A DNA stretch of 64,000 nucleotides from Fodinicurvata sp. EGI_FJ10296 (GTDB lineage: Bacteria > Pseudomonadota > Alphaproteobacteria > DSM-16000 > Inquilinaceae), in contig NZ_JBFCVL010000005.1 of the NCBI RefSeq assembly GCF_040712075.1, positions 372,001 to 436,000 of the forward strand, read 5' to 3'. Of the stretch, positions 1 to 64,000 are shown piece after piece. The position numbers were made by a program, and so were the translations under genes. The notes beneath the pieces are model-generated. The model searched no databases. It saw only the letters and a program-made list of their open reading frames with translations, and was not told the DNA's origin. The stretch's first letter is position 1, and each line of letters begins with the position of its first letter.

Positions 1-572
1 GGCGGCTCGACCGGGTTTGGGCGATCAAGGGCCGGTCGGAGAAGAACGGCGAGCGCGGCCGGGTCTGGCCGACCAAGCCCAGCAACAAGCTGGGGCGCGT
101 CTGGTACATGATCGGCGGCAATGCGGCGCGCGACTGGGCTTATGGCTCGCTGGCCGTGGAAGACCCCGGCCCGCGCTTTGTCCATTTCCCGGCCGCGCCG
201 CCGGTCGGTTCGCGCCCGATCGACAACGAGTATTTCGAGCAGCTGACCCGCGAGCGGCTCAGCATCAACCGCAAGGGCTTTACCGAATGGATCAAGCCCC
301 GGGGCGCGCATGAGGCGGGCGTTTGTTTCGTCTACGCCTATGCCGCGCTCTGTGGCCTGCAGACGATCAGCCCGCGTTTCGTGACCGCCGTCAAAAGCGA
401 GGCAGCGCCCACGGCCGCCCCGCAGGCCACTGCCGATTCGCCGCCAACGCCCGCGCCAGCCGACGACCAGCCGGCCCCGGAGCCCATAAGCAGGCCGCCA
501 CCCAAGCCGCCACCCCGGCCGCGCGCGCCGCGCAAGCGCCGCGTGATCCGCAGTTCCTTCATGCAGCGATAG
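1..572 (+). CDS. Phage terminase large subunit, C-terminal part (GpA family)
   Basis: This is the end of a GpA-family large terminase, cut by the left edge. The frame is open from base 3. The visible 189 residues contain nuclease-domain tail features of lambda gpA relatives, such as VWPTKPSNK, LGRVWYMIGGNAARDW and the segment ending GFTEWIKPRG. The ATPase part is outside the window. After about residue 120 the protein becomes rich in proline and alanine and ends in a basic tail, which is common in this family. It packages DNA into the prohead and is followed 9 bases later by the gpW-like connector gene, as in lambda. Translation probably starts far upstream. Confidence 0.85.
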   Translation, partial: RLDRVWAIKGRSEKNGERGRVWPTKPSNKLGRVWYMIGGNAARDWAYGSLAVEDPGPRFVHFPAAPPVGSRPIDNEYFEQLTRERLSINRKGFTEWIKPRGAHEAGVCFVYAYAALCGLQTISPRFVTAVKSEAAPTAAPQATADSPPTPAPADDQPAPEPISRPPPKPPPRPRAPRKRRVIRSSFMQR

Positions 573-581
573 GACAGTTCC

Positions 582-785
582 ATGGCCTGGACCCAAGCCC
601 ACCGGGACGACCTCAAGCGCGCCATCGCGCTGGGCGTCACCGAAGTGCGCCACGGCGACAACGTGACCCGGTACCGGTCCCTGGACGAGATGCGTCAGAC
701 CCTGGCGCTGATCGAAGCGGAACTCGGAGGCGGCCAGACGCGGCGGGTCAGGTCCTTCGTCCTGCACGGCCGGCGGGGCTGGTGA
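582..785 (+). CDS. Head-tail connector protein, gpW-like
   Basis: A 67-residue protein lying between terminase and portal, the place of gpW in lambda-type head operons. The opening (MAWTQAHRDDLKRAIA), the central EVRHGDNVTRYRSLDEM stretch and a helix ending in LIEAELG match the small helix-hairpin gpW-like family, which often carries the phrase v(r/e)yxdxxvtyrsxxel. In lambda, gpW joins the filled head to the tail connector. Its stop codon overlaps the portal start by one base, so translation is coupled. The call rests on position and on this short pattern. Confidence 0.72.
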   Translation: MAWTQAHRDDLKRAIALGVTEVRHGDNVTRYRSLDEMRQTLALIEAELGGGQTRRVRSFVLHGRRGW

Positions 786-2287
786 TGCGCGCCGCCCGCA
801 CCCGCACCCGGATCAAGGGCACCCGGCTCTATGTCGACGACCCGGCTTATCCCCAACAGGGGCGCCGGGCCGTGGCCGCCTATCAGACCACCGGCGACGG
901 CCCGCGCGCCCGGCGCTGGCAGCCCGGCACGATCGGCCCGAACGCCGCCGCCGATCAGGGGCTGGCCCAGCTGCGCGATCAGTCGCGCGAGCTGGTCCGC
1001 CGCAACGCCATCGCCGGTACCGCCATTGACCGGCTGACCGACAATGTCGTCGGCACCGGGATCAAGCCGCAGCTGCGCGGAGACCTGCACGACCTGTGGC
1101 TGCGCTGGACAGATGCGGCCGACGCCGCCGGGCAGTTCGATTTCTATGGCTTGCAGGCCCAGGCCTATCGCGCCGTGGCCGAGGCCGGAGAATGCTTCGT
1201 CCTGTTGCGATCCGACCCGGGCGGGCCGGTGCCGCTGTCACTCCAGGTTATCGAGGCCGAACACTGTCCGTTGCATCTGACCCGGTCCGACGGCGGCGCG
1301 ATGATCCGGCAGGGGATCGAACTGGACCCGCAAAATCCGGCGCGACGGCTGGCCTATTGGCTCTACCCGCGCCATCCGGGCGACGGCATGGCCCTGACCG
1401 CCACCGGCATGGAGCCGGTGCGCGTCCCGGCCGACCGGGTATTGCACCTCTATTGGCCGACCAGGCCGGGCCAGCTGCGCGGCGAGCCGGTGCTGTCGCG
1501 GGTGCTGGATCTGATCGCCGACGTGGCGGACTACAACCGGTCCGAACTGATCCGCAAACGCACCGCCGCGATGCTGGTCGGTTTTGTCCGCCGCAACCTG
1601 CCCGAGGGCATTACGCCCGACGACCTCAAGGAAAGCTGGGGCGACGCAACGGTCGACGACACCGGCCACCACCACGTCGATATGGAGCCGGGCACGATGC
1701 AGGTTATGGGCCCGGGCGAGGACGTCACCTTCAACGAGCCCAAGGACGTGGGCGGTCAGTACGATGTCTTCATGCGCCAGCTGCTGCGCCTGATCGCCGG
1801 CGGCGCCGGTATTCTCTACGAACAGCTGTCGGGGGATTTCAGCCAGATCAACGACCGCACCTGGCGCGCCGCGGTCAACGAGTTCCGCCGTCACTGCGAA
1901 ATGCTGCAGCACCACCTGATGGTCTTTCAGCTCTGCCGGCCGGTCTGGCGGCGCTTTGCCCTGCTCGGCCAGGCGCTCGGCCGGCTCCCGGCCACCGTTG
2001 ATCCCACGGCGCCGGTCAAATGGACCCCGCAGGCCTGGCCCTACATCCACCCGGTTCAGGACGTCGAGGCCAAGCGTGAAGAGGTGCGCGCCGGTTTTGC
2101 CTCGCGCGCCGGGGTGGTCAGCGAACGCGGCGATGACGCCCAGGCGATCGATCGCGAGATCGCCGACGACAACGCCCGGGCCGACGATCTCGGCCTGGTG
2201 CACGACAGCGACGGCCGCTATCCGCGCGGCGGTGGCCGATCCGAGACAACCCCAGCCAATGGAGAGACGAATGCCGCATCTGATTGA
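785..2287 (+). CDS. Phage portal protein, lambda gpB family
   Basis: A 500-residue portal of the lambda gpB type. The start is the ATG overlapping the gpW-like stop; the same frame is open further upstream but that part only shadows the terminase gene. Typical features include the early RELVRRNAIAGTAIDRL helix, VVGTGIKPQ, the block with ADRVLHLYWPTRPGQLRG followed by VLSRVLDLIADVADY, and AGGAGILYEQLSGDFSQIN near residue 340. It forms the dodecameric ring at the head vertex through which DNA passes. Its end overlaps the start of the protease gene by 17 bases. Confidence 0.93.
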   Translation: MRAARTRTRIKGTRLYVDDPAYPQQGRRAVAAYQTTGDGPRARRWQPGTIGPNAAADQGLAQLRDQSRELVRRNAIAGTAIDRLTDNVVGTGIKPQLRGDLHDLWLRWTDAADAAGQFDFYGLQAQAYRAVAEAGECFVLLRSDPGGPVPLSLQVIEAEHCPLHLTRSDGGAMIRQGIELDPQNPARRLAYWLYPRHPGDGMALTATGMEPVRVPADRVLHLYWPTRPGQLRGEPVLSRVLDLIADVADYNRSELIRKRTAAMLVGFVRRNLPEGITPDDLKESWGDATVDDTGHHHVDMEPGTMQVMGPGEDVTFNEPKDVGGQYDVFMRQLLRLIAGGAGILYEQLSGDFSQINDRTWRAAVNEFRRHCEMLQHHLMVFQLCRPVWRRFALLGQALGRLPATVDPTAPVKWTPQAWPYIHPVQDVEAKREEVRAGFASRAGVVSERGDDAQAIDREIADDNARADDLGLVHDSDGRYPRGGGRSETTPANGETNAASD

Positions 2288-3368
2288 CGGCACGGAACTG
2301 GCCCTGCTGGGCCCAGTGGCGATGGAAGGCGGCTTCGACAGCGCCGACGTGATCGCGGCCCTGGCCGAGATCGGCCGCGACAAGGCTATCACCGTCCGGC
2401 TCAATTCCGGCGGCGGCCTGGCGACCGAGGGGGCCGCGATCCACGCGGCACTCTCGGCCCATAAGGGCGGCGTGACCGTCATCGTCGAGGGCGTCGCGGC
2501 GTCGGCGGCCTCGCTGATCGCCGCCGCCGGCGGCCACTGCGCCATGGCGCCGGGCGCGGTGATGATGATCCACGATCCATCGGCGGTCACGGTCGGGACG
2601 GCGGCGGATCACACGAGGTCGGTGGCCGGGCTGGAACGGCTGTCGGCGGCCTATGCCGGGCTTTATGCCGAACGCACTGGCCAATCGGCCGAGGCGATGC
2701 GCGACCTCATGAAAACGGAAACCTGGATGACGGCCGAGGAAGCGGTTGCGGCCGGGTTCGCCGATCGCGTTCTGGGCCGGGACGCGGCCAACCCAGCCCC
2801 GACCGCTTTCGCCTATGGCCTCTATGCGCACGCCCCCGCCCCGATAATGGCCGCGGCGATCCATCCGGCCAAGCCGGCCCCCTCTCCGACTGCCTCTGCG
2901 CCCCCTGGGGAACCACCCGGCCCCGCCCCTTCGCCGCCGCCGGCTGACACTCAGGCCGAGTCTCCGGGCGATGCCGGCGCCATCGCGCAACTGTGCGCCG
3001 AGGCGGGCGAACCCTCGACCCTGGTCGCCGCCTTGCTGAGCGAAGGCGCGACCCTGGCCACCGCCCGCGCCCGTCTGGCCGACGCCACCGCCATCCGGAC
3101 GCGGGTCGCCGCCGCCCGGCGGGTGACGGCGGCGATCGAGGATGGCTTCGCCGATGATGCGATCGCCAAGGGGCTGTCGCCGGATGCCGTCAGCGCGGCG
3201 CTGCTGGCCCGCCTCACCGCCGCGCCGGGCCCGGCGATCGATTCTTCCCGGCCCGGGACACCCGACCAATCCGCCGCATCAGCGGCCGGACCGGGGGCCG
3301 GACCCTCGAGCCTCAACCCCCGCGCCATCTATGACCGCATGAACGGAATCGGAGCCGCATCAAAATGA
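2271..3368 (+). CDS. Head maturation protease, ClpP-related (S49/S14 fold)
   Basis: A 365-residue protein. Residues 1 to about 185 are a ClpP/SppA-like serine protease: an LNSGGG oxyanion segment, a catalytic serine in GVAASAASLIAAAG, and a histidine in MMIHDPS. A proline-rich linker (about 195-235) is followed by a helical C-terminal region with the phrase AQLCAEAGEPSTL, common in phage head proteases. It would cleave scaffold and portal during prohead maturation. The start is the ATG inside the end of the portal gene; upstream in-frame sequence is portal shadow. The gene ends in an ATGA overlap with the decoration protein. Confidence 0.88.
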   Translation: MPHLIDGTELALLGPVAMEGGFDSADVIAALAEIGRDKAITVRLNSGGGLATEGAAIHAALSAHKGGVTVIVEGVAASAASLIAAAGGHCAMAPGAVMMIHDPSAVTVGTAADHTRSVAGLERLSAAYAGLYAERTGQSAEAMRDLMKTETWMTAEEAVAAGFADRVLGRDAANPAPTAFAYGLYAHAPAPIMAAAIHPAKPAPSPTASAPPGEPPGPAPSPPPADTQAESPGDAGAIAQLCAEAGEPSTLVAALLSEGATLATARARLADATAIRTRVAAARRVTAAIEDGFADDAIAKGLSPDAVSAALLARLTAAPGPAIDSSRPGTPDQSAASAAGPGAGPSSLNPRAIYDRMNGIGAASK

Positions 3369-3730
3369 CCACACTGAGCGAAGGCCGCCGGACCGGCGAA
3401 TTCCTGGTGTCCGAGGCGGGCGGCTACCGCAGCCGCGACCAGGTCCGGGTGCTGACCGACCAGCCGCTGCCCGCCGGCACCGTCCTGGGCCGTGTGACGG
3501 CAAGCGGGGTTTACGCTCCGCTCGATCCGGCGGCCGAGGATGGCAGCGAAACGGCCACCGGGATCCTCTACGCCAATCTCGCGCCCGCCCCGGATCCGCA
3601 GGCCGCGACTGTCATCGCCCGGGACGCCGAAGTGAACGGCCACTGCCTGGAATGGCCCGGCGCCGCCACCCCCGAACATCGCGCCGCCGCAGTTGACGAT
3701 CTGGCGGCGCGCGGCCTGATCATCCGATAA
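3365..3730 (+). CDS. Head decoration protein, gpD family
   Basis: A 121-residue protein between protease and major capsid, the place of lambda gpD. The pattern with an early GEFLVSEAGGYRSRD, then PLPAGTVLGRVTASG, ILYANLAPA and a late IVIARDAEV-like segment (TVIARDAEVNG) is characteristic of the decoration family that stabilises expanded capsids. The start ATG overlaps the protease stop by 4 bases, so the two are translationally coupled. Confidence 0.88.
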   Translation: MTTLSEGRRTGEFLVSEAGGYRSRDQVRVLTDQPLPAGTVLGRVTASGVYAPLDPAAEDGSETATGILYANLAPAPDPQAATVIARDAEVNGHCLEWPGAATPEHRAAAVDDLAARGLIIR

Positions 3731-3753
3731 GGCACCCTCATAAGGACCGCCAC

Positions 3754-4806
3754 ATGTATGAATTGCCCGACATCTTTACCGGCGACGCGTTCTCCGCCGT
3801 CACCCTGACCGCCTCGATCAACGATGTGCCCTATACCCCGCAGCTGCTGGGCTCGATGGGGCTGTTCTCGGTCGACGGCGTCCGCACCACCGATATCGCC
3901 ATCCACGCCCTGGACGGCGCGTTGTCGATCGTCCAGACCAGCGAGCGCGGCGCGCCGCCCGACCAGATCCCCAATCAGAAAGGCAAGTTGCGCAAGGCGA
4001 GCGTGCGCCGGCTGGCCCTGGAGGCCTCGGCCTATGCCGACGAGGTCCAGAACGCGATCAGCTATGCCAAGGCCGCCGGGCAACCGGTCACGCCGACCGC
4101 GCAGGATTTGCTGACCGAACGCTTCTCCGGCCCGTTCGGCCTGCGCGCCCGGCTCGAACTGACCCAGGAATATCACCGCCTCGGCGCAATCCAGGGCGTG
4201 GTTCTCGACGCCGACGGCAGCGTGCTCGACAACTGGTTCGAATTCTTCGGCATCGCGCCGATGGGTGATGCCGAGATCGACTTTGCGAGCTTCACGGCCA
4301 ATGACCGCAAGTTCGAGGTCCGGTGCACCGGCCTGGTGCGCGACATGGCGCGCGAGATCGAGGGTTTCCCGATGGTCTCGCTGCAGCCGGTGGCGCTGTG
4401 CGGCGACAATTTCTATGACCAGGTCTATTCCAATAAGGAAGTCGCCGCCGCCCGGGCGAACCGCGACACCGGCCGCGAGTCCGACGTCTTCGGGGTGACC
4501 AAGGCGTTCAGCCGGTTCGAATACGGCGGCATCCTGTGGGCGAACTATCGCGGCACCAGGGACGGCGAGGTCGGCATCGGCGCCAACGAGGCGCGGCTGT
4601 TCCCGTCCGGCATTCCGGGCCTGTTCCAGATGCTGTTCGGCCCGCCGGATATCATGGGGCTGACCAACACCAAGGGGCTGCCGAGCTATGCCTTCATGCC
4701 GCCGGAACGTCAGACCAGCCGTGCGGTGGTGATCGAGGCGCAATCCAACCCGCTGACCCTGTGCATGCGGCCACGCGCCCTGCGCCGGCTGACCCTGAAG
4801 CCGTGA
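3754..4806 (+). CDS. Major capsid protein, lambda gpE family
   Basis: A 350-residue capsid protein of the lambda E family (HK97 fold). Landmarks are the start MYELPDIFTGDAFSAVTLT, the TTDIAIHALDG segment, APPDQIPNQKGKLRKASVRR, and the C-terminal region containing AFMPPERQTSRAVVIEAQSN and PLTLCMRPRALRRLTL. A short AAGGACC ribosome binding site stands before the ATG. The length is normal for the family (about 340 residues). It follows gpD and precedes the FII-like joining protein. Confidence 0.93.
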   Translation: MYELPDIFTGDAFSAVTLTASINDVPYTPQLLGSMGLFSVDGVRTTDIAIHALDGALSIVQTSERGAPPDQIPNQKGKLRKASVRRLALEASAYADEVQNAISYAKAAGQPVTPTAQDLLTERFSGPFGLRARLELTQEYHRLGAIQGVVLDADGSVLDNWFEFFGIAPMGDAEIDFASFTANDRKFEVRCTGLVRDMAREIEGFPMVSLQPVALCGDNFYDQVYSNKEVAAARANRDTGRESDVFGVTKAFSRFEYGGILWANYRGTRDGEVGIGANEARLFPSGIPGLFQMLFGPPDIMGLTNTKGLPSYAFMPPERQTSRAVVIEAQSNPLTLCMRPRALRRLTLKP

Positions 4807-5135
4807 GCCGGTGGCGGGACCGGGTCGGGGTGGCGATGACCCCGATCCTGGCGGTGTTCGGCGAACGGGTCACATACCGCCCGGCCGGGGGCGACACCGC
4901 GCCCCGGATCATCGTCGGCGTGCTGGATGAACCCCATCAATCGGTCGAGCCCGGCACGCGAGCGCCGGTGTCGACCACCGCGCCCACGTTGACGGTGCGC
5001 ATCGCCGATCTGCCGCAGCCGCCGGTCGCCGGCGATGCCCTGACCGCCGACGGCCGGGATTGGCTGGTAAACGATGTCCAACCCGACGGCGGCGGCAACG
5101 CAAAACTCAAACTGCATCGGGATCATGGCCGATGA
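4803..5135 (+). CDS. Head-tail joining protein, FII-like
   Basis: About 110 residues. The chosen start is GTG at 4803, which overlaps the capsid stop; an ATG at 4836 is the alternative and would give 99 residues. The protein contains VFGERVTYRPAGG, a central TLTVRIADLPQPPVAGD strand region and the end GRDWLVNDVQPDGGGN, typical of small beta-rich joining proteins that follow the capsid gene in lambda-like heads. It ends in an ATGA overlap with the next gene. Confidence 0.68.
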   Translation: MSRWRDRVGVAMTPILAVFGERVTYRPAGGDTAPRIIVGVLDEPHQSVEPGTRAPVSTTAPTLTVRIADLPQPPVAGDALTADGRDWLVNDVQPDGGGNAKLKLHRDHGR

Positions 5136-5980
5136 CCACGCGCACGCAAGTATTGGCGGCGATCCGGGCCGCCCTGACCACACCGACGCCGCAAACCGAT
5201 GCCGGAACCGAGGTCCGGATCGGCCAGATCGTGCCGCTGTTCGCATCGCACATGCCCCTGGTCGTCATCCACTCGCCCCAGCGCAAGGTTCTGAACAATC
5301 TTTCCGATCCGGGCGGTGCCAGGCATTGGGAATTGACGGTGGCGATCGAGGCCTATGCCGCGGGGCGCGACGCCGAGACTGCCGCCGAAAAACTGGCGGT
5401 CCAGATCGGGGCTTGCCTGGAACGGGATCCGACCCTCGGCCGGCTGGTTGAGGATATGCGGTTGATCGAGGCCGCGACCGAGACGGCCGTCGACGGCGAC
5501 CAGATCTTCGCGGGCGTCGTACTGGCCTACGAATGCGCCTGTTGGCAACGCGCCGGAGAGCAGGACGATACCGCATCGCCGGCGCTTGCGACGTCCGGGG
5601 GTGGCGCGGTCGTCTTCGATCCGGAGGCCGACGACTACGGCGACGGCTACGCCCCGCTGGCCCGCGACGCGCTCGACAACGGCGCGGCGCCGGATCATAT
5701 CCGCCGGGTGGCGATCGACGCCAAGCTGATCGACGCCCACACCTACACCCCCGGCACCGCGTTCGAGAATCACGCGCCCCTGTCCGCGACGGAGGCCGCC
5801 ACGGCCGACGCGCCGGTCCTGCTGGTCCGGGAAACCCGGATCCTGACGCTGCCGGCGATCCACCGGGACAGCGCCACCCGCCCCGGCCGGACCGGCGTCT
5901 TCGTCGGCCAAGCGCCGGAGGTCGGACCGGACCACGAGGACGCCTACACGGCTGTCGATGCCTGGGTGAACGGGGAGTGA
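5132..5980 (+). CDS. Neck or tail-terminator-like protein with C-terminal extension
   Basis: A 282-residue protein starting in an ATGA overlap with the FII-like gene. Residues 1-140 look like a tail terminator or minor tail protein: RTQVLAAIRAALTT, VRIGQIVPLFASHMPLVVIHS, a strand-rich core with WELTVAIEAYAAGRDAETAA, and FAGVVLAYECACWQ near residue 137. Residues 145-282 form a second, acidic region that I cannot assign. Its position between head and baseplate genes suggests it closes the tail or joins it to the head; the second half may be a separate domain acquired by fusion. Confidence 0.55.
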   Translation: MTTRTQVLAAIRAALTTPTPQTDAGTEVRIGQIVPLFASHMPLVVIHSPQRKVLNNLSDPGGARHWELTVAIEAYAAGRDAETAAEKLAVQIGACLERDPTLGRLVEDMRLIEAATETAVDGDQIFAGVVLAYECACWQRAGEQDDTASPALATSGGGAVVFDPEADDYGDGYAPLARDALDNGAAPDHIRRVAIDAKLIDAHTYTPGTAFENHAPLSATEAATADAPVLLVRETRILTLPAIHRDSATRPGRTGVFVGQAPEVGPDHEDAYTAVDAWVNGE

Positions 5981-5984
5981 GGCC

Positions 5985-6482
5985 ATGCCAGAACGCCGCC
6001 ACCTGACCCGCGACCTGTCCGACGTCGAACGCCAGGTCAACGGCGTGATCCGCTATGCCCAGGTGACCGAGGTCAATCACACCGCCGCGCGTGTCCGGAT
6101 CGCCGACGGGCCGATCGTCAGCAACTGGATCCGCTGGGCCGAAGCCCGCGCCGGCGCCGACCGCACCTGGGATCCGCCAACCATCGGCGAGCGCGTCATC
6201 GTTGTCTGTCCGGGCGGCGATCTGAACAACGGCACCGTCATCGCCCGGCTCAACTGCACCGACAACCCGCCACCCGATGACCGGCCGGCGGTGGACAAAC
6301 GCGCCTATGCCGACGGCACGGTGGTCGAACATGACGGCCAGGCCGGCACCACCCGGCTCACGACGCCCGGGCGCGTGACCGTTGAAGCGGAAGGCGGTAT
6401 CGCGCTACGCTCGAAAGGGGCAATCGACATCCGGGCCGAGGGGCCGATCACGATCAACGGAGCGACGGTGGATATTAACTGA
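5985..6482 (+). CDS. Baseplate assembly protein V (central spike), P2 gpV family
   Basis: A 165-residue gpV-type spike protein. The N-terminal part shows an OB-fold pattern (GVIRYAQVTEVNHTAARVRI, then IRWAEARAGADRTWDPPTIGE and VIVVCPGGDLNNGTVI). The C-terminal part is a repetitive beta-helix (TTPGRVTVEAEGGIALRSKG, AIDIRAEGPITINGATVDI) that forms the membrane-piercing needle. It marks the beginning of the P2-like tail module. Its last 8 bases overlap the end of the AT-rich minus-strand gene. Confidence 0.9.
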   Translation: MPERRHLTRDLSDVERQVNGVIRYAQVTEVNHTAARVRIADGPIVSNWIRWAEARAGADRTWDPPTIGERVIVVCPGGDLNNGTVIARLNCTDNPPPDDRPAVDKRAYADGTVVEHDGQAGTTRLTTPGRVTVEAEGGIALRSKGAIDIRAEGPITINGATVDIN

Positions 6483-7242
6483 TAAAATATGTATTATGCG
6501 CTGGGTTATCAAGACTAAGATCGATAATATTCATGGTAGTTGGAATTTTTCTTTCGATTTTTTGGATAATCATCTCGTCGACTTCTATATCGAGCCAATT
6601 ATCTGGTTTGATTTTCATGTATTCTCTCTCAATATCACCCTTAGAAACCTTTATGTTCTGTATTTCATTAGACTGGTTTCTTGCATATTTGTATATATTA
6701 TTAGACATTTTGCTGAGGATAATAGCATTATAAGATAAAGCGATTTTATCCGAAGTAACTCTATTTTCATAATGCTCTTTCATCCTTGCTTCGTGAATTT
6801 GATATGTATTCATCATGTGAAACATGTATCTTGCAGAATTAATATCTAAATATTCTATAGAATTCGTAATTGATGTAAGTAATTTTACTGGAGGTCGGAT
6901 GCGAGTTTCGGGGTTTAGTAAGTGCTTATTAAGACATTTCCTCGCATAATCTTCCATTTCATGGAGTTCGATACATACTTCATTTCTGTACCTGAATGAT
7001 CGAACCAAATTTATATCGCGTTTTTCATCATCGTACTTTTTTATTTGGGATTTCTGTATTTTAATTTGTCTTGTCAAAAAATAAACTGTAATAATTGCGC
7101 CAATTAACGCCAAGATTCCAGATGCCAAAGTTTGCCATTCATATAGATTATTTATAAAGACATTAAACATACTGTCCGTCGGATGATAATGTTTCTCACT
7201 CAATTCACTTAGCGCTGCTTTTACTATGATTGCATGAAGCAT
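6475..7242 (-). CDS. AT-rich membrane-anchored protein of unknown function (moron)
   Basis: A 255-residue protein on the strand opposite to the late operon, inserted between the spike gene V and its PAAR tip. It is strikingly AT-rich against GC-rich neighbours, a mark of recent transfer. One hydrophobic segment near residues 37-57 (LASGILALIGAIITVYFL) is followed by a charged, helix-forming cytoplasmic region with many lysines (QIKIQKSQIKKYDDEKR). No known domain was recognised. Its own strand and composition suggest expression from the lysogen, as for superinfection-exclusion or defence morons; that role is inferred. No clear ribosome binding site precedes the ATG; the ATG at 7173 is an alternative start. 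Confidence 0.75.
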   Translation of the reverse strand: MLHAIIVKAALSELSEKHYHPTDSMFNVFINNLYEWQTLASGILALIGAIITVYFLTRQIKIQKSQIKKYDDEKRDINLVRSFRYRNEVCIELHEMEDYARKCLNKHLLNPETRIRPPVKLLTSITNSIEYLDINSARYMFHMMNTYQIHEARMKEHYENRVTSDKIALSYNAIILSKMSNNIYKYARNQSNEIQNIKVSKGDIEREYMKIKPDNWLDIEVDEMIIQKIERKIPTTMNIIDLSLDNPAHNTYFIS

Positions 7243-7311
7243 TATGATATACAGCCGTTCACAAGAATTATCCGATGTTTTCTAGTATACCAAATAAGCA
7301 CGATAAACGAA

Positions 7312-7608
7312 ATGCCCCCAGCCACCCGCCTCGGCGATCTCTGCACCGGCCATGACTGCTGGCCGTCCCGGCCGTCGGTTGCCGGCAACGGCGATGTCCG
7401 GATCGAGGGCGCGGCCGCGCATCGCGTCGGCGACGCCTGGGACGTGCATTGCTGCGTCGATCGACCCACCGACTGCCATGCCGGGGTTTTGGCGGCCGGG
7501 TCGGGCACCGTGCGGATCAACGGCCGCCCGGCCGGGCGGATCGGCGACCCGGTGAGTTGCGGCTCGGTGGTCGCCACCGGCGCCGCCACGGTGCGCATCG
7601 GCGGATAA
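7312..7608 (+). CDS. PAAR-domain spike tip protein
   Basis: A 98-residue PAAR protein. The sequence begins MPPATRLGDLCTGHDC and contains three glycine-rich turns (GNGDVRIEGAAAHRVGD, GSGTVRINGRPAGRIGDPV, ATGAATVRIGG), with several Cys and His residues able to bind the metal at the sharp tip. It caps the gpV needle. The frame is open 26 codons further upstream, but that part is AT-rich and non-PAAR, so ATG 7312 is the chosen start. The AT-rich insertion has separated this gene from V, its usual neighbour. Confidence 0.88.
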   Translation: MPPATRLGDLCTGHDCWPSRPSVAGNGDVRIEGAAAHRVGDAWDVHCCVDRPTDCHAGVLAAGSGTVRINGRPAGRIGDPVSCGSVVATGAATVRIGG

Positions 7609-7621
7609 TCGAGGTTTTCCC

Positions 7622-7963
7622 ATGCAAGGAATGAACGCCATCACCGGCCAGTCTCTGGCCGGAACGGATCATCTCGCCCAGTCGATCCGCGATATCCTGA
7701 CCACCCGGGTCGGCACGCGGGTCATGCGCCGGGAGTACGGCTCGGACCTGCCGCGTCTGGTCGACGCCCCGCTGACGCCGGCGACCGTGGTCGATTTCTA
7801 TGCCGCCACCGCAAAGGCCCTGCGCCGGTGGGAGCCGCGCCTGCGGCTGACCCGCGTTCAGGCAGTGTCCGGATCGCGCCCCGGCCAGGTGGTCTTGAGC
7901 TTGACCGGCCGGGTCGTCGCCGACAATCAATCCGTTTCCCTGACCGTGGAGCTGTCGCCATGA
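7622..7963 (+). CDS. Baseplate protein, gpW/gp25 family
   Basis: A 113-residue wedge protein of the gp25/P2 gpW lysozyme-like family. It shows HLAQSIRDILTTRVGTRVMR, then REYGSDLPRLVDAPL, the family signature around the conserved R-x-x-G-S. It organises the baseplate wedge together with gpJ. It ends in an ATGA overlap with the gpJ gene, as in P2. Confidence 0.93.
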   Translation: MQGMNAITGQSLAGTDHLAQSIRDILTTRVGTRVMRREYGSDLPRLVDAPLTPATVVDFYAATAKALRRWEPRLRLTRVQAVSGSRPGQVVLSLTGRVVADNQSVSLTVELSP

Positions 7964-8874
7964 CCGACCTCGATATTCCGCCGGTGCGCGCCTATGCCGG
8001 GGTGGATCTGGCCAGTTTCGAGCCGCCGCCGATCGTCGACGAGGGCGACTTCGAGGCAATCCATGCCGAGATGCGCGCCGAGTTCGTCCGGCGCTATCCC
8101 GATTACTCGGCCATGGTCGAGTCCGATCCGGTTTCGGCGCTGCTGCAGGCCAATGCCTGGCGCGAGCTGCTGTTGCGCCAGCGCATCAACGAGGCCTCGC
8201 GCGCCACGCTGCTGGCCAGCGCCCGGGGTGAGGATCTCGACCGCAAGGCGTGGGACCTGTCGCAAACCCGCCGCCTGCTGATCAAGCCCGGCGACCCGGA
8301 CGCCCTGCCGCCGGTACCGCCGGTCTGGGAGGACGACGACGCCCTGCGCGAACGCGCGCAGCTGGCGCTGTACCGGCTGAGCGTGGCCGGGCCGGACAAT
8401 GCCTATATCTCCGCCGCCCGCGATGCGCATCCGGCGATCAAGTCGGCGTCCGTCGCCAGTCCGGAACCGGGCCGGGTCATCGTCACGGTGCTGACCCGCG
8501 AGGGCAAGGGCGTTCCGGGACCGGAAGTGCTGGAGGCGGTCGATACCGCGCTGTCTGCCCGCGATGTCCGGCCGCTGACCGACCGGGTCGAGATCCGCGC
8601 CGCCGCGATCCTCACGTACCGGGTCGAGGCCAGGCTTCGGGTCTATGACGGCCCCGATGCCGAGGTGGTGCGCGCCGAGGCCGACAAGCGTCTGCGGACC
8701 TACGTTGCCGCCCGTCACCGGCTGGGCGATCCGGTCACCCGCTCCGGCCTTTTTGCCGCCCTGTCGCCGCCGGGCGTTCAGCTCGTCACCCTCGACAGCC
8801 CGGCCGATCACATCCTGCCCACGGCGCATGAGGCGGCGTGGTGCGAAGCCATCACCATTACCCTGGAGGAATAG
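7960..8874 (+). CDS. Baseplate assembly protein J, P2 gpJ family
   Basis: A 304-residue wedge protein of the gpJ/Mu gp47 family. Landmarks are YPDYSAMVESDPVSALLQ near residue 48, LLLRQRINEASRATLLASA, GEDLDRKAWDLSQTRR, an ALYRLSVAGPDNAYISAA segment and the strand region with IVTVLTREGKGVPG. The length matches P2 gpJ (about 300). The start is the ATG that overlaps the gp25-like stop. Confidence 0.93.
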   Translation: MTDLDIPPVRAYAGVDLASFEPPPIVDEGDFEAIHAEMRAEFVRRYPDYSAMVESDPVSALLQANAWRELLLRQRINEASRATLLASARGEDLDRKAWDLSQTRRLLIKPGDPDALPPVPPVWEDDDALRERAQLALYRLSVAGPDNAYISAARDAHPAIKSASVASPEPGRVIVTVLTREGKGVPGPEVLEAVDTALSARDVRPLTDRVEIRAAAILTYRVEARLRVYDGPDAEVVRAEADKRLRTYVAARHRLGDPVTRSGLFAALSPPGVQLVTLDSPADHILPTAHEAAWCEAITITLEE

Positions 8875-8878
8875 CCCC

Positions 8879-9280
8879 ATGGCCCTGACACCCCTTGGCA
8901 CCGACACCGCGGTGGCCGCGCTGGCGGCGGCCGCGACGTCCCTGTCGCTGCACGGCGACGATCCCGGCGCCGACGGCGCCCAGGAGATCGACGGCGGCGC
9001 CTATGCCCGCCGCCCCGTGACCTGGAGCGAACCGGAGAACGGCGCGGTTGCCGCCACCGGCACGATCGGCTTCGAGGTGCCGGCCGGCGCCGTCGTCTCT
9101 CATATCGGCCTGTGGTCGGAGGCCGGCGGCTTTCTGGCGAAGATCAGCGTGCCGGAAGAGATGTTCGGCTCGGCCGGCGAATATCGCGTGACCGAACTGA
9201 CGCTGACCGTCGGCGACTGCCCGGCGCCGACTGACGGCCAATCGGGTGACGGGGGCAGTGAAACCGGGGGCGGGGCATGA
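8879..9280 (+). CDS. Small virion structural protein, unknown role
   Basis: A 133-residue protein following gpJ. It has the pattern SLHGDDPGADGAQEIDGG, then YARRPVTWSEPENG, a strand stretch and VVSHIGLWSEAGGFLAKI. Similar short proteins are found in many tail modules, where they are annotated only as phage tail or structural proteins. It ends with a glycine-rich tail and overlaps the next gene by 4 bases. A virion role is inferred from context. Confidence 0.7.
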   Translation: MALTPLGTDTAVAALAAAATSLSLHGDDPGADGAQEIDGGAYARRPVTWSEPENGAVAATGTIGFEVPAGAVVSHIGLWSEAGGFLAKISVPEEMFGSAGEYRVTELTLTVGDCPAPTDGQSGDGGSETGGGA

Positions 9281-9735
9281 CCGCGCTGGTCTTTCCCGGT
9301 GAGGCCGACGCCGAGGGCTGGGCGCCGGTGGTCGCAGCCCATCACCGCCCGGACGACCTGGCGCCCGACCGCCGGGCCCAGGGCATCGCGGTCGATGCCT
9401 GGGACCCGCCCGCCGATACCGCGTTCCGGACCCATGCCGCCTTCGTCCGGCTCGAGACCGGCGCGCTCGATCATCGCCCGATTGCCCGGCCGGTCGATCC
9501 TCGCCGGGTTCGCGCGCTGTTCACCCATGCCGAACGCCGGGCGATCAAGCTGGGCGACAGCCTGGACGCGGCCCAAGCTGCCGACCTTGCCATCCTCTGG
9601 GAAGACGTCTTCGACCGCGAGACCGTCACCCTCGACGATCCGGCACTGACCGAACTGCTCGACTGGCTGGTCGCCCGCGATCTGCTGACCGTCGAGCGCC
9701 GGGACGCCATCGCATCAGGCCACGCGCCTGCCTGA
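9277..9735 (+). CDS. Phage protein of unknown function in the baseplate region
   Basis: A 152-residue acidic protein, translationally coupled to the preceding gene by an ATGA overlap. No domain was recognised. The C-terminal half is helical and rich in Asp, Ala and Leu (LDAAQAADLAILWEDVFDRE, then LTELLDWLVARDLLTVERRD). Together with the previous gene it lies between J and I, where P2 has no gene, so it belongs to the accessory baseplate set of this phage group. Confidence 0.65.
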   Translation: MTALVFPGEADAEGWAPVVAAHHRPDDLAPDRRAQGIAVDAWDPPADTAFRTHAAFVRLETGALDHRPIARPVDPRRVRALFTHAERRAIKLGDSLDAAQAADLAILWEDVFDRETVTLDDPALTELLDWLVARDLLTVERRDAIASGHAPA

Positions 9736-9766
9736 CCTGCGGCCCCGCTCCATTCCATAGGCCCCC

Positions 9767-12001
9767 ATGACCGAACCCGCGCCTTATCTCGTCGGCAGCG
9801 ATCAGCTGACCGACGGGACCGGTCTGCGCGGAATCGGGGCCGACGGTACCGTCCGTTGGAGCCGAGAGACACGAGCGACGGCGCTGGCCCACCATCGCGA
9901 CGGCTGGCTGGTCGCCGGTGGTGCCAGCCGTGTCCGGCGTCTCGATCGCGACGGGGTGGAGATCTGGTCGGCGGAGGCCGGCGGGACCCTGCGCGCCGTC
10001 GCCGTCAACCTGGCCGGAACCGTGGTCGCGGCGACCGCCAGCGGCGTGGCCGCCTTCGACGCCGACGGCGCGCCGCTGTGGACGGTACCCAGCGGCTCGG
10101 ACGTCTGGGGCGTCGCCATCGGCCGCGACGGCGGCATCGCGCTGGCCCGGGTCGATGGCCGGGTCGAGCGCCGCGACGCCGACGGTGCCCTGATCTGGGC
10201 GGTCGAGCGGGGCGCCGCCGCGATCGCGGTCGCGCTGACCTCCGCCGGCGGCGTCATTGCCGCCGGCAGCGCCGACGGCGATGGCCGGCATCTGAACGTC
10301 CATGATGCCGATGGCGCGCCACGCTGGTCGGCATCGTTCGGCACGGCGCCTTATCTCTGGGCGGTGGCGGTCGATGATCGCGGCCATGTCACGGTCGGCG
10401 GCGCTCCCGACGCCGGCATCGTCGCCCGCCAGTACACCGGCGACGGTGACGTCGTCTGGTCGAGCACCGCCGGCAACCCGGGCCAGATCCGCGCCCTGTC
10501 GGTGACGCCGGACGGGACGGTGCTGACCGCCGGCGCCTGGGGCAGTGGTCCGAAGGCGGCGCTGCTCGATGCCGGGTCCGGCACCGTGATCTGGACCGAT
10601 ACCAGCTTCGACCGCGCTGCCTCGACGGCGGCCGCACCGGGCGTGCGCGGCGGCGGACACTGGCGCCACGAGGCCGAACGGGCGGCGCACTCCCGGGCCA
10701 CGGCGACGCTTGCGGCCACCGGCGGTAAGCGAACCGGCGGTGGCGGCGAGATCGCCGCGGCGGCCAGGGTCAATCCGATGGTCGTTCGCCGATCGGGCGA
10801 AGCGGCGGCCCTGACGGTGGGGGTGATCGGGGCCGCCGCGGCCGCGAGAACAGCCCGCGTCGTCGGCAACGCGCGGGCCGCCGTAGATCTTCCAGCGGCT
10901 GCCTTCAGACTGACCCGGACACCGGCAACGATCAAGACGGCCGTAACCCTTGGGACGGTTGGTGTTGCCCTCACGACCGCGCCGACCGAACCGCCGATCG
11001 TCGGCGCCGACGTCACGGTCACGGCAGGGGCCAGTCTCGACGTGTCAGCAGGCCGGGTTATCGTCGGAACGGCAGCAGTCCTGGCCGTCGGGATGATGAC
11101 CGGAACCGGCCGCAAGCGGGCCGACCGCAGCGGGTCGATCACTTTCACGTTCGGGATCGCGGGGCATGGTCGGCCGCACCGGCGGGATATCCTCGATCTC
11201 GTCGTCGGCGGTACCGGACGGGCGGCCACAACCGGGCTTCGGGCAAATGCCGCCTCACTGTGGGCCAGGAGCACCAGCGACGCCACCACGACCGCCATCC
11301 ATCACGGCCGGGCGGGTGTCCGCATCGGGTCCCACGGCCGGGCGGCGTTCGCGACCGCCAAACCGACGCCGACGCTGCTGCCGTCCAGCGCCACCAACGA
11401 GATGCGCGCGCTCGAGGCCGTGACCGTTCGCGCCACCGATCTGCCGACCCTGCACCGGCACAACGCCGATCCGGAGCGGGTCCGCTCGCAGCTGCTGCCC
11501 TGGCAGGCCTGGGAGCGGGCCGTCGACATCTGGGACACGACCTGGCCCGACGCCACCAAGCGCGCGGTTTCCGGCCGCGCCATCGCCACCCACCGCATCC
11601 GGGGCACACCGGCGGCGGTGGAATCGGCACTCGCCAGCCTCGGCGTCGACGATGCCGTACTGACCGAATGGTTCGAGGATACGCCCGAAGGCCCGCCCTA
11701 CACCTTCCGCGCCACTGTCACCCGCGCCGGCGGCATCGAGCGCGGCCTGACCCGCAATCTCGGCCGCGCCGTCGCCGCCTCCAAGAACACCCGCAGCCAC
11801 ATGACCCGGCTGACCCTGGTCGTGCCCATGGTCGCGACCACGCTCCATGCCGCCCCGGCCGCCTTGGCCGGCCAAGCGGTCACCGTCGCCCCGGTCTGGG
11901 ATCCGCCGGGACCGATCGCCGGAACCGCCGCCGGGGCGGGCGCGATCCATACCGTCACGGCCGTCACCGTGCCCGCTCACCATGAGGATACCGATGCCTG
12001 A
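9767..12001 (+). CDS. Tail protein I fused to an N-terminal beta-propeller
   Basis: A 744-residue single open frame. Residues 1-295 form repeated units of about 40-45 residues with the pattern D-x-D-G-x-x-x-W followed by strand-forming valines and glycines (AFDADGAPLWTVPSG, VHDADGAPRWSASFG, YTGDGDVVWSSTAG), the mark of a PQQ/WD-like beta-propeller. Residues 295-535 are low-complexity, rich in Ala, Thr and Val. Residues 537-744 are a normal P2 gpI domain (LLPSSATNEMRALE, QLLPWQAWERAVDIWDTTWPD, ATKRAVSGRAIATHRIRGTP). P2 gpI itself is about 180 residues, so this is about four times longer. It joins the baseplate and may present the propeller on the outside. It overlaps the fibre gene by 8 bases. 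Confidence 0.85.
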   Translation: MTEPAPYLVGSDQLTDGTGLRGIGADGTVRWSRETRATALAHHRDGWLVAGGASRVRRLDRDGVEIWSAEAGGTLRAVAVNLAGTVVAATASGVAAFDADGAPLWTVPSGSDVWGVAIGRDGGIALARVDGRVERRDADGALIWAVERGAAAIAVALTSAGGVIAAGSADGDGRHLNVHDADGAPRWSASFGTAPYLWAVAVDDRGHVTVGGAPDAGIVARQYTGDGDVVWSSTAGNPGQIRALSVTPDGTVLTAGAWGSGPKAALLDAGSGTVIWTDTSFDRAASTAAAPGVRGGGHWRHEAERAAHSRATATLAATGGKRTGGGGEIAAAARVNPMVVRRSGEAAALTVGVIGAAAAARTARVVGNARAAVDLPAAAFRLTRTPATIKTAVTLGTVGVALTTAPTEPPIVGADVTVTAGASLDVSAGRVIVGTAAVLAVGMMTGTGRKRADRSGSITFTFGIAGHGRPHRRDILDLVVGGTGRAATTGLRANAASLWARSTSDATTTAIHHGRAGVRIGSHGRAAFATAKPTPTLLPSSATNEMRALEAVTVRATDLPTLHRHNADPERVRSQLLPWQAWERAVDIWDTTWPDATKRAVSGRAIATHRIRGTPAAVESALASLGVDDAVLTEWFEDTPEGPPYTFRATVTRAGGIERGLTRNLGRAVAASKNTRSHMTRLTLVVPMVATTLHAAPAALAGQAVTVAPVWDPPGPIAGTAAGAGAIHTVTAVTVPAHHEDTDA

Positions 12002-13298
12002 CCAGGACTATTACACCATCCTGACCGATACCGGCCGGGGCGAGCTGGCCGCCGCCATGGCCGATGACAGTCCGCTGGGCATCGCCGAGGCGGCGCTGGG
12101 CGATGGCGGCGGCCAAAGCTACGACCCGACGCCGGACCAGACGGCACTGGTCGGCGAATGGCATCGCCGGCCGGTCAACCGGATCACCGTCGATCCCGCC
12201 AACCCGCATTGGGTGGTGGTCGAGGTAGTAGTGCCGATGTCGGTCGGCGGGCATTACGTGCGCGAGGTCGGGCTGGTCGACAGTGACGGCGCCCTGATCG
12301 CGATCGCGAAATTCCCGCCGACCTACAAGCCGACCCTGATCGCCGGTACCGGCTCCGACCTGATCATCCGGGTGATCCTGGAGGTGGCCAACGCGGATTC
12401 GGTCGAACTGCTGATCGACCCGACAGTGGTCACGGCCAGTCGCGCCTATGTCGACCAGACGGTCGGGGCGATGGCCGGTGATCTGACGCAGGCGATCGGG
12501 ACGTTGGCCGATGATCTCGATGACGCCGCCTGGCGGCCGGTCATCGACGCGATCGACAAAGCGGACCCGTCCACCGCCGGCCTGCCCACGGCCGCCGCCG
12601 TGATCGCCGCCGTCAACGACGCGCTTGCCGCCGGCCTGCGGCCGCGCCGGGTGACCATCCTCGATAATCCGGGCGATCACAGCTACCGCAAGCCCGGCTG
12701 GCTGCGGGAAGTCTGGGCGATCGGCACGGCCGCCGGCGGCGGGGGCGGCGGCACTGAAGCCGGGGCGGGCGGCGAAGCGGTCGGATCGGGTGGCGGCGCC
12801 GGCGGCACCTTTCTCCGGCGCCGGCCGGCAACGGCCCTGAACACGACCGAGAATATCCGCGTCGGCTGGGGCGGACCCGGCGGATACGGCCACGATCAGG
12901 GCGGTCATGGCGGGGCGACGTCGTTTGGCGCCCACGCCACGGCGACCGGCGGGCGCGGCGGTGGCGGGTCCGTCAACCGTGATAGCGGGACGGGGCGCGG
13001 CAGTGGCGGGCTCGGTGGCAGCGCCCATGGCGGCGACCTCAATCTCGGCGGTCAGGCAGGCGGATCGGCACCGGTGATCCGGGGGCGCGGCGTTCCCAGC
13101 GGCTTCGGCGGCGCCAGCTTCTGGGGTGGTGGCGGTATCAGCCGGATGAACAGCTATGTCGTGATCGACGGCACTGACGGCACCGCGCCCGGGAGCGGTG
13201 GCGGCGGGGCAAGCACGAACTACAAGAACGCCCATGGCCGGGGCGGTCGCGGCGCCCACGGGCTGATGATGCTGATCGAACTGGAGGCTTTGGCATGA
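11994..13298 (+). CDS. Tail fibre protein with glycine-rich C-terminal domain
   Basis: A 434-residue fibre. Residues 1-150 match the N-terminal domain of P2 gpH-type fibres that attaches to the baseplate (YYTILTDTGRGELAAAM, then HYVREVGLVDSDGALIAIAK). A short helical stalk follows. From about residue 240 to the end it is a glycine-rich domain (WAIGTAAGGGGGG, GWGGPGGYGHDQGGHGGATS) like the polyglycine receptor-binding tips of other phage adhesins. The start ATG at 11994 lies inside the end of the gpI fusion gene. It should determine host range. Confidence 0.86.
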   Translation: MPDQDYYTILTDTGRGELAAAMADDSPLGIAEAALGDGGGQSYDPTPDQTALVGEWHRRPVNRITVDPANPHWVVVEVVVPMSVGGHYVREVGLVDSDGALIAIAKFPPTYKPTLIAGTGSDLIIRVILEVANADSVELLIDPTVVTASRAYVDQTVGAMAGDLTQAIGTLADDLDDAAWRPVIDAIDKADPSTAGLPTAAAVIAAVNDALAAGLRPRRVTILDNPGDHSYRKPGWLREVWAIGTAAGGGGGGTEAGAGGEAVGSGGGAGGTFLRRRPATALNTTENIRVGWGGPGGYGHDQGGHGGATSFGAHATATGGRGGGGSVNRDSGTGRGSGGLGGSAHGGDLNLGGQAGGSAPVIRGRGVPSGFGGASFWGGGGISRMNSYVVIDGTDGTAPGSGGGGASTNYKNAHGRGGRGAHGLMMLIELEALA

Positions 13299-13642
13299 AA
13301 GCACTGATCCATCAGGGGCGGATCGAACAGATCGAAGGCGAAGCGTTCCCGGTGGCGGCACCGCTCTATTGGGTCGACGCGCCCGACGACGCCGAGGTCG
13401 GCTGGCACTACGACGGCACGGTCTTCGCTCCGCCCCCAACTGATACCGGAACGGTCACCTGGCCCGCGATCCGCCGCGAGCGCGACGACCGCCTGATCGC
13501 CAGCGACTGGACCCAGTTGCCCGACGCGGATCTGGGCGACGCGGAACGACAGGCCTGGCGCAGCTATCGCAAGGCCCTGCGCGACATCACCGACGCCTTC
13601 GATGACCCGGCGGCGGTTGTCTGGCCGGATCCGCCGAAGTGA
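13295..13642 (+). CDS. Phage tail assembly chaperone
   Basis: A 115-residue protein whose C-terminal half carries the tail-chaperone signature: IRRERDDRLIASDWTQLPDA, AWRSYRKALRDITDAFDDPA and a final VVWPDPP. This family follows fibre genes in many phages and helps fibre or tail assembly. It overlaps the fibre stop by 4 bases and is followed after about 40 bases by an intrinsic terminator, so it ends the baseplate-fibre operon. Confidence 0.88.
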   Translation: MKALIHQGRIEQIEGEAFPVAAPLYWVDAPDDAEVGWHYDGTVFAPPPTDTGTVTWPAIRRERDDRLIASDWTQLPDADLGDAERQAWRSYRKALRDITDAFDDPAAVVWPDPPK

Positions 13643-13678
13643 CCCTGCAGCCACCCGCCGCCTGACCCCATCAACACC

Positions 13679-13701
13679 ACCCGCCAACGAGCGGGTTTTT
13701 T
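13679..13701 (+). terminator. Intrinsic terminator after the fibre/chaperone operon
   Basis: The stem CCCGC/GCGGG with a 6-base loop is followed directly by six T residues. It lies between the chaperone gene and the sheath gene and separates the baseplate and tail-tube transcription units. Confidence 0.82.
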
Positions 13702-13731
13702 CATGCCCAATTCATGCCCAAAGGAGGCTCA

Positions 13732-14925
13732 ATGCCCGACAGCTTTCTCCATGGCGTCGAGGTCGTCGAGATCGACCACGGCCCGCGCCCGATCCGCACG
13801 GTGCGCTCGAGCGTCATCGGCGTTGTCGGCACCGCGCCTGAAGCCGATGCCGAGGCGTTTCCGCTCGATACACCCATACTTGTCGCCGGCAGTCGCCGCG
13901 AGGCGGCCAAACTGGGCGAGGCCGGCACGCTGCCCGACGCGCTTGCCTCCATCTTCGACCAGGTCGGCGCGATGGTCGTGGTCATCCGCGTCGCCGAGGG
14001 CAGCGACGACAGCGACACCCGCGCCAATGTCATCGGCGGGGTCGATGCCGAGACCGACGCCTATACCGGCGTGCATGCGCTGAAGGCCGCCCAGTCCCGG
14101 CTGGGGCTGACGCCGCGCCTGCTGGTCGCGCCGGGCTTCACCCATCAGCGTCCGCCCGACCCCGACGATCCCGACCGGCTGCTGGCCAACCCGGTGGTCG
14201 CCGCCCTGCAGGCGATCGCGAAGCAGCTGCGCGCCACCATCATCGCCGACGGCCCCGACACCACCGATGAAGCGGCGATCGCCTGTCGCGGCGACTGGGG
14301 CAGCGCGCGCGTGTTCCTGGTCGATCCCCATGTCAGGGTCGACCGCGGCGGGATCCGCACCGTCCCGGTCAGCGCCGCCGTGGCCGGACTGATCGCGCGC
14401 ATCGATGCCGAGCGCGGCTTCTGGTGGTCGCCGTCGAACCAGGAACTGTTCGGCATCATCGGTACCGCCCGGCCGGTGGATTTCCGGCTCGGCGACCGCA
14501 ACGCGCGGGCCAACTATCTGAACGAGAACGACGTCGCCACCGTCATCCGCGAGAACGGCTACCGGCTGTGGGGCAACCGCACCTGCTCGTCGGATCCGCG
14601 CTGGGCGTTCCTCAGCGTCCGGCGCACCGCCGACATGGTCAACGAGTCGGTCCAGCGCGCGCATCTCTGGGCCGTCGATCGCGCCATCTCCCGGACGTAC
14701 ATCGAGGACGTGACCGAAGGCGTGAACGGCTATCTGCGCAGCCTCAAGGCGCGGGGCGCGATCCTGGGCGGCGAATGCTGGCCCGATCCCGACCTCAACA
14801 CGCCCGCCAACATCTCCCAGGGCAAGGTCTACTTCAACTTCGACTTCACCGCGCCGTACCCGGCCGAACACATCACGTTCCGGTCGATGATGACCGACGG
14901 CTATCTGGAGGAACTGATCGCATGA
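13732..14925 (+). CDS. Contractile tail sheath protein, P2 gpFI family
   Basis: A 397-residue sheath protein. Features include FLHGVEVVEIDHGPRPIRTV at the start, SSVIGVVGTAPEA, LLVAPGFTHQRPP, VSAAVAGLIARIDAERGFWW and GYRLWGNRTCSSDPRWAFL. The start at 13732 is preferred over an ATG at 13714 because AAAGGAGG lies 7 bases before it. Contraction of this sheath drives the tube into the host. It is coupled to the tube gene by an ATGA overlap. Confidence 0.94.
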   Translation: MPDSFLHGVEVVEIDHGPRPIRTVRSSVIGVVGTAPEADAEAFPLDTPILVAGSRREAAKLGEAGTLPDALASIFDQVGAMVVVIRVAEGSDDSDTRANVIGGVDAETDAYTGVHALKAAQSRLGLTPRLLVAPGFTHQRPPDPDDPDRLLANPVVAALQAIAKQLRATIIADGPDTTDEAAIACRGDWGSARVFLVDPHVRVDRGGIRTVPVSAAVAGLIARIDAERGFWWSPSNQELFGIIGTARPVDFRLGDRNARANYLNENDVATVIRENGYRLWGNRTCSSDPRWAFLSVRRTADMVNESVQRAHLWAVDRAISRTYIEDVTEGVNGYLRSLKARGAILGGECWPDPDLNTPANISQGKVYFNFDFTAPYPAEHITFRSMMTDGYLEELIA

Positions 14926-15419
14926 AACACCCGCGCGTCATCCGCAACTTCAACCTGTTCGTCGACGGCCAGGGCTTCGCCGGCCGGGTCGAGGAAGCCG
15001 AACTGCCCAGTCTCACTCTCAACACCGACGAGTTCCGCGGCGGCGGCATGGATGCCCCCGTCGATGTCGAACTCGGCATGGAGAAGATGGAGTTTACCGC
15101 CACCTTCGCCGATTGGGACCCGGATCTGCTGGGCCTGCTCGGTACCAGCAACCAGCCCGTGACCCTGCGCGCCGCCGCCCAGGCGCAGGGCGGGCCGGTG
15201 GAACCGATCCGGATCCAGCTTCGCGGCCTGTGGCGCGGTCTGGAACCCGGCGGCGTCAAGGCCGGCGACCGCGCCACGCTCAAGGTCAGCGCCACCCTCG
15301 CCTATTACCGCTTCACCCAGGCCGGCACCGACGTGATCGAGATCGACCTGGAGAACATGATCCGGCGCATCCGTGGCGTCGATCAGCTCGCCGACCAGCG
15401 GGCTGCCCTGGGTCTCTGA
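14922..15419 (+). CDS. Major tail tube protein, P2 gpFII family
   Basis: A 165-residue tube protein, the usual length in the P2 group. It shows PRVIRNFNLFVDGQGFAGRV at the start, EFRGGGMDAPVDVELGMEKM, and the late segment YYRFTQAGTDVIEIDLENMI with a typical ending. It forms the inner tube under the sheath and is translated from an ATG overlapping the sheath stop. Confidence 0.94.
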   Translation: MKHPRVIRNFNLFVDGQGFAGRVEEAELPSLTLNTDEFRGGGMDAPVDVELGMEKMEFTATFADWDPDLLGLLGTSNQPVTLRAAAQAQGGPVEPIRIQLRGLWRGLEPGGVKAGDRATLKVSATLAYYRFTQAGTDVIEIDLENMIRRIRGVDQLADQRAALGL

Positions 15420-15466
15420 CCCGCTGCCCAACCCGCTTCCCTGTTCAAATTGAAAGGATCATCCCC

Positions 15467-15727
15467 ATGGCCCAACGCGCCGCCACCACGCTCACCCTCA
15501 ACCACCCGGTCACACGCACCGACGACACGGTACTGCGGGAACTGGAGTTCCGCCGTCCCACCGGTCGCGACCTGCGCCAGATGGGGAAGCTGAAGGGATC
15601 GCAGATCGACCAGAGCCTGTGGCTGATCGCCAAACTGACCGGCATCGGCCCCGACGAAACAGACTTGCTCGACGGCGAGGACATCAACCGCGCCAGCGAG
15701 ATCGTCGACGGTTTTTTGTCTCACTGA
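15467..15727 (+). CDS. Tail assembly chaperone E (zero-frame product)
   Basis: An 86-residue protein in the place of P2 gene E, between tube and tape measure. It contains TVLRELEFRRPTGRDLRQMG and a helix ending in ASEIVDGFL. An AAAGGA ribosome binding site precedes the ATG. The frame stops at TGA 15725-15727, a few codons after a T TTT TTG slippery site, so a fraction of ribosomes should pass into the -1 frame and make the longer E' product. The ratio of E to E+E' sets tape-measure assembly in P2. Confidence 0.88.
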   Translation: MAQRAATTLTLNHPVTRTDDTVLRELEFRRPTGRDLRQMGKLKGSQIDQSLWLIAKLTGIGPDETDLLDGEDINRASEIVDGFLSH

Positions 15728-15897
15728 CCCTCGGCCCGGCAGGCGTCGGCGAGGCCATGGCCGATATCGCCGCCGTCTTCCACTGGCCGCTCGCCGACCT
15801 GGAGCGCCTCGAAGTGTCGGAACTCGCCTTCTGGCACGACAAGGCGGTCAAGCGCTACCAGGCCATGAGCCAGACGAAAGAACCCCGCCATGTCTGA
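15467..15897 (+). CDS. Tail assembly chaperone E+E' made by programmed -1 frameshift
   Basis: Reading 84 codons to 15718 and then shifting back one base continues into a frame open to 15897, giving a 143-residue protein. The -1 part begins VSLTLGPAGVGEAMADI and contains FHWPLADLERLEVSELAFWH, the conserved GpE family signature. That signature has no start codon of its own in a sensible place, so frameshifting is the natural explanation. The end of E' overlaps the tape-measure start, as in P2. Confidence 0.85.
15712..15718 (+). promoter_or_regulatory. Slippery heptamer T TTT TTG for -1 frameshifting
   Basis: In the zero frame the codons are GGT TTT TTG. Slipping one base back allows both tRNAs to re-pair on TTT TTT. 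The site lies three codons before the zero-frame stop and opens the frame of the conserved E' domain. P2 uses a T-rich heptamer of this kind at the same place. Confidence 0.85.
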
Positions 15898-18418
15898 CGC
15901 CCAATCGCGGGTCCAGGTCGTCATCTCGGCCATCGATCGGCTGACCGCGCCGCTGCAGCGCATCACCCGCTCGATCGGCCGGCTGTCGACGCCGTTGCGC
16001 CGGATCCAGTCCCTGGCCAGCCGCATCGGCCGGGCGACGGGGCTGCAGCGGATCGGACGCGCGGCCGACGCGGCCGCCCGGCGGGTGCGGGTCCTGTCCG
16101 ATCGCCTGAGCGAAGCCGGCCGCCGGAACCGGGAAGCGCTGTCCGAACGCCACGGCCAGGCCATGGAAGCGGTCGGCATCGGCATGGCGCTTTATGGCGC
16201 CATGCGGCCGGCGGTGGCGTTCGAGGATTCCATCGCCCGGGTCGGCGCCGTTGCCAATGCCAGCAGTTCGGACATGGAACGGCTGTCGGCGTCGGCGCGC
16301 GAGATCGGCCGGGTGGCACCGGTCGGCGCCTCGGACGCGGCCGACGCCATGGGCTATCTCGGCATGGCCGGCATGGACACCAACGAGATCCTTGCAGCCA
16401 CGCCCGACCTGGTCAACCTGTCGATCGCCGGCGGGACCGATCTGGCCCGAACGGCGGACATCGCCTCGAACATTCTCAGCGGCTTCAACATGTCCGCCGG
16501 CGAAATGGGCACGGTCGCCGACACCATGGCCGCCACCGTAAACTCGGCCAACGTTGACGTCGCGATGCTAGGCGACACCATGGCCTATGTCGCCCCGGCC
16601 GCCTCGAGTGCGGGCGCCTCGCTGCAGGAAGTCGCCGCCATGGCCGGCATGCTGGGCGATGTCGGCATCCAGGGCAGCCGGGCGGGCACGGCGCTCAACG
16701 CCGTCTATTCGCGGCTGTCCTCGCCGGTGGGCGAAGCGGCCAACGCGCTCGCTGATCTGGGCGTCGAGGCGTCAGACGCCGACGGCAATCTGCGCGCCGT
16801 GCCGGATGTTCTGGCGGATCTGTCCCGCCAGGTCGAAGGCATGGGCAGTGCCGAACTGTCCGCGACGATCACGCGGATCTTCGGCCGCGAACCGGCCGCC
16901 GCCGTTCAGCAATTGCTGAACCAATCGATCGATGGCTCGCTTTCGGCCTATATCAACGAACTGTCCGACGCCGAAGGCGCGGCCCAGGGCCTTGCCGCGC
17001 GCATGGACGATACCACCGGCGGCGCCCTGCGGCGGTTGAGCAGCGCGGCCGAGAGCGTCGCGATCACCGTCGGCAACCTGTTCCTGCCGGCGCTGGCCGA
17101 TCTGGCGGAGAAGCTGGCGGCCGTCGCCAACTGGGTGACCGATCTGGCCGAACGCTATCCGACCCTGACCCGGTGGATAGGCTATGCCGCCGGCGGGCTG
17201 CTGGCGATGCGGGTGGCGATGACCGCCGTCAGCATCGCCTCACTGGTCATGAAGGGCGGGTTGATCGGGGCGGCGCTGGGCGTCACCAAGATGGCGGCCG
17301 GCCTGGCGCTGATGCTGTCGCCGGTGGGGCTGGCGATCGGCGCCGTCGCCGCGCTCGCCGCCGGGGCCTATCTGATCTACAGCAACTGGGACAGCGTCGC
17401 CGCATGGTTCGGCGGCCTCTGGAACTGGTTCGCCGACACTGCCCAGAGCGCCTTGTCCGCGATCACCGGCTTCCTGTGGGACTGGCATCCCAGCGCTCTG
17501 GTGGCACGGGCGGTCAACGGCATTGTCGAAAGCCTGTTCGGCATCGATATGTTCGCGCTGGGGCGGGAATGGATCGGCGCCCTGGCCGACGGCGTCTCCG
17601 GCGCCTGGAACAGCTTTACCGACTGGCTGACCGGCGCCATCACGTCGCTGCTCGACTGGATGCCCGATCTGGTCAAAGACAAGCTGGGCATCGAGGTGAC
17701 GGCAACGCCGCTGTCAGACAGCGAGATCGAGCAACAGGCGGCCGAGACCGCCCGCCGGGAAAGCGCCGGCAATGGCCCGGGACCGGGCAACAGCGGCGAA
17801 TACCAGGCCGCCTTCGAGCGCGAACGCGACCGGCTGCGGGCGGAGAACGCGCGGATCCGGCGCGAAGCCGCCAACCAGCTCACGCTGCCCGACATGCCAG
17901 ACATCGCGAACGATACGGCACAACGGCCGGGCGTCGACCTCGATCGCTTCCGCGTCGCCACCCCGACGACGGCAGCCCCAAGGGTTGCCACCTACACTCC
18001 CGGATCGACCGCGGCCGCGATGCCGGCGGTCCCGATGCCGACGGCGCCGGCGGTGGACACGGTTTCGATGCCGACCGTGGAATCTGCCATCGACGCCGGC
18101 GCCGCCGGGCCCGCGATGCGGGAGCTCGAGGGGCTGGGACAGTCGCTGACGGCGATGGAAGATGACAATGCCGGCATCCAGGCGCAGCTGCAGAACCTCG
18201 ACGATCCGGAGACGTCGCTGTCCGGCCCGACCATCACACAGCTGGCCGAGGCGGTCGAACAGCCGCAGCCCGACGTGACCGTCAACATCAGCGAGGGCGC
18301 GATCGTCATCCAGGTCCAGAACGGCAATACGGAGTCCATCCGCCAGGCCGTCGATCAGGGGCTGCGCCGCTCGGCCACCGACGCGGCCCGCACCGCGCGG
18401 GCATCGTTTCATGATTGA
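15890..18418 (+). CDS. Tail tape measure protein, P2 gpT type
   Basis: An 842-residue protein. The N-terminus is basic and helical (VVISAIDRLTAPLQRITRSI), followed by a TP901/P2-type tape domain with SGFNMSAGEMGTVADTMA and AAMAGMLGDVGIQGSRAGTA around residues 195-265. Hydrophobic segments lie near residues 430-500 (ALMLSPVGLAIGAVAALAAG), followed by WDSVAAWFGGLWNWF and then alanine- and proline-rich sequence to the end. It sets tail length and probably inserts in the host inner membrane. The start overlaps the end of E'. Confidence 0.92.
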   Translation: MSDAQSRVQVVISAIDRLTAPLQRITRSIGRLSTPLRRIQSLASRIGRATGLQRIGRAADAAARRVRVLSDRLSEAGRRNREALSERHGQAMEAVGIGMALYGAMRPAVAFEDSIARVGAVANASSSDMERLSASAREIGRVAPVGASDAADAMGYLGMAGMDTNEILAATPDLVNLSIAGGTDLARTADIASNILSGFNMSAGEMGTVADTMAATVNSANVDVAMLGDTMAYVAPAASSAGASLQEVAAMAGMLGDVGIQGSRAGTALNAVYSRLSSPVGEAANALADLGVEASDADGNLRAVPDVLADLSRQVEGMGSAELSATITRIFGREPAAAVQQLLNQSIDGSLSAYINELSDAEGAAQGLAARMDDTTGGALRRLSSAAESVAITVGNLFLPALADLAEKLAAVANWVTDLAERYPTLTRWIGYAAGGLLAMRVAMTAVSIASLVMKGGLIGAALGVTKMAAGLALMLSPVGLAIGAVAALAAGAYLIYSNWDSVAAWFGGLWNWFADTAQSALSAITGFLWDWHPSALVARAVNGIVESLFGIDMFALGREWIGALADGVSGAWNSFTDWLTGAITSLLDWMPDLVKDKLGIEVTATPLSDSEIEQQAAETARRESAGNGPGPGNSGEYQAAFERERDRLRAENARIRREAANQLTLPDMPDIANDTAQRPGVDLDRFRVATPTTAAPRVATYTPGSTAAAMPAVPMPTAPAVDTVSMPTVESAIDAGAAGPAMRELEGLGQSLTAMEDDNAGIQAQLQNLDDPETSLSGPTITQLAEAVEQPQPDVTVNISEGAIVIQVQNGNTESIRQAVDQGLRRSATDAARTARASFHD

Positions 18419-18512
18419 TTCCTGCCTGCGCGCTGTTCAGAGTCTGAGAAGGACATGAAACAGAAAGACCCCGCGATTGTCCTATGCCAGTCTACCTATA
18501 GGAAAATTGACA

Positions 18513-20153
18513 ATGGCCGACGACCACGGCGCCACAGCATCAAACATTAGTGACCTCAGTCCGGCTTCCGAGAATCCTTGGTATGTTCTGGCCACCGTCT
18601 ATGGTGAACAACATTCAGACAAAATCGACCATGATCTCCACAAGAAGAACATGCGCATATGGAATGCATGGTCATGCCGTGGAATGGATCAAGATATAAA
18701 GAAAACTCTACTTAATAGTACACAAAAAGACAGATATGTCGAACGGTTTACGAAAAATGATAAAGAAGACATTGAGAATGCTTTTCGCAATAGGCTGTTG
18801 TCTACAGACATAATACCAATTAATACAGAAGTTATACATTTTTCTGATAGTATATTTCATAAAAATCTTAATATGAGCGGGTTTATAATAACCCAAGATA
18901 TTATTTTCGACCGGTCAAGATTTTGCAAAGAATTTAACCTAAATAACTCATTTATATATAGTCCTATCTCTTTGGATCATTGTGTTTTTGACGGAGATTC
19001 TCGTTTTGACGGCGTCTATGTTGGCGATAATGCAGAAATTAGAGGTGCGACTTACAAAGCACAATGCCGATTTGTAGGGACAATATTTAATTTCGGACTT
19101 GATGTTTCTGATTCTAAATTCTACGGTAGCCTGCGGCTTGACCATGCGGAAATAAGAAAAGAATCAGAATTCGTCGATGCCATTTTAGGTGCGAATTCAA
19201 GTTTTTTTCGCACAAGGTTTAAAGATACAGCTAATTTTATGAATTCAACGTTTAGTGGTGCCGTTCAATTTTGTGAAACGATATTCGATAAAGACACATT
19301 TTTTTTGGAGTCCACTCATCACGGAAGCACGAATTTTGTAGATGTAATTTTCCATGGAGTTACAAGCTTCGATGGATCAGTGTTCTATAAACGTTTAGCG
19401 ATTTCTTATTCAAAATTTGAGAACGACTTAAGTTTTGTTGGGAGCAGGTTCGACGGAATCTTCAAGTTTACTTCAGTAAGATTGTCCGGAATATCGAATT
19501 TCAAGCAGTGTAGTTTTGGAAATTTTGCTTTAATTACGAGTTGTATATTTCACAACCAAGCTAATTTTTCCGATGCCACATTCCATAACTATTTTCCTGA
19601 TTTCGATGGAACGTCAATCCACTCTTCAACTACATTTTCAGCATCAGATATATGCTGGCCGTCCATAAAAACAAAGCCATCTCTTAGCTCAATAGAATCG
19701 GTCGGAAAAATTCGGCACGCGATAGCCAATCAGGGTTTACCAGAGGAAGAACACTATTTCTTCCGAAAAGAAATGAGCTTCAGGGCTAGAAGAGGAAAGT
19801 TCTGGGATCGCTTACCCTACAGGGCATTTGAATTATTATCGAATTTTGGTCATTCTATCCAACTTCCATTATACTGGCTTCTCACGCTATGGTGCCTGTT
19901 CTCTATTGCGTACAAGGCCATCCTCCTGCCGAATGGCATGAGGGAGACGGCAGATCTCGATTTACTGGTCCCGCTCGGCCTTTCGCTCGCCAACACATTC
20001 TTTTTGTTCGGATCTTATCGCTTCATCCCGGACGGCCTGTTCGAGCAAGCCTCTGCATGGCTGACGACATTGTCCGCTCTGCAGATCGGCATCAGTTTCA
20101 TCCTCCTGTTCTGTCTCGGTCTCGCGTTACGGAACCGGTTCCGCCTCCGGTAG
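18513..20153 (+). CDS. AT-rich pentapeptide-repeat membrane protein (moron)
   Basis: A 546-residue protein between the tape measure and gene U. Most of the gene is AT-rich, unlike its neighbours. Residues about 110-390 hold degenerate pentapeptide repeats of the A(D/N)Lxx or F-centred type (FDGVYVGDNAEIRGATYKA, FRTRFKDTANFMNSTFSGA). The last 120 residues carry hydrophobic segments (PLYWLLTLWCLFSIAYKAIL, LPLGLSLANTFFLFG, IGISFILLFCLGLAL), and the DNA becomes GC-rich there. The layout resembles pentapeptide-repeat proteins with membrane or channel tails. The start at ATG 18513 has AGGA upstream; a TTG at 18477 is an alternative. The function is unknown; defence or exclusion in the lysogen is inferred from position. 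Confidence 0.82.
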   Translation: MADDHGATASNISDLSPASENPWYVLATVYGEQHSDKIDHDLHKKNMRIWNAWSCRGMDQDIKKTLLNSTQKDRYVERFTKNDKEDIENAFRNRLLSTDIIPINTEVIHFSDSIFHKNLNMSGFIITQDIIFDRSRFCKEFNLNNSFIYSPISLDHCVFDGDSRFDGVYVGDNAEIRGATYKAQCRFVGTIFNFGLDVSDSKFYGSLRLDHAEIRKESEFVDAILGANSSFFRTRFKDTANFMNSTFSGAVQFCETIFDKDTFFLESTHHGSTNFVDVIFHGVTSFDGSVFYKRLAISYSKFENDLSFVGSRFDGIFKFTSVRLSGISNFKQCSFGNFALITSCIFHNQANFSDATFHNYFPDFDGTSIHSSTTFSASDICWPSIKTKPSLSSIESVGKIRHAIANQGLPEEEHYFFRKEMSFRARRGKFWDRLPYRAFELLSNFGHSIQLPLYWLLTLWCLFSIAYKAILLPNGMRETADLDLLVPLGLSLANTFFLFGSYRFIPDGLFEQASAWLTTLSALQIGISFILLFCLGLALRNRFRLR

Positions 20154-20201
20154 CACCTGACCGAGTCTATCCACATACAACTCCAACGACGGAGTCGGTC
20201 C

Positions 20202-20591
20202 ATGCCCCTGATGGCACTCGGCGACTATCGCTTCGAGCTCGGCACCGCCGCCTATCAGAGCCTCGAGCGCGGCGAGCGGTACCGGTGGCAGGCCCAGGAC
20301 CGGTTGGGCCGCCGACCCGCCCAGCAGTTCACCGGCCCCGATGCGCTGGAAATCAAGCTCGACGGCGTGATCTATCCCTATCACCGGGGCGGGCTCGGCC
20401 AGGTCGACGCCATGCGGGCAATGGCTAGCCGGGGCGAGCCGCTGGATCTGGTCGACGGCACCGGCCGCGTCTGGGGGCTGTGGTGCATCACGGAAGTGAC
20501 CGAGACCCAGACCCATTTCCAGCCCGACGGCAGCCCGCGCAAGATCGAGTTCAGCATGAAACTGGTCTGTTTCGGCGAGGACACGACATGA
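20202..20591 (+). CDS. Tail protein U, P2 gpU family
   Basis: A 129-residue protein with the gpU pattern: LMALGDYRFELGTAAYQSLE, RYRWQAQDRLGRRPAQQFTG, DGVIYPYHRGGLGQVDAMR and a terminal strand FSMKLVCFGED. It acts in tail completion. It resumes the P2 order after the pentapeptide insertion and overlaps gene X by 4 bases. Confidence 0.93.
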   Translation: MPLMALGDYRFELGTAAYQSLERGERYRWQAQDRLGRRPAQQFTGPDALEIKLDGVIYPYHRGGLGQVDAMRAMASRGEPLDLVDGTGRVWGLWCITEVTETQTHFQPDGSPRKIEFSMKLVCFGEDTT

Positions 20592-20800
20592 CCGCCGCCA
20601 TCCACCGCACGACCGACGGCGACATGCTCGATGCCATCGTCTGGCGGCACTACGGCCGGACCGACGGCATGGTCGAACGCGTCATCGCCGCCAACCGGCA
20701 TCTGGAAGGCTATGGCCCGATCCTGCCGGCCGGCATCGAAATCACGCTGCCCCCGCTGCCGACCACTCCGGAACGCCGCGTCACCCGCATCTGGGGATGA
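20588..20800 (+). CDS. Tail protein X, P2 gpX family (LysM-like)
   Basis: A 70-residue protein with the small LysM-like gpX fold: TTDGDMLDAIVWRHYGRTDG, VIAANRHLEGYGPILPAGI and ITLPPLP. Its length is typical. It sits between U and D, coupled to U by an ATGA overlap and 3 bases before D. Confidence 0.92.
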   Translation: MTAAIHRTTDGDMLDAIVWRHYGRTDGMVERVIAANRHLEGYGPILPAGIEITLPPLPTTPERRVTRIWG

Positions 20801-20803
20801 TCC

Positions 20804-21874
20804 ATGCCCACCCACTGGACACCCGAATTCCGGATCGAGGCCGATTCGGTCGATGTCACCGCACGTCTGCGCGACCGGCTGATCAGCCTTGAGATCACCG
20901 ACGAGGCCGAGGACAAGTCCGACCGCCTGGCGCTGGTGCTCGACGACCGCCCCTATCCCGACGGCACGGTGGCCGAACTGCCGGCGATCGCCACCCGGCT
21001 GACCGTCTGGATCGGCTATCGCGAGACCGGTCTGGTCCGCATGGGGACTTACGAGGTCGACGACCGCGAACTGTCCGCGCCACCGGCTGTGCTCGACATC
21101 GGGGCGACGGCCGCCGCCCTGGCCGGCCCGATCCGCGCCCGCCGGACCCGGTCCTGGCACCGGCAGACGCTGGGCGACATCGCCCGCACGGTCGCGGCCG
21201 GCCACGAGCTCGAGGCCCGGGTCGATGCCGATCTCGACGCGCTGCCGATCGCCCATGCCGATCAGCAGGCAGAATCCGATCTGGCGTTTCTGAACCGGCT
21301 GGCCCGCGATCACGATGCCGTTGCCCGGCCGCTGGGCGATTATCTGGTGCTGGCCCGACGCGGCAACGCCTCGGCCGTCACCGGCGAGCCGCTGGCGGTG
21401 ATCGCGCTGTCGCCCGGCGACGTCGACACCTGGTCGTATAGCCATGCCGCCCGGCGCGAGAAGGGGTCGGGTGAAGGATCCGGCGGCGGCGTCCGCGCCT
21501 GGTGGTGGGACGACGAAGCCGGCGAACGCCGGTCGGTCGATCGCGGCCGGGAACCGTTCGAGGACATCGCCACCCTGCACGAGTCCGAAGCCGCTGCCCG
21601 CGCAGCTGTGGCCAGCCAGAGCAACAGCGCCGCCCGCTCGAAATCCGAACTGTCGCTGTCGATGGCCGGGCGGCCGGAGATCCAGGCCGAGGCGCGTCTG
21701 ACCCTGACCGGCTGGCGCCCGGGCGTGCCGGTGCGCTGGCGGATCACCCGCGTCAACCACCGGATCGGCAGCGACGGCTATACCACCGATGTCGCCGCCG
21801 AAGAGCAGCCCGAGCAGGGCAACGTGGCCGCCCTGGTGCGATCGGCCCCCACCGGTCCGGCCGACGCGCTCTGA
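20804..21874 (+). CDS. Late control/baseplate hub protein D, P2 gpD family
   Basis: A 356-residue hub protein. It shows TPEFRIEADSVDVTARLRDR, LALVLDDRPYPDGTVAELPA, WHRQTLGDIARTVAAGHELE, LPIAHADQQAESDLAFLNRL and a C-terminal TLTGWRPGVPVRWRITRVNH. These match the gpD/gp27-like hub of P2 tails. It follows gpX directly and ends the tail gene group. Confidence 0.93.
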   Translation: MPTHWTPEFRIEADSVDVTARLRDRLISLEITDEAEDKSDRLALVLDDRPYPDGTVAELPAIATRLTVWIGYRETGLVRMGTYEVDDRELSAPPAVLDIGATAAALAGPIRARRTRSWHRQTLGDIARTVAAGHELEARVDADLDALPIAHADQQAESDLAFLNRLARDHDAVARPLGDYLVLARRGNASAVTGEPLAVIALSPGDVDTWSYSHAARREKGSGEGSGGGVRAWWWDDEAGERRSVDRGREPFEDIATLHESEAAARAAVASQSNSAARSKSELSLSMAGRPEIQAEARLTLTGWRPGVPVRWRITRVNHRIGSDGYTTDVAAEEQPEQGNVAALVRSAPTGPADAL

Positions 21875-21923
21875 ACAACGCCCACCCCACCCGATAGCCA
21901 TCCACCCGATAAAGGAGGCCGCC

Positions 21924-22304
21924 ATGCCGGCGAGCGATTCCGCAACGGCCGAGATCCGGCCGAACGTCACCCCTGTGCCCGCAGCCCATCTGAGCGAGGA
22001 CTATCTGCACCGCATCGTCCAGGAAGCCGCCGAAGCGGCGGCCCGGCGGGCCGTCGCCGACGTTCTGGAGCGGCTCGGCTTCGATGCCCAGGACCCGCGC
22101 TCGGTCCGCCAGGATGCCGACTGGCTGCGCGAGGCCCGCCTGCGCTCATCGGATCCGGAATACCAGAAGGACCGGCAGTTCCTGCGCCGGCAGCGCGAGA
22201 CCCACGAGGCGGTCGGGCGCCATACCCGCCGCGCGATCCTCACCACCCTGATCGGCGGCACGATCACCGCCATGATTCTCGGCCTGCAGGAAATGCTGCG
22301 CTGA
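21924..22304 (+). CDS. Small phage membrane protein, holin-like position (DUF6127-like)
   Basis: A 126-residue protein with a strong AAAGGAGG ribosome binding site. The N-terminal part is helical and charged (LHRIVQEAAEAAARRAVADV, then LERLGFDAQDPRSVRQDADW), and one transmembrane segment lies near the C-terminus (ILTTLIGGTITAMILGL). The pattern of an integer-rich helix, FLRRQRE and a single terminal membrane helix resembles small proteins (DUF6127-like) beside phage endolysins. A role in lysis or membrane anchoring is plausible from the endolysin gene that follows. Confidence 0.7.
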   Translation: MPASDSATAEIRPNVTPVPAAHLSEDYLHRIVQEAAEAAARRAVADVLERLGFDAQDPRSVRQDADWLREARLRSSDPEYQKDRQFLRRQRETHEAVGRHTRRAILTTLIGGTITAMILGLQEMLR

Positions 22305-22346
22305 GGCTCGGACCCATTTCCCCACCACAACAGGAGATCATCAACC

Positions 22347-22877
22347 ATGACCCCCTTCGAGTCCGCGCTGGCCTTCGTCCTGGAGCACGAGGGCGGCTTC
22401 GTCGACCACCCCGAAGATCCGGGCGGCGCGACCAACCAGGGCATCAAGCTGGCGACCTTCCGCCGGTGGGCGCGCCGGCATGGTCACCATACGCCGACAG
22501 TCGACGAGCTGAAGGCGATCCCGGCCGCCACCGTCCGGGCGATCTATCGCGACGATTACTGGCAGGCGGTGCTGGGCGACGAGCTGACGCCCGCGGTGGC
22601 GCTGATCACCTTCGACATGGGCGTCAACGCCGGACCGGACCGTGCGGTGCGGATCCTGCAGCAGACGGTGGGCGCCATCGTCGACGGCAAAATCGGACCG
22701 CAGACGGTCAGTTACGCCCGCCGCGAGGGCGACGACCCGGCAACGCTGGACGAGATCACCGCCAGGCGGCTGCACTATTACGGCCAGCTCGGCCACTTCG
22801 GGACCTTCGGGCTCGGCTGGGCGCGCCGCACCGTCGCCGCCCGCCGCGCGGCCGAAGCCATCGCCGTCGCCGGCTGA
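22347..22877 (+). CDS. Endolysin, glycoside hydrolase family 108
   Basis: A 176-residue lysozyme of the GH108 family. It has the catalytic EHEGGFVDHPEDPGGATNQG motif (Glu at residue 13), YRDDYWQAVLGDELTPAVAL and FDMGVNAGPDRAVRILQQTV, followed by the peptidoglycan-binding-like part beginning VDGKIGPQTV. There is no signal peptide, so export would depend on a holin. A CAACAGGAG-like site precedes the ATG. An intrinsic terminator follows. Confidence 0.93.
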   Translation: MTPFESALAFVLEHEGGFVDHPEDPGGATNQGIKLATFRRWARRHGHHTPTVDELKAIPAATVRAIYRDDYWQAVLGDELTPAVALITFDMGVNAGPDRAVRILQQTVGAIVDGKIGPQTVSYARREGDDPATLDEITARRLHYYGQLGHFGTFGLGWARRTVAARRAAEAIAVAG

Positions 22878-22905
22878 TCCCCAGTCCTCACGAACGACCC
22901 ATCCG

Positions 22906-22928
22906 CCCGCCCTTCGGCGGGTTTTTTT
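22906..22928 (+). terminator. Intrinsic terminator after the endolysin gene
   Basis: A perfect 6-bp stem, CCCGCC/GGCGGG, with the loop CTTC is followed by seven T residues. Confidence 0.9.
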
Positions 22929-22952
22929 GTGCCTGAACCCCGAGAGTAGATC

Positions 22953-23786
22953 ATGAATTCCGAAGCCACCGGCGATACCGCCTTCGACGACATGCGGCCG
23001 GTCACCCCGACCCTGCCGGTCGCGCCCTATCGGGGCGGCAAGCGCAACCTCGCCCGGCGCCTGACCGATCGCATCGAGGCGATCCCCCACACCACCTATG
23101 CCGAGGCCTTCGTCGGCATGGCCGGGGTGTTCCTGCGCCGCCGCTCGGCGCCCAGGGCCGAAGTGATCAACGATTACAGCCGCGACGTGGCGACCTTCTT
23201 CCGGGTGATCCAGCGTCACTATCCGGCGTTCCGCGACATGATCCGGTTCCAGATCACGACCCGGGCCGAGTTCGACCGGCTGACCGCCACCGATCCGGAG
23301 ACACTGACCGACCTGGAGCGATCGGCCCGCTTCCTCTACCTGCAGGCCACCGCCTTCGGCGGCAAGGTCGCCGGCCGGACCTTCGGCGTGGAGCCCGACC
23401 GCCGCAGCCGGTTCGACCTGACCCGGCTGGGGCCGATGCTGGAGGACGTCCACGCCCGGCTCGCCGGGGTGACGGTGGAATGCCTGCCGTATGACCGGTT
23501 CATCCCGCGCTACGACCGGCCGGGGACGCTGTTCTATCTCGACCCGCCCTATTGGGGCTGCGAGACGGATTACGGCAAGGGGATGTTCGGCCGCGACGAC
23601 TTCGCCCGGCTGGCCGAAATCCTGGCCACGATCAAGGGCCGGTTCCTTCTGTCCCTCAATGACAGGCCGGCGCTGCGCGAGATCTTCGCCGGCTTCGATC
23701 AGGAGACCGTCGCCACCCGCTACAGCGTCACGCCGACCGGCAGCACCGCGCCGGCGCGCGAACTGATCATCTCGAACTGCCGATAA
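22953..23786 (+). CDS. Phage DNA adenine methyltransferase (D12 class, Dam-like)
   Basis: A 277-residue N6-adenine methylase of the Dam family. The AdoMet-binding PYRGGKRNLARRLTDRI lies at residue 25 and is followed by the AEAFVGMAGVFLRR loop. The catalytic DPPY motif is in TLFYLDPPYWGCETDYG near residue 196. No restriction endonuclease gene is near, so it is an orphan methylase that could protect phage DNA or affect regulation. It stands outside the terminator that ends the lysis operon and needs its own promoter or read-through. Confidence 0.92.
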   Translation: MNSEATGDTAFDDMRPVTPTLPVAPYRGGKRNLARRLTDRIEAIPHTTYAEAFVGMAGVFLRRRSAPRAEVINDYSRDVATFFRVIQRHYPAFRDMIRFQITTRAEFDRLTATDPETLTDLERSARFLYLQATAFGGKVAGRTFGVEPDRRSRFDLTRLGPMLEDVHARLAGVTVECLPYDRFIPRYDRPGTLFYLDPPYWGCETDYGKGMFGRDDFARLAEILATIKGRFLLSLNDRPALREIFAGFDQETVATRYSVTPTGSTAPARELIISNCR

Positions 23787-23898
23787 TCATCCCGACACTG
23801 GCCACTGCGAAAAACCGACAGCCACGCGGCACCCGATCTTGGGTGGCCGCGCGGCAACGGACTCCCTTGCCCAAAGTGATAACTCGAAAGGAGGAACC

Positions 23899-24246
23899 AT
23901 GACCGAAGTCGACCTGACTCCCGTCATCGATCTGGCGATCGCGCTCGGCGTCGCCGGCGTCAGTACTGCGGCCGGATGGCTGATCAAACGCGCCGGCGAA
24001 CTGGTCGGCGTGCGGGTCGAGGACACTCTCGCCCGCCGCGTCCAGGAAGCCGCCGCCTGGGGCGCCCGCCGCGCGATCGCCAATGCCCGCGGCAACGGTG
24101 AGGACATCGCCCGGATCGACGTCCGCAACCGCGCAACGGCCGAGGCCGTCAACTACGTCCTCGACCACGTTCCCGATTCCGCCCGGCGGCTCGGATTGTC
24201 CGAGGCCGGGGTGCGGGAACTCGTCGAGGCGCGGCTGTCGACATAA
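23899..24246 (+). CDS. Small membrane protein, LLH-holin-like
   Basis: A 115-residue protein with a very strong ribosome binding site, AAAGGAGG. It has one N-terminal hydrophobic segment (LAIALGVAGVSTAAGWLI, about residues 12-30) followed by a helical cytoplasmic region ending LGLSEAGVRELVEARL. This layout resembles LLH-type holins, in which a single membrane helix precedes a soluble helical domain whose C-terminus pairs a helix with an E/L-rich tail. It is the second lysis-like membrane protein in the region. The holin call is inferred. Confidence 0.62.
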   Translation: MTEVDLTPVIDLAIALGVAGVSTAAGWLIKRAGELVGVRVEDTLARRVQEAAAWGARRAIANARGNGEDIARIDVRNRATAEAVNYVLDHVPDSARRLGLSEAGVRELVEARLST

Positions 24247-24247
24247 A

Positions 24248-24916
24248 TCAAGGGACGGTGTCCACCTGAACGATTCGTCCCAGTGCAATACAATCGTCGC
24301 ACAACACACCGCCGCTTTGACCGGAGCCTCTATTCTGAACCACAGTCCGCTCGCCGAATGCGCCCATACTGGGGATTTTCAAATCCGCATGCACGATTCC
24401 CAAGCGGTACTTTCGGCGTGATTGGTCCGGGATGAGAGCAACAACGGGATCTTCGTGGTCCAGCCGGTCAAAGCGGTCATCGAAGTAAACGGTTTTGCCG
24501 TCAACACGAATCGCGCCGATTCCCTCATATGGGTCCAACGGATAGGGGAACGGCAATGGCGAGGACGGAGAACCAACACCCTGCCGGAACGCCATGTAGA
24601 CGTCGATAACCTCTTTGCGAACAGCGGCCGCACGCGCAGTGCGGGACAGCATGCAGACCAACAGGGTTTGACCCTCGTTCAGCCAATAGGCTTTTCCCGG
24701 CCGCCCGCCATTTTCCGAGGTTTGCCGTGCCGTACGGCAAACCTCGCCGTAGCTTTGCAGTTCGGGCATATTGCGCTCAATCAACTCGGACACGACACGC
24801 GGACGATCGTATCCAAGCCGCTCGGCCAACCGCCAAGCTTCAATCCGAGGTTCATTTTCAATGTTGGAGAGATCAGACAAAGTCAGCGCGTCGGCGCCAT
24901 GCGGCATGGTGGCCAT
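24248..24916 (-). CDS. Phage antirepressor-like regulatory protein
   Basis: A 222-residue protein. The N-terminal 115 residues match a family found in many alphaproteobacterial prophages: EAWRLAERLGYDRPRVVSEL, IERNMPELQSYGEV, YWLNEGQTLLVCMLSRTARA and VRKEVIDVYMAFRQG, related to Ant/Rha-type regulators. The C-terminal half, including FPYPLDPYEGIGAIRVDG, is less conserved and may be the effector part. The ATG is preceded by GAGGAAAGG, which itself lies within the b2 repeat of the C4-like control region. It converges with the membrane protein gene at 24246. Antirepressor function is inferred from the family and from the RNA control region. Confidence 0.75.
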   Translation of the reverse strand: MATMPHGADALTLSDLSNIENEPRIEAWRLAERLGYDRPRVVSELIERNMPELQSYGEVCRTARQTSENGGRPGKAYWLNEGQTLLVCMLSRTARAAAVRKEVIDVYMAFRQGVGSPSSPLPFPYPLDPYEGIGAIRVDGKTVYFDDRFDRLDHEDPVVALIPDQSRRKYRLGIVHADLKIPSMGAFGERTVVQNRGSGQSGGVLCDDCIALGRIVQVDTVP

Positions 24917-25145
24917 GTGGAAGCCTTTCCTCAGAGGCGTTGATACGCCCCGCTAGCGACGACTTGTTAGGCCGTCCCTGGCGGGGGGAGCTAACAACCT
25001 GCTGAGGACAGGCGAGCTTATTCGTGCCCTTCACGGGCCTTATTTCGCCGCACTCCCCCCATAAGAGGGCATCCGCTGGATGCACGTATCGGTATAGCCC
25101 CGATATCATCCACGCACAACAATAGCCGCCTATCCGGCGACCCAC
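24873..25145 (-). CDS. Icd-like leader reading frame overlapping the antirepressor start
   Basis: A 90-codon frame (GTG start) that runs through the C4-like region and overlaps the first 15 codons of the antirepressor in another frame. It contains LYRYVHPADALLW, CPQQVVSSPRQGRPNKSSLA and INASEERLPHGH. Phage P1 has an icd frame in the same place, co-transcribed with and translationally coupled to ant. The reading may be real, or may only reflect conservation of the RNA. No ribosome binding site was seen. Confidence 0.35.
   Translation of the reverse strand: MGRRIGGYCCAWMISGLYRYVHPADALLWGECGEIRPVKGTNKLACPQQVVSSPRQGRPNKSSLAGRINASEERLPHGHHAAWRRRADFV
24929..24973 (-). promoter_or_regulatory. Second C4 target (a2/b2) covering the antirepressor ribosome binding site
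   Basis: a2 is 24973-24963 (GGCCTAACAAG) and b2 is 24937-24929 (CCTCTGAGG), a copy of b1. Both can pair with a'/b' of the C4-like RNA. The b2 copy overlaps the GAGGAAAGG ribosome binding site of the antirepressor, so pairing would block its translation or the translation of the coupled leader frame. Confidence 0.6.
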
Positions 25146-25169
25146 TGCCTCAGAGGAGTTGTTAGCTCC
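24987..25169 (-). ncRNA. Candidate C4-type antisense immunity RNA and its upstream target
   Basis: On the minus strand, a1 (25169-25159, GGAGCTAACAA) and b1 (25156-25148, CCTCTGAGG) are followed about 140 bases later by b' (25007-25002, CCTCAG) and a' (24997-24987, TTGTTAGCTCC). a' is perfectly complementary to a1 over 11 bases and b' to the end of b1. Three hairpins lie between: 25087-25105 (TATCGG/CCGATA), 25069-25083 (GCATCC/GGATGC with loop GCT) and 25026-25038 (GCCC/GGGC). A second target pair a2/b2 lies downstream before the antirepressor. This arrangement is that of the P1/P7 C4 RNA upstream of ant. Confidence 0.7.
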
Positions 25170-25176
25170 ACCACCA

Positions 25177-25205
25177 ATGGTAGATTAGTCGCTTCTCGAT
25201 TGCAA
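25177..25205 (-). promoter_or_regulatory. Possible promoter of the C4/antirepressor transcript
   Basis: On the minus strand, TTGCAA (25205-25200) and TACCAT (25182-25177) are separated by 17 bases. Each matches 4 of 6 consensus positions. The predicted transcript would begin just before a1, as expected for a C4 operon. Confidence 0.35.
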
Positions 25206-25524
25206 CAACCGGCCTGCTATTCCTTCAGAAGGCTGGTTGAGTTCCGGATCTTGCCATTCCAAGATAGCAGCGCAAGGAACCGCGATTTCGGACATCAGTG
25301 TACTTTCAATCGTCGGGTCAACGGTCCCGGTGGTCACGAAAGTGGCCAGTACGGAGGGACTGCGAGGAACATCTCTCGGTTGTCGATTTGCGAATCAGAG
25401 GTATACCGATTAGTTATCAATACATATTCCTTGAATTTTTATCGGCCTTAACATTCAATGCTTCTAGGTGAAGCAGGCTTGCAGCTTTTATTTTCTACCT
25501 CCGCCGTCGAAAGGTTGAGACCAT
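25206..25524. other. Intergenic stretch between the immunity region and the AT-rich gene
   Basis: No convincing gene is present. A plus-strand frame (25200-25451) has no ribosome binding site and no recognisable product. The base composition drops toward AT after about 25390, marking the edge of the foreign gene that follows. An operator region for a repressor could lie here but no clear repeat was seen. Confidence 0.5.
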
Positions 25525-26022
25525 ATGACTATAGCAAAATATGAGGAATGGCCTACCGTTAGAGCTCAATCTGGTGGTCGCGAGAACTGGTTCTATGACC
25601 CCGAACGATGTGATTTTGAGTATATTGACATATCCAATGGTTGCCTAAATATAAAAACTAGTACCGGAGGAACGGAGAGAGGTTTAGCAACACTCGTTAC
25701 TATTCCATTAGATTATATAATCAGCAAACTGCCAGAATTGTACGAAAGTGAAAATGAGAAATTAAGACAAATAAATAATATCAGGTCCGAATATATTGAT
25801 AATAAAATATATCAACAATCAAGGCTCTGGCTTGATTTTAAGATAGAGCATTTGAGTATTTCTGATGAAATTAAAAATTCGCTATTTTTAGCGAATATTA
25901 ATACCATAAAAGACCTGTGCAAAAAATCTGTCAACGAAATATTAGAGATTGACGGTATTGAAGATCAGTTTTTAATTTATATAAAAGGATGGCTAGAACG
26001 TAGGGGATTATCGTTAAAGTAA
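25525..26022 (+). CDS. AT-rich accessory protein ending in an RNA-polymerase alpha-CTD-like domain
   Basis: A 165-residue protein, strongly AT-rich, in the accessory slot beside the integrase. The first 80 residues are unassigned. The last 65 residues read like the helix-hairpin-helix C-terminal domain of RNA polymerase alpha: a start like IEHLSISDEIKNSLFLANI, then NTIKDLCKKSVNEILEIDGI and the ending YIKGWLERRGLSL. In the polymerase this domain binds UP-element DNA and activators. A GAAAGG site precedes the ATG. The role is unknown; DNA binding or mimicry of the polymerase domain is possible. Confidence 0.75.
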   Translation: MTIAKYEEWPTVRAQSGGRENWFYDPERCDFEYIDISNGCLNIKTSTGGTERGLATLVTIPLDYIISKLPELYESENEKLRQINNIRSEYIDNKIYQQSRLWLDFKIEHLSISDEIKNSLFLANINTIKDLCKKSVNEILEIDGIEDQFLIYIKGWLERRGLSLK

Positions 26023-26040
26023 TAATATTTTCTATTATTA
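26020..26040. terminator. AT-only perfect palindrome between two convergent genes
   Basis: TAATAATA and TATTATTA form a perfect 8-bp inverted repeat around the loop TTTTC. It includes the stop codons of both convergent genes. It could act as a weak two-way terminator, but a stem of A-T pairs only is unusual. Confidence 0.4.
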
Positions 26041-27270
26041 TAGCGCATCTATTTTATTCTGGTGATACGAAAACCCGACAGAAAAATTAATCCAATCCGC
26101 CATCAACGCCCGCCGTTTCTCGAAAACATCACCCCGCCGATAGGCCCGCTCCACAGCTGAACCGACGATATGGGCGAGCGCCTGTTCGGCGATTTCGGAG
26201 GGGTAGCTGGTCGTCTCGGCGACCCAGTCACGAAACGTCGATCGGAAACCGTGCGCCGTCAGGTCGCCCCGACCCATCCGGCGGAGAAGCATCAGGAAGG
26301 CCATGTTGCTGAGCGGCTTGCCCTTGCGCTGACCGGGGAAGACGTAGCCCGTCCGGCCGAACATGGTGCCCATGTCCTGAACGATCCTGGCGGCGGCCGG
26401 CGGCAGCGGGACACGGTGTTCCTTCCCCGCCTTCATCCGGTCGGCCGGAATGGTCCAGACGGCGCCGCCATCGCGATCGAGATCGATCTCATCCCATGTT
26501 GCGCCGAGGACCTCCGACGTCCGGGCGACGGTCAGGATCGCGAACTCCAGCGCCCGCGCGCTGGTCCCTACCTGTTCGCGCAGCGTCGCCATGAAAGCCG
26601 GCAGTTCGGCATAGGGCAATGCCGCGTGGTGCTCGACTTTCCGCACCTTTGCCTTCGCCGGCAGCCGGTTCTGCAGATGGCCACGCCACCGGGCCGGATT
26701 CAGCCCTTCCCGAAGCCCATCGACGGCCGCCCAATCCAGAACCGATTCTATGCGGCCGCGCAGTCGGCTCGCCGTTTCCGGTTTCGTCGACCAGATCGGC
26801 TCAATCGCCTGCAGGACGAGACCCGTATCAACATCGGCCACCGGCTTGTCGCCGAACACGGGATAGGCATAGGTCTTCAGCGTCGATCGCCATTGTCCCT
26901 TGTGCTTCTCATTGCGCCAGGCAGCCTCGTGCGCCTCGATATAGGATTCCGCGGCTGTCTCGAATGTAATCGCCCGGGCCGATTCTTTCTCGGCCGCCGC
27001 CTTCTCGTCGCGCCTGTGCTCCTGCGGATCAATTCCGTCGGCCAGTTGGCGACGGTATGACAGAGCCTTCTCCCGCGCGTCGGCCAGCGAGACCAGATCG
27101 ACCGGCCCGAGCCCCATCTGCCGTTCGCGATAGTTGACCTTGTAGCGGAACACCCACGACTTCGCCCCGCCGGGTTTGACGAGGAGGAACAGATTGCCGC
27201 CGTCGGCATAGCGACCGGGAACCTTGGCGGTGGCCACTTTGCGCGCAGACAACCTACCCGACGATGGCAT
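26038..27270 (-). CDS. int: Prophage integrase, P4-type tyrosine recombinase
   Basis: A 410-residue tyrosine recombinase. Residues 1-90 form the P4-type N-terminal arm-binding domain (YADGGNLFLLVKPGGAKSWV, then YRERQMGLGPVDLVSLADAR). The catalytic domain carries R250 (ILTVARTSEV), H340-x-x-R343 (HGFRSTFRDW), H367 (ALAHIVG) and the nucleophile Y377 (VERAYRRGD). All key residues are present, so the enzyme should be active. It reads away from the tRNA-Ser gene 169 bases beyond its start, the usual layout for P4-type integration into a tRNA 3' end. Confidence 0.95.
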   Translation of the reverse strand: MPSSGRLSARKVATAKVPGRYADGGNLFLLVKPGGAKSWVFRYKVNYRERQMGLGPVDLVSLADAREKALSYRRQLADGIDPQEHRRDEKAAAEKESARAITFETAAESYIEAHEAAWRNEKHKGQWRSTLKTYAYPVFGDKPVADVDTGLVLQAIEPIWSTKPETASRLRGRIESVLDWAAVDGLREGLNPARWRGHLQNRLPAKAKVRKVEHHAALPYAELPAFMATLREQVGTSARALEFAILTVARTSEVLGATWDEIDLDRDGGAVWTIPADRMKAGKEHRVPLPPAAARIVQDMGTMFGRTGYVFPGQRKGKPLSNMAFLMLLRRMGRGDLTAHGFRSTFRDWVAETTSYPSEIAEQALAHIVGSAVERAYRRGDVFEKRRALMADWINFSVGFSYHQNKIDAL

Positions 27271-27435
27271 CGCGCCCTCGCCCGCTGAAATTCGCTACCC
27301 CCACCGTTACCCCCTTTGTTACCCCCCACGTACCGACTTCTGATTGCATCACGTCGGACAGCGTTGGACAACAGGGTTGGCTAAGTCGTTGATTTCTGGG
27401 GATTTCTGGAAGCTATCGGACGACACTACACCCGG

Positions 27436-27480
27436 GGGTGGCGGAGAGTGAGGGATTCGAACCCTCGATACCCTTTAGAG
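27436..27480. other. Probable prophage attachment site in the 3' half of tRNA-Ser
   Basis: The integrase gene starts 169 bases from the tRNA 3' end and the phage genes extend to that side only. P4-type recombinases usually cross over within the T-arm or 3' end of a tRNA gene. The second copy of the core is outside the window, so its exact length cannot be seen. Confidence 0.5.
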
Positions 27481-27529
27481 GTATACCTCCTTAGCAGGGA
27501 GGCGCCTTCAGCCACTCGGCCAACTCTCC
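27439..27529 (-). tRNA. tRNA-Ser(GCT)
   Basis: A 91-base class II tRNA. The acceptor stem GGAGAGT pairs with ACTCTCC, and the discriminator G is followed by an encoded CCA. The anticodon loop CTGCTAA gives anticodon GCT. The T-arm GGGTTCGAATCCC and a long variable arm are clear. It is the likely integration target of the prophage. Confidence 0.95.
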
Positions 27530-27682
27530 GTCGCGGTCATCGTGGGGGGGGTGAGTGCGGCCGGTTAGCGGCCGGCCCCCCGATGGAACCGCAGCGGTTC
27601 TACAAACCGCGATGGGCGGTTGTCAATCGCCCTGACTACTTTTTGGCAGATACCGTGAATTTCGTGCCGCCGATTGGTCGCG

Positions 27683-28894
27683 TCAATTGGGAAAGCGAGC
27701 GTGCGCGACGGCGAGGGCCTGGTCCAGGTCAGCGATCAGATCGTCGATATCCTCGATCCCCACCGACACGCGCAACAGGTCGTCCGGCACCCCGGTCGTC
27801 CCGCCCTCGACGGTCCACCGATGCTCGATCAGGCTCTCCACGCCGCCGAGCGATGTCGCCCGCACGAACACCTGTGTGGCGCCGATGGTCGCCAGTGCCG
27901 TCTTCAGTGCAGACCGGCCGGGCGCGGGTGCGACCCGCAGCGACAGCATGCCGCCGCTGCCCTGCGAGAACTGGCGCTGTGCGATGTCTCGCTGCACGCC
28001 TTCAGCCAGCGTCGGGTAGAGCACCTGCGCGACCCGTGGGTCGCCGTCGAAGCGCCGGGCGATTGCTTCCGCCGCGCGGGTCTGTTCACGCACCCTGAGC
28101 GACAGCGTGCGCATGCCACGCAGCAGCAGCCAGGCCTCGAACGGTCCCAGCACCGCGCCGGAAAGGCGGCGTGCGGCTTCAATCCTCTGCCAGAGTGGGT
28201 TCCGTGCGCCCGTCGTCACCACGCCGGCCACCACGTCCGAATGGCCGTTGAGGTATTTGGTTGCCGAATGGATCACCAGATCGGCGCCCGACTCCAGCGG
28301 CCGGAACAGAATCGGTGTCAGCACGGTGTTGTCCACCGCCAGCGCCGCCCCGATCTCGTGCGCAATGTCCGCGATCGCGGCGATATCGGTTACGGCCCAG
28401 GTCGGGTTGGCGATCGGCTCGACGATCACCAGCCGGGTGCGTCCCGGCTTCATGGCGGCGCGAACCGCCGCCGGATCGGTCGTATCGACCCGATCGACGG
28501 TCAGCCCGAATGCGTCCTTGAACGTCTCAAGCAGCGCCGCCGTGCCATAGTAAAGGTCGCGGCCGATCACGACATGGCCATTCTGGCCGGAGTCGTCGGG
28601 TCCGGCAATCGCCTGAATTACGGCGGAAATCGCCGCAAGGCCCGACGCAAAGGCGAGGCTTGCGGCCCCACCCTCCAGACCGGTCATCAGCGCTTCCACC
28701 GCGTCATAGGTCGGGTTATCAGGCCGGCTATAAACCCGTCCTGCCCCGATCAGCGCGTAATCGGCATCGCGGGCATAGGTCGTGCTGGCATGCATCGGCG
28801 GCACCACCGCCCCGGTCTGGGGATCGTGGCCGCCACCGGCCTGGGCCGCCAGCGTCGCCGGCCGCAGATCAGAGTTTCTTCTTGAGGATGTCAT
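27683..28894 (-). CDS. Cys/Met metabolism PLP-dependent enzyme (cystathionine gamma-synthase/lyase family)
   Basis: A 403-residue PLP enzyme of the cystathionine gamma-synthase superfamily. It shows the family start [58 protein letters not shown], and the PLP lysine in [17 protein letters not shown]. The C-terminal part ends [20 protein letters not shown]. Members make or break cystathionine or convert homoserine esters to thiol amino acids; the exact reaction cannot be decided from sequence. The gene starts inside the end of gatB (26-base overlap), which suggests co-transcription. Confidence 0.9.
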
Positions 28895-30326
28895 TGACCA
28901 TCGCCGGATTTGCCTTGCCTTGGCTCGCCTTCATCACCTGACCGACGAAGAAGCCGAACAGCTTGTCCTTGCCGCCACGATATTGCTCGACCTTGTCGGC
29001 GTTGTTGGCGAGCACCTCGTCCACCACCGATTCGATGGCCCCGGTATCGGTCACCTGTTTCAGGCCTTTTTCCTCGACGATCGTGCCGGCGTCCTTGCCG
29101 GTTTCGAGCATCTCGGCGAAGACATCCTTGGCGATCCGGCCCGAAATCGTGTCGTCGGCCATCAGGTCGAGCAGGCCACCAAGTTGATCGGCGCTGATCG
29201 GGCTGTCCTGAATGTCGTGGCCACCCTTGTTCAGCGCGCCCAGCAATTCGGTGATCAGCCAGTTCGCCGCCTGCTTGGGGTCCCGCCCCTCGGCCACACG
29301 CTCGTAGAAATCAGCGCGCGAGGCCTCGGCGACCAGCACGCCAGCGTCATAGACCGACAGACCATAGTTCTCGATAAAGCGCAGTTTCTTGGGGTCGGGC
29401 AACTCCGGCAATGTCGCGCGGATGGTCTCGATAAAATCGACCTCGAGATCGAGCGGCAGCAGGTCGGGGTCGGGAAAATAGCGATAGTCGTGGGCTTCTT
29501 CCTTGCCGCGCATCGACCGGGTGGCACCCTTGCCCGGATCCCAAAGCCGGGTTTCCTGAACGATGCTGCCACCGTCTTCAAGGATCTCCACCTGTCGGGC
29601 GGCTTCGAATTCGATCGCCAACTGAACGGCGCGAATGGAGTTGACGTTCTTGACCTCTGCCCGCGTGCCGAATTCCGTCGTCCCCAGCGGCCGCACAGAC
29701 ACATTGACGTCGCAGCGCATGGAGCCTTCTTCCATGTTGCCGTCGCAAGTGCCGAGATAGCGCAGGATCGACCGCAGTTTGCGCAAATACGCAGCCGCAT
29801 CTTCCGGTCCGCGCAAATCCGGCTCGCTGACGACCTCCATCAGAGCGACGCCGGTACGGTTGAGGTCGATGAAACTGCGCTTGGGATCCTGATCGTGCAG
29901 CGATTTGCCGGCGTCCTGCTCCAGATGCAGCCTGGTAATGCCCACCTCGCGCGTTGAACCGTCGGGCATGTCGAGGATGATCGTCCCCTCGCCCACGATC
30001 GGCTGCGAATACTGGCTGATCTGATAGCCCTGAGGCAGATCGGCATAGAAATAGTTCTTCCGGTCGAACACCGACCGGCGATTGATCTTGGCGTTCAGGC
30101 CCAGCCCCGTCTTCACTGCCTGCTCGACGCAATACCGGTTGATCACCGGCAGCATGCCGGGCATCGCCGCATCGACGAGGCTTACCTGTGTGTTCGGCTC
30201 CGCCCCGAAACGGGTCGATGCCCCGGAGAACAGCTTGGACTCCGAGATCACCTGTGCGTGAACTTCGAGCCCGATCACCATTTCCCAGGAGCCGGTTCTG
30301 CCTTCGATCACTGCCTGTGTCGTCAT
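28869..30326 (-). CDS. gatB: Aspartyl/glutamyl-tRNA amidotransferase subunit B
   Basis: A 485-residue GatB, the kinase and tRNA-binding subunit of the GatCAB complex that converts Glu-tRNA(Gln) or Asp-tRNA(Asn) into the amide form. It has [60 protein letters not shown] and the C-terminal YqeY-like tail domain ending NDILKK. The length is normal. It follows gatA after 91 bases, on the same strand as gatC and gatA. Confidence 0.97.
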
Positions 30327-30417
30327 GACGTCAAATTCCCATCACTTCTCGCCGGGTCCGGGCAGCCGCAATCTGGCCGCGACCGGAAGCACCGGGATCT
30401 CTTATGCAGCCAGGCTC

Positions 30418-31887
30418 TCACGCGGCCAGAAAGGAACGGAAGCCCGCGGCGGATTCCAGCACGCCGCCGGCCGTCAGCACCGTCTGTTCGTCGAACGGCT
30501 TTCCGATCAGTTGCAGGCCGAGCGGCAATCCGTCCGAGCCCAATCCGGCCGGCACCGAAATGCCCGGCAGACCGGCGAGCGAGGCCGGGACCGTGAACAC
30601 GTCGTTCAGATACATGGCCACCGGATCATCCTGCTTCTCGCCCTGAGCGAAGGCCGTCGACGGCGCCGTCGGCGTCAGCAGCACGTCGCATTTCTCGAAC
30701 GCCTGGGCAAAATCTTGGGAGATCAGCGTGCGGAGCTTCTGTGCCTTGAGGTAATAGGCATCGTAATACCCGGCAGAGAGCACATAGGTCCCGATCATGA
30801 CGCGGCGCTTGACCTCGCGCCCGAAGCCGGCTTCGCGGGTGTTCTCGTACATTTCCAGCAGGCTGCCGCCGGGAACGCGCTGGCCATAGCGAACGCCGTC
30901 ATACCGGGCGAGATTGGACGAGGCCTCGGCGGGCGCGACAATGTAGTAGGTCGGCAGCGCGTATTTCGTATGGGGCAGACTGACATCGACCGTTTCGGCC
31001 CCGGCCTCGTGCAGCCACTCGATGCCCTGGCGCCACAGCCGGTCGATGTCCTCCGGCATGCCCTCGACGCGGTATTCGCGCGGGATACCGATCTTCATGC
31101 CGCGAATATCGCCGGTCAGCACCGATTCGAAATCCGGAACGGCCATGTCGACGGACGTGGAATCCCTGGGATCGAAGCCGCACATGGAATTCAGCATGAT
31201 GGCCGAATCCCGCACCGTGCGGGTCATCGGCCCGGCCTGATCCAGCGACGACGCGAACGCCACGATGCCCCACCGCGAGCAGCGGCCATAAGTCGGCTTC
31301 ATGCCGACGATGCCGCAGAAGCTGGCTGGCTGGCGGATCGAGCCGCCGGTGTCGGTGCCCGTGGCGCCAGCCACCAGCCCGGCCGCGACAGCCGCCGCCG
31401 AACCGCCTGACGACCCGCCCGGCACCATGACCTTGTCCGGGTCGTCAGCGCGCTTCCATGGGTTGGCCACCGGGCCGAAATGGCTGGTGATGTTCGCCGA
31501 TCCCATGGCGAACTCGTCAAGGTTCAGCTTGCCCAGCATGACCGCGCCGTCACGCCAGAGATTGGCCGACACGCTGCTTTCATACTGCGGCACGAACCCT
31601 TCGAGGATGTGGGAACCGGCCGTTGTCTGCACGCCCTCGGTGCAGAACAGATCCTTGATCCCCAACGGAATGCCCTCAAGCGGTCCCGCCTCGCCGGTCT
31701 TGCGGCGGGCGTCGGAGGCGCGGGCCATATCCAGCGCCCGGTCCGGCGTTTCGGTGACAAAGGCATTATGGGCGCGGCCGGCCTCGATCGCGGCCAGATA
31801 GGCCTCGGTCAGGGCCACGGACGTGGTGTCGCCGGCCGCAAGCGCGTCGCGCGCCTCGGCGATCGACAGTCGGACGAGTTCACTCAT
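30418..31887 (-). CDS. gatA: Aspartyl/glutamyl-tRNA amidotransferase subunit A
   Basis: A 489-residue amidase that releases ammonia from glutamine for the GatCAB reaction. The Ser-cisSer-Lys triad is visible: lysine in LGIKDLF near residue 77, the serines in [18 protein letters not shown] and [15 protein letters not shown]. The family features [20 protein letters not shown] and the C-terminal [14 protein letters not shown] are present. The start ATG overlaps the gatC stop by one base. Confidence 0.97.
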
Positions 31888-32174
31888 TATTCCACCACCT
31901 TGGGAACCGCGAAGAAGCCGCCGACTTTTTCCGGCGCATTGGCCAGCACCTTGTCCTGGATGCCGCCGTCGGTGACCACGTCGTCGCGCTGTCTGAGCGT
32001 GTGCGGGGCGACGGATGTCATCGGCTCCACCCCGTCGGTGTTCACTTCGTTCAGTTGCTCGACGAAATCGAGCATCCGCGACAGTTCCTTGGCCATCGGC
32101 TCCAGTTCCTCCTCCGGGAGGCGGATCCGGGCCAGATGCGCGATGCGCGCGACTGTGGCCTTGTCCAGCGACAT
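31887..32174 (-). CDS. gatC: Aspartyl/glutamyl-tRNA amidotransferase subunit C
   Basis: A 95-residue GatC, the small stabilising subunit of GatCAB. It shows [60 protein letters not shown] and the ending [11 protein letters not shown]. It is first in the gatC-gatA-gatB order, divergent from ruvX. GGAG lies before the ATG. Confidence 0.96.
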
Positions 32175-32363
32175 GATGTACGTCTCTCCGTCCGCTGCAT
32201 GTAAAAGAAGCCCGTCTTCATAGTAGGCCGTCCACGATCGTCACGGCGCCGATCGCGACCGCCGAGCCCGGCCGAAACCGCCCCGGCAACCTGCTCGGCG
32301 ACAGCATACCAATGACTGCGGGTCGTATTGGCTCGGAAAATGGCGCGGAAGGTAGCACCCGGC

Positions 32364-32852
32364 ATGCCGCTTCGCAAGATTGAGGACATCCCCCCGCTTC
32401 TCCCCCCTGGCGGCCGTATCATGGCCCTGGATCTGGGCGAGCGCACCATCGGCATGGCCGTGTCCGACAGCGGCCTGATGCTGTCGACATCCGTCGGCAC
32501 GATCCGCAGGCGCAAATTCGGCGTCGACGTCGCGGCCCTGTTCAAGGAAATGGACGAACGGTCGGTTGCCGCGCTCGTTGTCGGGTTGCCTGTCAACCTG
32601 GACGGAACGGAGGGGCCGCGCTGCGACGCCACACGTTCGTTCATCCACGAGTTGACGCTGCGGCGCGATCTGCCCGTCGCGCTCTGGGACGAACGCTGGT
32701 CGACGATGGCGGTCGAACGCGCCATGATCGCCGCCGACCGCACCCGCGCCAAGCGGGCGAAGCATATCGATACCGCCGCGGCGACCTATATCCTGCAGGG
32801 TGCGCTCGACGCCATGCGGGCGGCTCCAGCCGGTAACGACACCCCCGAATGA
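32364..32852 (+). CDS. ruvX: Putative pre-16S rRNA nuclease / Holliday junction resolvase YqgF
   Basis: A YqgF/RuvX protein of about 162 residues with the RNase H-like core: IMALDLGERTIGMAVSDSGL (first Asp), ALVVGLPVNLDGTEGPRCDA, LPVALWDERWSTMAVERAMI and DTAAATYILQGALDAM (last Asp). It processes the 5' end of 16S rRNA. The start is uncertain: ATG 32364 has GGAAGG upstream, while ATG 32328 would add 12 basic residues. It is divergent from gatC and ends in an ATGA overlap with the transporter gene. Confidence 0.88.
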   Translation: MPLRKIEDIPPLLPPGGRIMALDLGERTIGMAVSDSGLMLSTSVGTIRRRKFGVDVAALFKEMDERSVAALVVGLPVNLDGTEGPRCDATRSFIHELTLRRDLPVALWDERWSTMAVERAMIAADRTRAKRAKHIDTAAATYILQGALDAMRAAPAGNDTPE

Positions 32853-33790
32853 CGGCGACCCTCACCGCGGCACTCGTCGCCCTGACGCCGATCTTTCTGC
32901 TGATTGCGCTGGGCTATGGCATCAGGCGGTCCGGCCTGGTGACCGATACCTTTTGGCCGGCGGCGGAAACTGTCACCTACTGGGTGTTCTTTCCGGCGCT
33001 GCTGATGGGCACGCTGGTGCGCAGCAACATCGTGCTGGCCGATCTGATCGGCATGGCCTTTGCCATGTCCCTGCCCATTCTGATCCTATCGGCAGGGCTT
33101 TTGGCACTGCGGCCGATGCTGCGCGGCCTGGACGGCCCGGCATTCACGTCTGTGCTGCAATCGGCGATTCGCCCGAATACCTATGTCGGTCTTGCAGCGG
33201 CGACGGCACTGTTTGGTCCGGACGGCCTGTCGCTGATCGCCATCGGCATCGCCATCGTCGTGCCGACGGTCAATATCATTGCCGTCTGGGTGCTGGAGCG
33301 ATTCGGCAGTTCCCCTGCCCGGCGCGGCGGTGTACTGCGTGGTCTGGTGACAAACCCGATCATACTGGCCGTGGCCGGCGGATTGATCCTGAAACTGGGC
33401 GGCGTTTCGTTCGAGGGCCACCCGATAGCCGAGGCGACTGGCGCCTTCATCGGCATTCTCGGCCAGCCGGCGCTGCCGCTGGGGCTGCTGGCGGTCGGCG
33501 CCGGGCTCGACCCCCGCGCCGTGGGCCGGGCCGGTGCTCGTGTCGGCGCCTCGACCCTGCTGAAACTGGTCGCTGCACCGGCCCTCACCCTGGCCTGCGG
33601 ATTGGCGATCGGGATCACGCCCCTGCAATTGCAGGTCGCCGTGCTTTACAATGGTCTGCCAGTGGCGGCATCCGCCTATGTGCTGGCCCGTCAGATGGGT
33701 GGAGACGCCCCGATGCTGGCGGGAACGATCACGGCAACAACCATGTTCGCGGCGATCACGATACCCTTCTGGATGGTACTGGTCCTGTGA
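32849..33790 (+). CDS. AEC-family transporter (auxin efflux carrier type)
   Basis: A 313-residue membrane protein with about ten hydrophobic segments in two halves. The family features are PIFLLIALGYGIRRSGLV at the start, ETVTYWVFFPALLM, a middle VLQSAIRPNTYVGLAAATAL, LVTNPIILAVAGGLILKL and the terminal YNGLPVAASAYVLARQMGGD. AEC proteins export small organic anions; the substrate is unknown. Its start overlaps ruvX by 4 bases and it precedes pyrB by 63 bases. Confidence 0.9.
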   Translation: MTATLTAALVALTPIFLLIALGYGIRRSGLVTDTFWPAAETVTYWVFFPALLMGTLVRSNIVLADLIGMAFAMSLPILILSAGLLALRPMLRGLDGPAFTSVLQSAIRPNTYVGLAAATALFGPDGLSLIAIGIAIVVPTVNIIAVWVLERFGSSPARRGGVLRGLVTNPIILAVAGGLILKLGGVSFEGHPIAEATGAFIGILGQPALPLGLLAVGAGLDPRAVGRAGARVGASTLLKLVAAPALTLACGLAIGITPLQLQVAVLYNGLPVAASAYVLARQMGGDAPMLAGTITATTMFAAITIPFWMVLVL

Positions 33791-33853
33791 TACCACCCGC
33801 CGCAAATTGCCGGGCCGGGCCGACCAGGCCCGCACCACCAATGGGATGATGCG

Positions 33854-34849
33854 ATGGGACCGCCCTTTCAGACCGCGACGTCACTGGCGCAGCCTCATCT
33901 TCTGGCGATCGAGGATCTGAGCGCCGGCGAGATCTCGCTGATCCTCGACACTGCCGACGGTCATGTCGACGCGATTCGCGCTCGCGAAAGCCGCCGCAGC
34001 CGGCTTGCCGGTCAGACGGTCATCAATCTGTTCTTCGAAAACTCCACCCGCACCCGGACATCGTTCGAATTGGCCGCCAAAAGGCTGGGGGCCGAGGTCG
34101 TGAACATGGATGTTGCCGTCAGTTCGATCAAAAAGGGCGAGACCCTGATCGATACGGCGATGACGCTGAACGCGATGCATCCCGATGCCCTGGTGGTGCG
34201 CCACCCCGACAGCGGCTCGGTGAAGCTGCTGGCCCGCAAGGTCGCCGCGAGCGTGATCAACGGCGGCGACGGCAGTCACGAGCATCCGACCCAGGCGCTG
34301 CTTGACGCGCTGACCATCCGCCGGCGCAAGGGGCGTCTGGACGGGCTGACCGTCACGATCTGCGGCGATATTCTGCACAGCAGGGTCGCGCGGTCGAACA
34401 TCCACTTGCTGACGATCATGGGCGCCCGGGTGCGTGCGGTGGCGCCGCCGACGCTGTTGCCCGGCGCGCTCGACCGGCTGGGGGTGGAGGTCTTCACCGA
34501 TATGACCGCCGGCCTGGCCGGGGCGGACATCGTCATGATGCTGCGTCTTCAGCAGGAGCGCATGCAGGGGTCCTACGTGCCCTCGACACGCGAGTATTTC
34601 CACTTTTTCGGTCTGACCTACGAGAAGCTGGCAGCGGCAAAGCCCGACGCGCTGATTCTGCACCCCGGCCCGATGAACCGGGGCGTGGAGATCGACAGTG
34701 CCGTCGCCGACGACATCAGCCGGTCGGCGATTCTCGACCAGGTTGAATTGGGCGTCGCCGTCCGCATGGCATGCCTTGAGTTGCTGCTGAACGGACGAAA
34801 CATCAGCCCCGGTGGGCCGGAACAGGGCCCGGTGGAGGAAAATCGATGA
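33854..34849 (+). CDS. pyrB: Aspartate carbamoyltransferase catalytic subunit
   Basis: A 331-residue ATCase that makes carbamoyl aspartate in pyrimidine synthesis. It shows [20 protein letters not shown] (carbamoyl phosphate loop), [20 protein letters not shown] (80s loop), [20 protein letters not shown] and [14 protein letters not shown]. All catalytic motifs are intact. It overlaps the next gene, a dihydroorotase homologue, by 4 bases, which fits the ATCase-DHOase complexes known from Pseudomonas and others. Confidence 0.97.
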
Positions 34850-36171
34850 GCGCCAACCGAACCAACGGCGCCGAAGCACCTGTCGCGCTCGTCAACGGGC
34901 GGGTAATAGATCCGGCAGCCCAGATCGATGCGCCCGGCGGCGTACTGAGCGCCGGCAGGCGGATCGTGGCGGCCGGACCGGATATACGCACCGACACCAT
35001 CCCGGCCGAGGCGCGGGTGATCGATGTCGGCGGCGCCGTGATCGCGCCGGGTCTGGTGGATATGCGCGCGGCACTGGGCGAGCCGGGGCACGAGCACAAG
35101 GAAACGCTGGCGACCGCCAGCCGGGCAGCACTGGCCGGCGGCATCACGGCAATCGCGTGCCTGCCGAACACGATCCCGCCGCTCGACGACGCGCCGGCGA
35201 TCGAGTTCATCGCCCGCCGCGCGCGCGAGAACAAGGGCGTAAAGGTCTTTCCCTATGCGACCGTAACACGGGGAGCGGAAGGCCGCGACCTGACCGAGAT
35301 CGGCCTGCTGCGCGAAGCCGGCGCCGTCGCCTTCACCGACGGAACCCGGGCGGTGGCCGACCCGTTGGTCATGCGCCGTGCGCTGGCGTATGCCAAGGGA
35401 TTTGGCGCCTTGATCGTGCAGCATCCCGAGGAACCGCGGCTGTCGCCATCCGGCGTGATGAACGCCGGCGAGATCGCGACCCGCCTCGGCCTTTCCGGGA
35501 TCGCGCCCCAGGCCGAGGTGATGATGATCGAACGCGACCTGCGGCTGGTCGAGATGACCGGCGCGCGATACCATGCCGCCCATATCTCCACGGCAGAGTC
35601 GGTGCGCGTGATCGCTGCGGCCAAGGCGCGCGGCCTGCCCGTGACCTGCGATACCGCCCCACCCTATTTCGCACTGACAGAAGTCGATGTCGGCGACTAC
35701 AAGACCTTTGCCCGCCTGTCCCCGCCGCTCAGGCGGTTCGAGGACCGGATCGCGATCGCCGAAGGGGTAGCCGACGGCACCATCGATGCGGTGGCATCCG
35801 ACCATCAGCCCCAGGACGAGGACGCAAAACGGCTGCCCTTCGCCCATGCCGCCCCCGGCATGATCGGGCTGGAAACGCTGCTGGCGATCACGCTGCAACT
35901 TCATCACCAGAACGACATGCCGCTTCCGGCCATCGTGCGCCGACTTTCGACCGATCCAGCGGCAATTCTGGGCCTGCCGACCGGAAATCTTTCGCCCGGC
36001 ACGCCGGCCGATATCACGGTCTTCGACCCCGATTCTCCGTGGAAGATCGAGGCTGACCGGCTGAAATCGAAATCGCGCAATACCCTGTTCGACGGCCGCC
36101 CCGTCATGGGGCGGGCGATCATGACCGTCGTCGACGGCCGCATCCTGCACGAGGAAGGCTTATGTTCCTGA
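34846..36171 (+). CDS. pyrC: Dihydroorotase homologue lacking the HxH metal site (PyrC'/PyrX-like)
   Basis: A 441-residue amidohydrolase-fold protein coupled to pyrB. In active dihydroorotases the first metal site reads D-x-H-x-H-L-R-E-P-G; here it reads D72-M-R-A-A-L-G-E-P-G, so both histidines and the substrate-binding arginine are replaced. Other landmarks remain ([42 protein letters not shown]). In Pseudomonas an inactive homologue in this position is a structural partner required by PyrB. I infer the same here; an active dihydroorotase should then be encoded elsewhere. It overlaps plsY by 10 bases. Confidence 0.9.
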
Positions 36172-36842
36172 TCGACCCCATAAGCTGGTCTTTCGCCTGG
36201 CCCTATCTGGCCGCCGCCCTCGCCGGTGGTTACCTTTTAGGCTCCATCCCGTTCGGCATCGTCCTGACGTCGCTGGCCGGGCATAGCGACATCCGCCGCG
36301 AGGGCTCCGGGAATATCGGAGCGACCAACGTCCTGCGGGTGACGGGCAGCAGGCTGCTCGCAGCCGCGGTGCTGATTCTCGATGCCGGCAAGGGGGCCGC
36401 CGCTGTACTGGTGGCGGACTTCCTGTTCGGCCAGGAGATCGCAGTCGTCGCGGGCGTCGGCGCCATGGTCGGCCACATCTTTCCGGTGTGGATCCGATTC
36501 GCCGGCGGCAAGGGCGTGGCAACGGCGCTGGGCACGCTGCTGGCGATCGTCCCGGCTGTTGGCGCTCTTGCCTGTCTCACCTGGCTGCTGGTCGCAGCGA
36601 CGACGCGCTATTCGTCGCTTGCGGCGATCGTGTCGCTGGTGCTGGCGCCGATCTATGCCTGGATACTGTCCTGGATTCCGGTGAACGGCGCCTATCTCGC
36701 CGATCCGCAGCTTCGGGATCTGGCGATCGTCATTGCCGTGCTGGTGCTGATCCGCCACGTCGGCAATATCGTCCGCCTGCTGCGCGGCACTGAGAGCCGC
36801 ATCGGACAGAAATCAAAAGTCGGTCCCGGTTCCGAAACGTGA
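36162..36842 (+). CDS. plsY: Acyl-phosphate:glycerol-3-phosphate acyltransferase PlsY
   Basis: A 226-residue inner-membrane enzyme that starts phospholipid synthesis by acylating glycerol 3-phosphate. The three motifs are present: SGNIGATNVLRVTG (motif 1, near residue 48), RFAGGKGVATALGTLL (motif 2) and RHVGNIVRLLRGTE (motif 3). Five or so membrane segments are visible. The short C-terminal tail is polar. Overlap with the pyrC-like gene shows co-transcription, an order common in alphaproteobacteria. Confidence 0.95.
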   Translation: MFLIDPISWSFAWPYLAAALAGGYLLGSIPFGIVLTSLAGHSDIRREGSGNIGATNVLRVTGSRLLAAAVLILDAGKGAAAVLVADFLFGQEIAVVAGVGAMVGHIFPVWIRFAGGKGVATALGTLLAIVPAVGALACLTWLLVAATTRYSSLAAIVSLVLAPIYAWILSWIPVNGAYLADPQLRDLAIVIAVLVLIRHVGNIVRLLRGTESRIGQKSKVGPGSET

Positions 36843-36971
36843 CGCTACCCGTCTATTTCCCGTCCTGATCGTATCTTCGTCTTGAATATTGCCCGTATTG
36901 CGGGTATTCGCCATGCTCACGAATGCCGGCCCGGTCGGCCCCCCATTGTGACGCAAGGCGAAGACCCGACG

Positions 36972-38153
36972 ATGAGTGCCAATCCGCAGAAGCTGCGTAC
37001 ATTGCCGCGAAACGAACGACTGGCGTGGCTGCGCCTCTGGCGGTCGGACAGGGTCGGGCCGATCACCTTCGATCATTTGCTGCGGCAATTCGGCACGGCC
37101 GAACGAGCCGTCGCACAGTTGCCGGAACACGCGCGCAATGCCGGGCTCAAACATGCCGGCGCCTGCACGAGAGCCGCCGCCGAGCGGGAACTTGACGCCG
37201 TGGAACGTCTGGGCGGCCGGATCGTCGCCATGCCGGAACAAGACTATCCGCCGATGCTGCGCCGGGTTGCGAACGCACCGCGAATGCTCACCATACTTGG
37301 CAACGCTCATGTCCTTCGCCGGCCGACGGTTGCGATCGTTGGCGCCCGCAATGCCTCGTCGAACGGGCTGAGCCAGGCCCGGCGCCTCGCGGGGGAGCTT
37401 TCCGATGCCGGCTATCTGGTCGCTTCGGGTCTGGCGCGGGGGATCGACACCGCCGCTCATCGCGGCGCCCTGACCGGTGGCACGGCCGCCGTCGTCGCCG
37501 GCGGTGCCGACGTAATCTATCCACCGGAAAACGAGGCACTGCATGCCCAGATCATCGACATGGGCGCCGTCATTGCCGAAATGCCGGTGGGACTCAAGCC
37601 CCAGGGCCGCCATTTCCCCCGGCGGAACAAGATCATCGCCGGCATGGCCGTGGGCACGGTCGTCGTCGAAGCTGCAACGCGCTCGGGTTCACTGATCACT
37701 GCAAAAGACGCCGTGGAAATCGGCCGCGAGGTTTTCGCCGTGCCCGGTTCTCCGCTCGATCCGCGCAGTGACGGCGCCAACGATCTGATCCGCAACGGCG
37801 CCACTCTGGCCCGCAATGCCGCAGACATACTGGAGGTGCTGGCACCGATGTCCGAGAACGGTCTGAACGACAATGCCCGCGACCTGTTGAGCGACCCGGT
37901 GGATGCCCTGCTGCCGCCATCGGACGATGCCGTTTTCGCCCGCGCCGTCGACCCTTCGGCTCTGGCCGATGTCCGCAAGACGGTCGCGTCGTTGCTGTCG
38001 CCGTCCCCGACGCCGGTTGACGAACTGATCAGAGACTGTCAATTCTCTGCAGCCGAAGTGCACACCGTGCTTTCCGAGATGGAACTGGCCGGCCGGGCGG
38101 AATTGTTGGCCGGTGCGCGGGTTATGTTGATAAAGGAACCGGATGTTTTCTGA
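36972..38153 (+). CDS. dprA: DNA processing protein DprA
   Basis: A 393-residue DprA that loads RecA on incoming single-stranded DNA during transformation. A SAM-like helical part (WLRLWRSDRVGPITFDHLLR) precedes the Rossmann domain with TVAIVGARNASSNGLSQARR, LVASGLARGIDTAAHRGALT, AGGADVIYPPENEALHAQI and RRNKIIAGMAVGTVVVEAAT. A winged-helix tail (PTPVDELIRDCQFSAAEVHT) closes it. The start at ATG 36972 is chosen; the frame is open 30 codons upstream to a TTG without family similarity. Confidence 0.93.
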   Translation: MSANPQKLRTLPRNERLAWLRLWRSDRVGPITFDHLLRQFGTAERAVAQLPEHARNAGLKHAGACTRAAAERELDAVERLGGRIVAMPEQDYPPMLRRVANAPRMLTILGNAHVLRRPTVAIVGARNASSNGLSQARRLAGELSDAGYLVASGLARGIDTAAHRGALTGGTAAVVAGGADVIYPPENEALHAQIIDMGAVIAEMPVGLKPQGRHFPRRNKIIAGMAVGTVVVEAATRSGSLITAKDAVEIGREVFAVPGSPLDPRSDGANDLIRNGATLARNAADILEVLAPMSENGLNDNARDLLSDPVDALLPPSDDAVFARAVDPSALADVRKTVASLLSPSPTPVDELIRDCQFSAAEVHTVLSEMELAGRAELLAGARVMLIKEPDVF

Positions 38154-38208
38154 ATCCCCCAGAGCGATGACGATCCGGGTCGTCCACAACAGAAACGGGC
38201 GCTGATCA

Positions 38209-41058
38209 TTGTCGGGCGAAAATCTCGTTATCGTTGAATCCCCGGCGAAAGCCAAAACGATCAACAAGTACCTCGGCAGCGGGTACAAGGTCCTGGCCAG
38301 CTATGGCCATGTCCGGGACCTGCCGCCGAAGGACGGGTCCGTGCGACCGGACGACGACTTCGCCATGGAGTGGGAACTCGGCGATCGGTCGAAGAAGCAC
38401 GTCTCGGAAATCGCCGAAGCGGCGAAGGGCGCGGATATCGTCTATCTCGCGACTGACCCGGATCGCGAAGGCGAAGCAATTTCGTGGCACGTGCAGGAAG
38501 TCCTGCGGAGTCGGCGCGGCCTGGCCAAGACATCGTTCAAGCGGATCGTCTTCAACGAAATCACCTCCAGCGCCGTCAATGCGGCGATCGCAAATCCGCG
38601 CGAAGTGAACCAGGAGCTGGTCGAAGCCTATCTGGCCCGGCGCGCACTGGATTACCTCGTCGGCTTCACGCTGTCGCCGGTGCTGTGGCGCAAGCTGCCC
38701 GGCGCCAAGTCGGCCGGCCGCGTACAGTCAGTCGCCCTGCGGCTGATCTGCGAGCGCGAAGCCGAGATCGAGGACTTTCGGCCGCGCGAATACTGGAGCA
38801 TCGAAACGCGCCACACTACGGTCGAGGGGCAGCCGTTCGGCGCCCGATTGACCCATGCCGACGGCAAGAAGCTCGACCGGTTCGATATACCGGACGAGAA
38901 AACGGCTACCGAACTGACGGAACGCCTGCGCGCCCAGAGTTTCGGCATCGCCAAGGTCGAGCGCAAGGAAGCCAAGCGCAACCCCTACCCACCATTCACG
39001 ACCTCGACCCTGCAGCAGGAAGCATCCCGCAAACTGGGATTCTCCGCCAGCCAGACAATGCGCGTAGCGCAGCGCCTGTATGAGGGCATCTCCCTGGATG
39101 GCGAGACGGTCGGGCTGATCACCTATATGCGGACCGACGGCATCCAGTTGGCCCAGGAAGCCATCACCCAGACCCGGTCCGTCATCGCCAGGAGTTTCGG
39201 CGACAATTACGTCCCGTCCAGCCCGCGGGTCTATAAATCCAAGGCGAAAAATGCGCAGGAAGCGCACGAGGCGATCCGGCCAACGGATCCGGCGCGCAGC
39301 CCGGACAAGGTCCGGCGATTCCTCGATTCCGACCAGGCACGCCTCTACGATCTCATCTGGAAGCGCACGATCGCCTGCCAGATGGAAAGCGCCATCCTGG
39401 ATCAGGTGGCCGTCGATCTGATCTCCGCCGACAAGTCATTGACGCTCCGTGCCACCGGATCGATCGTAAAATTCGACGGCTTTCTGCGCGTCTACACCGA
39501 AGACCGCGACGACCCCGCCGACGACGAAAAAGAGAACGACGAGCGCCGCCTGCCGCCGATGGCCGAAGGTCAGGACGCGCCGCTCAAGGCCGTCGACCCG
39601 AACCAGCATTTCACCCAGCCGCCCCCCCGATACACCGAAGCAAGCCTGGTGAAGCGGCTGGAGGAACTTGGCATCGGCCGCCCGTCGACCTATGCCAGCA
39701 TCATCCAGGTGCTTCAGGACCGCGATTATGTGCGGATCGAGAAGAAGCGCTTCTATCCCGAAGATCGCGGCCGGATCGTCACCGCCTTCCTGCAGAGCTA
39801 TTTCCACCGCTATGTGGAATATGACTTCACCGCGTCCATGGAAGAGCGTCTGGACGATATCTCGGGCGGGCATATCGACTGGAAAACGGTTCTACGAGAA
39901 TTCTGGGTCGAATTTCACCGGGCGATCGAACAGACCAAGGACCTGAAAGTCTCGGACGTCATCGATGCCCTGGATCGCGATCTCGGCCCCCATTTCTTCC
40001 CTCCACAGGAGAATGGCGCGGATCCGCGCCGCTGCCCGAGCTGTGCCGACGGTCGGCTCGGTCTGAAACTGGCGCGGACGGGCGCCTTCATCGGCTGCTC
40101 CAACTATCCCGATTGCAGATTCACCCGGCCGCTGGAAGTCGTCGATGCCGAAAAGATCGCCGAGGGCGAGGCGTTCCCGCGTCATGTCGGTACAGACCCG
40201 GAATCGGGCCTCGACGTCACGGTTCGCAAGGGCCCGTTCGGCTTTTATCTGCAACTCGGCGAAGCAACCGAAGATCAGAAGCCCAAGCGCGCGTCGCTGC
40301 CGAAAAACTACGAGCCGCTGACCGTCGATCTGGAAACCGCGCTGGCCCTGCTGGCCCTGCCGCGCACCGTCGGCAACCATCCCGAAGATCAGAAGACGAT
40401 TTCGGCCGGTATCGGCCGCTTCGGACCTTATGTCCGTCACGCAGGCACCTACAAATCGATTCCCGCTGACGAAGATGTCCTGACCATCGGGATGAATCGC
40501 GCGGTCCAGCTTCTGTCCGAGGCGACTCCCCGCAAGCAGGCCGAACCGTTGCGCGAACTGGGCGCCCATCCCGAGGATGGCGAACCCGTCGGGATCTTCA
40601 AGGGCCGCTATGGGCCCTATGTGAAGCATGGCAAGGTCATGGCATCGCTGCCCAAAGGCACTGAGCCCGATGAGCTGACAATGGATTCCGCCGTTACCCT
40701 GATTGAGGCCAAACGGGCATCGGCTGGCAAGGGCAAGGCAACGAAGTCGAAAGCAGCCAAAACGGGGACTGCGAAAACGGGGACGGCCAAAAAGGCCGGA
40801 ACCAGAACGGCAGCGACCAAGACGGCGGCGACCAAGACGGCGGCGACCAAGACGGCGGCGACCAAGACGGGGGCCGCCAAGAAGCCTGCGGCAAAGAAAG
40901 CGGCTGGCGCGAAAGCGGGAAACGTAAAAACCGCAGCCAGCAAAACGGGGGCCTCGACAGCCGGCACCAAAAGCGCCACCTCCAAAAAGACGGCAGCGAA
41001 ACCGGGTCCGGCCCAGGCTGGTGGCGATGCGGTCAGCGCCGACACCGAAGAGAGCTAA
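38209..41058 (+). CDS. topA: DNA topoisomerase I
   Basis: A 949-residue type IA topoisomerase that relaxes negative supercoils. The N-terminal TOPRIM domain holds ENLVIVESPAKAKTINKYLG and YLATDPDREGEAISWHVQEV. The active-site tyrosine is Y306 in GLITYMRTDG. A single C4 zinc finger (CPSC and CSNYPDC, about residues 608-640) is followed by topo C-terminal repeats (VTVRKGPFGFYLQLG, IGRFGPYVRHAGTYKSIP, IFKGRYGPYVKHGKVMASLP). From about residue 830 it ends in a Lys/Ala/Thr-rich basic tail that includes four identical 5-residue repeats. The start is TTG; no better start is visible. It follows dprA by 55 bases. Confidence 0.96.
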   Translation: MSGENLVIVESPAKAKTINKYLGSGYKVLASYGHVRDLPPKDGSVRPDDDFAMEWELGDRSKKHVSEIAEAAKGADIVYLATDPDREGEAISWHVQEVLRSRRGLAKTSFKRIVFNEITSSAVNAAIANPREVNQELVEAYLARRALDYLVGFTLSPVLWRKLPGAKSAGRVQSVALRLICEREAEIEDFRPREYWSIETRHTTVEGQPFGARLTHADGKKLDRFDIPDEKTATELTERLRAQSFGIAKVERKEAKRNPYPPFTTSTLQQEASRKLGFSASQTMRVAQRLYEGISLDGETVGLITYMRTDGIQLAQEAITQTRSVIARSFGDNYVPSSPRVYKSKAKNAQEAHEAIRPTDPARSPDKVRRFLDSDQARLYDLIWKRTIACQMESAILDQVAVDLISADKSLTLRATGSIVKFDGFLRVYTEDRDDPADDEKENDERRLPPMAEGQDAPLKAVDPNQHFTQPPPRYTEASLVKRLEELGIGRPSTYASIIQVLQDRDYVRIEKKRFYPEDRGRIVTAFLQSYFHRYVEYDFTASMEERLDDISGGHIDWKTVLREFWVEFHRAIEQTKDLKVSDVIDALDRDLGPHFFPPQENGADPRRCPSCADGRLGLKLARTGAFIGCSNYPDCRFTRPLEVVDAEKIAEGEAFPRHVGTDPESGLDVTVRKGPFGFYLQLGEATEDQKPKRASLPKNYEPLTVDLETALALLALPRTVGNHPEDQKTISAGIGRFGPYVRHAGTYKSIPADEDVLTIGMNRAVQLLSEATPRKQAEPLRELGAHPEDGEPVGIFKGRYGPYVKHGKVMASLPKGTEPDELTMDSAVTLIEAKRASAGKGKATKSKAAKTGTAKTGTAKKAGTRTAATKTAATKTAATKTAATKTGAAKKPAAKKAAGAKAGNVKTAASKTGASTAGTKSATSKKTAAKPGPAQAGGDAVSADTEES
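40811..40870 (+). repeat. 15-bp tandem repeat (4 copies) in the topA basic tail
   Basis: Four consecutive 15-base units, (c)(a/g)GCGACCAAGACGG, encode repeated TKTAA. Only one base differs in the first copy. Such in-frame repeats can change copy number by slippage and alter tail length. Confidence 0.9.
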
Positions 41059-41133
41059 GCATCATCGAGAGTTCCCGGGAGAACGGACGGCACAGGTCGC
41101 TTTTCGGCTTCCCGACAGATTAGGATTACCGTT

Positions 41134-43488
41134 TTGACAACCGACGGGAACGGATTCCCGACACGCGAGCAGATCATCGACTTCGTCACCCGAAGCAACG
41201 AGCCGGTAACGAAGCGTGAGATCGCACGCGCCTTCAATATCCGGGGCGACGACCGGCGAACGCTGAAGGCGACGCTCAAGGAAATGGAGCGCGATGGATC
41301 GCTGGACCGAACCCGCGGCAAAGCGCTGTCGACACCCGGGCAACTGCCACCGGTCCTCGTCGCTCTGGTGGAATCAATTGACGCCGACGGGGAATTGATC
41401 GCCCGGCCGATGACATGGAACCAGGAAGGCCCTCCGCCGCGCATATTCCTGTCGCCGGACGGACGCGGCCACGCGCGGCTTTCCAAAGGCGACAAGGCGC
41501 TGATACGCATCCGCGAGTTGGAACCGCCCCCGGAAAATGGCGACTCTACCGACGAGACCCCCCTCTACGAAGGCAGTGTGATCCGGATTCTGGCGGATTC
41601 ACAGGCATCGCGCGACGTGGTCGGCATATTTCACGCCTCGCGCGAGGGTGGCCGGATATCACCTGCGACGCGCGGACGGGCCGACGATCTTGCCGTATCC
41701 GAGCGCGACCGATTGGGGGCCGAGGACGGCGATATCGTCGTCGCCGAAATCCCGACAAGTGGTGGCATGGGGCGGGAACCAGGTCGTCGGCCGCGACAGG
41801 CGATTGTCCGCGAACGGCTCGGCCACCGCGATGACCCGGCGGCAATAACAGAGATCGCGATACGATCGGCGGAGATTCCCACGGCGTTTCCCGACGCCGC
41901 GCTCCGACAGGCCTCGGATAGCGCCGTTCCACCGCTGGAGGGCCGGACCGACCTGCGGACCCTGCCTCTGGTGACGATCGACGGTGCTGACGCGCGCGAC
42001 TTCGATGATGCCGTTCATGCCTGTCCGGACGACAAGCCGGACAATCCCGACGGTTGGCTCATCACGGTGGCAATCGCCGACGTCGCCGCCTATGTTCCCG
42101 CCGGTTCGCCACTGGATACCGAAGCGTTCAACCGTGGCAACAGCTGCTATTTCCCCAACCGGGTGGTCCCGATGCTGCCGGAGGCGCTGTCGAACGGCGT
42201 CTGCTCACTGGTACCCGGCGAAGACCGTGCCTGCATCGCCGTACGCATGCGCATCGCTTCCAGCGGCAGATTGCTGGACCATCGCTTCATGCGCGGGCTG
42301 ATGCGATCTCAGGCCCGCCTGACCTACGAACAGGTCCAGTCGGCCCGAAACGGCCTGCCGGACGACACGACATCATCGCTGGGGGAAAGCGTGATCGATC
42401 CGCTCTACGGAGCATTCAGCGCGCTGGCCGCCGCGCGTGATGCGCGTGGAACGCTCGATCTCGACCTTCCCGAACATGTCGTCAGCATTGTCGAGGATGG
42501 ACCAGCCGCCGGTACCGTTGCCGGTATTGGTCTGCGCGCGCGTCTCGACAGCCATAAGCTGATCGAGGAATTCATGATCGCGGCGAACGTCGCGGCGGCA
42601 GAGACGCTGGTCGGCAAGCGCGTGCCGTGCCTGTTCCGGGTACACGACAGTCCCGACCAGACACGTCTGGAGGCATTGCGCGAGTTTCTGCAGCCTCTTG
42701 GCTATTCTCTCAAGGCGGGACCGGTTGAACGGCCGGGGGCTTTTGCCCATATACTTTCACAGGCGTCGGGCCGGCCCGAAGCCGATGTCGTCAACCAGAT
42801 GATCCTTCGCAGTCAGGCGCAGGCCAATTACAGTCCCGACAATATCGGCCATTTCGGCCTCGCCCTGCCCCAATACGCCCATTTCACGTCGCCGATCCGC
42901 CGCTATGCCGATTTGACCGTCCACCGGGGTCTGATCCGGGCGTTGGGCCTGGGCCCGGACGGAGCGCCCGACGCAGAACTGGAGCGTCTGGAACCCATCG
43001 GCGAGCACATTTCACTCACCGAACGGCGTGCTGCGCAAGCGGAACGCGATGCCGTGGATCGCTTTGTCGCCGCCTATCTCGGCGACCGGGTCGGCACCGA
43101 ATTTGCCGGCCGCATATCCGGCGTCACCCGATTCGGCCTGTTCGTTTCGCTGCAGGATACCGGCGCGGATGGGCTCGTACCGATTTCGACTCTGCCTGAC
43201 GACTACTACGATCATGATGAGCACGCTCACGCCTTGATCGGCCGACGATGGGGACTGATATTCCGTTTGGGTGCCTCGGTGAAGGTCAAGCTGGTCGAGG
43301 CCGACCCGATGACGGGTTCGACGCTCTTTTCGCTGATGGATGCCAAGGAAGGGGCGGACCCGTTCGAGGGGGTCCTGCCGACCCCGTCGCGCCATGCTCC
43401 CGCTGGCCGCCGGGCTGCGACAAAAAGGCCGATCAAGCGCAGCGCGAGTCGCACGAAACGGCAACCCGGAAAACGTCGAAAACCGTAG
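41134..43488 (+). CDS. rnr: Ribonuclease R
   Basis: A 784-residue 3'-5' exoribonuclease. Residues 10-55 form a winged helix (EPVTKREIARAFNIRGDDRR). Cold-shock domains follow. The RNB catalytic domain has DGADARDFDDAVHACPDD near residue 285, then FNRGNSCYFPNRVVPMLPEA, and YAHFTSPIRRYADLTVHRGL. An S1 domain (FAGRISGVTRFGLFVSLQDT) and a basic tail end the protein. The start codon is TTG; no ATG occurs near the expected start. It follows topA by 75 bases on the same strand. Confidence 0.95.
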   Translation: MTTDGNGFPTREQIIDFVTRSNEPVTKREIARAFNIRGDDRRTLKATLKEMERDGSLDRTRGKALSTPGQLPPVLVALVESIDADGELIARPMTWNQEGPPPRIFLSPDGRGHARLSKGDKALIRIRELEPPPENGDSTDETPLYEGSVIRILADSQASRDVVGIFHASREGGRISPATRGRADDLAVSERDRLGAEDGDIVVAEIPTSGGMGREPGRRPRQAIVRERLGHRDDPAAITEIAIRSAEIPTAFPDAALRQASDSAVPPLEGRTDLRTLPLVTIDGADARDFDDAVHACPDDKPDNPDGWLITVAIADVAAYVPAGSPLDTEAFNRGNSCYFPNRVVPMLPEALSNGVCSLVPGEDRACIAVRMRIASSGRLLDHRFMRGLMRSQARLTYEQVQSARNGLPDDTTSSLGESVIDPLYGAFSALAAARDARGTLDLDLPEHVVSIVEDGPAAGTVAGIGLRARLDSHKLIEEFMIAANVAAAETLVGKRVPCLFRVHDSPDQTRLEALREFLQPLGYSLKAGPVERPGAFAHILSQASGRPEADVVNQMILRSQAQANYSPDNIGHFGLALPQYAHFTSPIRRYADLTVHRGLIRALGLGPDGAPDAELERLEPIGEHISLTERRAAQAERDAVDRFVAAYLGDRVGTEFAGRISGVTRFGLFVSLQDTGADGLVPISTLPDDYYDHDEHAHALIGRRWGLIFRLGASVKVKLVEADPMTGSTLFSLMDAKEGADPFEGVLPTPSRHAPAGRRAATKRPIKRSASRTKRQPGKRRKP

Positions 43489-43714
43489 TGTGAACCGCGT
43501 GAGGCGGCAAATGCGCGGCCAATCCGCGATTCGGCACGATAACGTGCACGGGCGGCAACTGGCGGCCATGGGCGGTTCGCCATCCGGTCGCGTCCCGGGC
43601 CGTCGATTTTCGGTCCCGTCGAATTACGAGACCACTTAACCTTTTGCAGCTAAGATACTAAACTTATTATTGGATGGTTCAACGCGAACCGCCCCTACAG
43701 ATGGGTTGAGCACC

Positions 43715-45352
43715 GTGGCCAAGCATCGACTATTCGCCGGCCTCCTCGCTGCTTTCGCTCTTAGCGGTTGCATGGGGATTGCCGACCGCAGCGGCCTGTC
43801 GGCGGCGTCCATGCAACGCGCCGACCGAGATTATGGTTCTGCCGCAGTGGCGTCTGCGGACGGTCGTGTCTACGGCGACGTGTTCGAGGTCGGGTACCAG
43901 CAGATCCGGGATATCTATGTCCGGGACGTCGATCTCGGCGTTCTGACATTCGACGGTTTGCGAGGACTTGCCGATCTCGATGACCGCATTTCCGCCGACC
44001 GGGTGGACGGTTCGATCCGGGTTCGGGTCGCGGGCGAAGAGGTCGGCGATTACGAGACGGCACGGACGGAATCTCCCCATGATTGGGCCCGGGTGACGAC
44101 CAGCGCCATCGACGCCCTGCGGTCCGTCTCCATCGACTTGCGTGACGCCTCGGCCGACGAAATCTACAGCGCCGTCTTTAACGCGATCACCGACGATCTC
44201 GACCCCTATTCGCGCTATGTCGATCCCGGACAAGCGCGCAGCGAGCGGGCACGCCGGGATGGCTATGGCGGCATCGGCGTCGTCCTTGATATCGATGTCG
44301 ACGGACATCCGGTCGCTCAGGAAATATTTCCAGACAGTCCGGCAGAGCGCGCGGGGATGATCGCAGGATCACGCTTCGTCGCCGTCGACGGCCGGCCGGT
44401 GTCGGGTCTTGAAATCAACGATCTCGGCGATGCTCTGCGTGGCCGCGTCAATACCGCGGTTCGCGTGACGATGGCGCTTCCTCAGGGTGGGGAACGAGAC
44501 TACACCCTGCGCCGCGAGCGGGTCATACCAAACGTCATCGAAGCCCGGATTGAGCAGGACATTCTCGTGCTGTCGGTCAGCCGGTTCAACGCCGCTACCG
44601 CGGCGCAGCTTGCCGACGAGATAGTGGACGGCATGCGAACCCTCGGTCCAGCCGCCAAGGGGGTTGTCCTTGATCTGCGGGGCAATCCGGGCGGGCTGCT
44701 CGATCAGTCGATCATCGTCGCCGACATGTTCCTGCCCCGTGGCGAGATCATCCAGACGCGCGGCCGCCATCCCAACAGCTTCCAATACTATCCGGCCGAA
44801 TCGCATGACATACTCAGCGGACTGCCGATGGTCGTGCTGGTCGATGGCCGGTCCGCATCCGGCGCCGAAGTCGTGGCGGCGGCGCTCCAGGACAGCGGCC
44901 GTGCGGTTGTCATCGGTGCGGCTTCGTACGGTAAGGGCAGCGTCCAGACGGTTACCCGGTTGCCCAATGACGGAGAATTATTCCTGACATGGAGCGAGAT
45001 TTACACGCCGCTGGGCTATACGCTTAATCAGCAGGGCGTTCTGCCGACGATATGCACCGCTGGTGTGACACCTGATGCCGGCGAGGTTCTGGACCGGTTC
45101 CGACGCGGCGAAATGGCGGCTCCGGCCGGATTGGCGACATGGCGGCTGGAAGCATCGACCGATCGTCAGGCATTGGATCGGCTGCGCAATTTGTGCCCCT
45201 GGCAGAGCCAGGATGCGTCGATCGACCTGAACCTGGCCAAGCTGCTGTTGCTCGATACGGAAATGTACGATCGAGCGCTGGCATCTACGATGAGCGTTGT
45301 GCGCGAGACAGGTTGGGCCGCGACCCAAACCGTCGATACGGCCACGCCATAG
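43715..45352 (+). CDS. S41-family C-terminal processing protease, predicted lipoprotein
   Basis: A 545-residue protease. With GTG 43715 as start, the N-terminus is an ideal lipoprotein signal (VAKHRLFAGLLAAFALSGC, lipobox LSGC). The frame is open to a TTG at 43670, but a possible -10 box (TATTAT, 43665-43670) overlaps that codon, which favours GTG. A PDZ domain (GYGGIGVVLDIDVDGHPV, then SPAERAGMIAGSRFVAVDGR) precedes the S41 core with GVVLDLRGNPGGLLDQSIIV, the catalytic serine in DGRSASGAEVVAAALQD and lysine in ASYGKGSVQTV. It should act in the periplasm. The C-terminal 130 residues are a separate helical extension. Confidence 0.9.
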   Translation: MAKHRLFAGLLAAFALSGCMGIADRSGLSAASMQRADRDYGSAAVASADGRVYGDVFEVGYQQIRDIYVRDVDLGVLTFDGLRGLADLDDRISADRVDGSIRVRVAGEEVGDYETARTESPHDWARVTTSAIDALRSVSIDLRDASADEIYSAVFNAITDDLDPYSRYVDPGQARSERARRDGYGGIGVVLDIDVDGHPVAQEIFPDSPAERAGMIAGSRFVAVDGRPVSGLEINDLGDALRGRVNTAVRVTMALPQGGERDYTLRRERVIPNVIEARIEQDILVLSVSRFNAATAAQLADEIVDGMRTLGPAAKGVVLDLRGNPGGLLDQSIIVADMFLPRGEIIQTRGRHPNSFQYYPAESHDILSGLPMVVLVDGRSASGAEVVAAALQDSGRAVVIGAASYGKGSVQTVTRLPNDGELFLTWSEIYTPLGYTLNQQGVLPTICTAGVTPDAGEVLDRFRRGEMAAPAGLATWRLEASTDRQALDRLRNLCPWQSQDASIDLNLAKLLLLDTEMYDRALASTMSVVRETGWAATQTVDTATP

Positions 45353-45371
45353 GGCCGTTGGCTCGAATGGC

Positions 45372-45399
45372 TTGACACTGTGGACGAGCGCGGTATTTT
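45372..45399 (+). promoter_or_regulatory. Probable housekeeping promoter of rpmG
   Basis: TTGACA (45372-45377) and TATTTT (45394-45399) are spaced by 16 bases. They lie about 150 bases before the rpmG start in a 199-base gene-free stretch. Confidence 0.55.
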
Positions 45400-45551
45400 C
45401 CGCGCACGCGACAAAGGCATCCGAAGGGCCCCTTTAAGTGGCGGGCCGCGAGGACGGTTTCAAATCATAGGTGTCGTCCGGTCGCAGGATCGGACAGACG
45501 CGGCAATTCCGGGATCGGACAACCGATACCGGCAAACGATAGTGGGAAGTC

Positions 45552-45719
45552 ATGGCTAAATCGAACACGATCAAGATCCGTCTCGTCAGCACAGCGGATA
45601 CCGGTTATTTTTACGTCACCAAGAAGAACCCCCGCAACATTACGGAAAAGCTGACCTTGCGGAAGTTCGACCCCGTGGCGCGCAAGCACGTCGAATTCAA
45701 GGAAGCGAAGATCAAGTAG
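45552..45719 (+). CDS. rpmG: 50S ribosomal protein L33
   Basis: A 55-residue ribosomal protein: [20 protein letters not shown], then [20 protein letters not shown] and the ending FKEAKIK. It lacks the four cysteines of zinc-binding L33 forms, so it is the zinc-independent type usual in proteobacteria. GGGAAG precedes the ATG. It is too short for many gene finders. Confidence 0.97.
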
Positions 45720-45863
45720 CCTCCGGGGTTTCCCGGATCCGATGGTCCGGATTCCGGGGCGGTTTTCTGAATGAAATTGGCGCCGCACAACCGATGGTTC
45801 GTCCAGAGCGCCGGTGTGTGGCGCTTTCTGTTTGGCTGCACCAATTTGCCCTGGAGCGCCCGA

Positions 45864-46145
45864 ATGGAACATGTCGCCCGGCATCTTGTAATCACCGGTC
45901 GCGTTCAGGGGGTCTGGTACCGCGGTTGGACGACGGAAACCGCAGAGGGGCTTGGACTGTCCGGCTGGGTGAGGAACCGCTCTGACGGATCGGTCGAGGC
46001 GGTCATTGCCGGTCCACGTGAAGCCGTCGATGCCATGATCGAGCAGTGCCGCGAGGGCCCGCCGCTCGCTCGGGTCGTCGACGTAACGGTCGCCCCGACA
46101 GCCGAACCCGCGACCGCCGGTTTCGAACAGCGGCCTACCGTATAG
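45864..46145 (+). CDS. Acylphosphatase
   Basis: A 93-residue acylphosphatase that hydrolyses carboxyl-phosphate bonds. The phosphate loop with the catalytic arginine is in ITGRVQGVWYRGWTTETAEG, and the catalytic asparagine in SGWVRNRSDGSVEAVIAG. The ATG at 45864 matches the family start; the 31 upstream in-frame residues do not. It reads toward the minus-strand glycosyltransferase operon and ends 187 bases before it. Confidence 0.95.
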   Translation: MEHVARHLVITGRVQGVWYRGWTTETAEGLGLSGWVRNRSDGSVEAVIAGPREAVDAMIEQCREGPPLARVVDVTVAPTAEPATAGFEQRPTV

Positions 46146-46275
46146 CGTCTCTGGCTACCCCGGCCGGGTGAACCCCGCTTGCTTTTCGCACGGTTGACGT
46201 TGCGGCGCCCGGTCCCGCGCCAGCAGCGCGTTACTTCGTGACCGCGTAGAGCGCGGGAACTGGGGATGGTGGAAA

Positions 46276-46327
46276 CGGTCCCCCGAGCGTCCCCGAGCCG
46301 GCGGTCCCCCGAGCGTCCCCGAGCCGG
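46276..46327. repeat. Perfect 26-bp tandem duplication
   Basis: Two identical 26-base units lie head to tail at 46276-46301 and 46302-46327, each containing GTCCCCCGAGCGTCCCCGAG. They lie 5 bases beyond the stop codon of the ALG11-like gene. The rest of the 187-base gap to the acylphosphatase gene shows no gene and no clear T-run terminator. Confidence 0.92.
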
Positions 46328-46332
46328 CTGCC

Positions 46333-47508
46333 TCAGCGCTCGGCGGCGGACAACGCAGGTCCCGACACCCAGCGGCGGCAATGGCCGCGCAGTTCCAAAG
46401 CGAACCGCTCAGCGCTGAACAGCCTTGCGCGCCCGGCCAAATGTGCTCTCACCTCGTCGCGCAGGTCCGGATCCTGCGCCAGAGCGGCCAGACGCGCCAC
46501 TGCCTGATCGTCATCCCCATAGGTCAACCGCGGATCGCCGACGATCTCGCACGGGCCGCCCGATGCATGGACCACTGTCAGGCAGCCCATGCGTATGCCC
46601 TCGGCGACGGCTATCCCGAAATGCTCATCGATCATCAGATGCAGGGCATACCGGCACCGCCCAATCAAGCCTATGAGTTCTTCGCGCGTCGATCCGACAT
46701 GCAGATGAACCCAGTCGGAGTCGGCATGAGCCGCCCCTTTGACCCGTTCCAGATACGCCTCATTCGCCGGCAATCCGCACAGATGCAGCGAAAGCGGGTA
46801 TCCGGCCTCACGCACCCGGCGCACGATGTCGATCGCTTCCAGGGTCCGCTTTTCCGGCGAGAAGCGGCCGACCACCACGACCGCATCCTCGCGATCCTCC
46901 CAGGAGCGTCCGGTCGTTTCAATCGGCACCGGCGGATAGAGGGTCACCGGGCGCCGGCCGTATGCCCGGCGGAATATGGCGCCTGTCCAGTCGGAGTTGA
47001 CGAGACTGAGGTTCTCGGATTGCCGGCCCTGATCGAAGCGACCGATGCGCATGGCCATCCGGCGATAGAGTGCAACTGCCCTGGCCGAATGATACCAACG
47101 CAATTCGGCCTCGGGCCGGGGCAATGCGATCCACGGATAATGCACGTACTGAATTATGGGTCGGCCGACATCCATTTCATTGGCGGTCGAAACCACTATG
47201 GCGGGCTCGTGCGCGGCGATCCAGGACCGGGCAACCCGCATCAGGAACATCGATTTCAACAAAGAGCCGCGCGTCGGCAATAGGCCTGCCAGCATCAGGA
47301 GCGGCTTTGCGACGGTCACGACGTCGATCTGCGGCATCTCTGCGAGCCGGGTGCCATAGTTGCGGTCGAGATCGGCCAGCGGCCGCGGCCGCCAACTCAG
47401 CACAGTGACGTCGAAGTCGGCCGCCAGCGCCTGTACCGCCCACAGCCCGACCATCAGCCCTCCGCCGGTTTCCCTCAGATCGCCGATGATGATCAATGCG
47501 CGGCTCAT
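46333..47508 (-). CDS. ALG11-like GT4 glycosyltransferase
   Basis: A 391-residue GT-B enzyme. Its motifs resemble eukaryotic ALG11, which adds alpha-1,2-mannose to the lipid-linked oligosaccharide: YVHYPWIA (residues 121-128), VNSDWTGAIFRRAYG (170-184), TLYPPV (189-194), VVGRFSPEKRTLEAIDI (212-228), LHLMIDEHFGIAVAEGIRMG (289-308) and ASGGPCEIVGD (315-325). The start ATG at 47508 overlaps the ALG1-like stop in an ATGA arrangement, so the two enzymes are coupled. No signal peptide is visible; it should act on the cytoplasmic face of the membrane. Substrate and linkage are inferred from homology. Confidence 0.85.
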   Translation of the reverse strand: MSRALIIIGDLRETGGGLMVGLWAVQALAADFDVTVLSWRPRPLADLDRNYGTRLAEMPQIDVVTVAKPLLMLAGLLPTRGSLLKSMFLMRVARSWIAAHEPAIVVSTANEMDVGRPIIQYVHYPWIALPRPEAELRWYHSARAVALYRRMAMRIGRFDQGRQSENLSLVNSDWTGAIFRRAYGRRPVTLYPPVPIETTGRSWEDREDAVVVVGRFSPEKRTLEAIDIVRRVREAGYPLSLHLCGLPANEAYLERVKGAAHADSDWVHLHVGSTREELIGLIGRCRYALHLMIDEHFGIAVAEGIRMGCLTVVHASGGPCEIVGDPRLTYGDDDQAVARLAALAQDPDLRDEVRAHLAGRARLFSAERFALELRGHCRRWVSGPALSAAER

Positions 47509-48788
47509 CAGTTTCCCTTTTGGGCAAGATGCTGCAGAAGTGCCGGCCGTGCCACGCGATCCCAAACATCCGGCCAGGTTTCGGCCCGTGGGCTTTCAGG
47601 CGAAAGGATTTTGGGCGGCGGTTCCCCCGGCAGCGTCGGCAGCGCCCGCAGGTGTCGCCGCAGCCCTGCGCTGTCGGAGAACAGCCCGACCCGCGCCAGA
47701 TGGGCCACACCCTGACGCAGGACGGGCCCATAATCGAACGCCAGCACAGGCATGCCGGCCGCTTCCATATCCACGATCTTCATCGGAAAATCCAGCTTCG
47801 ATGACGATGTGTGCAGGCAGATGCCGACCGAAGCGAGGTGCAGCATGCGTTCATAGTCGTCCTCGGCCAGCCATCCGGTGGCAACGCGCAGTCCTGGCCG
47901 CCGCAGCATTGACACCCGGCGCTCGAAGGCGGCTCGGCCAGGCCCTTTCCCGGTGATGATGACGGCGAGGCCGTTGCCGTCCTGCATTTCCAGTTCGGCC
48001 AGCGCGTCGATCAGCATCTCCATGTCCTCGTCCAGCCCCCAGCTGGTCGGGCTGACGGCGAGGTGCCATCGGCGATCCGGGGGGCGCTCGGGGTCAAGTC
48101 CCTCACCGCCCAGCTGGCGGATCAGATCGTCGATGGCGACCGCCGACACTTCGCGCGGAGGATCGGTGGGCTGGTGGGCCGGGCGATCCGGCAGCACGAG
48201 AATTTCGCGGTCGAACCGCGCATGCAGGTGATCGGCCATGGCAGCAGTGACAGCGAATTGAAGGGTCGCCCGACGGCCGATCCAGCTTTCCACCGCCGAT
48301 AGCCCGCGCACCACCAGATGTCGGCGGCCGACCGACAGTGCCGCCATTGACGCGGAAAGATTGTGCCAGTCGATCGCCACCGGAATACCGCGACGGCGCG
48401 CCATAGCGACGGCCATGGCGACGGCGGGTACGACCGGCGGCACGGCGGCCAGAACCATATCCGCACCGTTCATCGCCCGCCGGAGAACGCCGCCGAGGCG
48501 CCATGCCGTGGCGCAGAAGCGTCCGGCAGCGCCAATCAGCCGTCCCGACCGGGAAGACCGGACGGTTCTGGCCCGTCCGGCGCCGCCAATGGCCGTGACC
48601 GCGACTTTCGGGTGAGCAAAGGGGAACGCAATGGCGTCGCCGTGGCCAACAACCCTGACCTCGGCGCCGGCCGCCACAAACATTTGGCACTGCGCGACCA
48701 TACGCGGCGATTGCTCCAATGGACCGGGCACAAGCAGTACGACAGTCTTGCCCTCGAAGTCGCGTTTGGCCCATGGTGCGCTGCTCAC
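47508..48788 (-). CDS. ALG1-like (GT33) beta-mannosyltransferase
   Basis: A 426-residue enzyme with the complete motif set of ALG1, which adds the first mannose to GlcNAc2-PP-lipid: SPRM (27-30), PVAIDWHNLSASMAAL (136-151), FAVTAAMADHL (178-188), LPDRPAHQP (199-207), SPTSWGLDEDMEMLIDAL (246-263), IITGKGPGRAAFE (277-289), and ICLHTSSSKLDFPMKIVDM (323-341). The last motif, H-T-S-S-S-x-L-D-x-P-M-K-x-V-D-M, is the ALG1 hallmark. GTG is the start. There is no N-terminal membrane helix, unlike eukaryotic ALG1. It is divergent from the GT28 gene across 35 bases. Confidence 0.88.
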   Translation of the reverse strand: MSSAPWAKRDFEGKTVVLLVPGPLEQSPRMVAQCQMFVAAGAEVRVVGHGDAIAFPFAHPKVAVTAIGGAGRARTVRSSRSGRLIGAAGRFCATAWRLGGVLRRAMNGADMVLAAVPPVVPAVAMAVAMARRRGIPVAIDWHNLSASMAALSVGRRHLVVRGLSAVESWIGRRATLQFAVTAAMADHLHARFDREILVLPDRPAHQPTDPPREVSAVAIDDLIRQLGGEGLDPERPPDRRWHLAVSPTSWGLDEDMEMLIDALAELEMQDGNGLAVIITGKGPGRAAFERRVSMLRRPGLRVATGWLAEDDYERMLHLASVGICLHTSSSKLDFPMKIVDMEAAGMPVLAFDYGPVLRQGVAHLARVGLFSDSAGLRRHLRALPTLPGEPPPKILSPESPRAETWPDVWDRVARPALLQHLAQKGN

Positions 48789-48823
48789 CGTTCCCAGTTC
48801 TCGCTTGTTCCGGAATTTATTTG

Positions 48824-49915
48824 ATGCGTCAGTTGATTGTCGGTCTGGCCGGTGGTTACACGGCCGGGCACGTCATGCCAATGATTGCGGTCGCGGAGGC
48901 CTGGCAACGATCCTACCCCGAAGACCGCGTGCATTTCTATGGCTCAGGCAGCGAGATCGAAACATTGCTCATGGACCAGCTTCGCATGCCGCTGGAGATT
49001 CTGCCGGCGGCCCCGGCTTTCGGCACGACCCGCCTGGGAAAATTGAAGGCCTACGGCACGGCCATCAGGGCGGGACTCGCCGGACGATCCAGCCTGCGGG
49101 ACAAAGGCGTCGATCTGATGATCTCGTTCGGCGGATACGCCGCCGCTGGGGCCGGCATGGCCGCCGCCAGTCTCGGCATACCGCTGACGGTGTTCGAGGC
49201 GAATGCCATCCCCGGCCGGACGAATACCCTGCTCAGCCGCGCCGCGCGGCTCAAGATCGTCGCGATGCGCGAAGCGACGAGCCACGCCCGCTGGCGCAAT
49301 GCGTCGATTCTGGGCCTGCCCCGGCGCAGCGGGCACTGCCCCAGACCGGAGAACGAGTGCCGCCACGACCGGCGGCCGCGACTGCTGGTGACCGGCGGAA
49401 CCCTGGGCAGCGACACGCTGAACCAGGCGGTGCCGGCCGCCATCGCCCATCTCGCCCGGAACGCCAATGTCGTCGATGTCGTCCATCAATCCGGTCTCGG
49501 CAACAAGGAGACGGTCGCTGCTGCTTATCGGCGGTTCGGCATCGACGCGACAGTGTTCGATTTCGACCTCGCGATCTGGGACCGATGGTGCTGGGCCGAT
49601 GCGGTCTTGTGCACAGCCGGTGCTGGCACACTCTCCGACGCCGTGGCCAGTGGTGTGCCGACCATTGCCGTCCCGGTCGTCGACGTCGCCGATGGACATC
49701 AGGAAGCCAACGCGAAAGCCATCGCGGCGCATGACAACATCGCCGTTCTGCACGAACCGGAACTCATCTCCGAAACGATCGCAAGCCGCCTGACGGCACT
49801 ATTGCGGGCGCCGCGCACCCCAGGTCCTCCCGGTTCGGATGCCGCGGCACGAATGGTCGAAGCAGTTCGCGCCGGATGCGTGCGGCGAAAGATCACCAGA
49901 ACCGGTCTGTCATGA
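48824..49915 (+). CDS. MurG-family GT28 glycosyltransferase, second copy type
   Basis: A 363-residue GT28 enzyme related to MurG and to ALG13/ALG14. The N-terminal loop is GGYTAGHVMPMIAVAEAWQ (residues 10-28), followed by MISFGGYAAAGAGMAAASLG. The nucleotide-binding half holds LLVTGGTLGSDTLNQAVP, LCTAGAGTLSDAVASGVPTI and VVDVADGHQEANAKAIAAHD, with the GAGT and HQ-x-x-NA signatures for UDP-GlcNAc. It is not in a dcw cell-wall cluster, so a role other than peptidoglycan is likely. It probably adds a GlcNAc-type sugar to a polyprenyl-PP-sugar. The ATG at 48824 is chosen because upstream in-frame codons have no similarity. STT3 follows after 28 bases. Confidence 0.85.
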   Translation: MRQLIVGLAGGYTAGHVMPMIAVAEAWQRSYPEDRVHFYGSGSEIETLLMDQLRMPLEILPAAPAFGTTRLGKLKAYGTAIRAGLAGRSSLRDKGVDLMISFGGYAAAGAGMAAASLGIPLTVFEANAIPGRTNTLLSRAARLKIVAMREATSHARWRNASILGLPRRSGHCPRPENECRHDRRPRLLVTGGTLGSDTLNQAVPAAIAHLARNANVVDVVHQSGLGNKETVAAAYRRFGIDATVFDFDLAIWDRWCWADAVLCTAGAGTLSDAVASGVPTIAVPVVDVADGHQEANAKAIAAHDNIAVLHEPELISETIASRLTALLRAPRTPGPPGSDAAARMVEAVRAGCVRRKITRTGLS

Positions 49916-49943
49916 AATCAGAACAGCTATCCGCTCCGCAGCG

Positions 49944-52343
49944 ATGACGGCTTCTCTGCGCCCCGTGCTGCCGATCCTGCTGGCACTGCTGCTGATTGCC
50001 GCTGCGGGCGGGGGTGTGCGGTACTTCCACTACACTCTGCCATATGCCGAGATCTGGGCTGAAGGTGAGTCCGGCCCGGATTTACCTGCCACACAGGACG
50101 AACGGGCCGACGCCTATCGTGCCGCCTATGGTTTTCGGGACGAGGCCGGGCGGTGGACGTCGCTGCCGGTCGGCCATGACTCATACTATTTTATGCGGAT
50201 GGCGCGGCGGATCGCGGCGACGGGCACGCCCTGCACGCCGGGTCTTGACGGTTGCCACGACGATCTCGCCAGCGCACCGACCGGTCGGCCAGTGCTGGAC
50301 GCCTGGTCGCCGCATCCTCATGCCATTGCCGGTGTGCACCGGCTATGGACGGCGATCGATCCGGCACGGCCGATTCTGGATTCCGCCCGCGTGCATGCCT
50401 GGCTGATGATGACGCTGGGCGGCCTGACGGCATTTTTCCTGGTACGATCCGCGGTCGGGCGCGGCTTTCCCGGCTGGGCGGGCGGCGTCACCGCCGCGAT
50501 TGGCCTGTGCCTCAATCCGTTGATCATTCAGCGCACGTTCGGCGCTGATGACGATGTCTGGATCCTGGCGCTGATGCTGGCGGGCGGGCTTTGCGCCGTG
50601 CGGGCCTTTGACCCGGCAGGAGCGGGAATCCGCCGTGCTGCATGGGCCGCCAGCGCCGGCGCCATGGCGGGAACGCTATCTCTGGCCTGGGGCGGCTGGC
50701 CGTTTCTGGCCGTCGTCATGACCGGACTGGGCCTGACGGCGATGGTATGGCCGTTCATCAGGCCCCGCCCGTTGAGGGCGTGGCGCGAGGGAGCATGCGC
50801 AGTGCTGCTCGTCGCGGCGATGATTCTGGTAATGGGCGCGATTGCAGCGGTGCAAATCACGGCCGACGACCTGCGCGCATTTCTGGCCATTGCGGCGAAC
50901 ACGGTCGGCACGGGCGCTGAGCCGCCGCCGGTGGACGCCACACCCGTGCCCGATGCCTTCGCCAGCGTTGCGGAATTGACAGAACCGGCGTGGAGCGACA
51001 TTGCCCGGACGATCGGCTGGGTCATGGGCGGGCTGGCCGTGGTCGGTCTCGCGGCCGCGGCGTGGAAGATCGTTCGGCGCATCGGAGGCTGGTTTCCGGC
51101 CGCCTGGATTCTGCCCGTCGTCTGGCTGCTTGCCGGGCTTTCCCTGGCCGGTGATGCCGAACGGTTCGGCATTCTGCTTTTTCCGCCCGTAGCGATTCTT
51201 TCCGGGGCCGGATTGGCGGTGGTGCTGTCGTTGCTCGCCGGGGCCCAGCGTAACCGGGGCGCGACACAGACCAGACCGGCGATCGCCGCGACGGCCATGA
51301 CCTGCATCGTGGTCCTGGTCCCGGTCCTCGTCTGGGGGGCGGCTGTCTGGCGCGGGATAGAGACCGTCTCCGGCAACCGGCCCGCCCTGGACCAGCGATG
51401 GGTGTCGGTGTTCTCGCAGCTCCGGGACGACAGTGCCGAGGATGCCGTTCTCATCGGATGGTGGGATGTCGGGCATTGGGCGACGTTCTGGGCGGAAAGG
51501 GCCACGGTCCTTGATGGCGCCACCATCGGCAGCCCCCGCACGCCGGCCGTCGCGCGGCTGCTGGGCGCCGACGCCGATGGTCCGATCGGCGCACTGGTTG
51601 CGTCCTCGGCATGCCCTGATGGCGAAAACCCGATCGGCTGCGGCACGCGCGAACTGTATCTGCTGACCTCGTCTGACCTGCTTTCCATCGACGGCTGGAT
51701 GATCGCGGGCTTCTGGGATGCCGAGCGGGCCCGCCTGCTGGATTCGTTCGCCGCCGGGGATCGGACCCAGAACCATTCGCCGGAGATGCAGTCGGAAATG
51801 GCCGGCGTCACGTCCCGGCGGCAGCGAGCGCTGTTCGCCGCACCCCAGGCGCGCATCTGGTCGCGCGACTGGCACGACTGCACCGTCGATGAAAACGGGC
51901 GCTATGACTGTGGTCTCGATATCGGCAGCGCCGATGGCTGGCGGCTGGTGTCGTTCCGGTTCGATCCCGCCGCGCCGGAAGAGTCGCATCTGATATTGCA
52001 GCCGCCAGAGTCGGGCGATGGGACCTCGGGCGATCGGACCACGGCGCGCCCGGCGATGCTGCGGGTCGCCACGGCATCGTCTTTGATCGAGTTCCATGCC
52101 ACACCGGGGTCCACGAGGCCGGGAGTGCTGGTGGACACGGCCGAACAGCGGGTTTTTGTCGGCATGCAGCCGTTGCTCAAGTCACTGGTCGCGCGGCTGG
52201 TGCTTCTGGATGGCCGATTCGACGATCACAGGGCCACATCCGTCGCCCAAAGCACGGGGCTGGAGGGGGGCACCGTGCGGGCATGGCGCCTGAGACTGCC
52301 TGAATCCCCGGACGAATCGTTGGACGAAACGGGCCCCAACTGA
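49944..52343 (+). CDS. STT3/AglB/PglB-like oligosaccharyltransferase
   Basis: A 799-residue membrane protein with a long C-terminal soluble domain. Landmarks of the GT66 family are: the first acidic motif with D79 (LPVGHDSYYFMRMARRIAAT), the second acidic motif D202-D204 (IIQRTFGADDDVWIL), the SVAE motif (residues 341-344, matching SVSE/TIxE of known enzymes), a conserved R407 (AERFGILLFPPVAIL) and the acceptor-sequon-binding WWDVG (506-510, in VLIGWWDVGHWATFW). About 12 membrane segments lie between residues 5 and 470. It should transfer a lipid-linked glycan to Asn of exported proteins. The start ATG lies 28 bases after the GT28 gene; the end overlaps imuA tail to tail by 118 bases. Confidence 0.9.
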   Translation: MTASLRPVLPILLALLLIAAAGGGVRYFHYTLPYAEIWAEGESGPDLPATQDERADAYRAAYGFRDEAGRWTSLPVGHDSYYFMRMARRIAATGTPCTPGLDGCHDDLASAPTGRPVLDAWSPHPHAIAGVHRLWTAIDPARPILDSARVHAWLMMTLGGLTAFFLVRSAVGRGFPGWAGGVTAAIGLCLNPLIIQRTFGADDDVWILALMLAGGLCAVRAFDPAGAGIRRAAWAASAGAMAGTLSLAWGGWPFLAVVMTGLGLTAMVWPFIRPRPLRAWREGACAVLLVAAMILVMGAIAAVQITADDLRAFLAIAANTVGTGAEPPPVDATPVPDAFASVAELTEPAWSDIARTIGWVMGGLAVVGLAAAAWKIVRRIGGWFPAAWILPVVWLLAGLSLAGDAERFGILLFPPVAILSGAGLAVVLSLLAGAQRNRGATQTRPAIAATAMTCIVVLVPVLVWGAAVWRGIETVSGNRPALDQRWVSVFSQLRDDSAEDAVLIGWWDVGHWATFWAERATVLDGATIGSPRTPAVARLLGADADGPIGALVASSACPDGENPIGCGTRELYLLTSSDLLSIDGWMIAGFWDAERARLLDSFAAGDRTQNHSPEMQSEMAGVTSRRQRALFAAPQARIWSRDWHDCTVDENGRYDCGLDIGSADGWRLVSFRFDPAAPEESHLILQPPESGDGTSGDRTTARPAMLRVATASSLIEFHATPGSTRPGVLVDTAEQRVFVGMQPLLKSLVARLVLLDGRFDDHRATSVAQSTGLEGGTVRAWRLRLPESPDESLDETGPN

Positions 52344-53158
52344 CCGGATGGCATGCGCGCCGGCATCAGGGAAAACCCGTGACCCTCACCCTCCCCGGCG
52401 CCCTGCCACACCACATCCCAACGACCCGGCCGGCCACCCCGGCTGCGCACCAGTTCCAGCCGCCAGGCCGAGTATCCGACGCCGGGCACGGGGCCCAGCG
52501 GCGTCATCTCGGGCAGGGACGACAGGCTCGTCACCAGCCACCGGGTATGGGCCGCGATCGGCACCGCACCGGCATCGCTGCCGTCATTGCGGGTCAGCCG
52601 GCGGCGCAACAGCAGTGCCGGCGTGCTTCCGGCTTCCGCCGCCAGTTGCAGGCGGCGGCTGGCGGTCAGATCCACACCGTCGCATTCGGCCACGACAGCG
52701 GCGGCGGCGGCGGAACGAAGCGCCTCCTCCAGCGCCCATAAAAGCGCCTTGCCGCGCGCCTTGACCCGGATCAGGGCATTCGCCGCCAGTCCGAACGGCG
52801 CGAGCGCCGGGGCAAACAGATCGTCATGGGGCCCGACCCAGATCACGATCCGGCTCCGGCCGATTTCTTTTGCCGCGCCCGCCTCTCCGGCGCCGACGAA
52901 CCGGCCCGCCAGCGCCAGCGCAAAGCCCATCGCCGCGCCGTCCCCCCGTCCGTCCACCGGGCCCGCCACCTCGTGCAAGCCGACGCGGCTGATTCCGCCG
53001 CCGGGAAGGCTCTCGTCGATCGCCGACAGGCCGAGCGGGCAAACACCATGCCGCCCGCTGTCGGCTTCGCCGTGTTCGAGATGGCGGATACGCGCCCGCA
53101 ACGCGGCGATCGTGCCCGTTTCAGCACCCTTCTCCTGCGCGTTTTTTGCCGCTGCCAT
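52226..53158 (-). CDS. imuA: ImuA, SOS mutagenesis factor (RecA-like)
   Basis: A 310-residue ImuA-type protein: IAALRARIRHLEHGEADS, GVCPLGLSAIDESLPGGGIS, VGLHEVAGPVDGRGDGAAM, IVIWVGPHDDLFAPALAPFG, VVAECDGVDLTASRRLQLAA and the C-terminal YSAWRLELVRSRGGRPGRWD. ImuA normally works with ImuB and DnaE2 in error-prone repair and is encoded with them. Here neither follows: the next gene downstream is the convergent STT3 gene. A LexA box lies 42 bases before the start. The last 39 codons overlap the STT3 gene. ATG 53158 with GGAG upstream is chosen over 53251. Confidence 0.88.
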   Translation of the reverse strand: MAAAKNAQEKGAETGTIAALRARIRHLEHGEADSGRHGVCPLGLSAIDESLPGGGISRVGLHEVAGPVDGRGDGAAMGFALALAGRFVGAGEAGAAKEIGRSRIVIWVGPHDDLFAPALAPFGLAANALIRVKARGKALLWALEEALRSAAAAAVVAECDGVDLTASRRLQLAAEAGSTPALLLRRRLTRNDGSDAGAVPIAAHTRWLVTSLSSLPEMTPLGPVPGVGYSAWRLELVRSRGGRPGRWDVVWQGAGEGEGHGFSLMPARMPSGQLGPVSSNDSSGDSGSLRRHARTVPPSSPVLWATDVAL

Positions 53159-53199
53159 CGAGTCTCCACCACTTTCCCGTTCCGCGAGGTGGAGTTTAC

Positions 53200-53214
53200 G
53201 TTCTCTTTTTGTTC
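53200..53214. promoter_or_regulatory. LexA box of alphaproteobacterial type (SOS operator)
   Basis: GTTC, seven bases, GTTC matches the alphaproteobacterial LexA operator exactly. It is placed 42 bases upstream of imuA and 41 bases from the end of the Dabb gene, in the imuA promoter region. Confidence 0.88.
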
Positions 53215-53254
53215 TATTCAAGACTCCCCTGCGTGGATAGTCGCCAATCACGGA

Positions 53255-53563
53255 TCAGGAGGACGAATGAATATCCGCGACCATGCGGATTTCCCGCAGC
53301 GGCTTCACGATTGCGGTTGATTCCTGGTACAGCGGGTGCGCCTTGAAGGCCGCCAGGGCGTCCTCGTCATCGAATTCGCCATAGACGACGACATCGGTGG
53401 TATCATCGACCCCGTCGAGTTCCAGATTGCGCGCAATCTCGACCCGCCGCGCATGGGGAATCCGGGTCAAGCGGCCCAGACCGTCCAGAATGGTCGGCAG
53501 GTCGGACTTATCCGCCGCCGAGAAGAATACGATATGCCGGATCACCAGAGACCGTCCGCTCAA
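53255..53563 (-). CDS. Dabb-family stress-responsive alpha/beta barrel protein
   Basis: A 102-residue protein with the Dabb pattern: VIRHIVFFSAADKSDLPTIL, VVVYGEFDDEDALAAFKAHP and LYQESTAIVKPLREIRMVAD. The fold is a small dimeric ferredoxin-like barrel; no reaction is assigned. It lies upstream of imuA on the same strand but the LexA box between them serves imuA. Confidence 0.88.
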   Translation of the reverse strand: MSGRSLVIRHIVFFSAADKSDLPTILDGLGRLTRIPHARRVEIARNLELDGVDDTTDVVVYGEFDDEDALAAFKAHPLYQESTAIVKPLREIRMVADIHSSS

Positions 53564-53653
53564 AGCTGCAGGAATAGAGGCGACCCACGCCGCCTGAATT
53601 TTTCTCGACCAAACCTACTCATGCCGCGCAAAACCGCAAGCGATACGAACCGC

Positions 53654-54538
53654 CTACAGCAACTCCGTCGCAAGCCCGAAGCCGGTCAGTTCCTCGTCGG
53701 TCAGATAATACATCGACAGGGGCGGCGTCTCCAGGGCGTGAACCCAGACTCCCGGATCGACGCCGGACCGCTCGAACAGCCGGATCACGGCCCCGTTCAG
53801 CCGCTGCACGTCGTAAACGGCCAGATCGGTACCGAAAAGACCGCCGGTATCCTCGACGCCCTCGTCGGCCAGAAAGATCTGATGTACCCCGACCCAGGCA
53901 TCGGCCGACACCAGACGCTGCCGGCCCGCCGCCAGAACGACCGGACAGGTCGAGGCGCAAAGCCCGTCCCCCGTGACGATCGTCGTCAGTTCGCGTTCGT
54001 GGATCACGTCGGCCAGTGTCATGCCTTCCTGCAGCGCGCCACCCGGCGAATTCAGCACCAGGGCTTCGATGTCGGGATGGGCGTTGAGGAACCGTTCCAC
54101 CTCTCCCGCCGTGCCGGGCAGAATGGCCCCGGCGGCAAGCGCGGTCACCATGCCGGCCACGGGCACGGTGCGTTCCACCGTCATGCGCCCCCGCACCGGT
54201 TCCATCGGCGGGCCGGACGGCAGATCCATGCCGGCGGCATCGTCGCGAATGCGGCGCGGCCACAGGCGCGGCGAATAGGGCCGGACCTGATCGCCCGGCG
54301 TCGGCGCCGCGGTCGGATTGCCGACGGCGTCCCCGTTTCCGGGCATTTGCCCCCCGCCCGGCGACAGGGCGCCGCTTTCCACGACGTCGAGGACAAGCAC
54401 CAGCGCCGCCATGCCGAACGCGCCGCGAATGATCCAGCGCGCCCCTTCCCGAGACCGGGTCGCCGCCGCCCAGCGCAACAACCGGCCGCCGCTGGCATTA
54501 TCCGTTGGGGTGTTCGACTGTGTCTCCGTGTCTGCCAT
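53654..54538 (-). CDS. Membrane-anchored ClpP/SppA-like serine protease
   Basis: A 294-residue protein. An N-terminal membrane segment (IIRGAFGMAALVLVLDVV, about residues 34-51) is followed by a linker and a ClpP-crotonase fold: GMVTALAAGAILPGTAGE, LVLNSPGGALQEGMTLADVI (oxyanion SPGG), the serine in LCASTCPVVLAAGRQRLVSA and the histidine in WVGVHQIFLADEGV. Similar proteins are predicted periplasmic ClpP-like proteases. ATG 54538 is chosen; upstream in-frame codons shadow the next gene. It is 13 bases downstream of an unknown membrane protein gene and is probably in one operon with it. Confidence 0.85.
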   Translation of the reverse strand: MADTETQSNTPTDNASGGRLLRWAAATRSREGARWIIRGAFGMAALVLVLDVVESGALSPGGGQMPGNGDAVGNPTAAPTPGDQVRPYSPRLWPRRIRDDAAGMDLPSGPPMEPVRGRMTVERTVPVAGMVTALAAGAILPGTAGEVERFLNAHPDIEALVLNSPGGALQEGMTLADVIHERELTTIVTGDGLCASTCPVVLAAGRQRLVSADAWVGVHQIFLADEGVEDTGGLFGTDLAVYDVQRLNGAVIRLFERSGVDPGVWVHALETPPLSMYYLTDEELTGFGLATELL

Positions 54539-54551
54539 CGCGGTTCGCCGC

Positions 54552-55871
54552 CTATTCCGCCGCCCGGCGGTCGGCGCCAGTTCCCGTGTCCCGGATGTCG
54601 GGCGTAGAAGGGGCATCGGTACCCGCCGAAGCATCCGTCGCAGCGATGGCATCGTCCTGCCCGGCCTGATCGGCATCCACCGCCCGGTTCGCGGACGGCC
54701 GGCGTTCCAGCGCATCCAGGGCGGCGATGGCCAAACGCATGTCGCGCAGCGTTATGCTGTCATCCGGCGGCATCTGGTCTTCCTGATTGCGGATGGCGCC
54801 GTGAACGACCATCAGCACCAGAACCAGCACGCCGGGCAACAGGTCAATCGCGATCGCGCCCGCCCAGCTCGGCACGAAGGCGCCGGCATAGCGGATGACC
54901 GCTTCGGCCGGTGATAGTGGCGTGAAGCGGAACGGCGCCACCGCCGGGCGGTCGAGTATGTCACCCGCCGCCGTGCTCAGAGCTGCGGATGTTTCCGATA
55001 TCGTGCGCTGCACTTCCTCCAGCACCAGTGCCTGACGGTCGCGCAAGCCGCCCTCGCCATCTCCCACGGCCGGGCGGATGAACGAGCGCGCCAGATCCCG
55101 TGCCTGACGCTGTACGGCCGGTGCGACGGATGTCTGCGTCAGGGCGGAAATGACACCGGTCAGGCCGACCGCTTCGTCGGCATAGGCAATCGTCCGGCTC
55201 TGAATATCGCCCCGGCCGGAGACCAGTTCCCGCATGCGGTTCAGGTGGCGGCCGCCCTGACGATACAGACTGTCGGTTTCGCCGGCGGCCGACGATATCT
55301 GGTCGCCGAGACTGGCCAGCGACGTGGCCGTCTGGTCGAGATACTGCACCACCGTGCCCCGGCCCGCCGTGCCGGTCAGGGTGCCTTCGGCCTGCTCGCG
55401 CTCCGCCAGATCGCGGAACCGCCGCTCGGCGATGCGGATGTCCGGCAGCAGGGATTGCGCGGCAATCGCGTTCTCGTGGCTTTCCTCAAGCCGGGATTGA
55501 TAGGATTCGGTCGTCACCGCCAGATGCTGCGACACAGCCGCCGATCCGGCGAGTGCTGCCGCGTTCAGCCAGCTCGACATGGCGATGATGGCCACCGAGC
55601 CGATCGCCATGGCGACGAACAGCCCCATCCGGGCGGCGCTGCCCCGCATCCGGGGCAGAAACCGCATGATGTATTCCCAGAAGACGAAGATACCGACCGC
55701 AACCGCGCCGGCATAGGCGAAGCACGCAAAGATGCTCAGCAGCGTGTCGCCCTCGATCAGACCGCGAACGCCAATATAGGTATAGATGCCGCTCGCGGTC
55801 GCCAGGACGGCCAGGGCCGCCGTGGTGATCGGTTCAAGAGAAGAAATGCCGTGGCGCAACTCCCGGCTCAT
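54552..55871 (-). CDS. Membrane protein of unknown function
   Basis: A 439-residue protein. Membrane segments lie near residues 16-37, 43-65 and 82-102 (FVAMAIGSVAIIAMSSWLNA). A long helical, probably periplasmic region follows, rich in Glu, Arg and Ala (DIRIAERRFRDLAEREQAEG), and then another membrane segment near 340-360 (AIDLLPGVLVLVLMVVHGAI). The acidic C-terminal tail is probably cytoplasmic. I do not recognise the family. The overall plan resembles helical sensor or septal proteins without a catalytic domain. The likely partner is the ClpP-like protease encoded next. Confidence 0.8.
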   Translation of the reverse strand: MSRELRHGISSLEPITTAALAVLATASGIYTYIGVRGLIEGDTLLSIFACFAYAGAVAVGIFVFWEYIMRFLPRMRGSAARMGLFVAMAIGSVAIIAMSSWLNAAALAGSAAVSQHLAVTTESYQSRLEESHENAIAAQSLLPDIRIAERRFRDLAEREQAEGTLTGTAGRGTVVQYLDQTATSLASLGDQISSAAGETDSLYRQGGRHLNRMRELVSGRGDIQSRTIAYADEAVGLTGVISALTQTSVAPAVQRQARDLARSFIRPAVGDGEGGLRDRQALVLEEVQRTISETSAALSTAAGDILDRPAVAPFRFTPLSPAEAVIRYAGAFVPSWAGAIAIDLLPGVLVLVLMVVHGAIRNQEDQMPPDDSITLRDMRLAIAALDALERRPSANRAVDADQAGQDDAIAATDASAGTDAPSTPDIRDTGTGADRRAAE

Positions 55872-55977
55872 ACCGTCGCCTTCCGATCCATCAATATCCC
55901 GAGCCTCACGCCCTGCATGCCAACAGTAGCAGAATTAGGGCGCGGCGGGGTCAATCCTGATGGCCGCACGGGTGCGA

Positions 55978-56814
55978 TCAGGCGATTGCCGGTGCCGGGT
56001 CCCAGGCCGGAGCAGTTGCCGGGTCGACCAGACGCCCGCCGCCGCGCAGATTGCCGATCTCGGCCATTTCGTCGGTGGACAACGCAAAGTCGAATATATC
56101 GAAGTTGGAGCGGATATTGGCCGGGGTACCGCTTTTCGGGATAGCGGCGACGCCGTCCTGCTGGATGTGCCAGCGCAGCGTCACCTGCGACGCCGTCTTG
56201 CCGTGGCGTTCGCCGATCCGTTTCAGCACCGCATTGTCCTGCACCGATCCGCGCGCCAGCGGACAGTACGAGGTGATCAGAATGTCGTGGGCACGGGCAT
56301 AGTCCAGCACAGGTGTCTGGTTCAGAAACGGATGATATTCGACCTGATTGCAAAAAACCGGCGCCCCGATCTTTTCGACCGCCTCGCGCATCAGGGCTAC
56401 CGGAAAATTGCTGACGCCGAACCGGCGGATCTTGCCCGCCGCCTGGGCTTCCTGCATGGCAGCCAGGGTGTCAGCCAGCGGAATTTCCGGATTGGGCCAG
56501 TGCACCAGATACAGATCCAGATAGTCGGTTCGCAACTTGTCCAGGCTCTGGGCCAGCGCGCGGCCGAGATCGTCGGGGCGGAGATTGTTCGGCCAGACCT
56601 TGGTGGTCAGGAAGATGTCTTCGCGCGGAACCGATCCGCTGGCCAGACCGGCGCCGACCTCGGCTTCGTTGCCGTACATTTCGGCCGTGTCGATGTGCCG
56701 ATAGCCGACATCCAGCGCCGTTGCGACGGCGCGGGTCGCGTCCTCGCCCGTCAGTTTGAAGGTGCCGAAGCCCAGGGCCGGCACTTCGACGCCCTGAATA
56801 GTGTGGGTAATCAT
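55978..56814 (-). CDS. Aldo/keto reductase
   Basis: A 278-residue NADPH-dependent reductase of the AKR family. Catalytic residues are visible: Asp and Tyr in YRHIDTAEMYGNEAEVGAGL, Lys in LTTKVWPNNL and His in YLDLYLVHWPNPE. The cofactor part includes FGVSNFPVALM, NQVEYHPFLNQ and IPKSGTPANIRSNFDIFDF. It is close to the 2,5-diketo-gluconate reductase type. The start ATG 56814 fits the family; the frame is open 27 codons upstream. Confidence 0.93.
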   Translation of the reverse strand: MITHTIQGVEVPALGFGTFKLTGEDATRAVATALDVGYRHIDTAEMYGNEAEVGAGLASGSVPREDIFLTTKVWPNNLRPDDLGRALAQSLDKLRTDYLDLYLVHWPNPEIPLADTLAAMQEAQAAGKIRRFGVSNFPVALMREAVEKIGAPVFCNQVEYHPFLNQTPVLDYARAHDILITSYCPLARGSVQDNAVLKRIGERHGKTASQVTLRWHIQQDGVAAIPKSGTPANIRSNFDIFDFALSTDEMAEIGNLRGGGRLVDPATAPAWDPAPAIA

Positions 56815-56916
56815 GGAACTCTCCCGATTTCGGTTACAATCGTCGGCGCATCGTAACCTTGTCGGGAGCGCACGCAAAATCAACAACCATCGCAAGGCGG
56901 TGGCTGTCGTGTCAGG

Positions 56917-57159
56917 TCAGGACTGATGGTTCAGCAGTCCGGCAATCTCGTCCTTCAAGGCCATCCGCTTTTTGCGCATTTCCTTCTCGACGTCCTCGGC
57001 AACCGGTTCAACGCCCGTCTCCATGCGGTGAATCTCGCGATTGACCTCGTGATACTGGTCGAACAGCTTGCGGAAGTGGCCGTCACTCTCCTTGAGCCGA
57101 TGAATGGCGTCGGTCTTGTCGGGGAACTCTTCTGCGAGTTCGTGGGGAACGTGGCTCAT
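56917..57159 (-). CDS. YdcH-family (DUF465) small helical protein
   Basis: An 80-residue protein with the DUF465 pattern: HELAEEFPDKTDAIHRLKES, DGHFRKLFDQYHEVNREIHR and EKEMRKKRMALKDEIAGLL. It is predicted to be an all-helical coiled hairpin. The function is unknown. It stands alone between the reductase and the antiporter gene. Confidence 0.92.
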   Translation of the reverse strand: MSHVPHELAEEFPDKTDAIHRLKESDGHFRKLFDQYHEVNREIHRMETGVEPVAEDVEKEMRKKRMALKDEIAGLLNHQS

Positions 57160-57226
57160 GGCGGAATCCTTTTCTGATCCTTGGTTCAGGTGGCGTAACC
57201 TGCCCCCGGCATGTGGGGACGTCGTT

Positions 57227-57274
57227 GATCCAGGTCAAAGGGGATCCAGGTCAAAGGCGATCCAGGTCAAAGGG
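57227..57274. repeat. Three tandem copies of a 16-bp repeat
   Basis: GATCCAGGTCAAAGG(G/C) is repeated at 57227-57242, 57243-57258 and 57259-57274, with a decayed fourth unit after it. It lies immediately downstream of the antiporter stop codon at 57282. Confidence 0.9.
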
Positions 57275-57281
57275 GACCGGA

Positions 57282-58967
57282 TCAAACGGGGCGGTCGCGA
57301 TCCTCGGCCAGCACCTTTTCCATGGCGGCGACGGCGAATTCCGCGGCATCGGCGAACGGCGTCAGGATGATGTCGGCCCCTTGGCGTTTGAGCGCGTCGG
57401 AATCCGTCGGGGTGTGCATGGCCAGCGCAATGCGGCCGTGGAAGCCCTGACTGCGCAGCCCATGGAGCAAAGCCATCCGCGGATCGGCGTCGGTCAGACC
57501 GCCGGTCGTCCGCGGCACTGCGGCAATGACCGCCCGTACCCGGCTCAAGGGTAGATGACTGGCGAATTCGGGATCGGTAGCATCGCCGAAACAGCCCTTG
57601 TGACCGGCCTTGCGCCATGCCCTGAGCGCTTCGGGATCGAAGTCGACGCCCAGGATCCGATAGCCGTGCGCGGCCAGCCGGTCGCCGATCTCGCGGCCAT
57701 AGCGGCCCAGCCCGAACAGGATGAAATCGTAGTTTCCGTGGCTGGCGGCCGCATCCTCGCCGCCCTCCTCGCGGAACGCATGGCGGCGCTCGAACGGTGT
57801 CAGCCACCGTTCGAGGAAGCCGTAAAGATGGTGGGAATAGGTGATCATATAGGTCGACAACGCGATCGTCACCAGACCGACCAGCGTGACGAGGCCGAGC
57901 GATTCCTCCGTCACGTGGCCGATGGTCACGCCCATTGCCATGAAGATGAGCGAGAATTCGCTGATCTGTGCCACGGTCAACCCGGCCAGAAAACCGGTGC
58001 GCTTGCGATAGCCCATATAGCTCATGATCGCGAGCACGATCAGCGGATTGCCGACCAGCACGAAGACCGACAACACCAGAGCAGGCGCGACCTGACCGCC
58101 CAGAGTGCCAAGATCCATCGACAGGCCGAGGCTGAGAAAAAAGAACAGCAACAGGAAGTCGCGCAGGCTGCCGAGCCGCGATCCGATGGCGTCTCGATAC
58201 TGCGTCGTCGCCAGCGATACGCCCGCCAAAAGGCCGCCGAGTTCCTTGCCGAAACCCATGAGGTCGCCGATGGAGGCAAATCCCGCCGCCCAGCCGACGG
58301 CGAATATCACCATCAGTTCCGGCGAGCGGGACACCATCCGCATCACCGGTTCGGCAACCCAGCGAATAAAAGCGGCGACGAACGCCATTGCGGCAATGCC
58401 ATAGAGGATCACGCCAAGCACATCGCCGGCGCCACCGTCGCCGGCAACGCCGACGCCCAGCGCCGACAGCGTGACCATGGCCAGTACGACCACGATATCC
58501 TGAACGATCAGGAACCCAAGCGCGATGCGGCCGTGCAGGCTGTCGATCTCTCGCTTGTCGGATAGCAGCTTGACGATGATGATGGTGCTGGAGAAGGTCA
58601 GGGCAATCGAGACATAAATGGCGGTAAGCCAGTCGATCCCCAACGCAACACAGATCGCGAACCCGAACACCGCCGTGAACGTCACCTGCCCCAGCCCGGT
58701 CGCGAGGGCCACAGGGCCCAGGGTCCGCACCAGACTCATATCCAGCTTCAGGCCGACCAGAAACAACAGCACCGCGATGCTGATTTCCGACAGCAGGTGA
58801 ATGTACTCCGTCGATTGGGCGATCCCCAGAACGCCGGGACCAGCGATCACGCCAACCGCGATGAACGACACCACGAGAGGCTGGCGCAACATCAGCCCGA
58901 CCAGCCCGATGGCGGACGCCAGCAGGACCAGGGCCGCGATCTCATAGAACGTATTGTCGATTGGCAT
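57282..58967 (-). CDS. Kef-type cation:proton antiporter with TrkA-N domain
   Basis: A 561-residue CPA2-family protein. About twelve membrane segments cover residues 5-385, with LLSEISIAVLLFLVGLKLDM, FSSTIIIVKLLSDKREI, LGFLIVQDIVVVLAMVTL and FLLLFFFLSLGLSMDLGTL typical of Kef/Ybal transporters. A cytoplasmic RCK/TrkA-N domain follows with the Rossmann loop FILFGLGRYGREIGDRLAAH and ILGVDFDPEALRAWRKAG. It probably exchanges K+ or Na+ for protons under nucleotide control. The start at ATG 58967 fits the family. Confidence 0.92.
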   Translation of the reverse strand: MPIDNTFYEIAALVLLASAIGLVGLMLRQPLVVSFIAVGVIAGPGVLGIAQSTEYIHLLSEISIAVLLFLVGLKLDMSLVRTLGPVALATGLGQVTFTAVFGFAICVALGIDWLTAIYVSIALTFSSTIIIVKLLSDKREIDSLHGRIALGFLIVQDIVVVLAMVTLSALGVGVAGDGGAGDVLGVILYGIAAMAFVAAFIRWVAEPVMRMVSRSPELMVIFAVGWAAGFASIGDLMGFGKELGGLLAGVSLATTQYRDAIGSRLGSLRDFLLLFFFLSLGLSMDLGTLGGQVAPALVLSVFVLVGNPLIVLAIMSYMGYRKRTGFLAGLTVAQISEFSLIFMAMGVTIGHVTEESLGLVTLVGLVTIALSTYMITYSHHLYGFLERWLTPFERRHAFREEGGEDAAASHGNYDFILFGLGRYGREIGDRLAAHGYRILGVDFDPEALRAWRKAGHKGCFGDATDPEFASHLPLSRVRAVIAAVPRTTGGLTDADPRMALLHGLRSQGFHGRIALAMHTPTDSDALKRQGADIILTPFADAAEFAVAAMEKVLAEDRDRPV

Positions 58968-59091
58968 GTGACCGTCGATCGTTGAGGTGGGGTCGTCGGG
59001 GAAAGGCGATGTCAGACGCTGTGACTGCCGTCGATACCATGTTAATGCGGCCGGAAATCTGATTTCGGTCAATGCCGCTGGAGAAATCCGT

Positions 59092-59778
59092 ATGCCCTAT
59101 ACGCTATATTATTCGCCGGACTCGGCCAACATCATCATCCGGACGGCGCTTGAAGAACTTGGCGTTCCCTACAACGCCACATTCGTTGACCGGGCGGCAT
59201 CGCAGCACCGGGAAAGCGCCTATCTGTCGCTGAACCCACAGGGGCTGCTGCCGGTGCTGACGACGCCCGAACAGGACGAACCGCTGTTCGAAACCGGCGC
59301 GATCCTGATATACCTCGCCGACCGGCACGCCGGGCTGCTGCCGACCGACCCCAGGGCGCGCGGACGCTGCCTGAAATGGCTGTTCTTCCTGTCCAATACC
59401 GTTCACGCGGAATTGCGCACACGGTTCTATACCGACCGCTATGTCGAGAACGCCGCCGCCATTCCATCGCTTCGCAGCGGACTTGCCGCGCGGTTCGAAG
59501 GCCATCTGGAAATCCTCGACCGCGAAATCGCACGTCACGGCCAGATGTGGTTGACGGGCGAGACGATGACGATCTGCGATATCTATCTCGGACCGCTGAT
59601 CCGCTGGGCGCAACTCTATCCAACGAGAGACGCGATCGCGCCATCGACGATCACCGCCCTGCCCCATCTGCGGGCCCTGCTCGAAACACTCGCCGCCCGC
59701 CCGGCCGTCGCCCGAGCATTCGCCGCGGAAAACCTGACCGGCCACCCCTTTATCGACCCGGTGCCTGGATTTCGATAG
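59092..59778 (+). CDS. Glutathione S-transferase family protein
   Basis: A 228-residue GST. The thioredoxin-like N-terminal domain shows YTLYYSPDSANIIIRTALEE, LSLNPQGLLPVLTTPEQDEP and LFETGAILIYLADRHAGLLP. The helical C-terminal domain includes LTGETMTICDIYLGPLIRWA. The catalytic Ser is probable in YSPDSANI. It is divergent from the antiporter gene. The substrate is unknown. ATG 59092 is chosen over an upstream in-frame GTG-like region with no similarity. Confidence 0.92.
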   Translation: MPYTLYYSPDSANIIIRTALEELGVPYNATFVDRAASQHRESAYLSLNPQGLLPVLTTPEQDEPLFETGAILIYLADRHAGLLPTDPRARGRCLKWLFFLSNTVHAELRTRFYTDRYVENAAAIPSLRSGLAARFEGHLEILDREIARHGQMWLTGETMTICDIYLGPLIRWAQLYPTRDAIAPSTITALPHLRALLETLAARPAVARAFAAENLTGHPFIDPVPGFR

Positions 59779-59910
59779 GCGTCGGGGCACCCGATCGGCC
59801 GCTTCTCGGGAACCGGGTGGCAATACCGACTTTGAACCCTCACATGGCGTGTACGAGGTGTCGTGGCACACGTTGGCACGGCACACCGAAACGGCATGGA
59901 GGCATTCACC

Positions 59911-60669
59911 ATGAACGCCGACACTACCAACACCCGCGAGGCCGTCCTCTATCGGATGGTCATGGACGACCATGTCTGTCCGTTCGGGCTCAAGGCTCGC
60001 GATCTGTTGCGCCGCGAGGGATATTCCGTCGATGACCATTGGCTGACCACCCGCGACGAGACCGACGCCTTCCAGGCCGAACACGATGTCGAGACGACGC
60101 CGCAGGTATTCATCGGCGGTGAACGGATCGGCGGCTATGACGAGGTGAAGCGACATTTCGGCAAACCGGTCATCGACCCCAAGGCCGTGAGTTATACGCC
60201 GGTGATTGCCGTTTTCTCCGTCACCGCCCTGATGGCGCTTGCCGCCAGCTGGGCGATGTATGGCGATCTGTTGACCGTCCGGGCTGCCGAATGGTTCATC
60301 GCGTTCAGCATGTGCGTGCTCGCGATCCTGAAGTTGCGGGACGTCGAGAGCTTTTCGAACATGTTCCTCGGCTATGACCTGTTGGCCCAGCGTGCGGTAC
60401 CCTATGCCTATTTCTATCCGTTCGGCGAGGCATTCGCCGGGATCCTGATGATCTCCGGCGCCCTGCTGTGGCTGGCGGTGCCGGTCGCGCTGTTCATCGG
60501 CACCGTCGGCGCGGTATCCGTCTTCAAGGCTGTCTATATCGACAAGCGCGAACTGGAATGCGCCTGCGTCGGTGGTGACAGCAATGTTCCGCTCGGCTTC
60601 ATCTCGTTGACCGAGAACCTGATGATGATCGCCATGGGCATCTGGATGACCCTGAAAGCAGTGATGTAA
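59911..60669 (+). CDS. Glutaredoxin domain fused to a MauE-like membrane domain
   Basis: A 252-residue protein. Residues 10-90 are a glutaredoxin with the site C23-P-F-G26 (so a single catalytic cysteine) and the cis-Pro segment TTPQVFIGGERIGGYDEVKR. Residues 105-252 are a membrane domain with four hydrophobic segments, ending in ECACVGGDSNVPLGFISLTE, a Cys-containing loop as in MauE/DoxX-like proteins. Such fusions pass reducing power or metals through the membrane. GGAGG lies 8 bases before ATG 59911, which is therefore chosen over upstream ATGs. Confidence 0.88.
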   Translation: MNADTTNTREAVLYRMVMDDHVCPFGLKARDLLRREGYSVDDHWLTTRDETDAFQAEHDVETTPQVFIGGERIGGYDEVKRHFGKPVIDPKAVSYTPVIAVFSVTALMALAASWAMYGDLLTVRAAEWFIAFSMCVLAILKLRDVESFSNMFLGYDLLAQRAVPYAYFYPFGEAFAGILMISGALLWLAVPVALFIGTVGAVSVFKAVYIDKRELECACVGGDSNVPLGFISLTENLMMIAMGIWMTLKAVM

Positions 60670-60687
60670 CGCGGCGTTGTGCTCGCG

Positions 60688-61857
60688 CTATCGGCCGGCA
60701 AGTCCGTCGCGGATGTCCAGAAGGTCGGTGGCCGCCGCCAGCAATCGCAGCCTATCCCCCCAGCCCAGGCTGCCGTCGAACCCGGCATGTCCCAGAGACG
60801 CGGCCGTGACCACGCGGCTGTCGGGTGTCCCCAGCGCCTCGGCCAGCCGAGTGCTCTCCGGGGCGGGTACCAGCGGGTCGTCGCGTCCGTGCACCAGGAT
60901 CATTCGCACCCGCTGGGCCGGTCCCTGGCGGTGGGCTGGCGACAAAGCGTACAAATCCTCGCGCATGCCGGCGGGCAATCGGCCGATCAGGGTCGGCACG
61001 GCCTGCGGGTCGTCGTTGACCAGTAGGTTGTAGATGGCGGCGGCCTCCGGCCCCAGGGCGTCGACCGCTTTGCCCGCGTCGTCTTCCAACCGCCGGGCGG
61101 CGATCTCGCGCAGGCGGTCGGCGTCGGCGGCGTCGTCGACCCGGTCCGCATTGGCCAAAGCGTACCGCCAGACAGCACGCTGGTCGACTGGCCCCCTCTG
61201 CCACTCCCCGTCCGGATCGCGGTACATGCCGGTTGTCAGATAACCGATCGCCGTTTCGATATCGTAGTAGCCGCCAACGCCGAAGATGGCCGCCGTCAAG
61301 GGCGCGATATCCGGCTGCGTCGCCGCCAACACCGCCGGTCCCAGAGCATAGGACACGCCGGCCAATATCACACGCCCTGTATCGGGGCGATCGGTGACGG
61401 TCTCCACGACGGCCGCCAGAACATCGGGGTCGCTGCGGTCGGCAACCAGATCCGCAGTCCCCGGCAGTTCAGGGATGACGACCTCGAAGCCGACGCGCGC
61501 GAGACTGCGGGCAAGGGTGCGCAGACGCGGGTCGTCCAGGCCATCCGGCGCCAGACCCGGCACCAGGATCATCGTACCACGGATCCGGCCACTGTCCCCC
61601 GGCTGCACGACCAGCACGTCGAGCGCCCTACCATCGCCCAGGTTCGTTCGGGTAAGGTTTTCCTCCGGCGCCGGTTCGCGCACCTTCAGGGCCGATGGCC
61701 GCTCACCCGCCTGAATATCCTCCAGCAGCAGTCGCGCTTCCTGTTGCTGACGGGTACACCCTGTCACGACCAGCATCACCAGAATGAGCACGAAAGCCAG
61801 GCGCAGCCCGCCGGCAGGGCGGCATCCGCAATCCAACGGCTGCCGTGCCGAAATCAT
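60688..61857 (-). CDS. Predicted lipoprotein with alpha/beta-hydrolase fold
   Basis: A 389-residue protein. The N-terminal signal ends in a lipobox (LAFVLILVMLVVTGC, cysteine at about residue 33). The hydrolase fold includes MILVPGLAPDGLDDPRLR, the nucleophile region VILAGVSYALGPAVL, an acid site in MILVHGRDDPLVPAPES and a histidine in LGHAGFDG. The catalytic serine motif (GVSYA) departs from the usual GxSxG, so activity is uncertain. It begins 4 bases inside the end of the histidine kinase gene and is part of that operon. Confidence 0.83.
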   Translation of the reverse strand: MISARQPLDCGCRPAGGLRLAFVLILVMLVVTGCTRQQQEARLLLEDIQAGERPSALKVREPAPEENLTRTNLGDGRALDVLVVQPGDSGRIRGTMILVPGLAPDGLDDPRLRTLARSLARVGFEVVIPELPGTADLVADRSDPDVLAAVVETVTDRPDTGRVILAGVSYALGPAVLAATQPDIAPLTAAIFGVGGYYDIETAIGYLTTGMYRDPDGEWQRGPVDQRAVWRYALANADRVDDAADADRLREIAARRLEDDAGKAVDALGPEAAAIYNLLVNDDPQAVPTLIGRLPAGMREDLYALSPAHRQGPAQRVRMILVHGRDDPLVPAPESTRLAEALGTPDSRVVTAASLGHAGFDGSLGWGDRLRLLAAATDLLDIRDGLAGR

Positions 61858-63596
61858 GTGACGAGTTCCAGCCTCACCAGCACGCGCAACCCCCGCGTCG
61901 GAACGTTTCGGGCAGAAACCCGACCACCCATCGCCTCGACATACCGCCGCACGATCCACAATCCGATGCCGAAATGATTGCCCGGATCGGCACGCTCGCC
62001 TGGCTGGATGCCGGGCCCGCCGCCGGTCGGCCGGTCAGAGTAATAGCGATCGAAAATATGCGGCAGCTTCTCCGGGTCGACGCCGGGTCCATCGTCGGTG
62101 ACGGTCATTACGGCTGTTCCACCGTCCCGTTGCAGCGCGATGTCGACCCTGCCCCCTTCCGGCGAGAAACTCACGGCGTTGTCCACCACATTCTCCACGA
62201 CGGTTTCGAGCATCTCCTCGTCCCCCAGGACGCAGAGCGAGTCGGCGATCTTTATCGAGAACGAGACCCGGTGCCGGGTCTCCAGGGCGCCGAAACCTTC
62301 CATCGACCGCGACAGCAGCCGTGAAAGATCGATGCGCTCCCGATCCGGTTCGACCGTGTCGGCGCTGGACTGGTCGGCGTGGCGGGCCAGCGATACCAGC
62401 GTATCGAGCCGGGCAACCGCCTGCTCGACCAATTCGACCGACCGCACCGCCCGGGGCTGCTCGCCCGCCAGACGCCGCAATGGCTCAAGCGATTGACGGA
62501 TGATGCCGATCGGGGTCTTGAAGGCGTGGGCGTTGTCCTCTGCAGCGCGCCGGATGCTTTCGGCGGAATCGCGCAGTCGGCTGACCAGCCGGTCGAACTC
62601 GTGTGCGACATCGTGCAGTTCCGGAACCGTGTTCTGCGCGGCGAACGAGGGCGCCTCGGACGCGGCTTCCGCCCCGCGCTGTCCGTCGGTGCGCTGGATC
62701 TGGCGGGCGATGCGCCCGAAACGGCGCAGATTGCTCAGGATCGCCACGAATATCGCCGTTACCAGCAGCGCCATGGTCAGATAGACAGCGCCAGCCACGC
62801 GGACCTCCGGCGTCATCCAATAGGGTTGGCCGATGGACGTCTCCAGATACGAATCCGTCGAATGCGAGGTGACGAGCGCCCAGCAACCTTGAGACGAGCG
62901 AACCGGCGTAATCGAGGTCAGGATTTCCACGTTCGAAGGTGTCCGCCTTTCCCGCTCGGCCGTGTCCGGGGCTTGGGGATCGGGGACATGCCCGTTTGGA
63001 ACATTGGCCAGTTGGTCGGCGATGCTCGTATCCAGGCCGTCCGGCGTTTCCAGCGGCGGAACCTCCGGGCTGGCAGTCTCCGGCTCTTCGTCGTCGGGCC
63101 GCGGAATCCTGAGCGCGATCGGCAGATTTCCGCTGCAGGTCTCGGCCAACCGCGACAGAATCCCCCTTTCGATCAGTTCAGTGCGCTCGAACTCCAGCGC
63201 CGACGTCGGAACGGACGGCGCGGCGGCGACGTAGAAGAAATCGCGCGCCGTTCCCTCGCCGGGGCTGAGCAGCAGCTTCACGCCGGTGTCCGGCCCGATC
63301 AACCCGGCAAGAAATTCGTTCAGGTCAGCGGGGATGCCGTTTTCCCGTTCCAGACGGGCGTGCAGTGCCGCGCCGATGATGGCGCCTTCCCGTTGGGAGC
63401 TTTCAAGCAACAGGTTCCGCTTCTCCGCATCGGCTGCTCTGAGCTGCTGATAAAGAAAGAACGGAACGGCTGCAAAGATGATCAGCACGAAAACAAGACG
63501 CACGACCAATGACGTCGCGAGCCACCGAACGACACCGAATTTCTGATCGGTGGGCAATCCGGCGGCCGCATCGTCATCGGAAGTCAGTTTTGCCAT
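61854..63596 (-). CDS. Sensor histidine kinase
   Basis: A 580-residue membrane kinase. One transmembrane segment is near residues 30-50 (LVVRLVFVLIIFAAVPFFLY), another near 265-285. A large variable periplasmic domain lies between, with acidic linker sequence. The HAMP-like part precedes the phosphoacceptor box with the histidine in DNAHAFKTPIGIIRQSL. The ATPase domain shows NVVDNAVSFSPEGG (N box), VTDDGPGVDPEKL (G1) and FGIGLWIVRRYVEAMGG (G2). It overlaps the regulator gene by 13 bases and the lipoprotein hydrolase gene by 4. Confidence 0.92.
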   Translation of the reverse strand: MAKLTSDDDAAAGLPTDQKFGVVRWLATSLVVRLVFVLIIFAAVPFFLYQQLRAADAEKRNLLLESSQREGAIIGAALHARLERENGIPADLNEFLAGLIGPDTGVKLLLSPGEGTARDFFYVAAAPSVPTSALEFERTELIERGILSRLAETCSGNLPIALRIPRPDDEEPETASPEVPPLETPDGLDTSIADQLANVPNGHVPDPQAPDTAERERRTPSNVEILTSITPVRSSQGCWALVTSHSTDSYLETSIGQPYWMTPEVRVAGAVYLTMALLVTAIFVAILSNLRRFGRIARQIQRTDGQRGAEAASEAPSFAAQNTVPELHDVAHEFDRLVSRLRDSAESIRRAAEDNAHAFKTPIGIIRQSLEPLRRLAGEQPRAVRSVELVEQAVARLDTLVSLARHADQSSADTVEPDRERIDLSRLLSRSMEGFGALETRHRVSFSIKIADSLCVLGDEEMLETVVENVVDNAVSFSPEGGRVDIALQRDGGTAVMTVTDDGPGVDPEKLPHIFDRYYSDRPTGGGPGIQPGERADPGNHFGIGLWIVRRYVEAMGGRVSARNVPTRGLRVLVRLELVT

Positions 63597-64000
63597 CTAT
63601 AGCCAAATCCGGGATAGTTCTCGATTGCCTCGAACGACTCGTCGATCGCCTTGAATTTCTGGCGGATCCGCTTGATGAAAGCACGAACATTCGTCCGGTA
63701 TCCGACATCACCATAGCCGGCCACGAAGCCTTCACCCCGAACCTGATCATAGATCTCGCGATATGTCGTGTCGGTACCGGGGTTGCCGGCGAGAAGCGCG
63801 ACGATCTTGTATTCGGTCAAGGTCAGGTCGACCTCCACATTCTTCCACATGGCGCGGCAATGATCGGAAAACAGTTCCAGATCGCCGACGCGGATGGTTG
63901 CATCGTCGCCCGGTTCACGCCCGGTGTCCGCTTCGGCGGTGGCGGGAAATTTCCGCCCACCGACGATCAGGTGTATGCGGCGCAAAAGAATGGGGAAATT
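63584..64000 (-). CDS. OmpR-family response regulator, C-terminal part
   Basis: The gene is cut by the right edge; the frame is open to base 64000. The visible 138 residues contain the last helix of the receiver domain (NFPILLRRIHLIVGG) and a winged-helix DNA-binding domain: VDLTLTEYKIVALLAGNPGT, YREIYDQVRGEGFVAGYGDV, RTNVRAFIKRIRQKFKAIDE and NYPGFGYRW. The phosphorylation site is outside the window. It is the partner of the kinase encoded next. Confidence 0.9.
   Translation of the reverse strand, partial: NFPILLRRIHLIVGGRKFPATAEADTGREPGDDATIRVGDLELFSDHCRAMWKNVEVDLTLTEYKIVALLAGNPGTDTTYREIYDQVRGEGFVAGYGDVGYRTNVRAFIKRIRQKFKAIDESFEAIENYPGFGYRWQN

Follow-up and report, generated by a model that had tools for sequence, protein, structure and literature searches.

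A bacterial locus with ALG1-like and STT3-like genes as a probable lipid-linked-oligosaccharide pathway for protein N-glycosylation

In the eukaryotic dolichol pathway the cytoplasmic steps of N-glycan assembly are carried out by ALG7, ALG13/14, ALG1, ALG2 and ALG11, with STT3 as the oligosaccharyltransferase. The Campylobacter Pgl pathway consists of PglC, PglA, PglJ, PglH, PglI, PglK and PglB. A four-gene locus in the alphaproteobacterium Fodinicurvata sp. EGI_FJ10296 raises the question of whether a bacterium may build its N-glycans with transferases of the ALG type. We analysed the locus within a window of 64,000 nucleotides, by which we mean the whole stretch of DNA under study. Our main reading, with a probability of about 70%, is that it supplies the greater part of a bacterial pathway that makes lipid-linked oligosaccharides for protein N-glycosylation, in which ALG-type transferases replace the Campylobacter pgl ones.

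The four adjacent genes of the original prediction were confirmed as open reading frames; they make up the region's long coding frames, all four are uninterrupted, and they are arranged as two divergent pairs. On the minus strand, P0002, encoding an ALG1-like (GT33-type) glycosyltransferase (47508..48788, likely start 48788), is followed by P0001, encoding a GT4 glycosyltransferase (46333..47508; the ORF opens at 47565, with the likely ATG at 47508), and the stop codon of P0002 overlaps the ATG of P0001 in a TGATG junction. On the plus strand, P0003, encoding a MurG-paralogue GT28 transferase (48824..49915; the ORF opens at 48719, likely start 48824), precedes P0004, encoding an oligosaccharyltransferase of the STT3/PglB/AglB family (GT66; 49944..52343; the ORF opens at 49839, likely start 49944), with a spacing of 28 bp. 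Between the divergent ALG1-like and MurG-like genes lies a gap of 35 bp (48789..48823). The GC content of the locus (0.665) is similar to that of its flanks (0.64). One flank holds ordinary housekeeping genes (gatAB, a carbamoyltransferase gene, plsY, dprA, topA, and genes for an RNB-domain RNase and an S41 peptidase), and the opposite flank holds general genes. The scanned flanks contained neither Wzz nor other polysaccharide genes. They also contained no phosphoglycosyltransferase, flippase or bacillosamine genes, which sets the locus apart from a Campylobacter-type Pgl locus; nor does the window hold a flippase or a starting phosphoglycosyltransferase, as the original prediction had stated.

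P0004, predicted to be STT3/AglB-like, matched the Pfam STT3 model (PF02516) with 41 bits in hmmscan (cut-off 24.5, E 2e-10). A Pfam STT3 search of its own genome had missed it through a loss of sensitivity at first look, and direct hmmscan detects it. The core-domain model PF21436 gave 16 bits, below its cut-off of 23. When a profile of five STT3 proteins of the P0004 type (alignment A4) was compared with the PDB, the matches at E<=0.2 were all oligosaccharyltransferases, comprising STT3A, STT3B, yeast STT3, Campylobacter lari PglB and archaeal AglB. Hydropathy indicates about 10 hydrophobic membrane segments followed by a soluble C-terminal domain. The first acidic motif, DSYYF (Asp114; 50178..50192, plus strand), the DXD motif ADDDVW (Asp237 and Asp239; 50544..50561, plus) and the SVSE/TIXE-type motif SVAEL (Glu379; 50964..50978, plus) carry acidic residues that are invariant in alignments A3 and A4. 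The WWDYG-type sequon-binding motif reads WWDVG (51459..51473, plus), with Val in place of Tyr; it is WWDYG in the related loci L006 and L007, with whose STT3 proteins P0004 aligns while keeping Asp114, Asp237, Asp239, Glu379 and WWDxG, and WWDFG in L024. An AlphaFold2 model had a pLDDT of 37, too low for use on active-site geometry. By its motifs and profile matches P0004 is a GT66 oligosaccharyltransferase with its catalytic motifs intact, as predicted.

ALG1 (GT33) is the GDP-Man:GlcNAc2-PP-lipid beta-1,4-mannosyltransferase that adds the first mannose of N-glycans in eukaryotes. The Pfam-type profile matches of P0002 were to general GT4 models only, and structure comparison indicated a GT-B fold and nothing more specific. 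P0002 aligns over its full length with human ALG1 (29% identity, E 2e-35) and yeast ALG1 (28%, E 9e-32), sharing with both the motifs SPR, IDWHN, ITGKGP and HTSSS.LD.PMK..DM. The signature HTSSSKLDFPMKIVDM (residues 326-341; 47766..47813, minus strand) is near identical in human, yeast and bacterial ALG1, and SPRM (residues 27-30; 48699..48710, minus) is invariant in the bacterial ALG1 alignment A2, its SPR being found also in yeast. The ALG reference sequences (human, yeast and others) were verified only in part; the human ALG1 sequence used is 464 residues long and has Q50, S258 and A360, in agreement with published variants. In the tree, human and yeast ALG1 join 19 bacterial copies in one clade that is separate from other GT4 enzymes (support 100/100), and within it P0002 is the most divergent copy (branch 2.0). 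The likeness is well beyond chance; the prediction of an ALG1-like enzyme is supported, and P0002 is, on alignment and tree, a genuine ALG1 relative.

For the other two transferases the original prediction must be revised. P0003 matched the N and C domains of GT28 (PF03033 and PF04101) with 63 and 95 bits, which upholds its placing in the GT28/MurG family. Against the murG model TIGR01133 it scored 170 bits, under the equivalog cut-off of 250, and it has GYTAGH and FEAN at the positions of GGTGGH and HEQN in E. coli MurG; on both counts it is set apart from peptidoglycan MurG. Most of the MurG-like relatives linked to ALG1 show the TAGH and EAN pattern too. The strongest matches of P0003 are to MurG, which weighs against an ALG13/14 identity, and we did not adopt the latter: P0003 is, by its profile matches, a MurG paralogue, and probably a second-sugar HexNAc transferase.

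P0001 had been labelled ALG11-like. It matched only general GT4 models (PF00534, 57.6 bits), its resemblance to ALG11 (25% over 232 residues, E 2e-10) is equalled by that to ALG2, and it is 33-42% identical to GT4 enzymes adjoining ALG1 homologues in six other loci (L024, L041, L044, L046, L048 and L049). In the tree these enzymes form a clade (100/99) with a long branch, and its sister is one ALG11 sequence (93/81). By sequence, P0001 belongs to a bacterial GT4 clade of its own with a weakly supported kinship to ALG11, and we rejected its identity as ALG11 as unproven.

The idea of a conserved, linked pathway gained from independent loci in other phyla, which hold STT3, MurG-like, ALG1, ALG2 or P0001-like, PglK-type and phosphoglycosyltransferase genes. 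A scan of 84,980 species gave four further bacterial ALG1 loci; profile searches added two genomes (G418 and G492) from the phylum of L006 and L007, and found ALG1 in 13 of 297 Acidobacteriota, namely that of L008 and 12 more. Bacterial ALG1 homologues scored 214-690 bits and the next GT4 enzymes at most 49 bits, in the samples where these were listed. L006, from a groundwater deltaproteobacterial MAG, combines STT3, MurG-like, ALG1 and ALG2 genes, and its ALG1, with 44% identity across 442 residues, is far closer to the human enzyme than the window copy is. L007 has STT3, ALG1 and a PglK-type ABC exporter; L008/L053 has MurJ, MurG-like, ALG1 and ALG2, with a Wzz-type gene nearby; L009 has ALG1, ALG2, a Bac_transf phosphoglycosyltransferase and a PglK-type ABC; and L024 has MurG-like, ALG1, P0001-like, ABC and STT3 genes. 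In L025, which also holds ALG1 and ABC genes, a phosphoglycosyltransferase is fused in frame to the MurG-like enzyme, and in L041 a WecA/ALG7-family enzyme is fused in frame to a PglK-type ABC, beside ALG1, P0001-like and STT3 genes. The phosphoglycosyltransferase fusions argue that the MurG-like enzyme acts directly after the initiating transferase. Three of the sister loci encode ALG2 homologues that share 40-49% identity with human ALG2, and the tree places them together with it (100/99). A head-to-head arrangement of the MurG-like and ALG1 genes occurs in five loci (the window, L006, L053, L024 and L052), and linkage of STT3 with ALG1 is seen in the window, L006, L007, L024 and L041; in G418 and G400 the transferases are present and STT3 was not found. 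A plasmid search with P0004 and P0002 as queries gave no match. Eukaryotic contamination was rejected as the source of the bacterial ALG1 genes, since two of the copies are carried by contigs of 1.86 Mb, and many copies have bacterial ABC, phosphoglycosyltransferase and MurG-like genes as neighbours.

The association of ALG1 with STT3 was also seen at the level of genomes. Among the 297 Acidobacteriota, Pfam STT3 was present in 7 of 13 ALG1-bearing genomes and in 4 of 80 sampled ALG1-lacking ones (p 5e-5 by a Fisher test that ignores relatedness); without the genome from the first scan, 6 of 12 ALG1-bearing genomes have STT3 (p 2e-4). The six ALG1-bearing genomes without STT3 make up exactly one ALG1 sub-clade, a split that was noticed afterwards, and leaving it out gives 7/7 (p 6e-8, post hoc). 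In four loci read from this sub-clade the ALG1-like gene lies among pyrimidine-catabolism-like genes, so an ALG1 homologue is not by itself a sign of N-glycosylation. With the window-type profile, STT3 was detected in only 2 of the 297 genomes and the Pfam model detected more, because the Acidobacteriota proteins are AglB-like and not of the window type.

Taken together, the gene families suggest the following pathway. A phosphoglycosyltransferase encoded elsewhere in the genome would form undecaprenyl-PP-HexNAc, to which P0003 would add a second HexNAc, P0002 a hexose, probably beta-mannose, and P0001 one or more further hexoses. A flippase would then bring the glycolipid to the periplasmic side; a possible candidate is the PglK-like ABC exporter of the same genome (contig 7, 302522-304246), which scored 445 bits where the next ABC protein reached 251, and whose neighbours resemble a polysaccharide cluster. 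P0004 would finally transfer the glycan onto Asn of exported proteins. The order of steps draws on family knowledge and on the gene fusions in other loci, and from the families we likewise infer the sugars, the linkages, the flippase assignment and the Asn acceptor.

It is this last step that another reading would change, with the same lipid-linked glycan passed by P0004 to something other than a sequon Asn, such as Ser/Thr, a lipid or a specialised partner. The acceptor is not readable from the locus, and the divergence of P0004, its weak PF21436 score (16 bits) and its WWDVG motif would suit such a change; we nevertheless consider it unlikely, given that Asp114, Asp237/239, Glu379 and WWDxG are kept and that the family profile matches N-oligosaccharyltransferases only. 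More improbable still is that the transferases build a capsule, O-antigen or exopolysaccharide unit with STT3 as a chance or secondary neighbour. The linkage of STT3 with ALG1 in five loci and their co-occurrence in Acidobacteriota count against it, as do the scanned flanks of the window locus, where neither Wzz nor any other polysaccharide gene was found. In its favour, MurG-like and GT4 enzymes are known from such clusters, genes of the Wzz and MurJ types are close to L008/L053, and the organism's own PglK-like exporter sits inside a polysaccharide-like cluster.

We regard it as just as improbable that the locus is a remnant of horizontal gain that is in decay or has been put to another use. 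Such a history would accord with the absence of further copies from the 385 genomes of the class and with the long branches of P0002 and P0001, but the four open frames, intact catalytic motifs, tight operon junctions and flank-like GC content speak against it.

How would such a pathway compare with known systems? Like the dolichol pathway, the window has an ALG1 homologue, a GT28-superfamily second-sugar enzyme and a GT66 transferase, and the sister loci have true ALG2 homologues. Unlike in that pathway, a MurG-type enzyme replaces ALG13/14, the oligosaccharyltransferase is single-subunit, the carrier is probably undecaprenyl, the sister loci have a PglK-type ABC flippase, and no lumenal GT-C mannosyltransferases were seen. 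With Campylobacter Pgl it shares clustered genes and a PglB-family oligosaccharyltransferase, as well as a PglK-type flippase and PglC-type phosphoglycosyltransferase in sister loci, whereas its transferases are of the ALG1, MurG-like and P0001 or ALG2 types and no bacillosamine genes were noticed in the ALG1 loci. The view that known bacterial N-glycosylation is all bacillosamine-based, as the original prediction had it, is contradicted by Desulfovibrio gigas HmcA, which carries three HexNAc on Asn (PMC4894442). The Desulfovibrio PglB systems resemble the present one in having a bacterial oligosaccharyltransferase outside Campylobacterota and a HexNAc-based N-glycan (PMC4894442), but the open-access literature searched describes no ALG1-type transferases there. 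The archaeal Agl system (Agl24, AglB) is alike in its chitobiose-type core and AglB-family oligosaccharyltransferase (PMC8993221), and the Acidobacteriota STT3 proteins of our ALG1 survey are AglB-like as well; it is unlike in that Agl24 falls on the ALG13/14 side of the family (PMC8993221). A 2015 survey placed bacterial oligosaccharyltransferases in epsilon- and deltaproteobacteria and Aquificae, and not in Acidobacteriota or the class of the window. A search confined to the open-access literature gave no report of a bacterial ALG1 or ALG2 beside STT3.

Where the genes came from is a separate matter. ALG1 of the window kind was found in 1 of the 385 genomes of its class, that of the window alone, which makes horizontal gain likely; the window copy was probably acquired in this way. 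This copy, with its long branch and its presence in one of 385 genomes, does not suit the suggestion that the locus is a relic from near the origin of the eukaryotic pathway, and L006 is far closer to human ALG1. A 2016 phylogenomic study found no closest prokaryotic relatives of ALG1, considered its origin unknown and possibly a eukaryotic innovation, and reported it as lacking in archaea (PMC4973528). In our tree eukaryotic ALG1 and ALG2 group with the bacterial copies; a position of eukaryotic ALG1 nested inside bacteria is favoured but not significant, and monophyly of bacterial ALG1 is not rejected (AU p 0.28). That ALG-type N-glycosylation, with a Man-HexNAc2-type core, occurs in several bacterial phyla and that eukaryotic ALG1 and ALG2 derive from such genes is a wider proposal that we make tentatively, at somewhat less than even odds.

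The loci hint that bacteria have a second type of N-glycosylation, with a glycan that could have its core in common with the eukaryotic one; a shared core would be useful for the production of eukaryote-like glycoproteins in bacteria. Bacterial ALG1 and ALG2 genes beside STT3 make the question of the origin of ALG1 testable. If both the bacterial ALG-type pathway and the derivation were true, part of the eukaryotic N-glycan pathway would have a bacterial source.

Gene fusions were found in ALG1-bearing loci of other genomes. A single open frame at L025:7245-9119 joins a phosphoglycosyltransferase (PF02397) to a MurG-like GT28, and another, at L041:6391-9357, joins a WecA/ALG7-family enzyme (PF00953) to a PglK-type ABC exporter. 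Genome G398 carries a second STT3 away from its ALG1 locus (L054:4253-6388), neighboured by a Bac_transf phosphoglycosyltransferase and a GT4. The oligosaccharyltransferases of the Acidobacteriota loci L061, L062, L067 and L074 are AglB-like, with the motif WWDQG or WWDLG.

Read by eye, contig 7 of the organism's own genome (G000) holds a polysaccharide-like cluster (L100:2487-19610) containing a PglK-like ABC gene, several glycosyltransferases, dTDP-rhamnose-type genes, and UDP-sugar dehydrogenase-like and glmS-like genes. Positions 1-27300 of the window, also read by eye, appear prophage-like, with genes for a tail tape-measure-like protein (15869-18415) and a GH108-like endolysin (22305-22874), an integrase-like gene (26041-27294) and AT-rich genes (6478-7281 and 25519-26019).

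In one Acidobacteriota sub-clade, the ALG1-like genes adjoin hydantoinase/dihydropyrimidinase, aldehyde dehydrogenase, DHOD-like and molybdopterin oxidoreductase genes (L042, L043, L045 and L047, neighbours read by eye); the tree clade also includes L033 and L050, and STT3 was not found in any of these six genomes. The sub-clade is a candidate for a second use of an ALG1-like enzyme.
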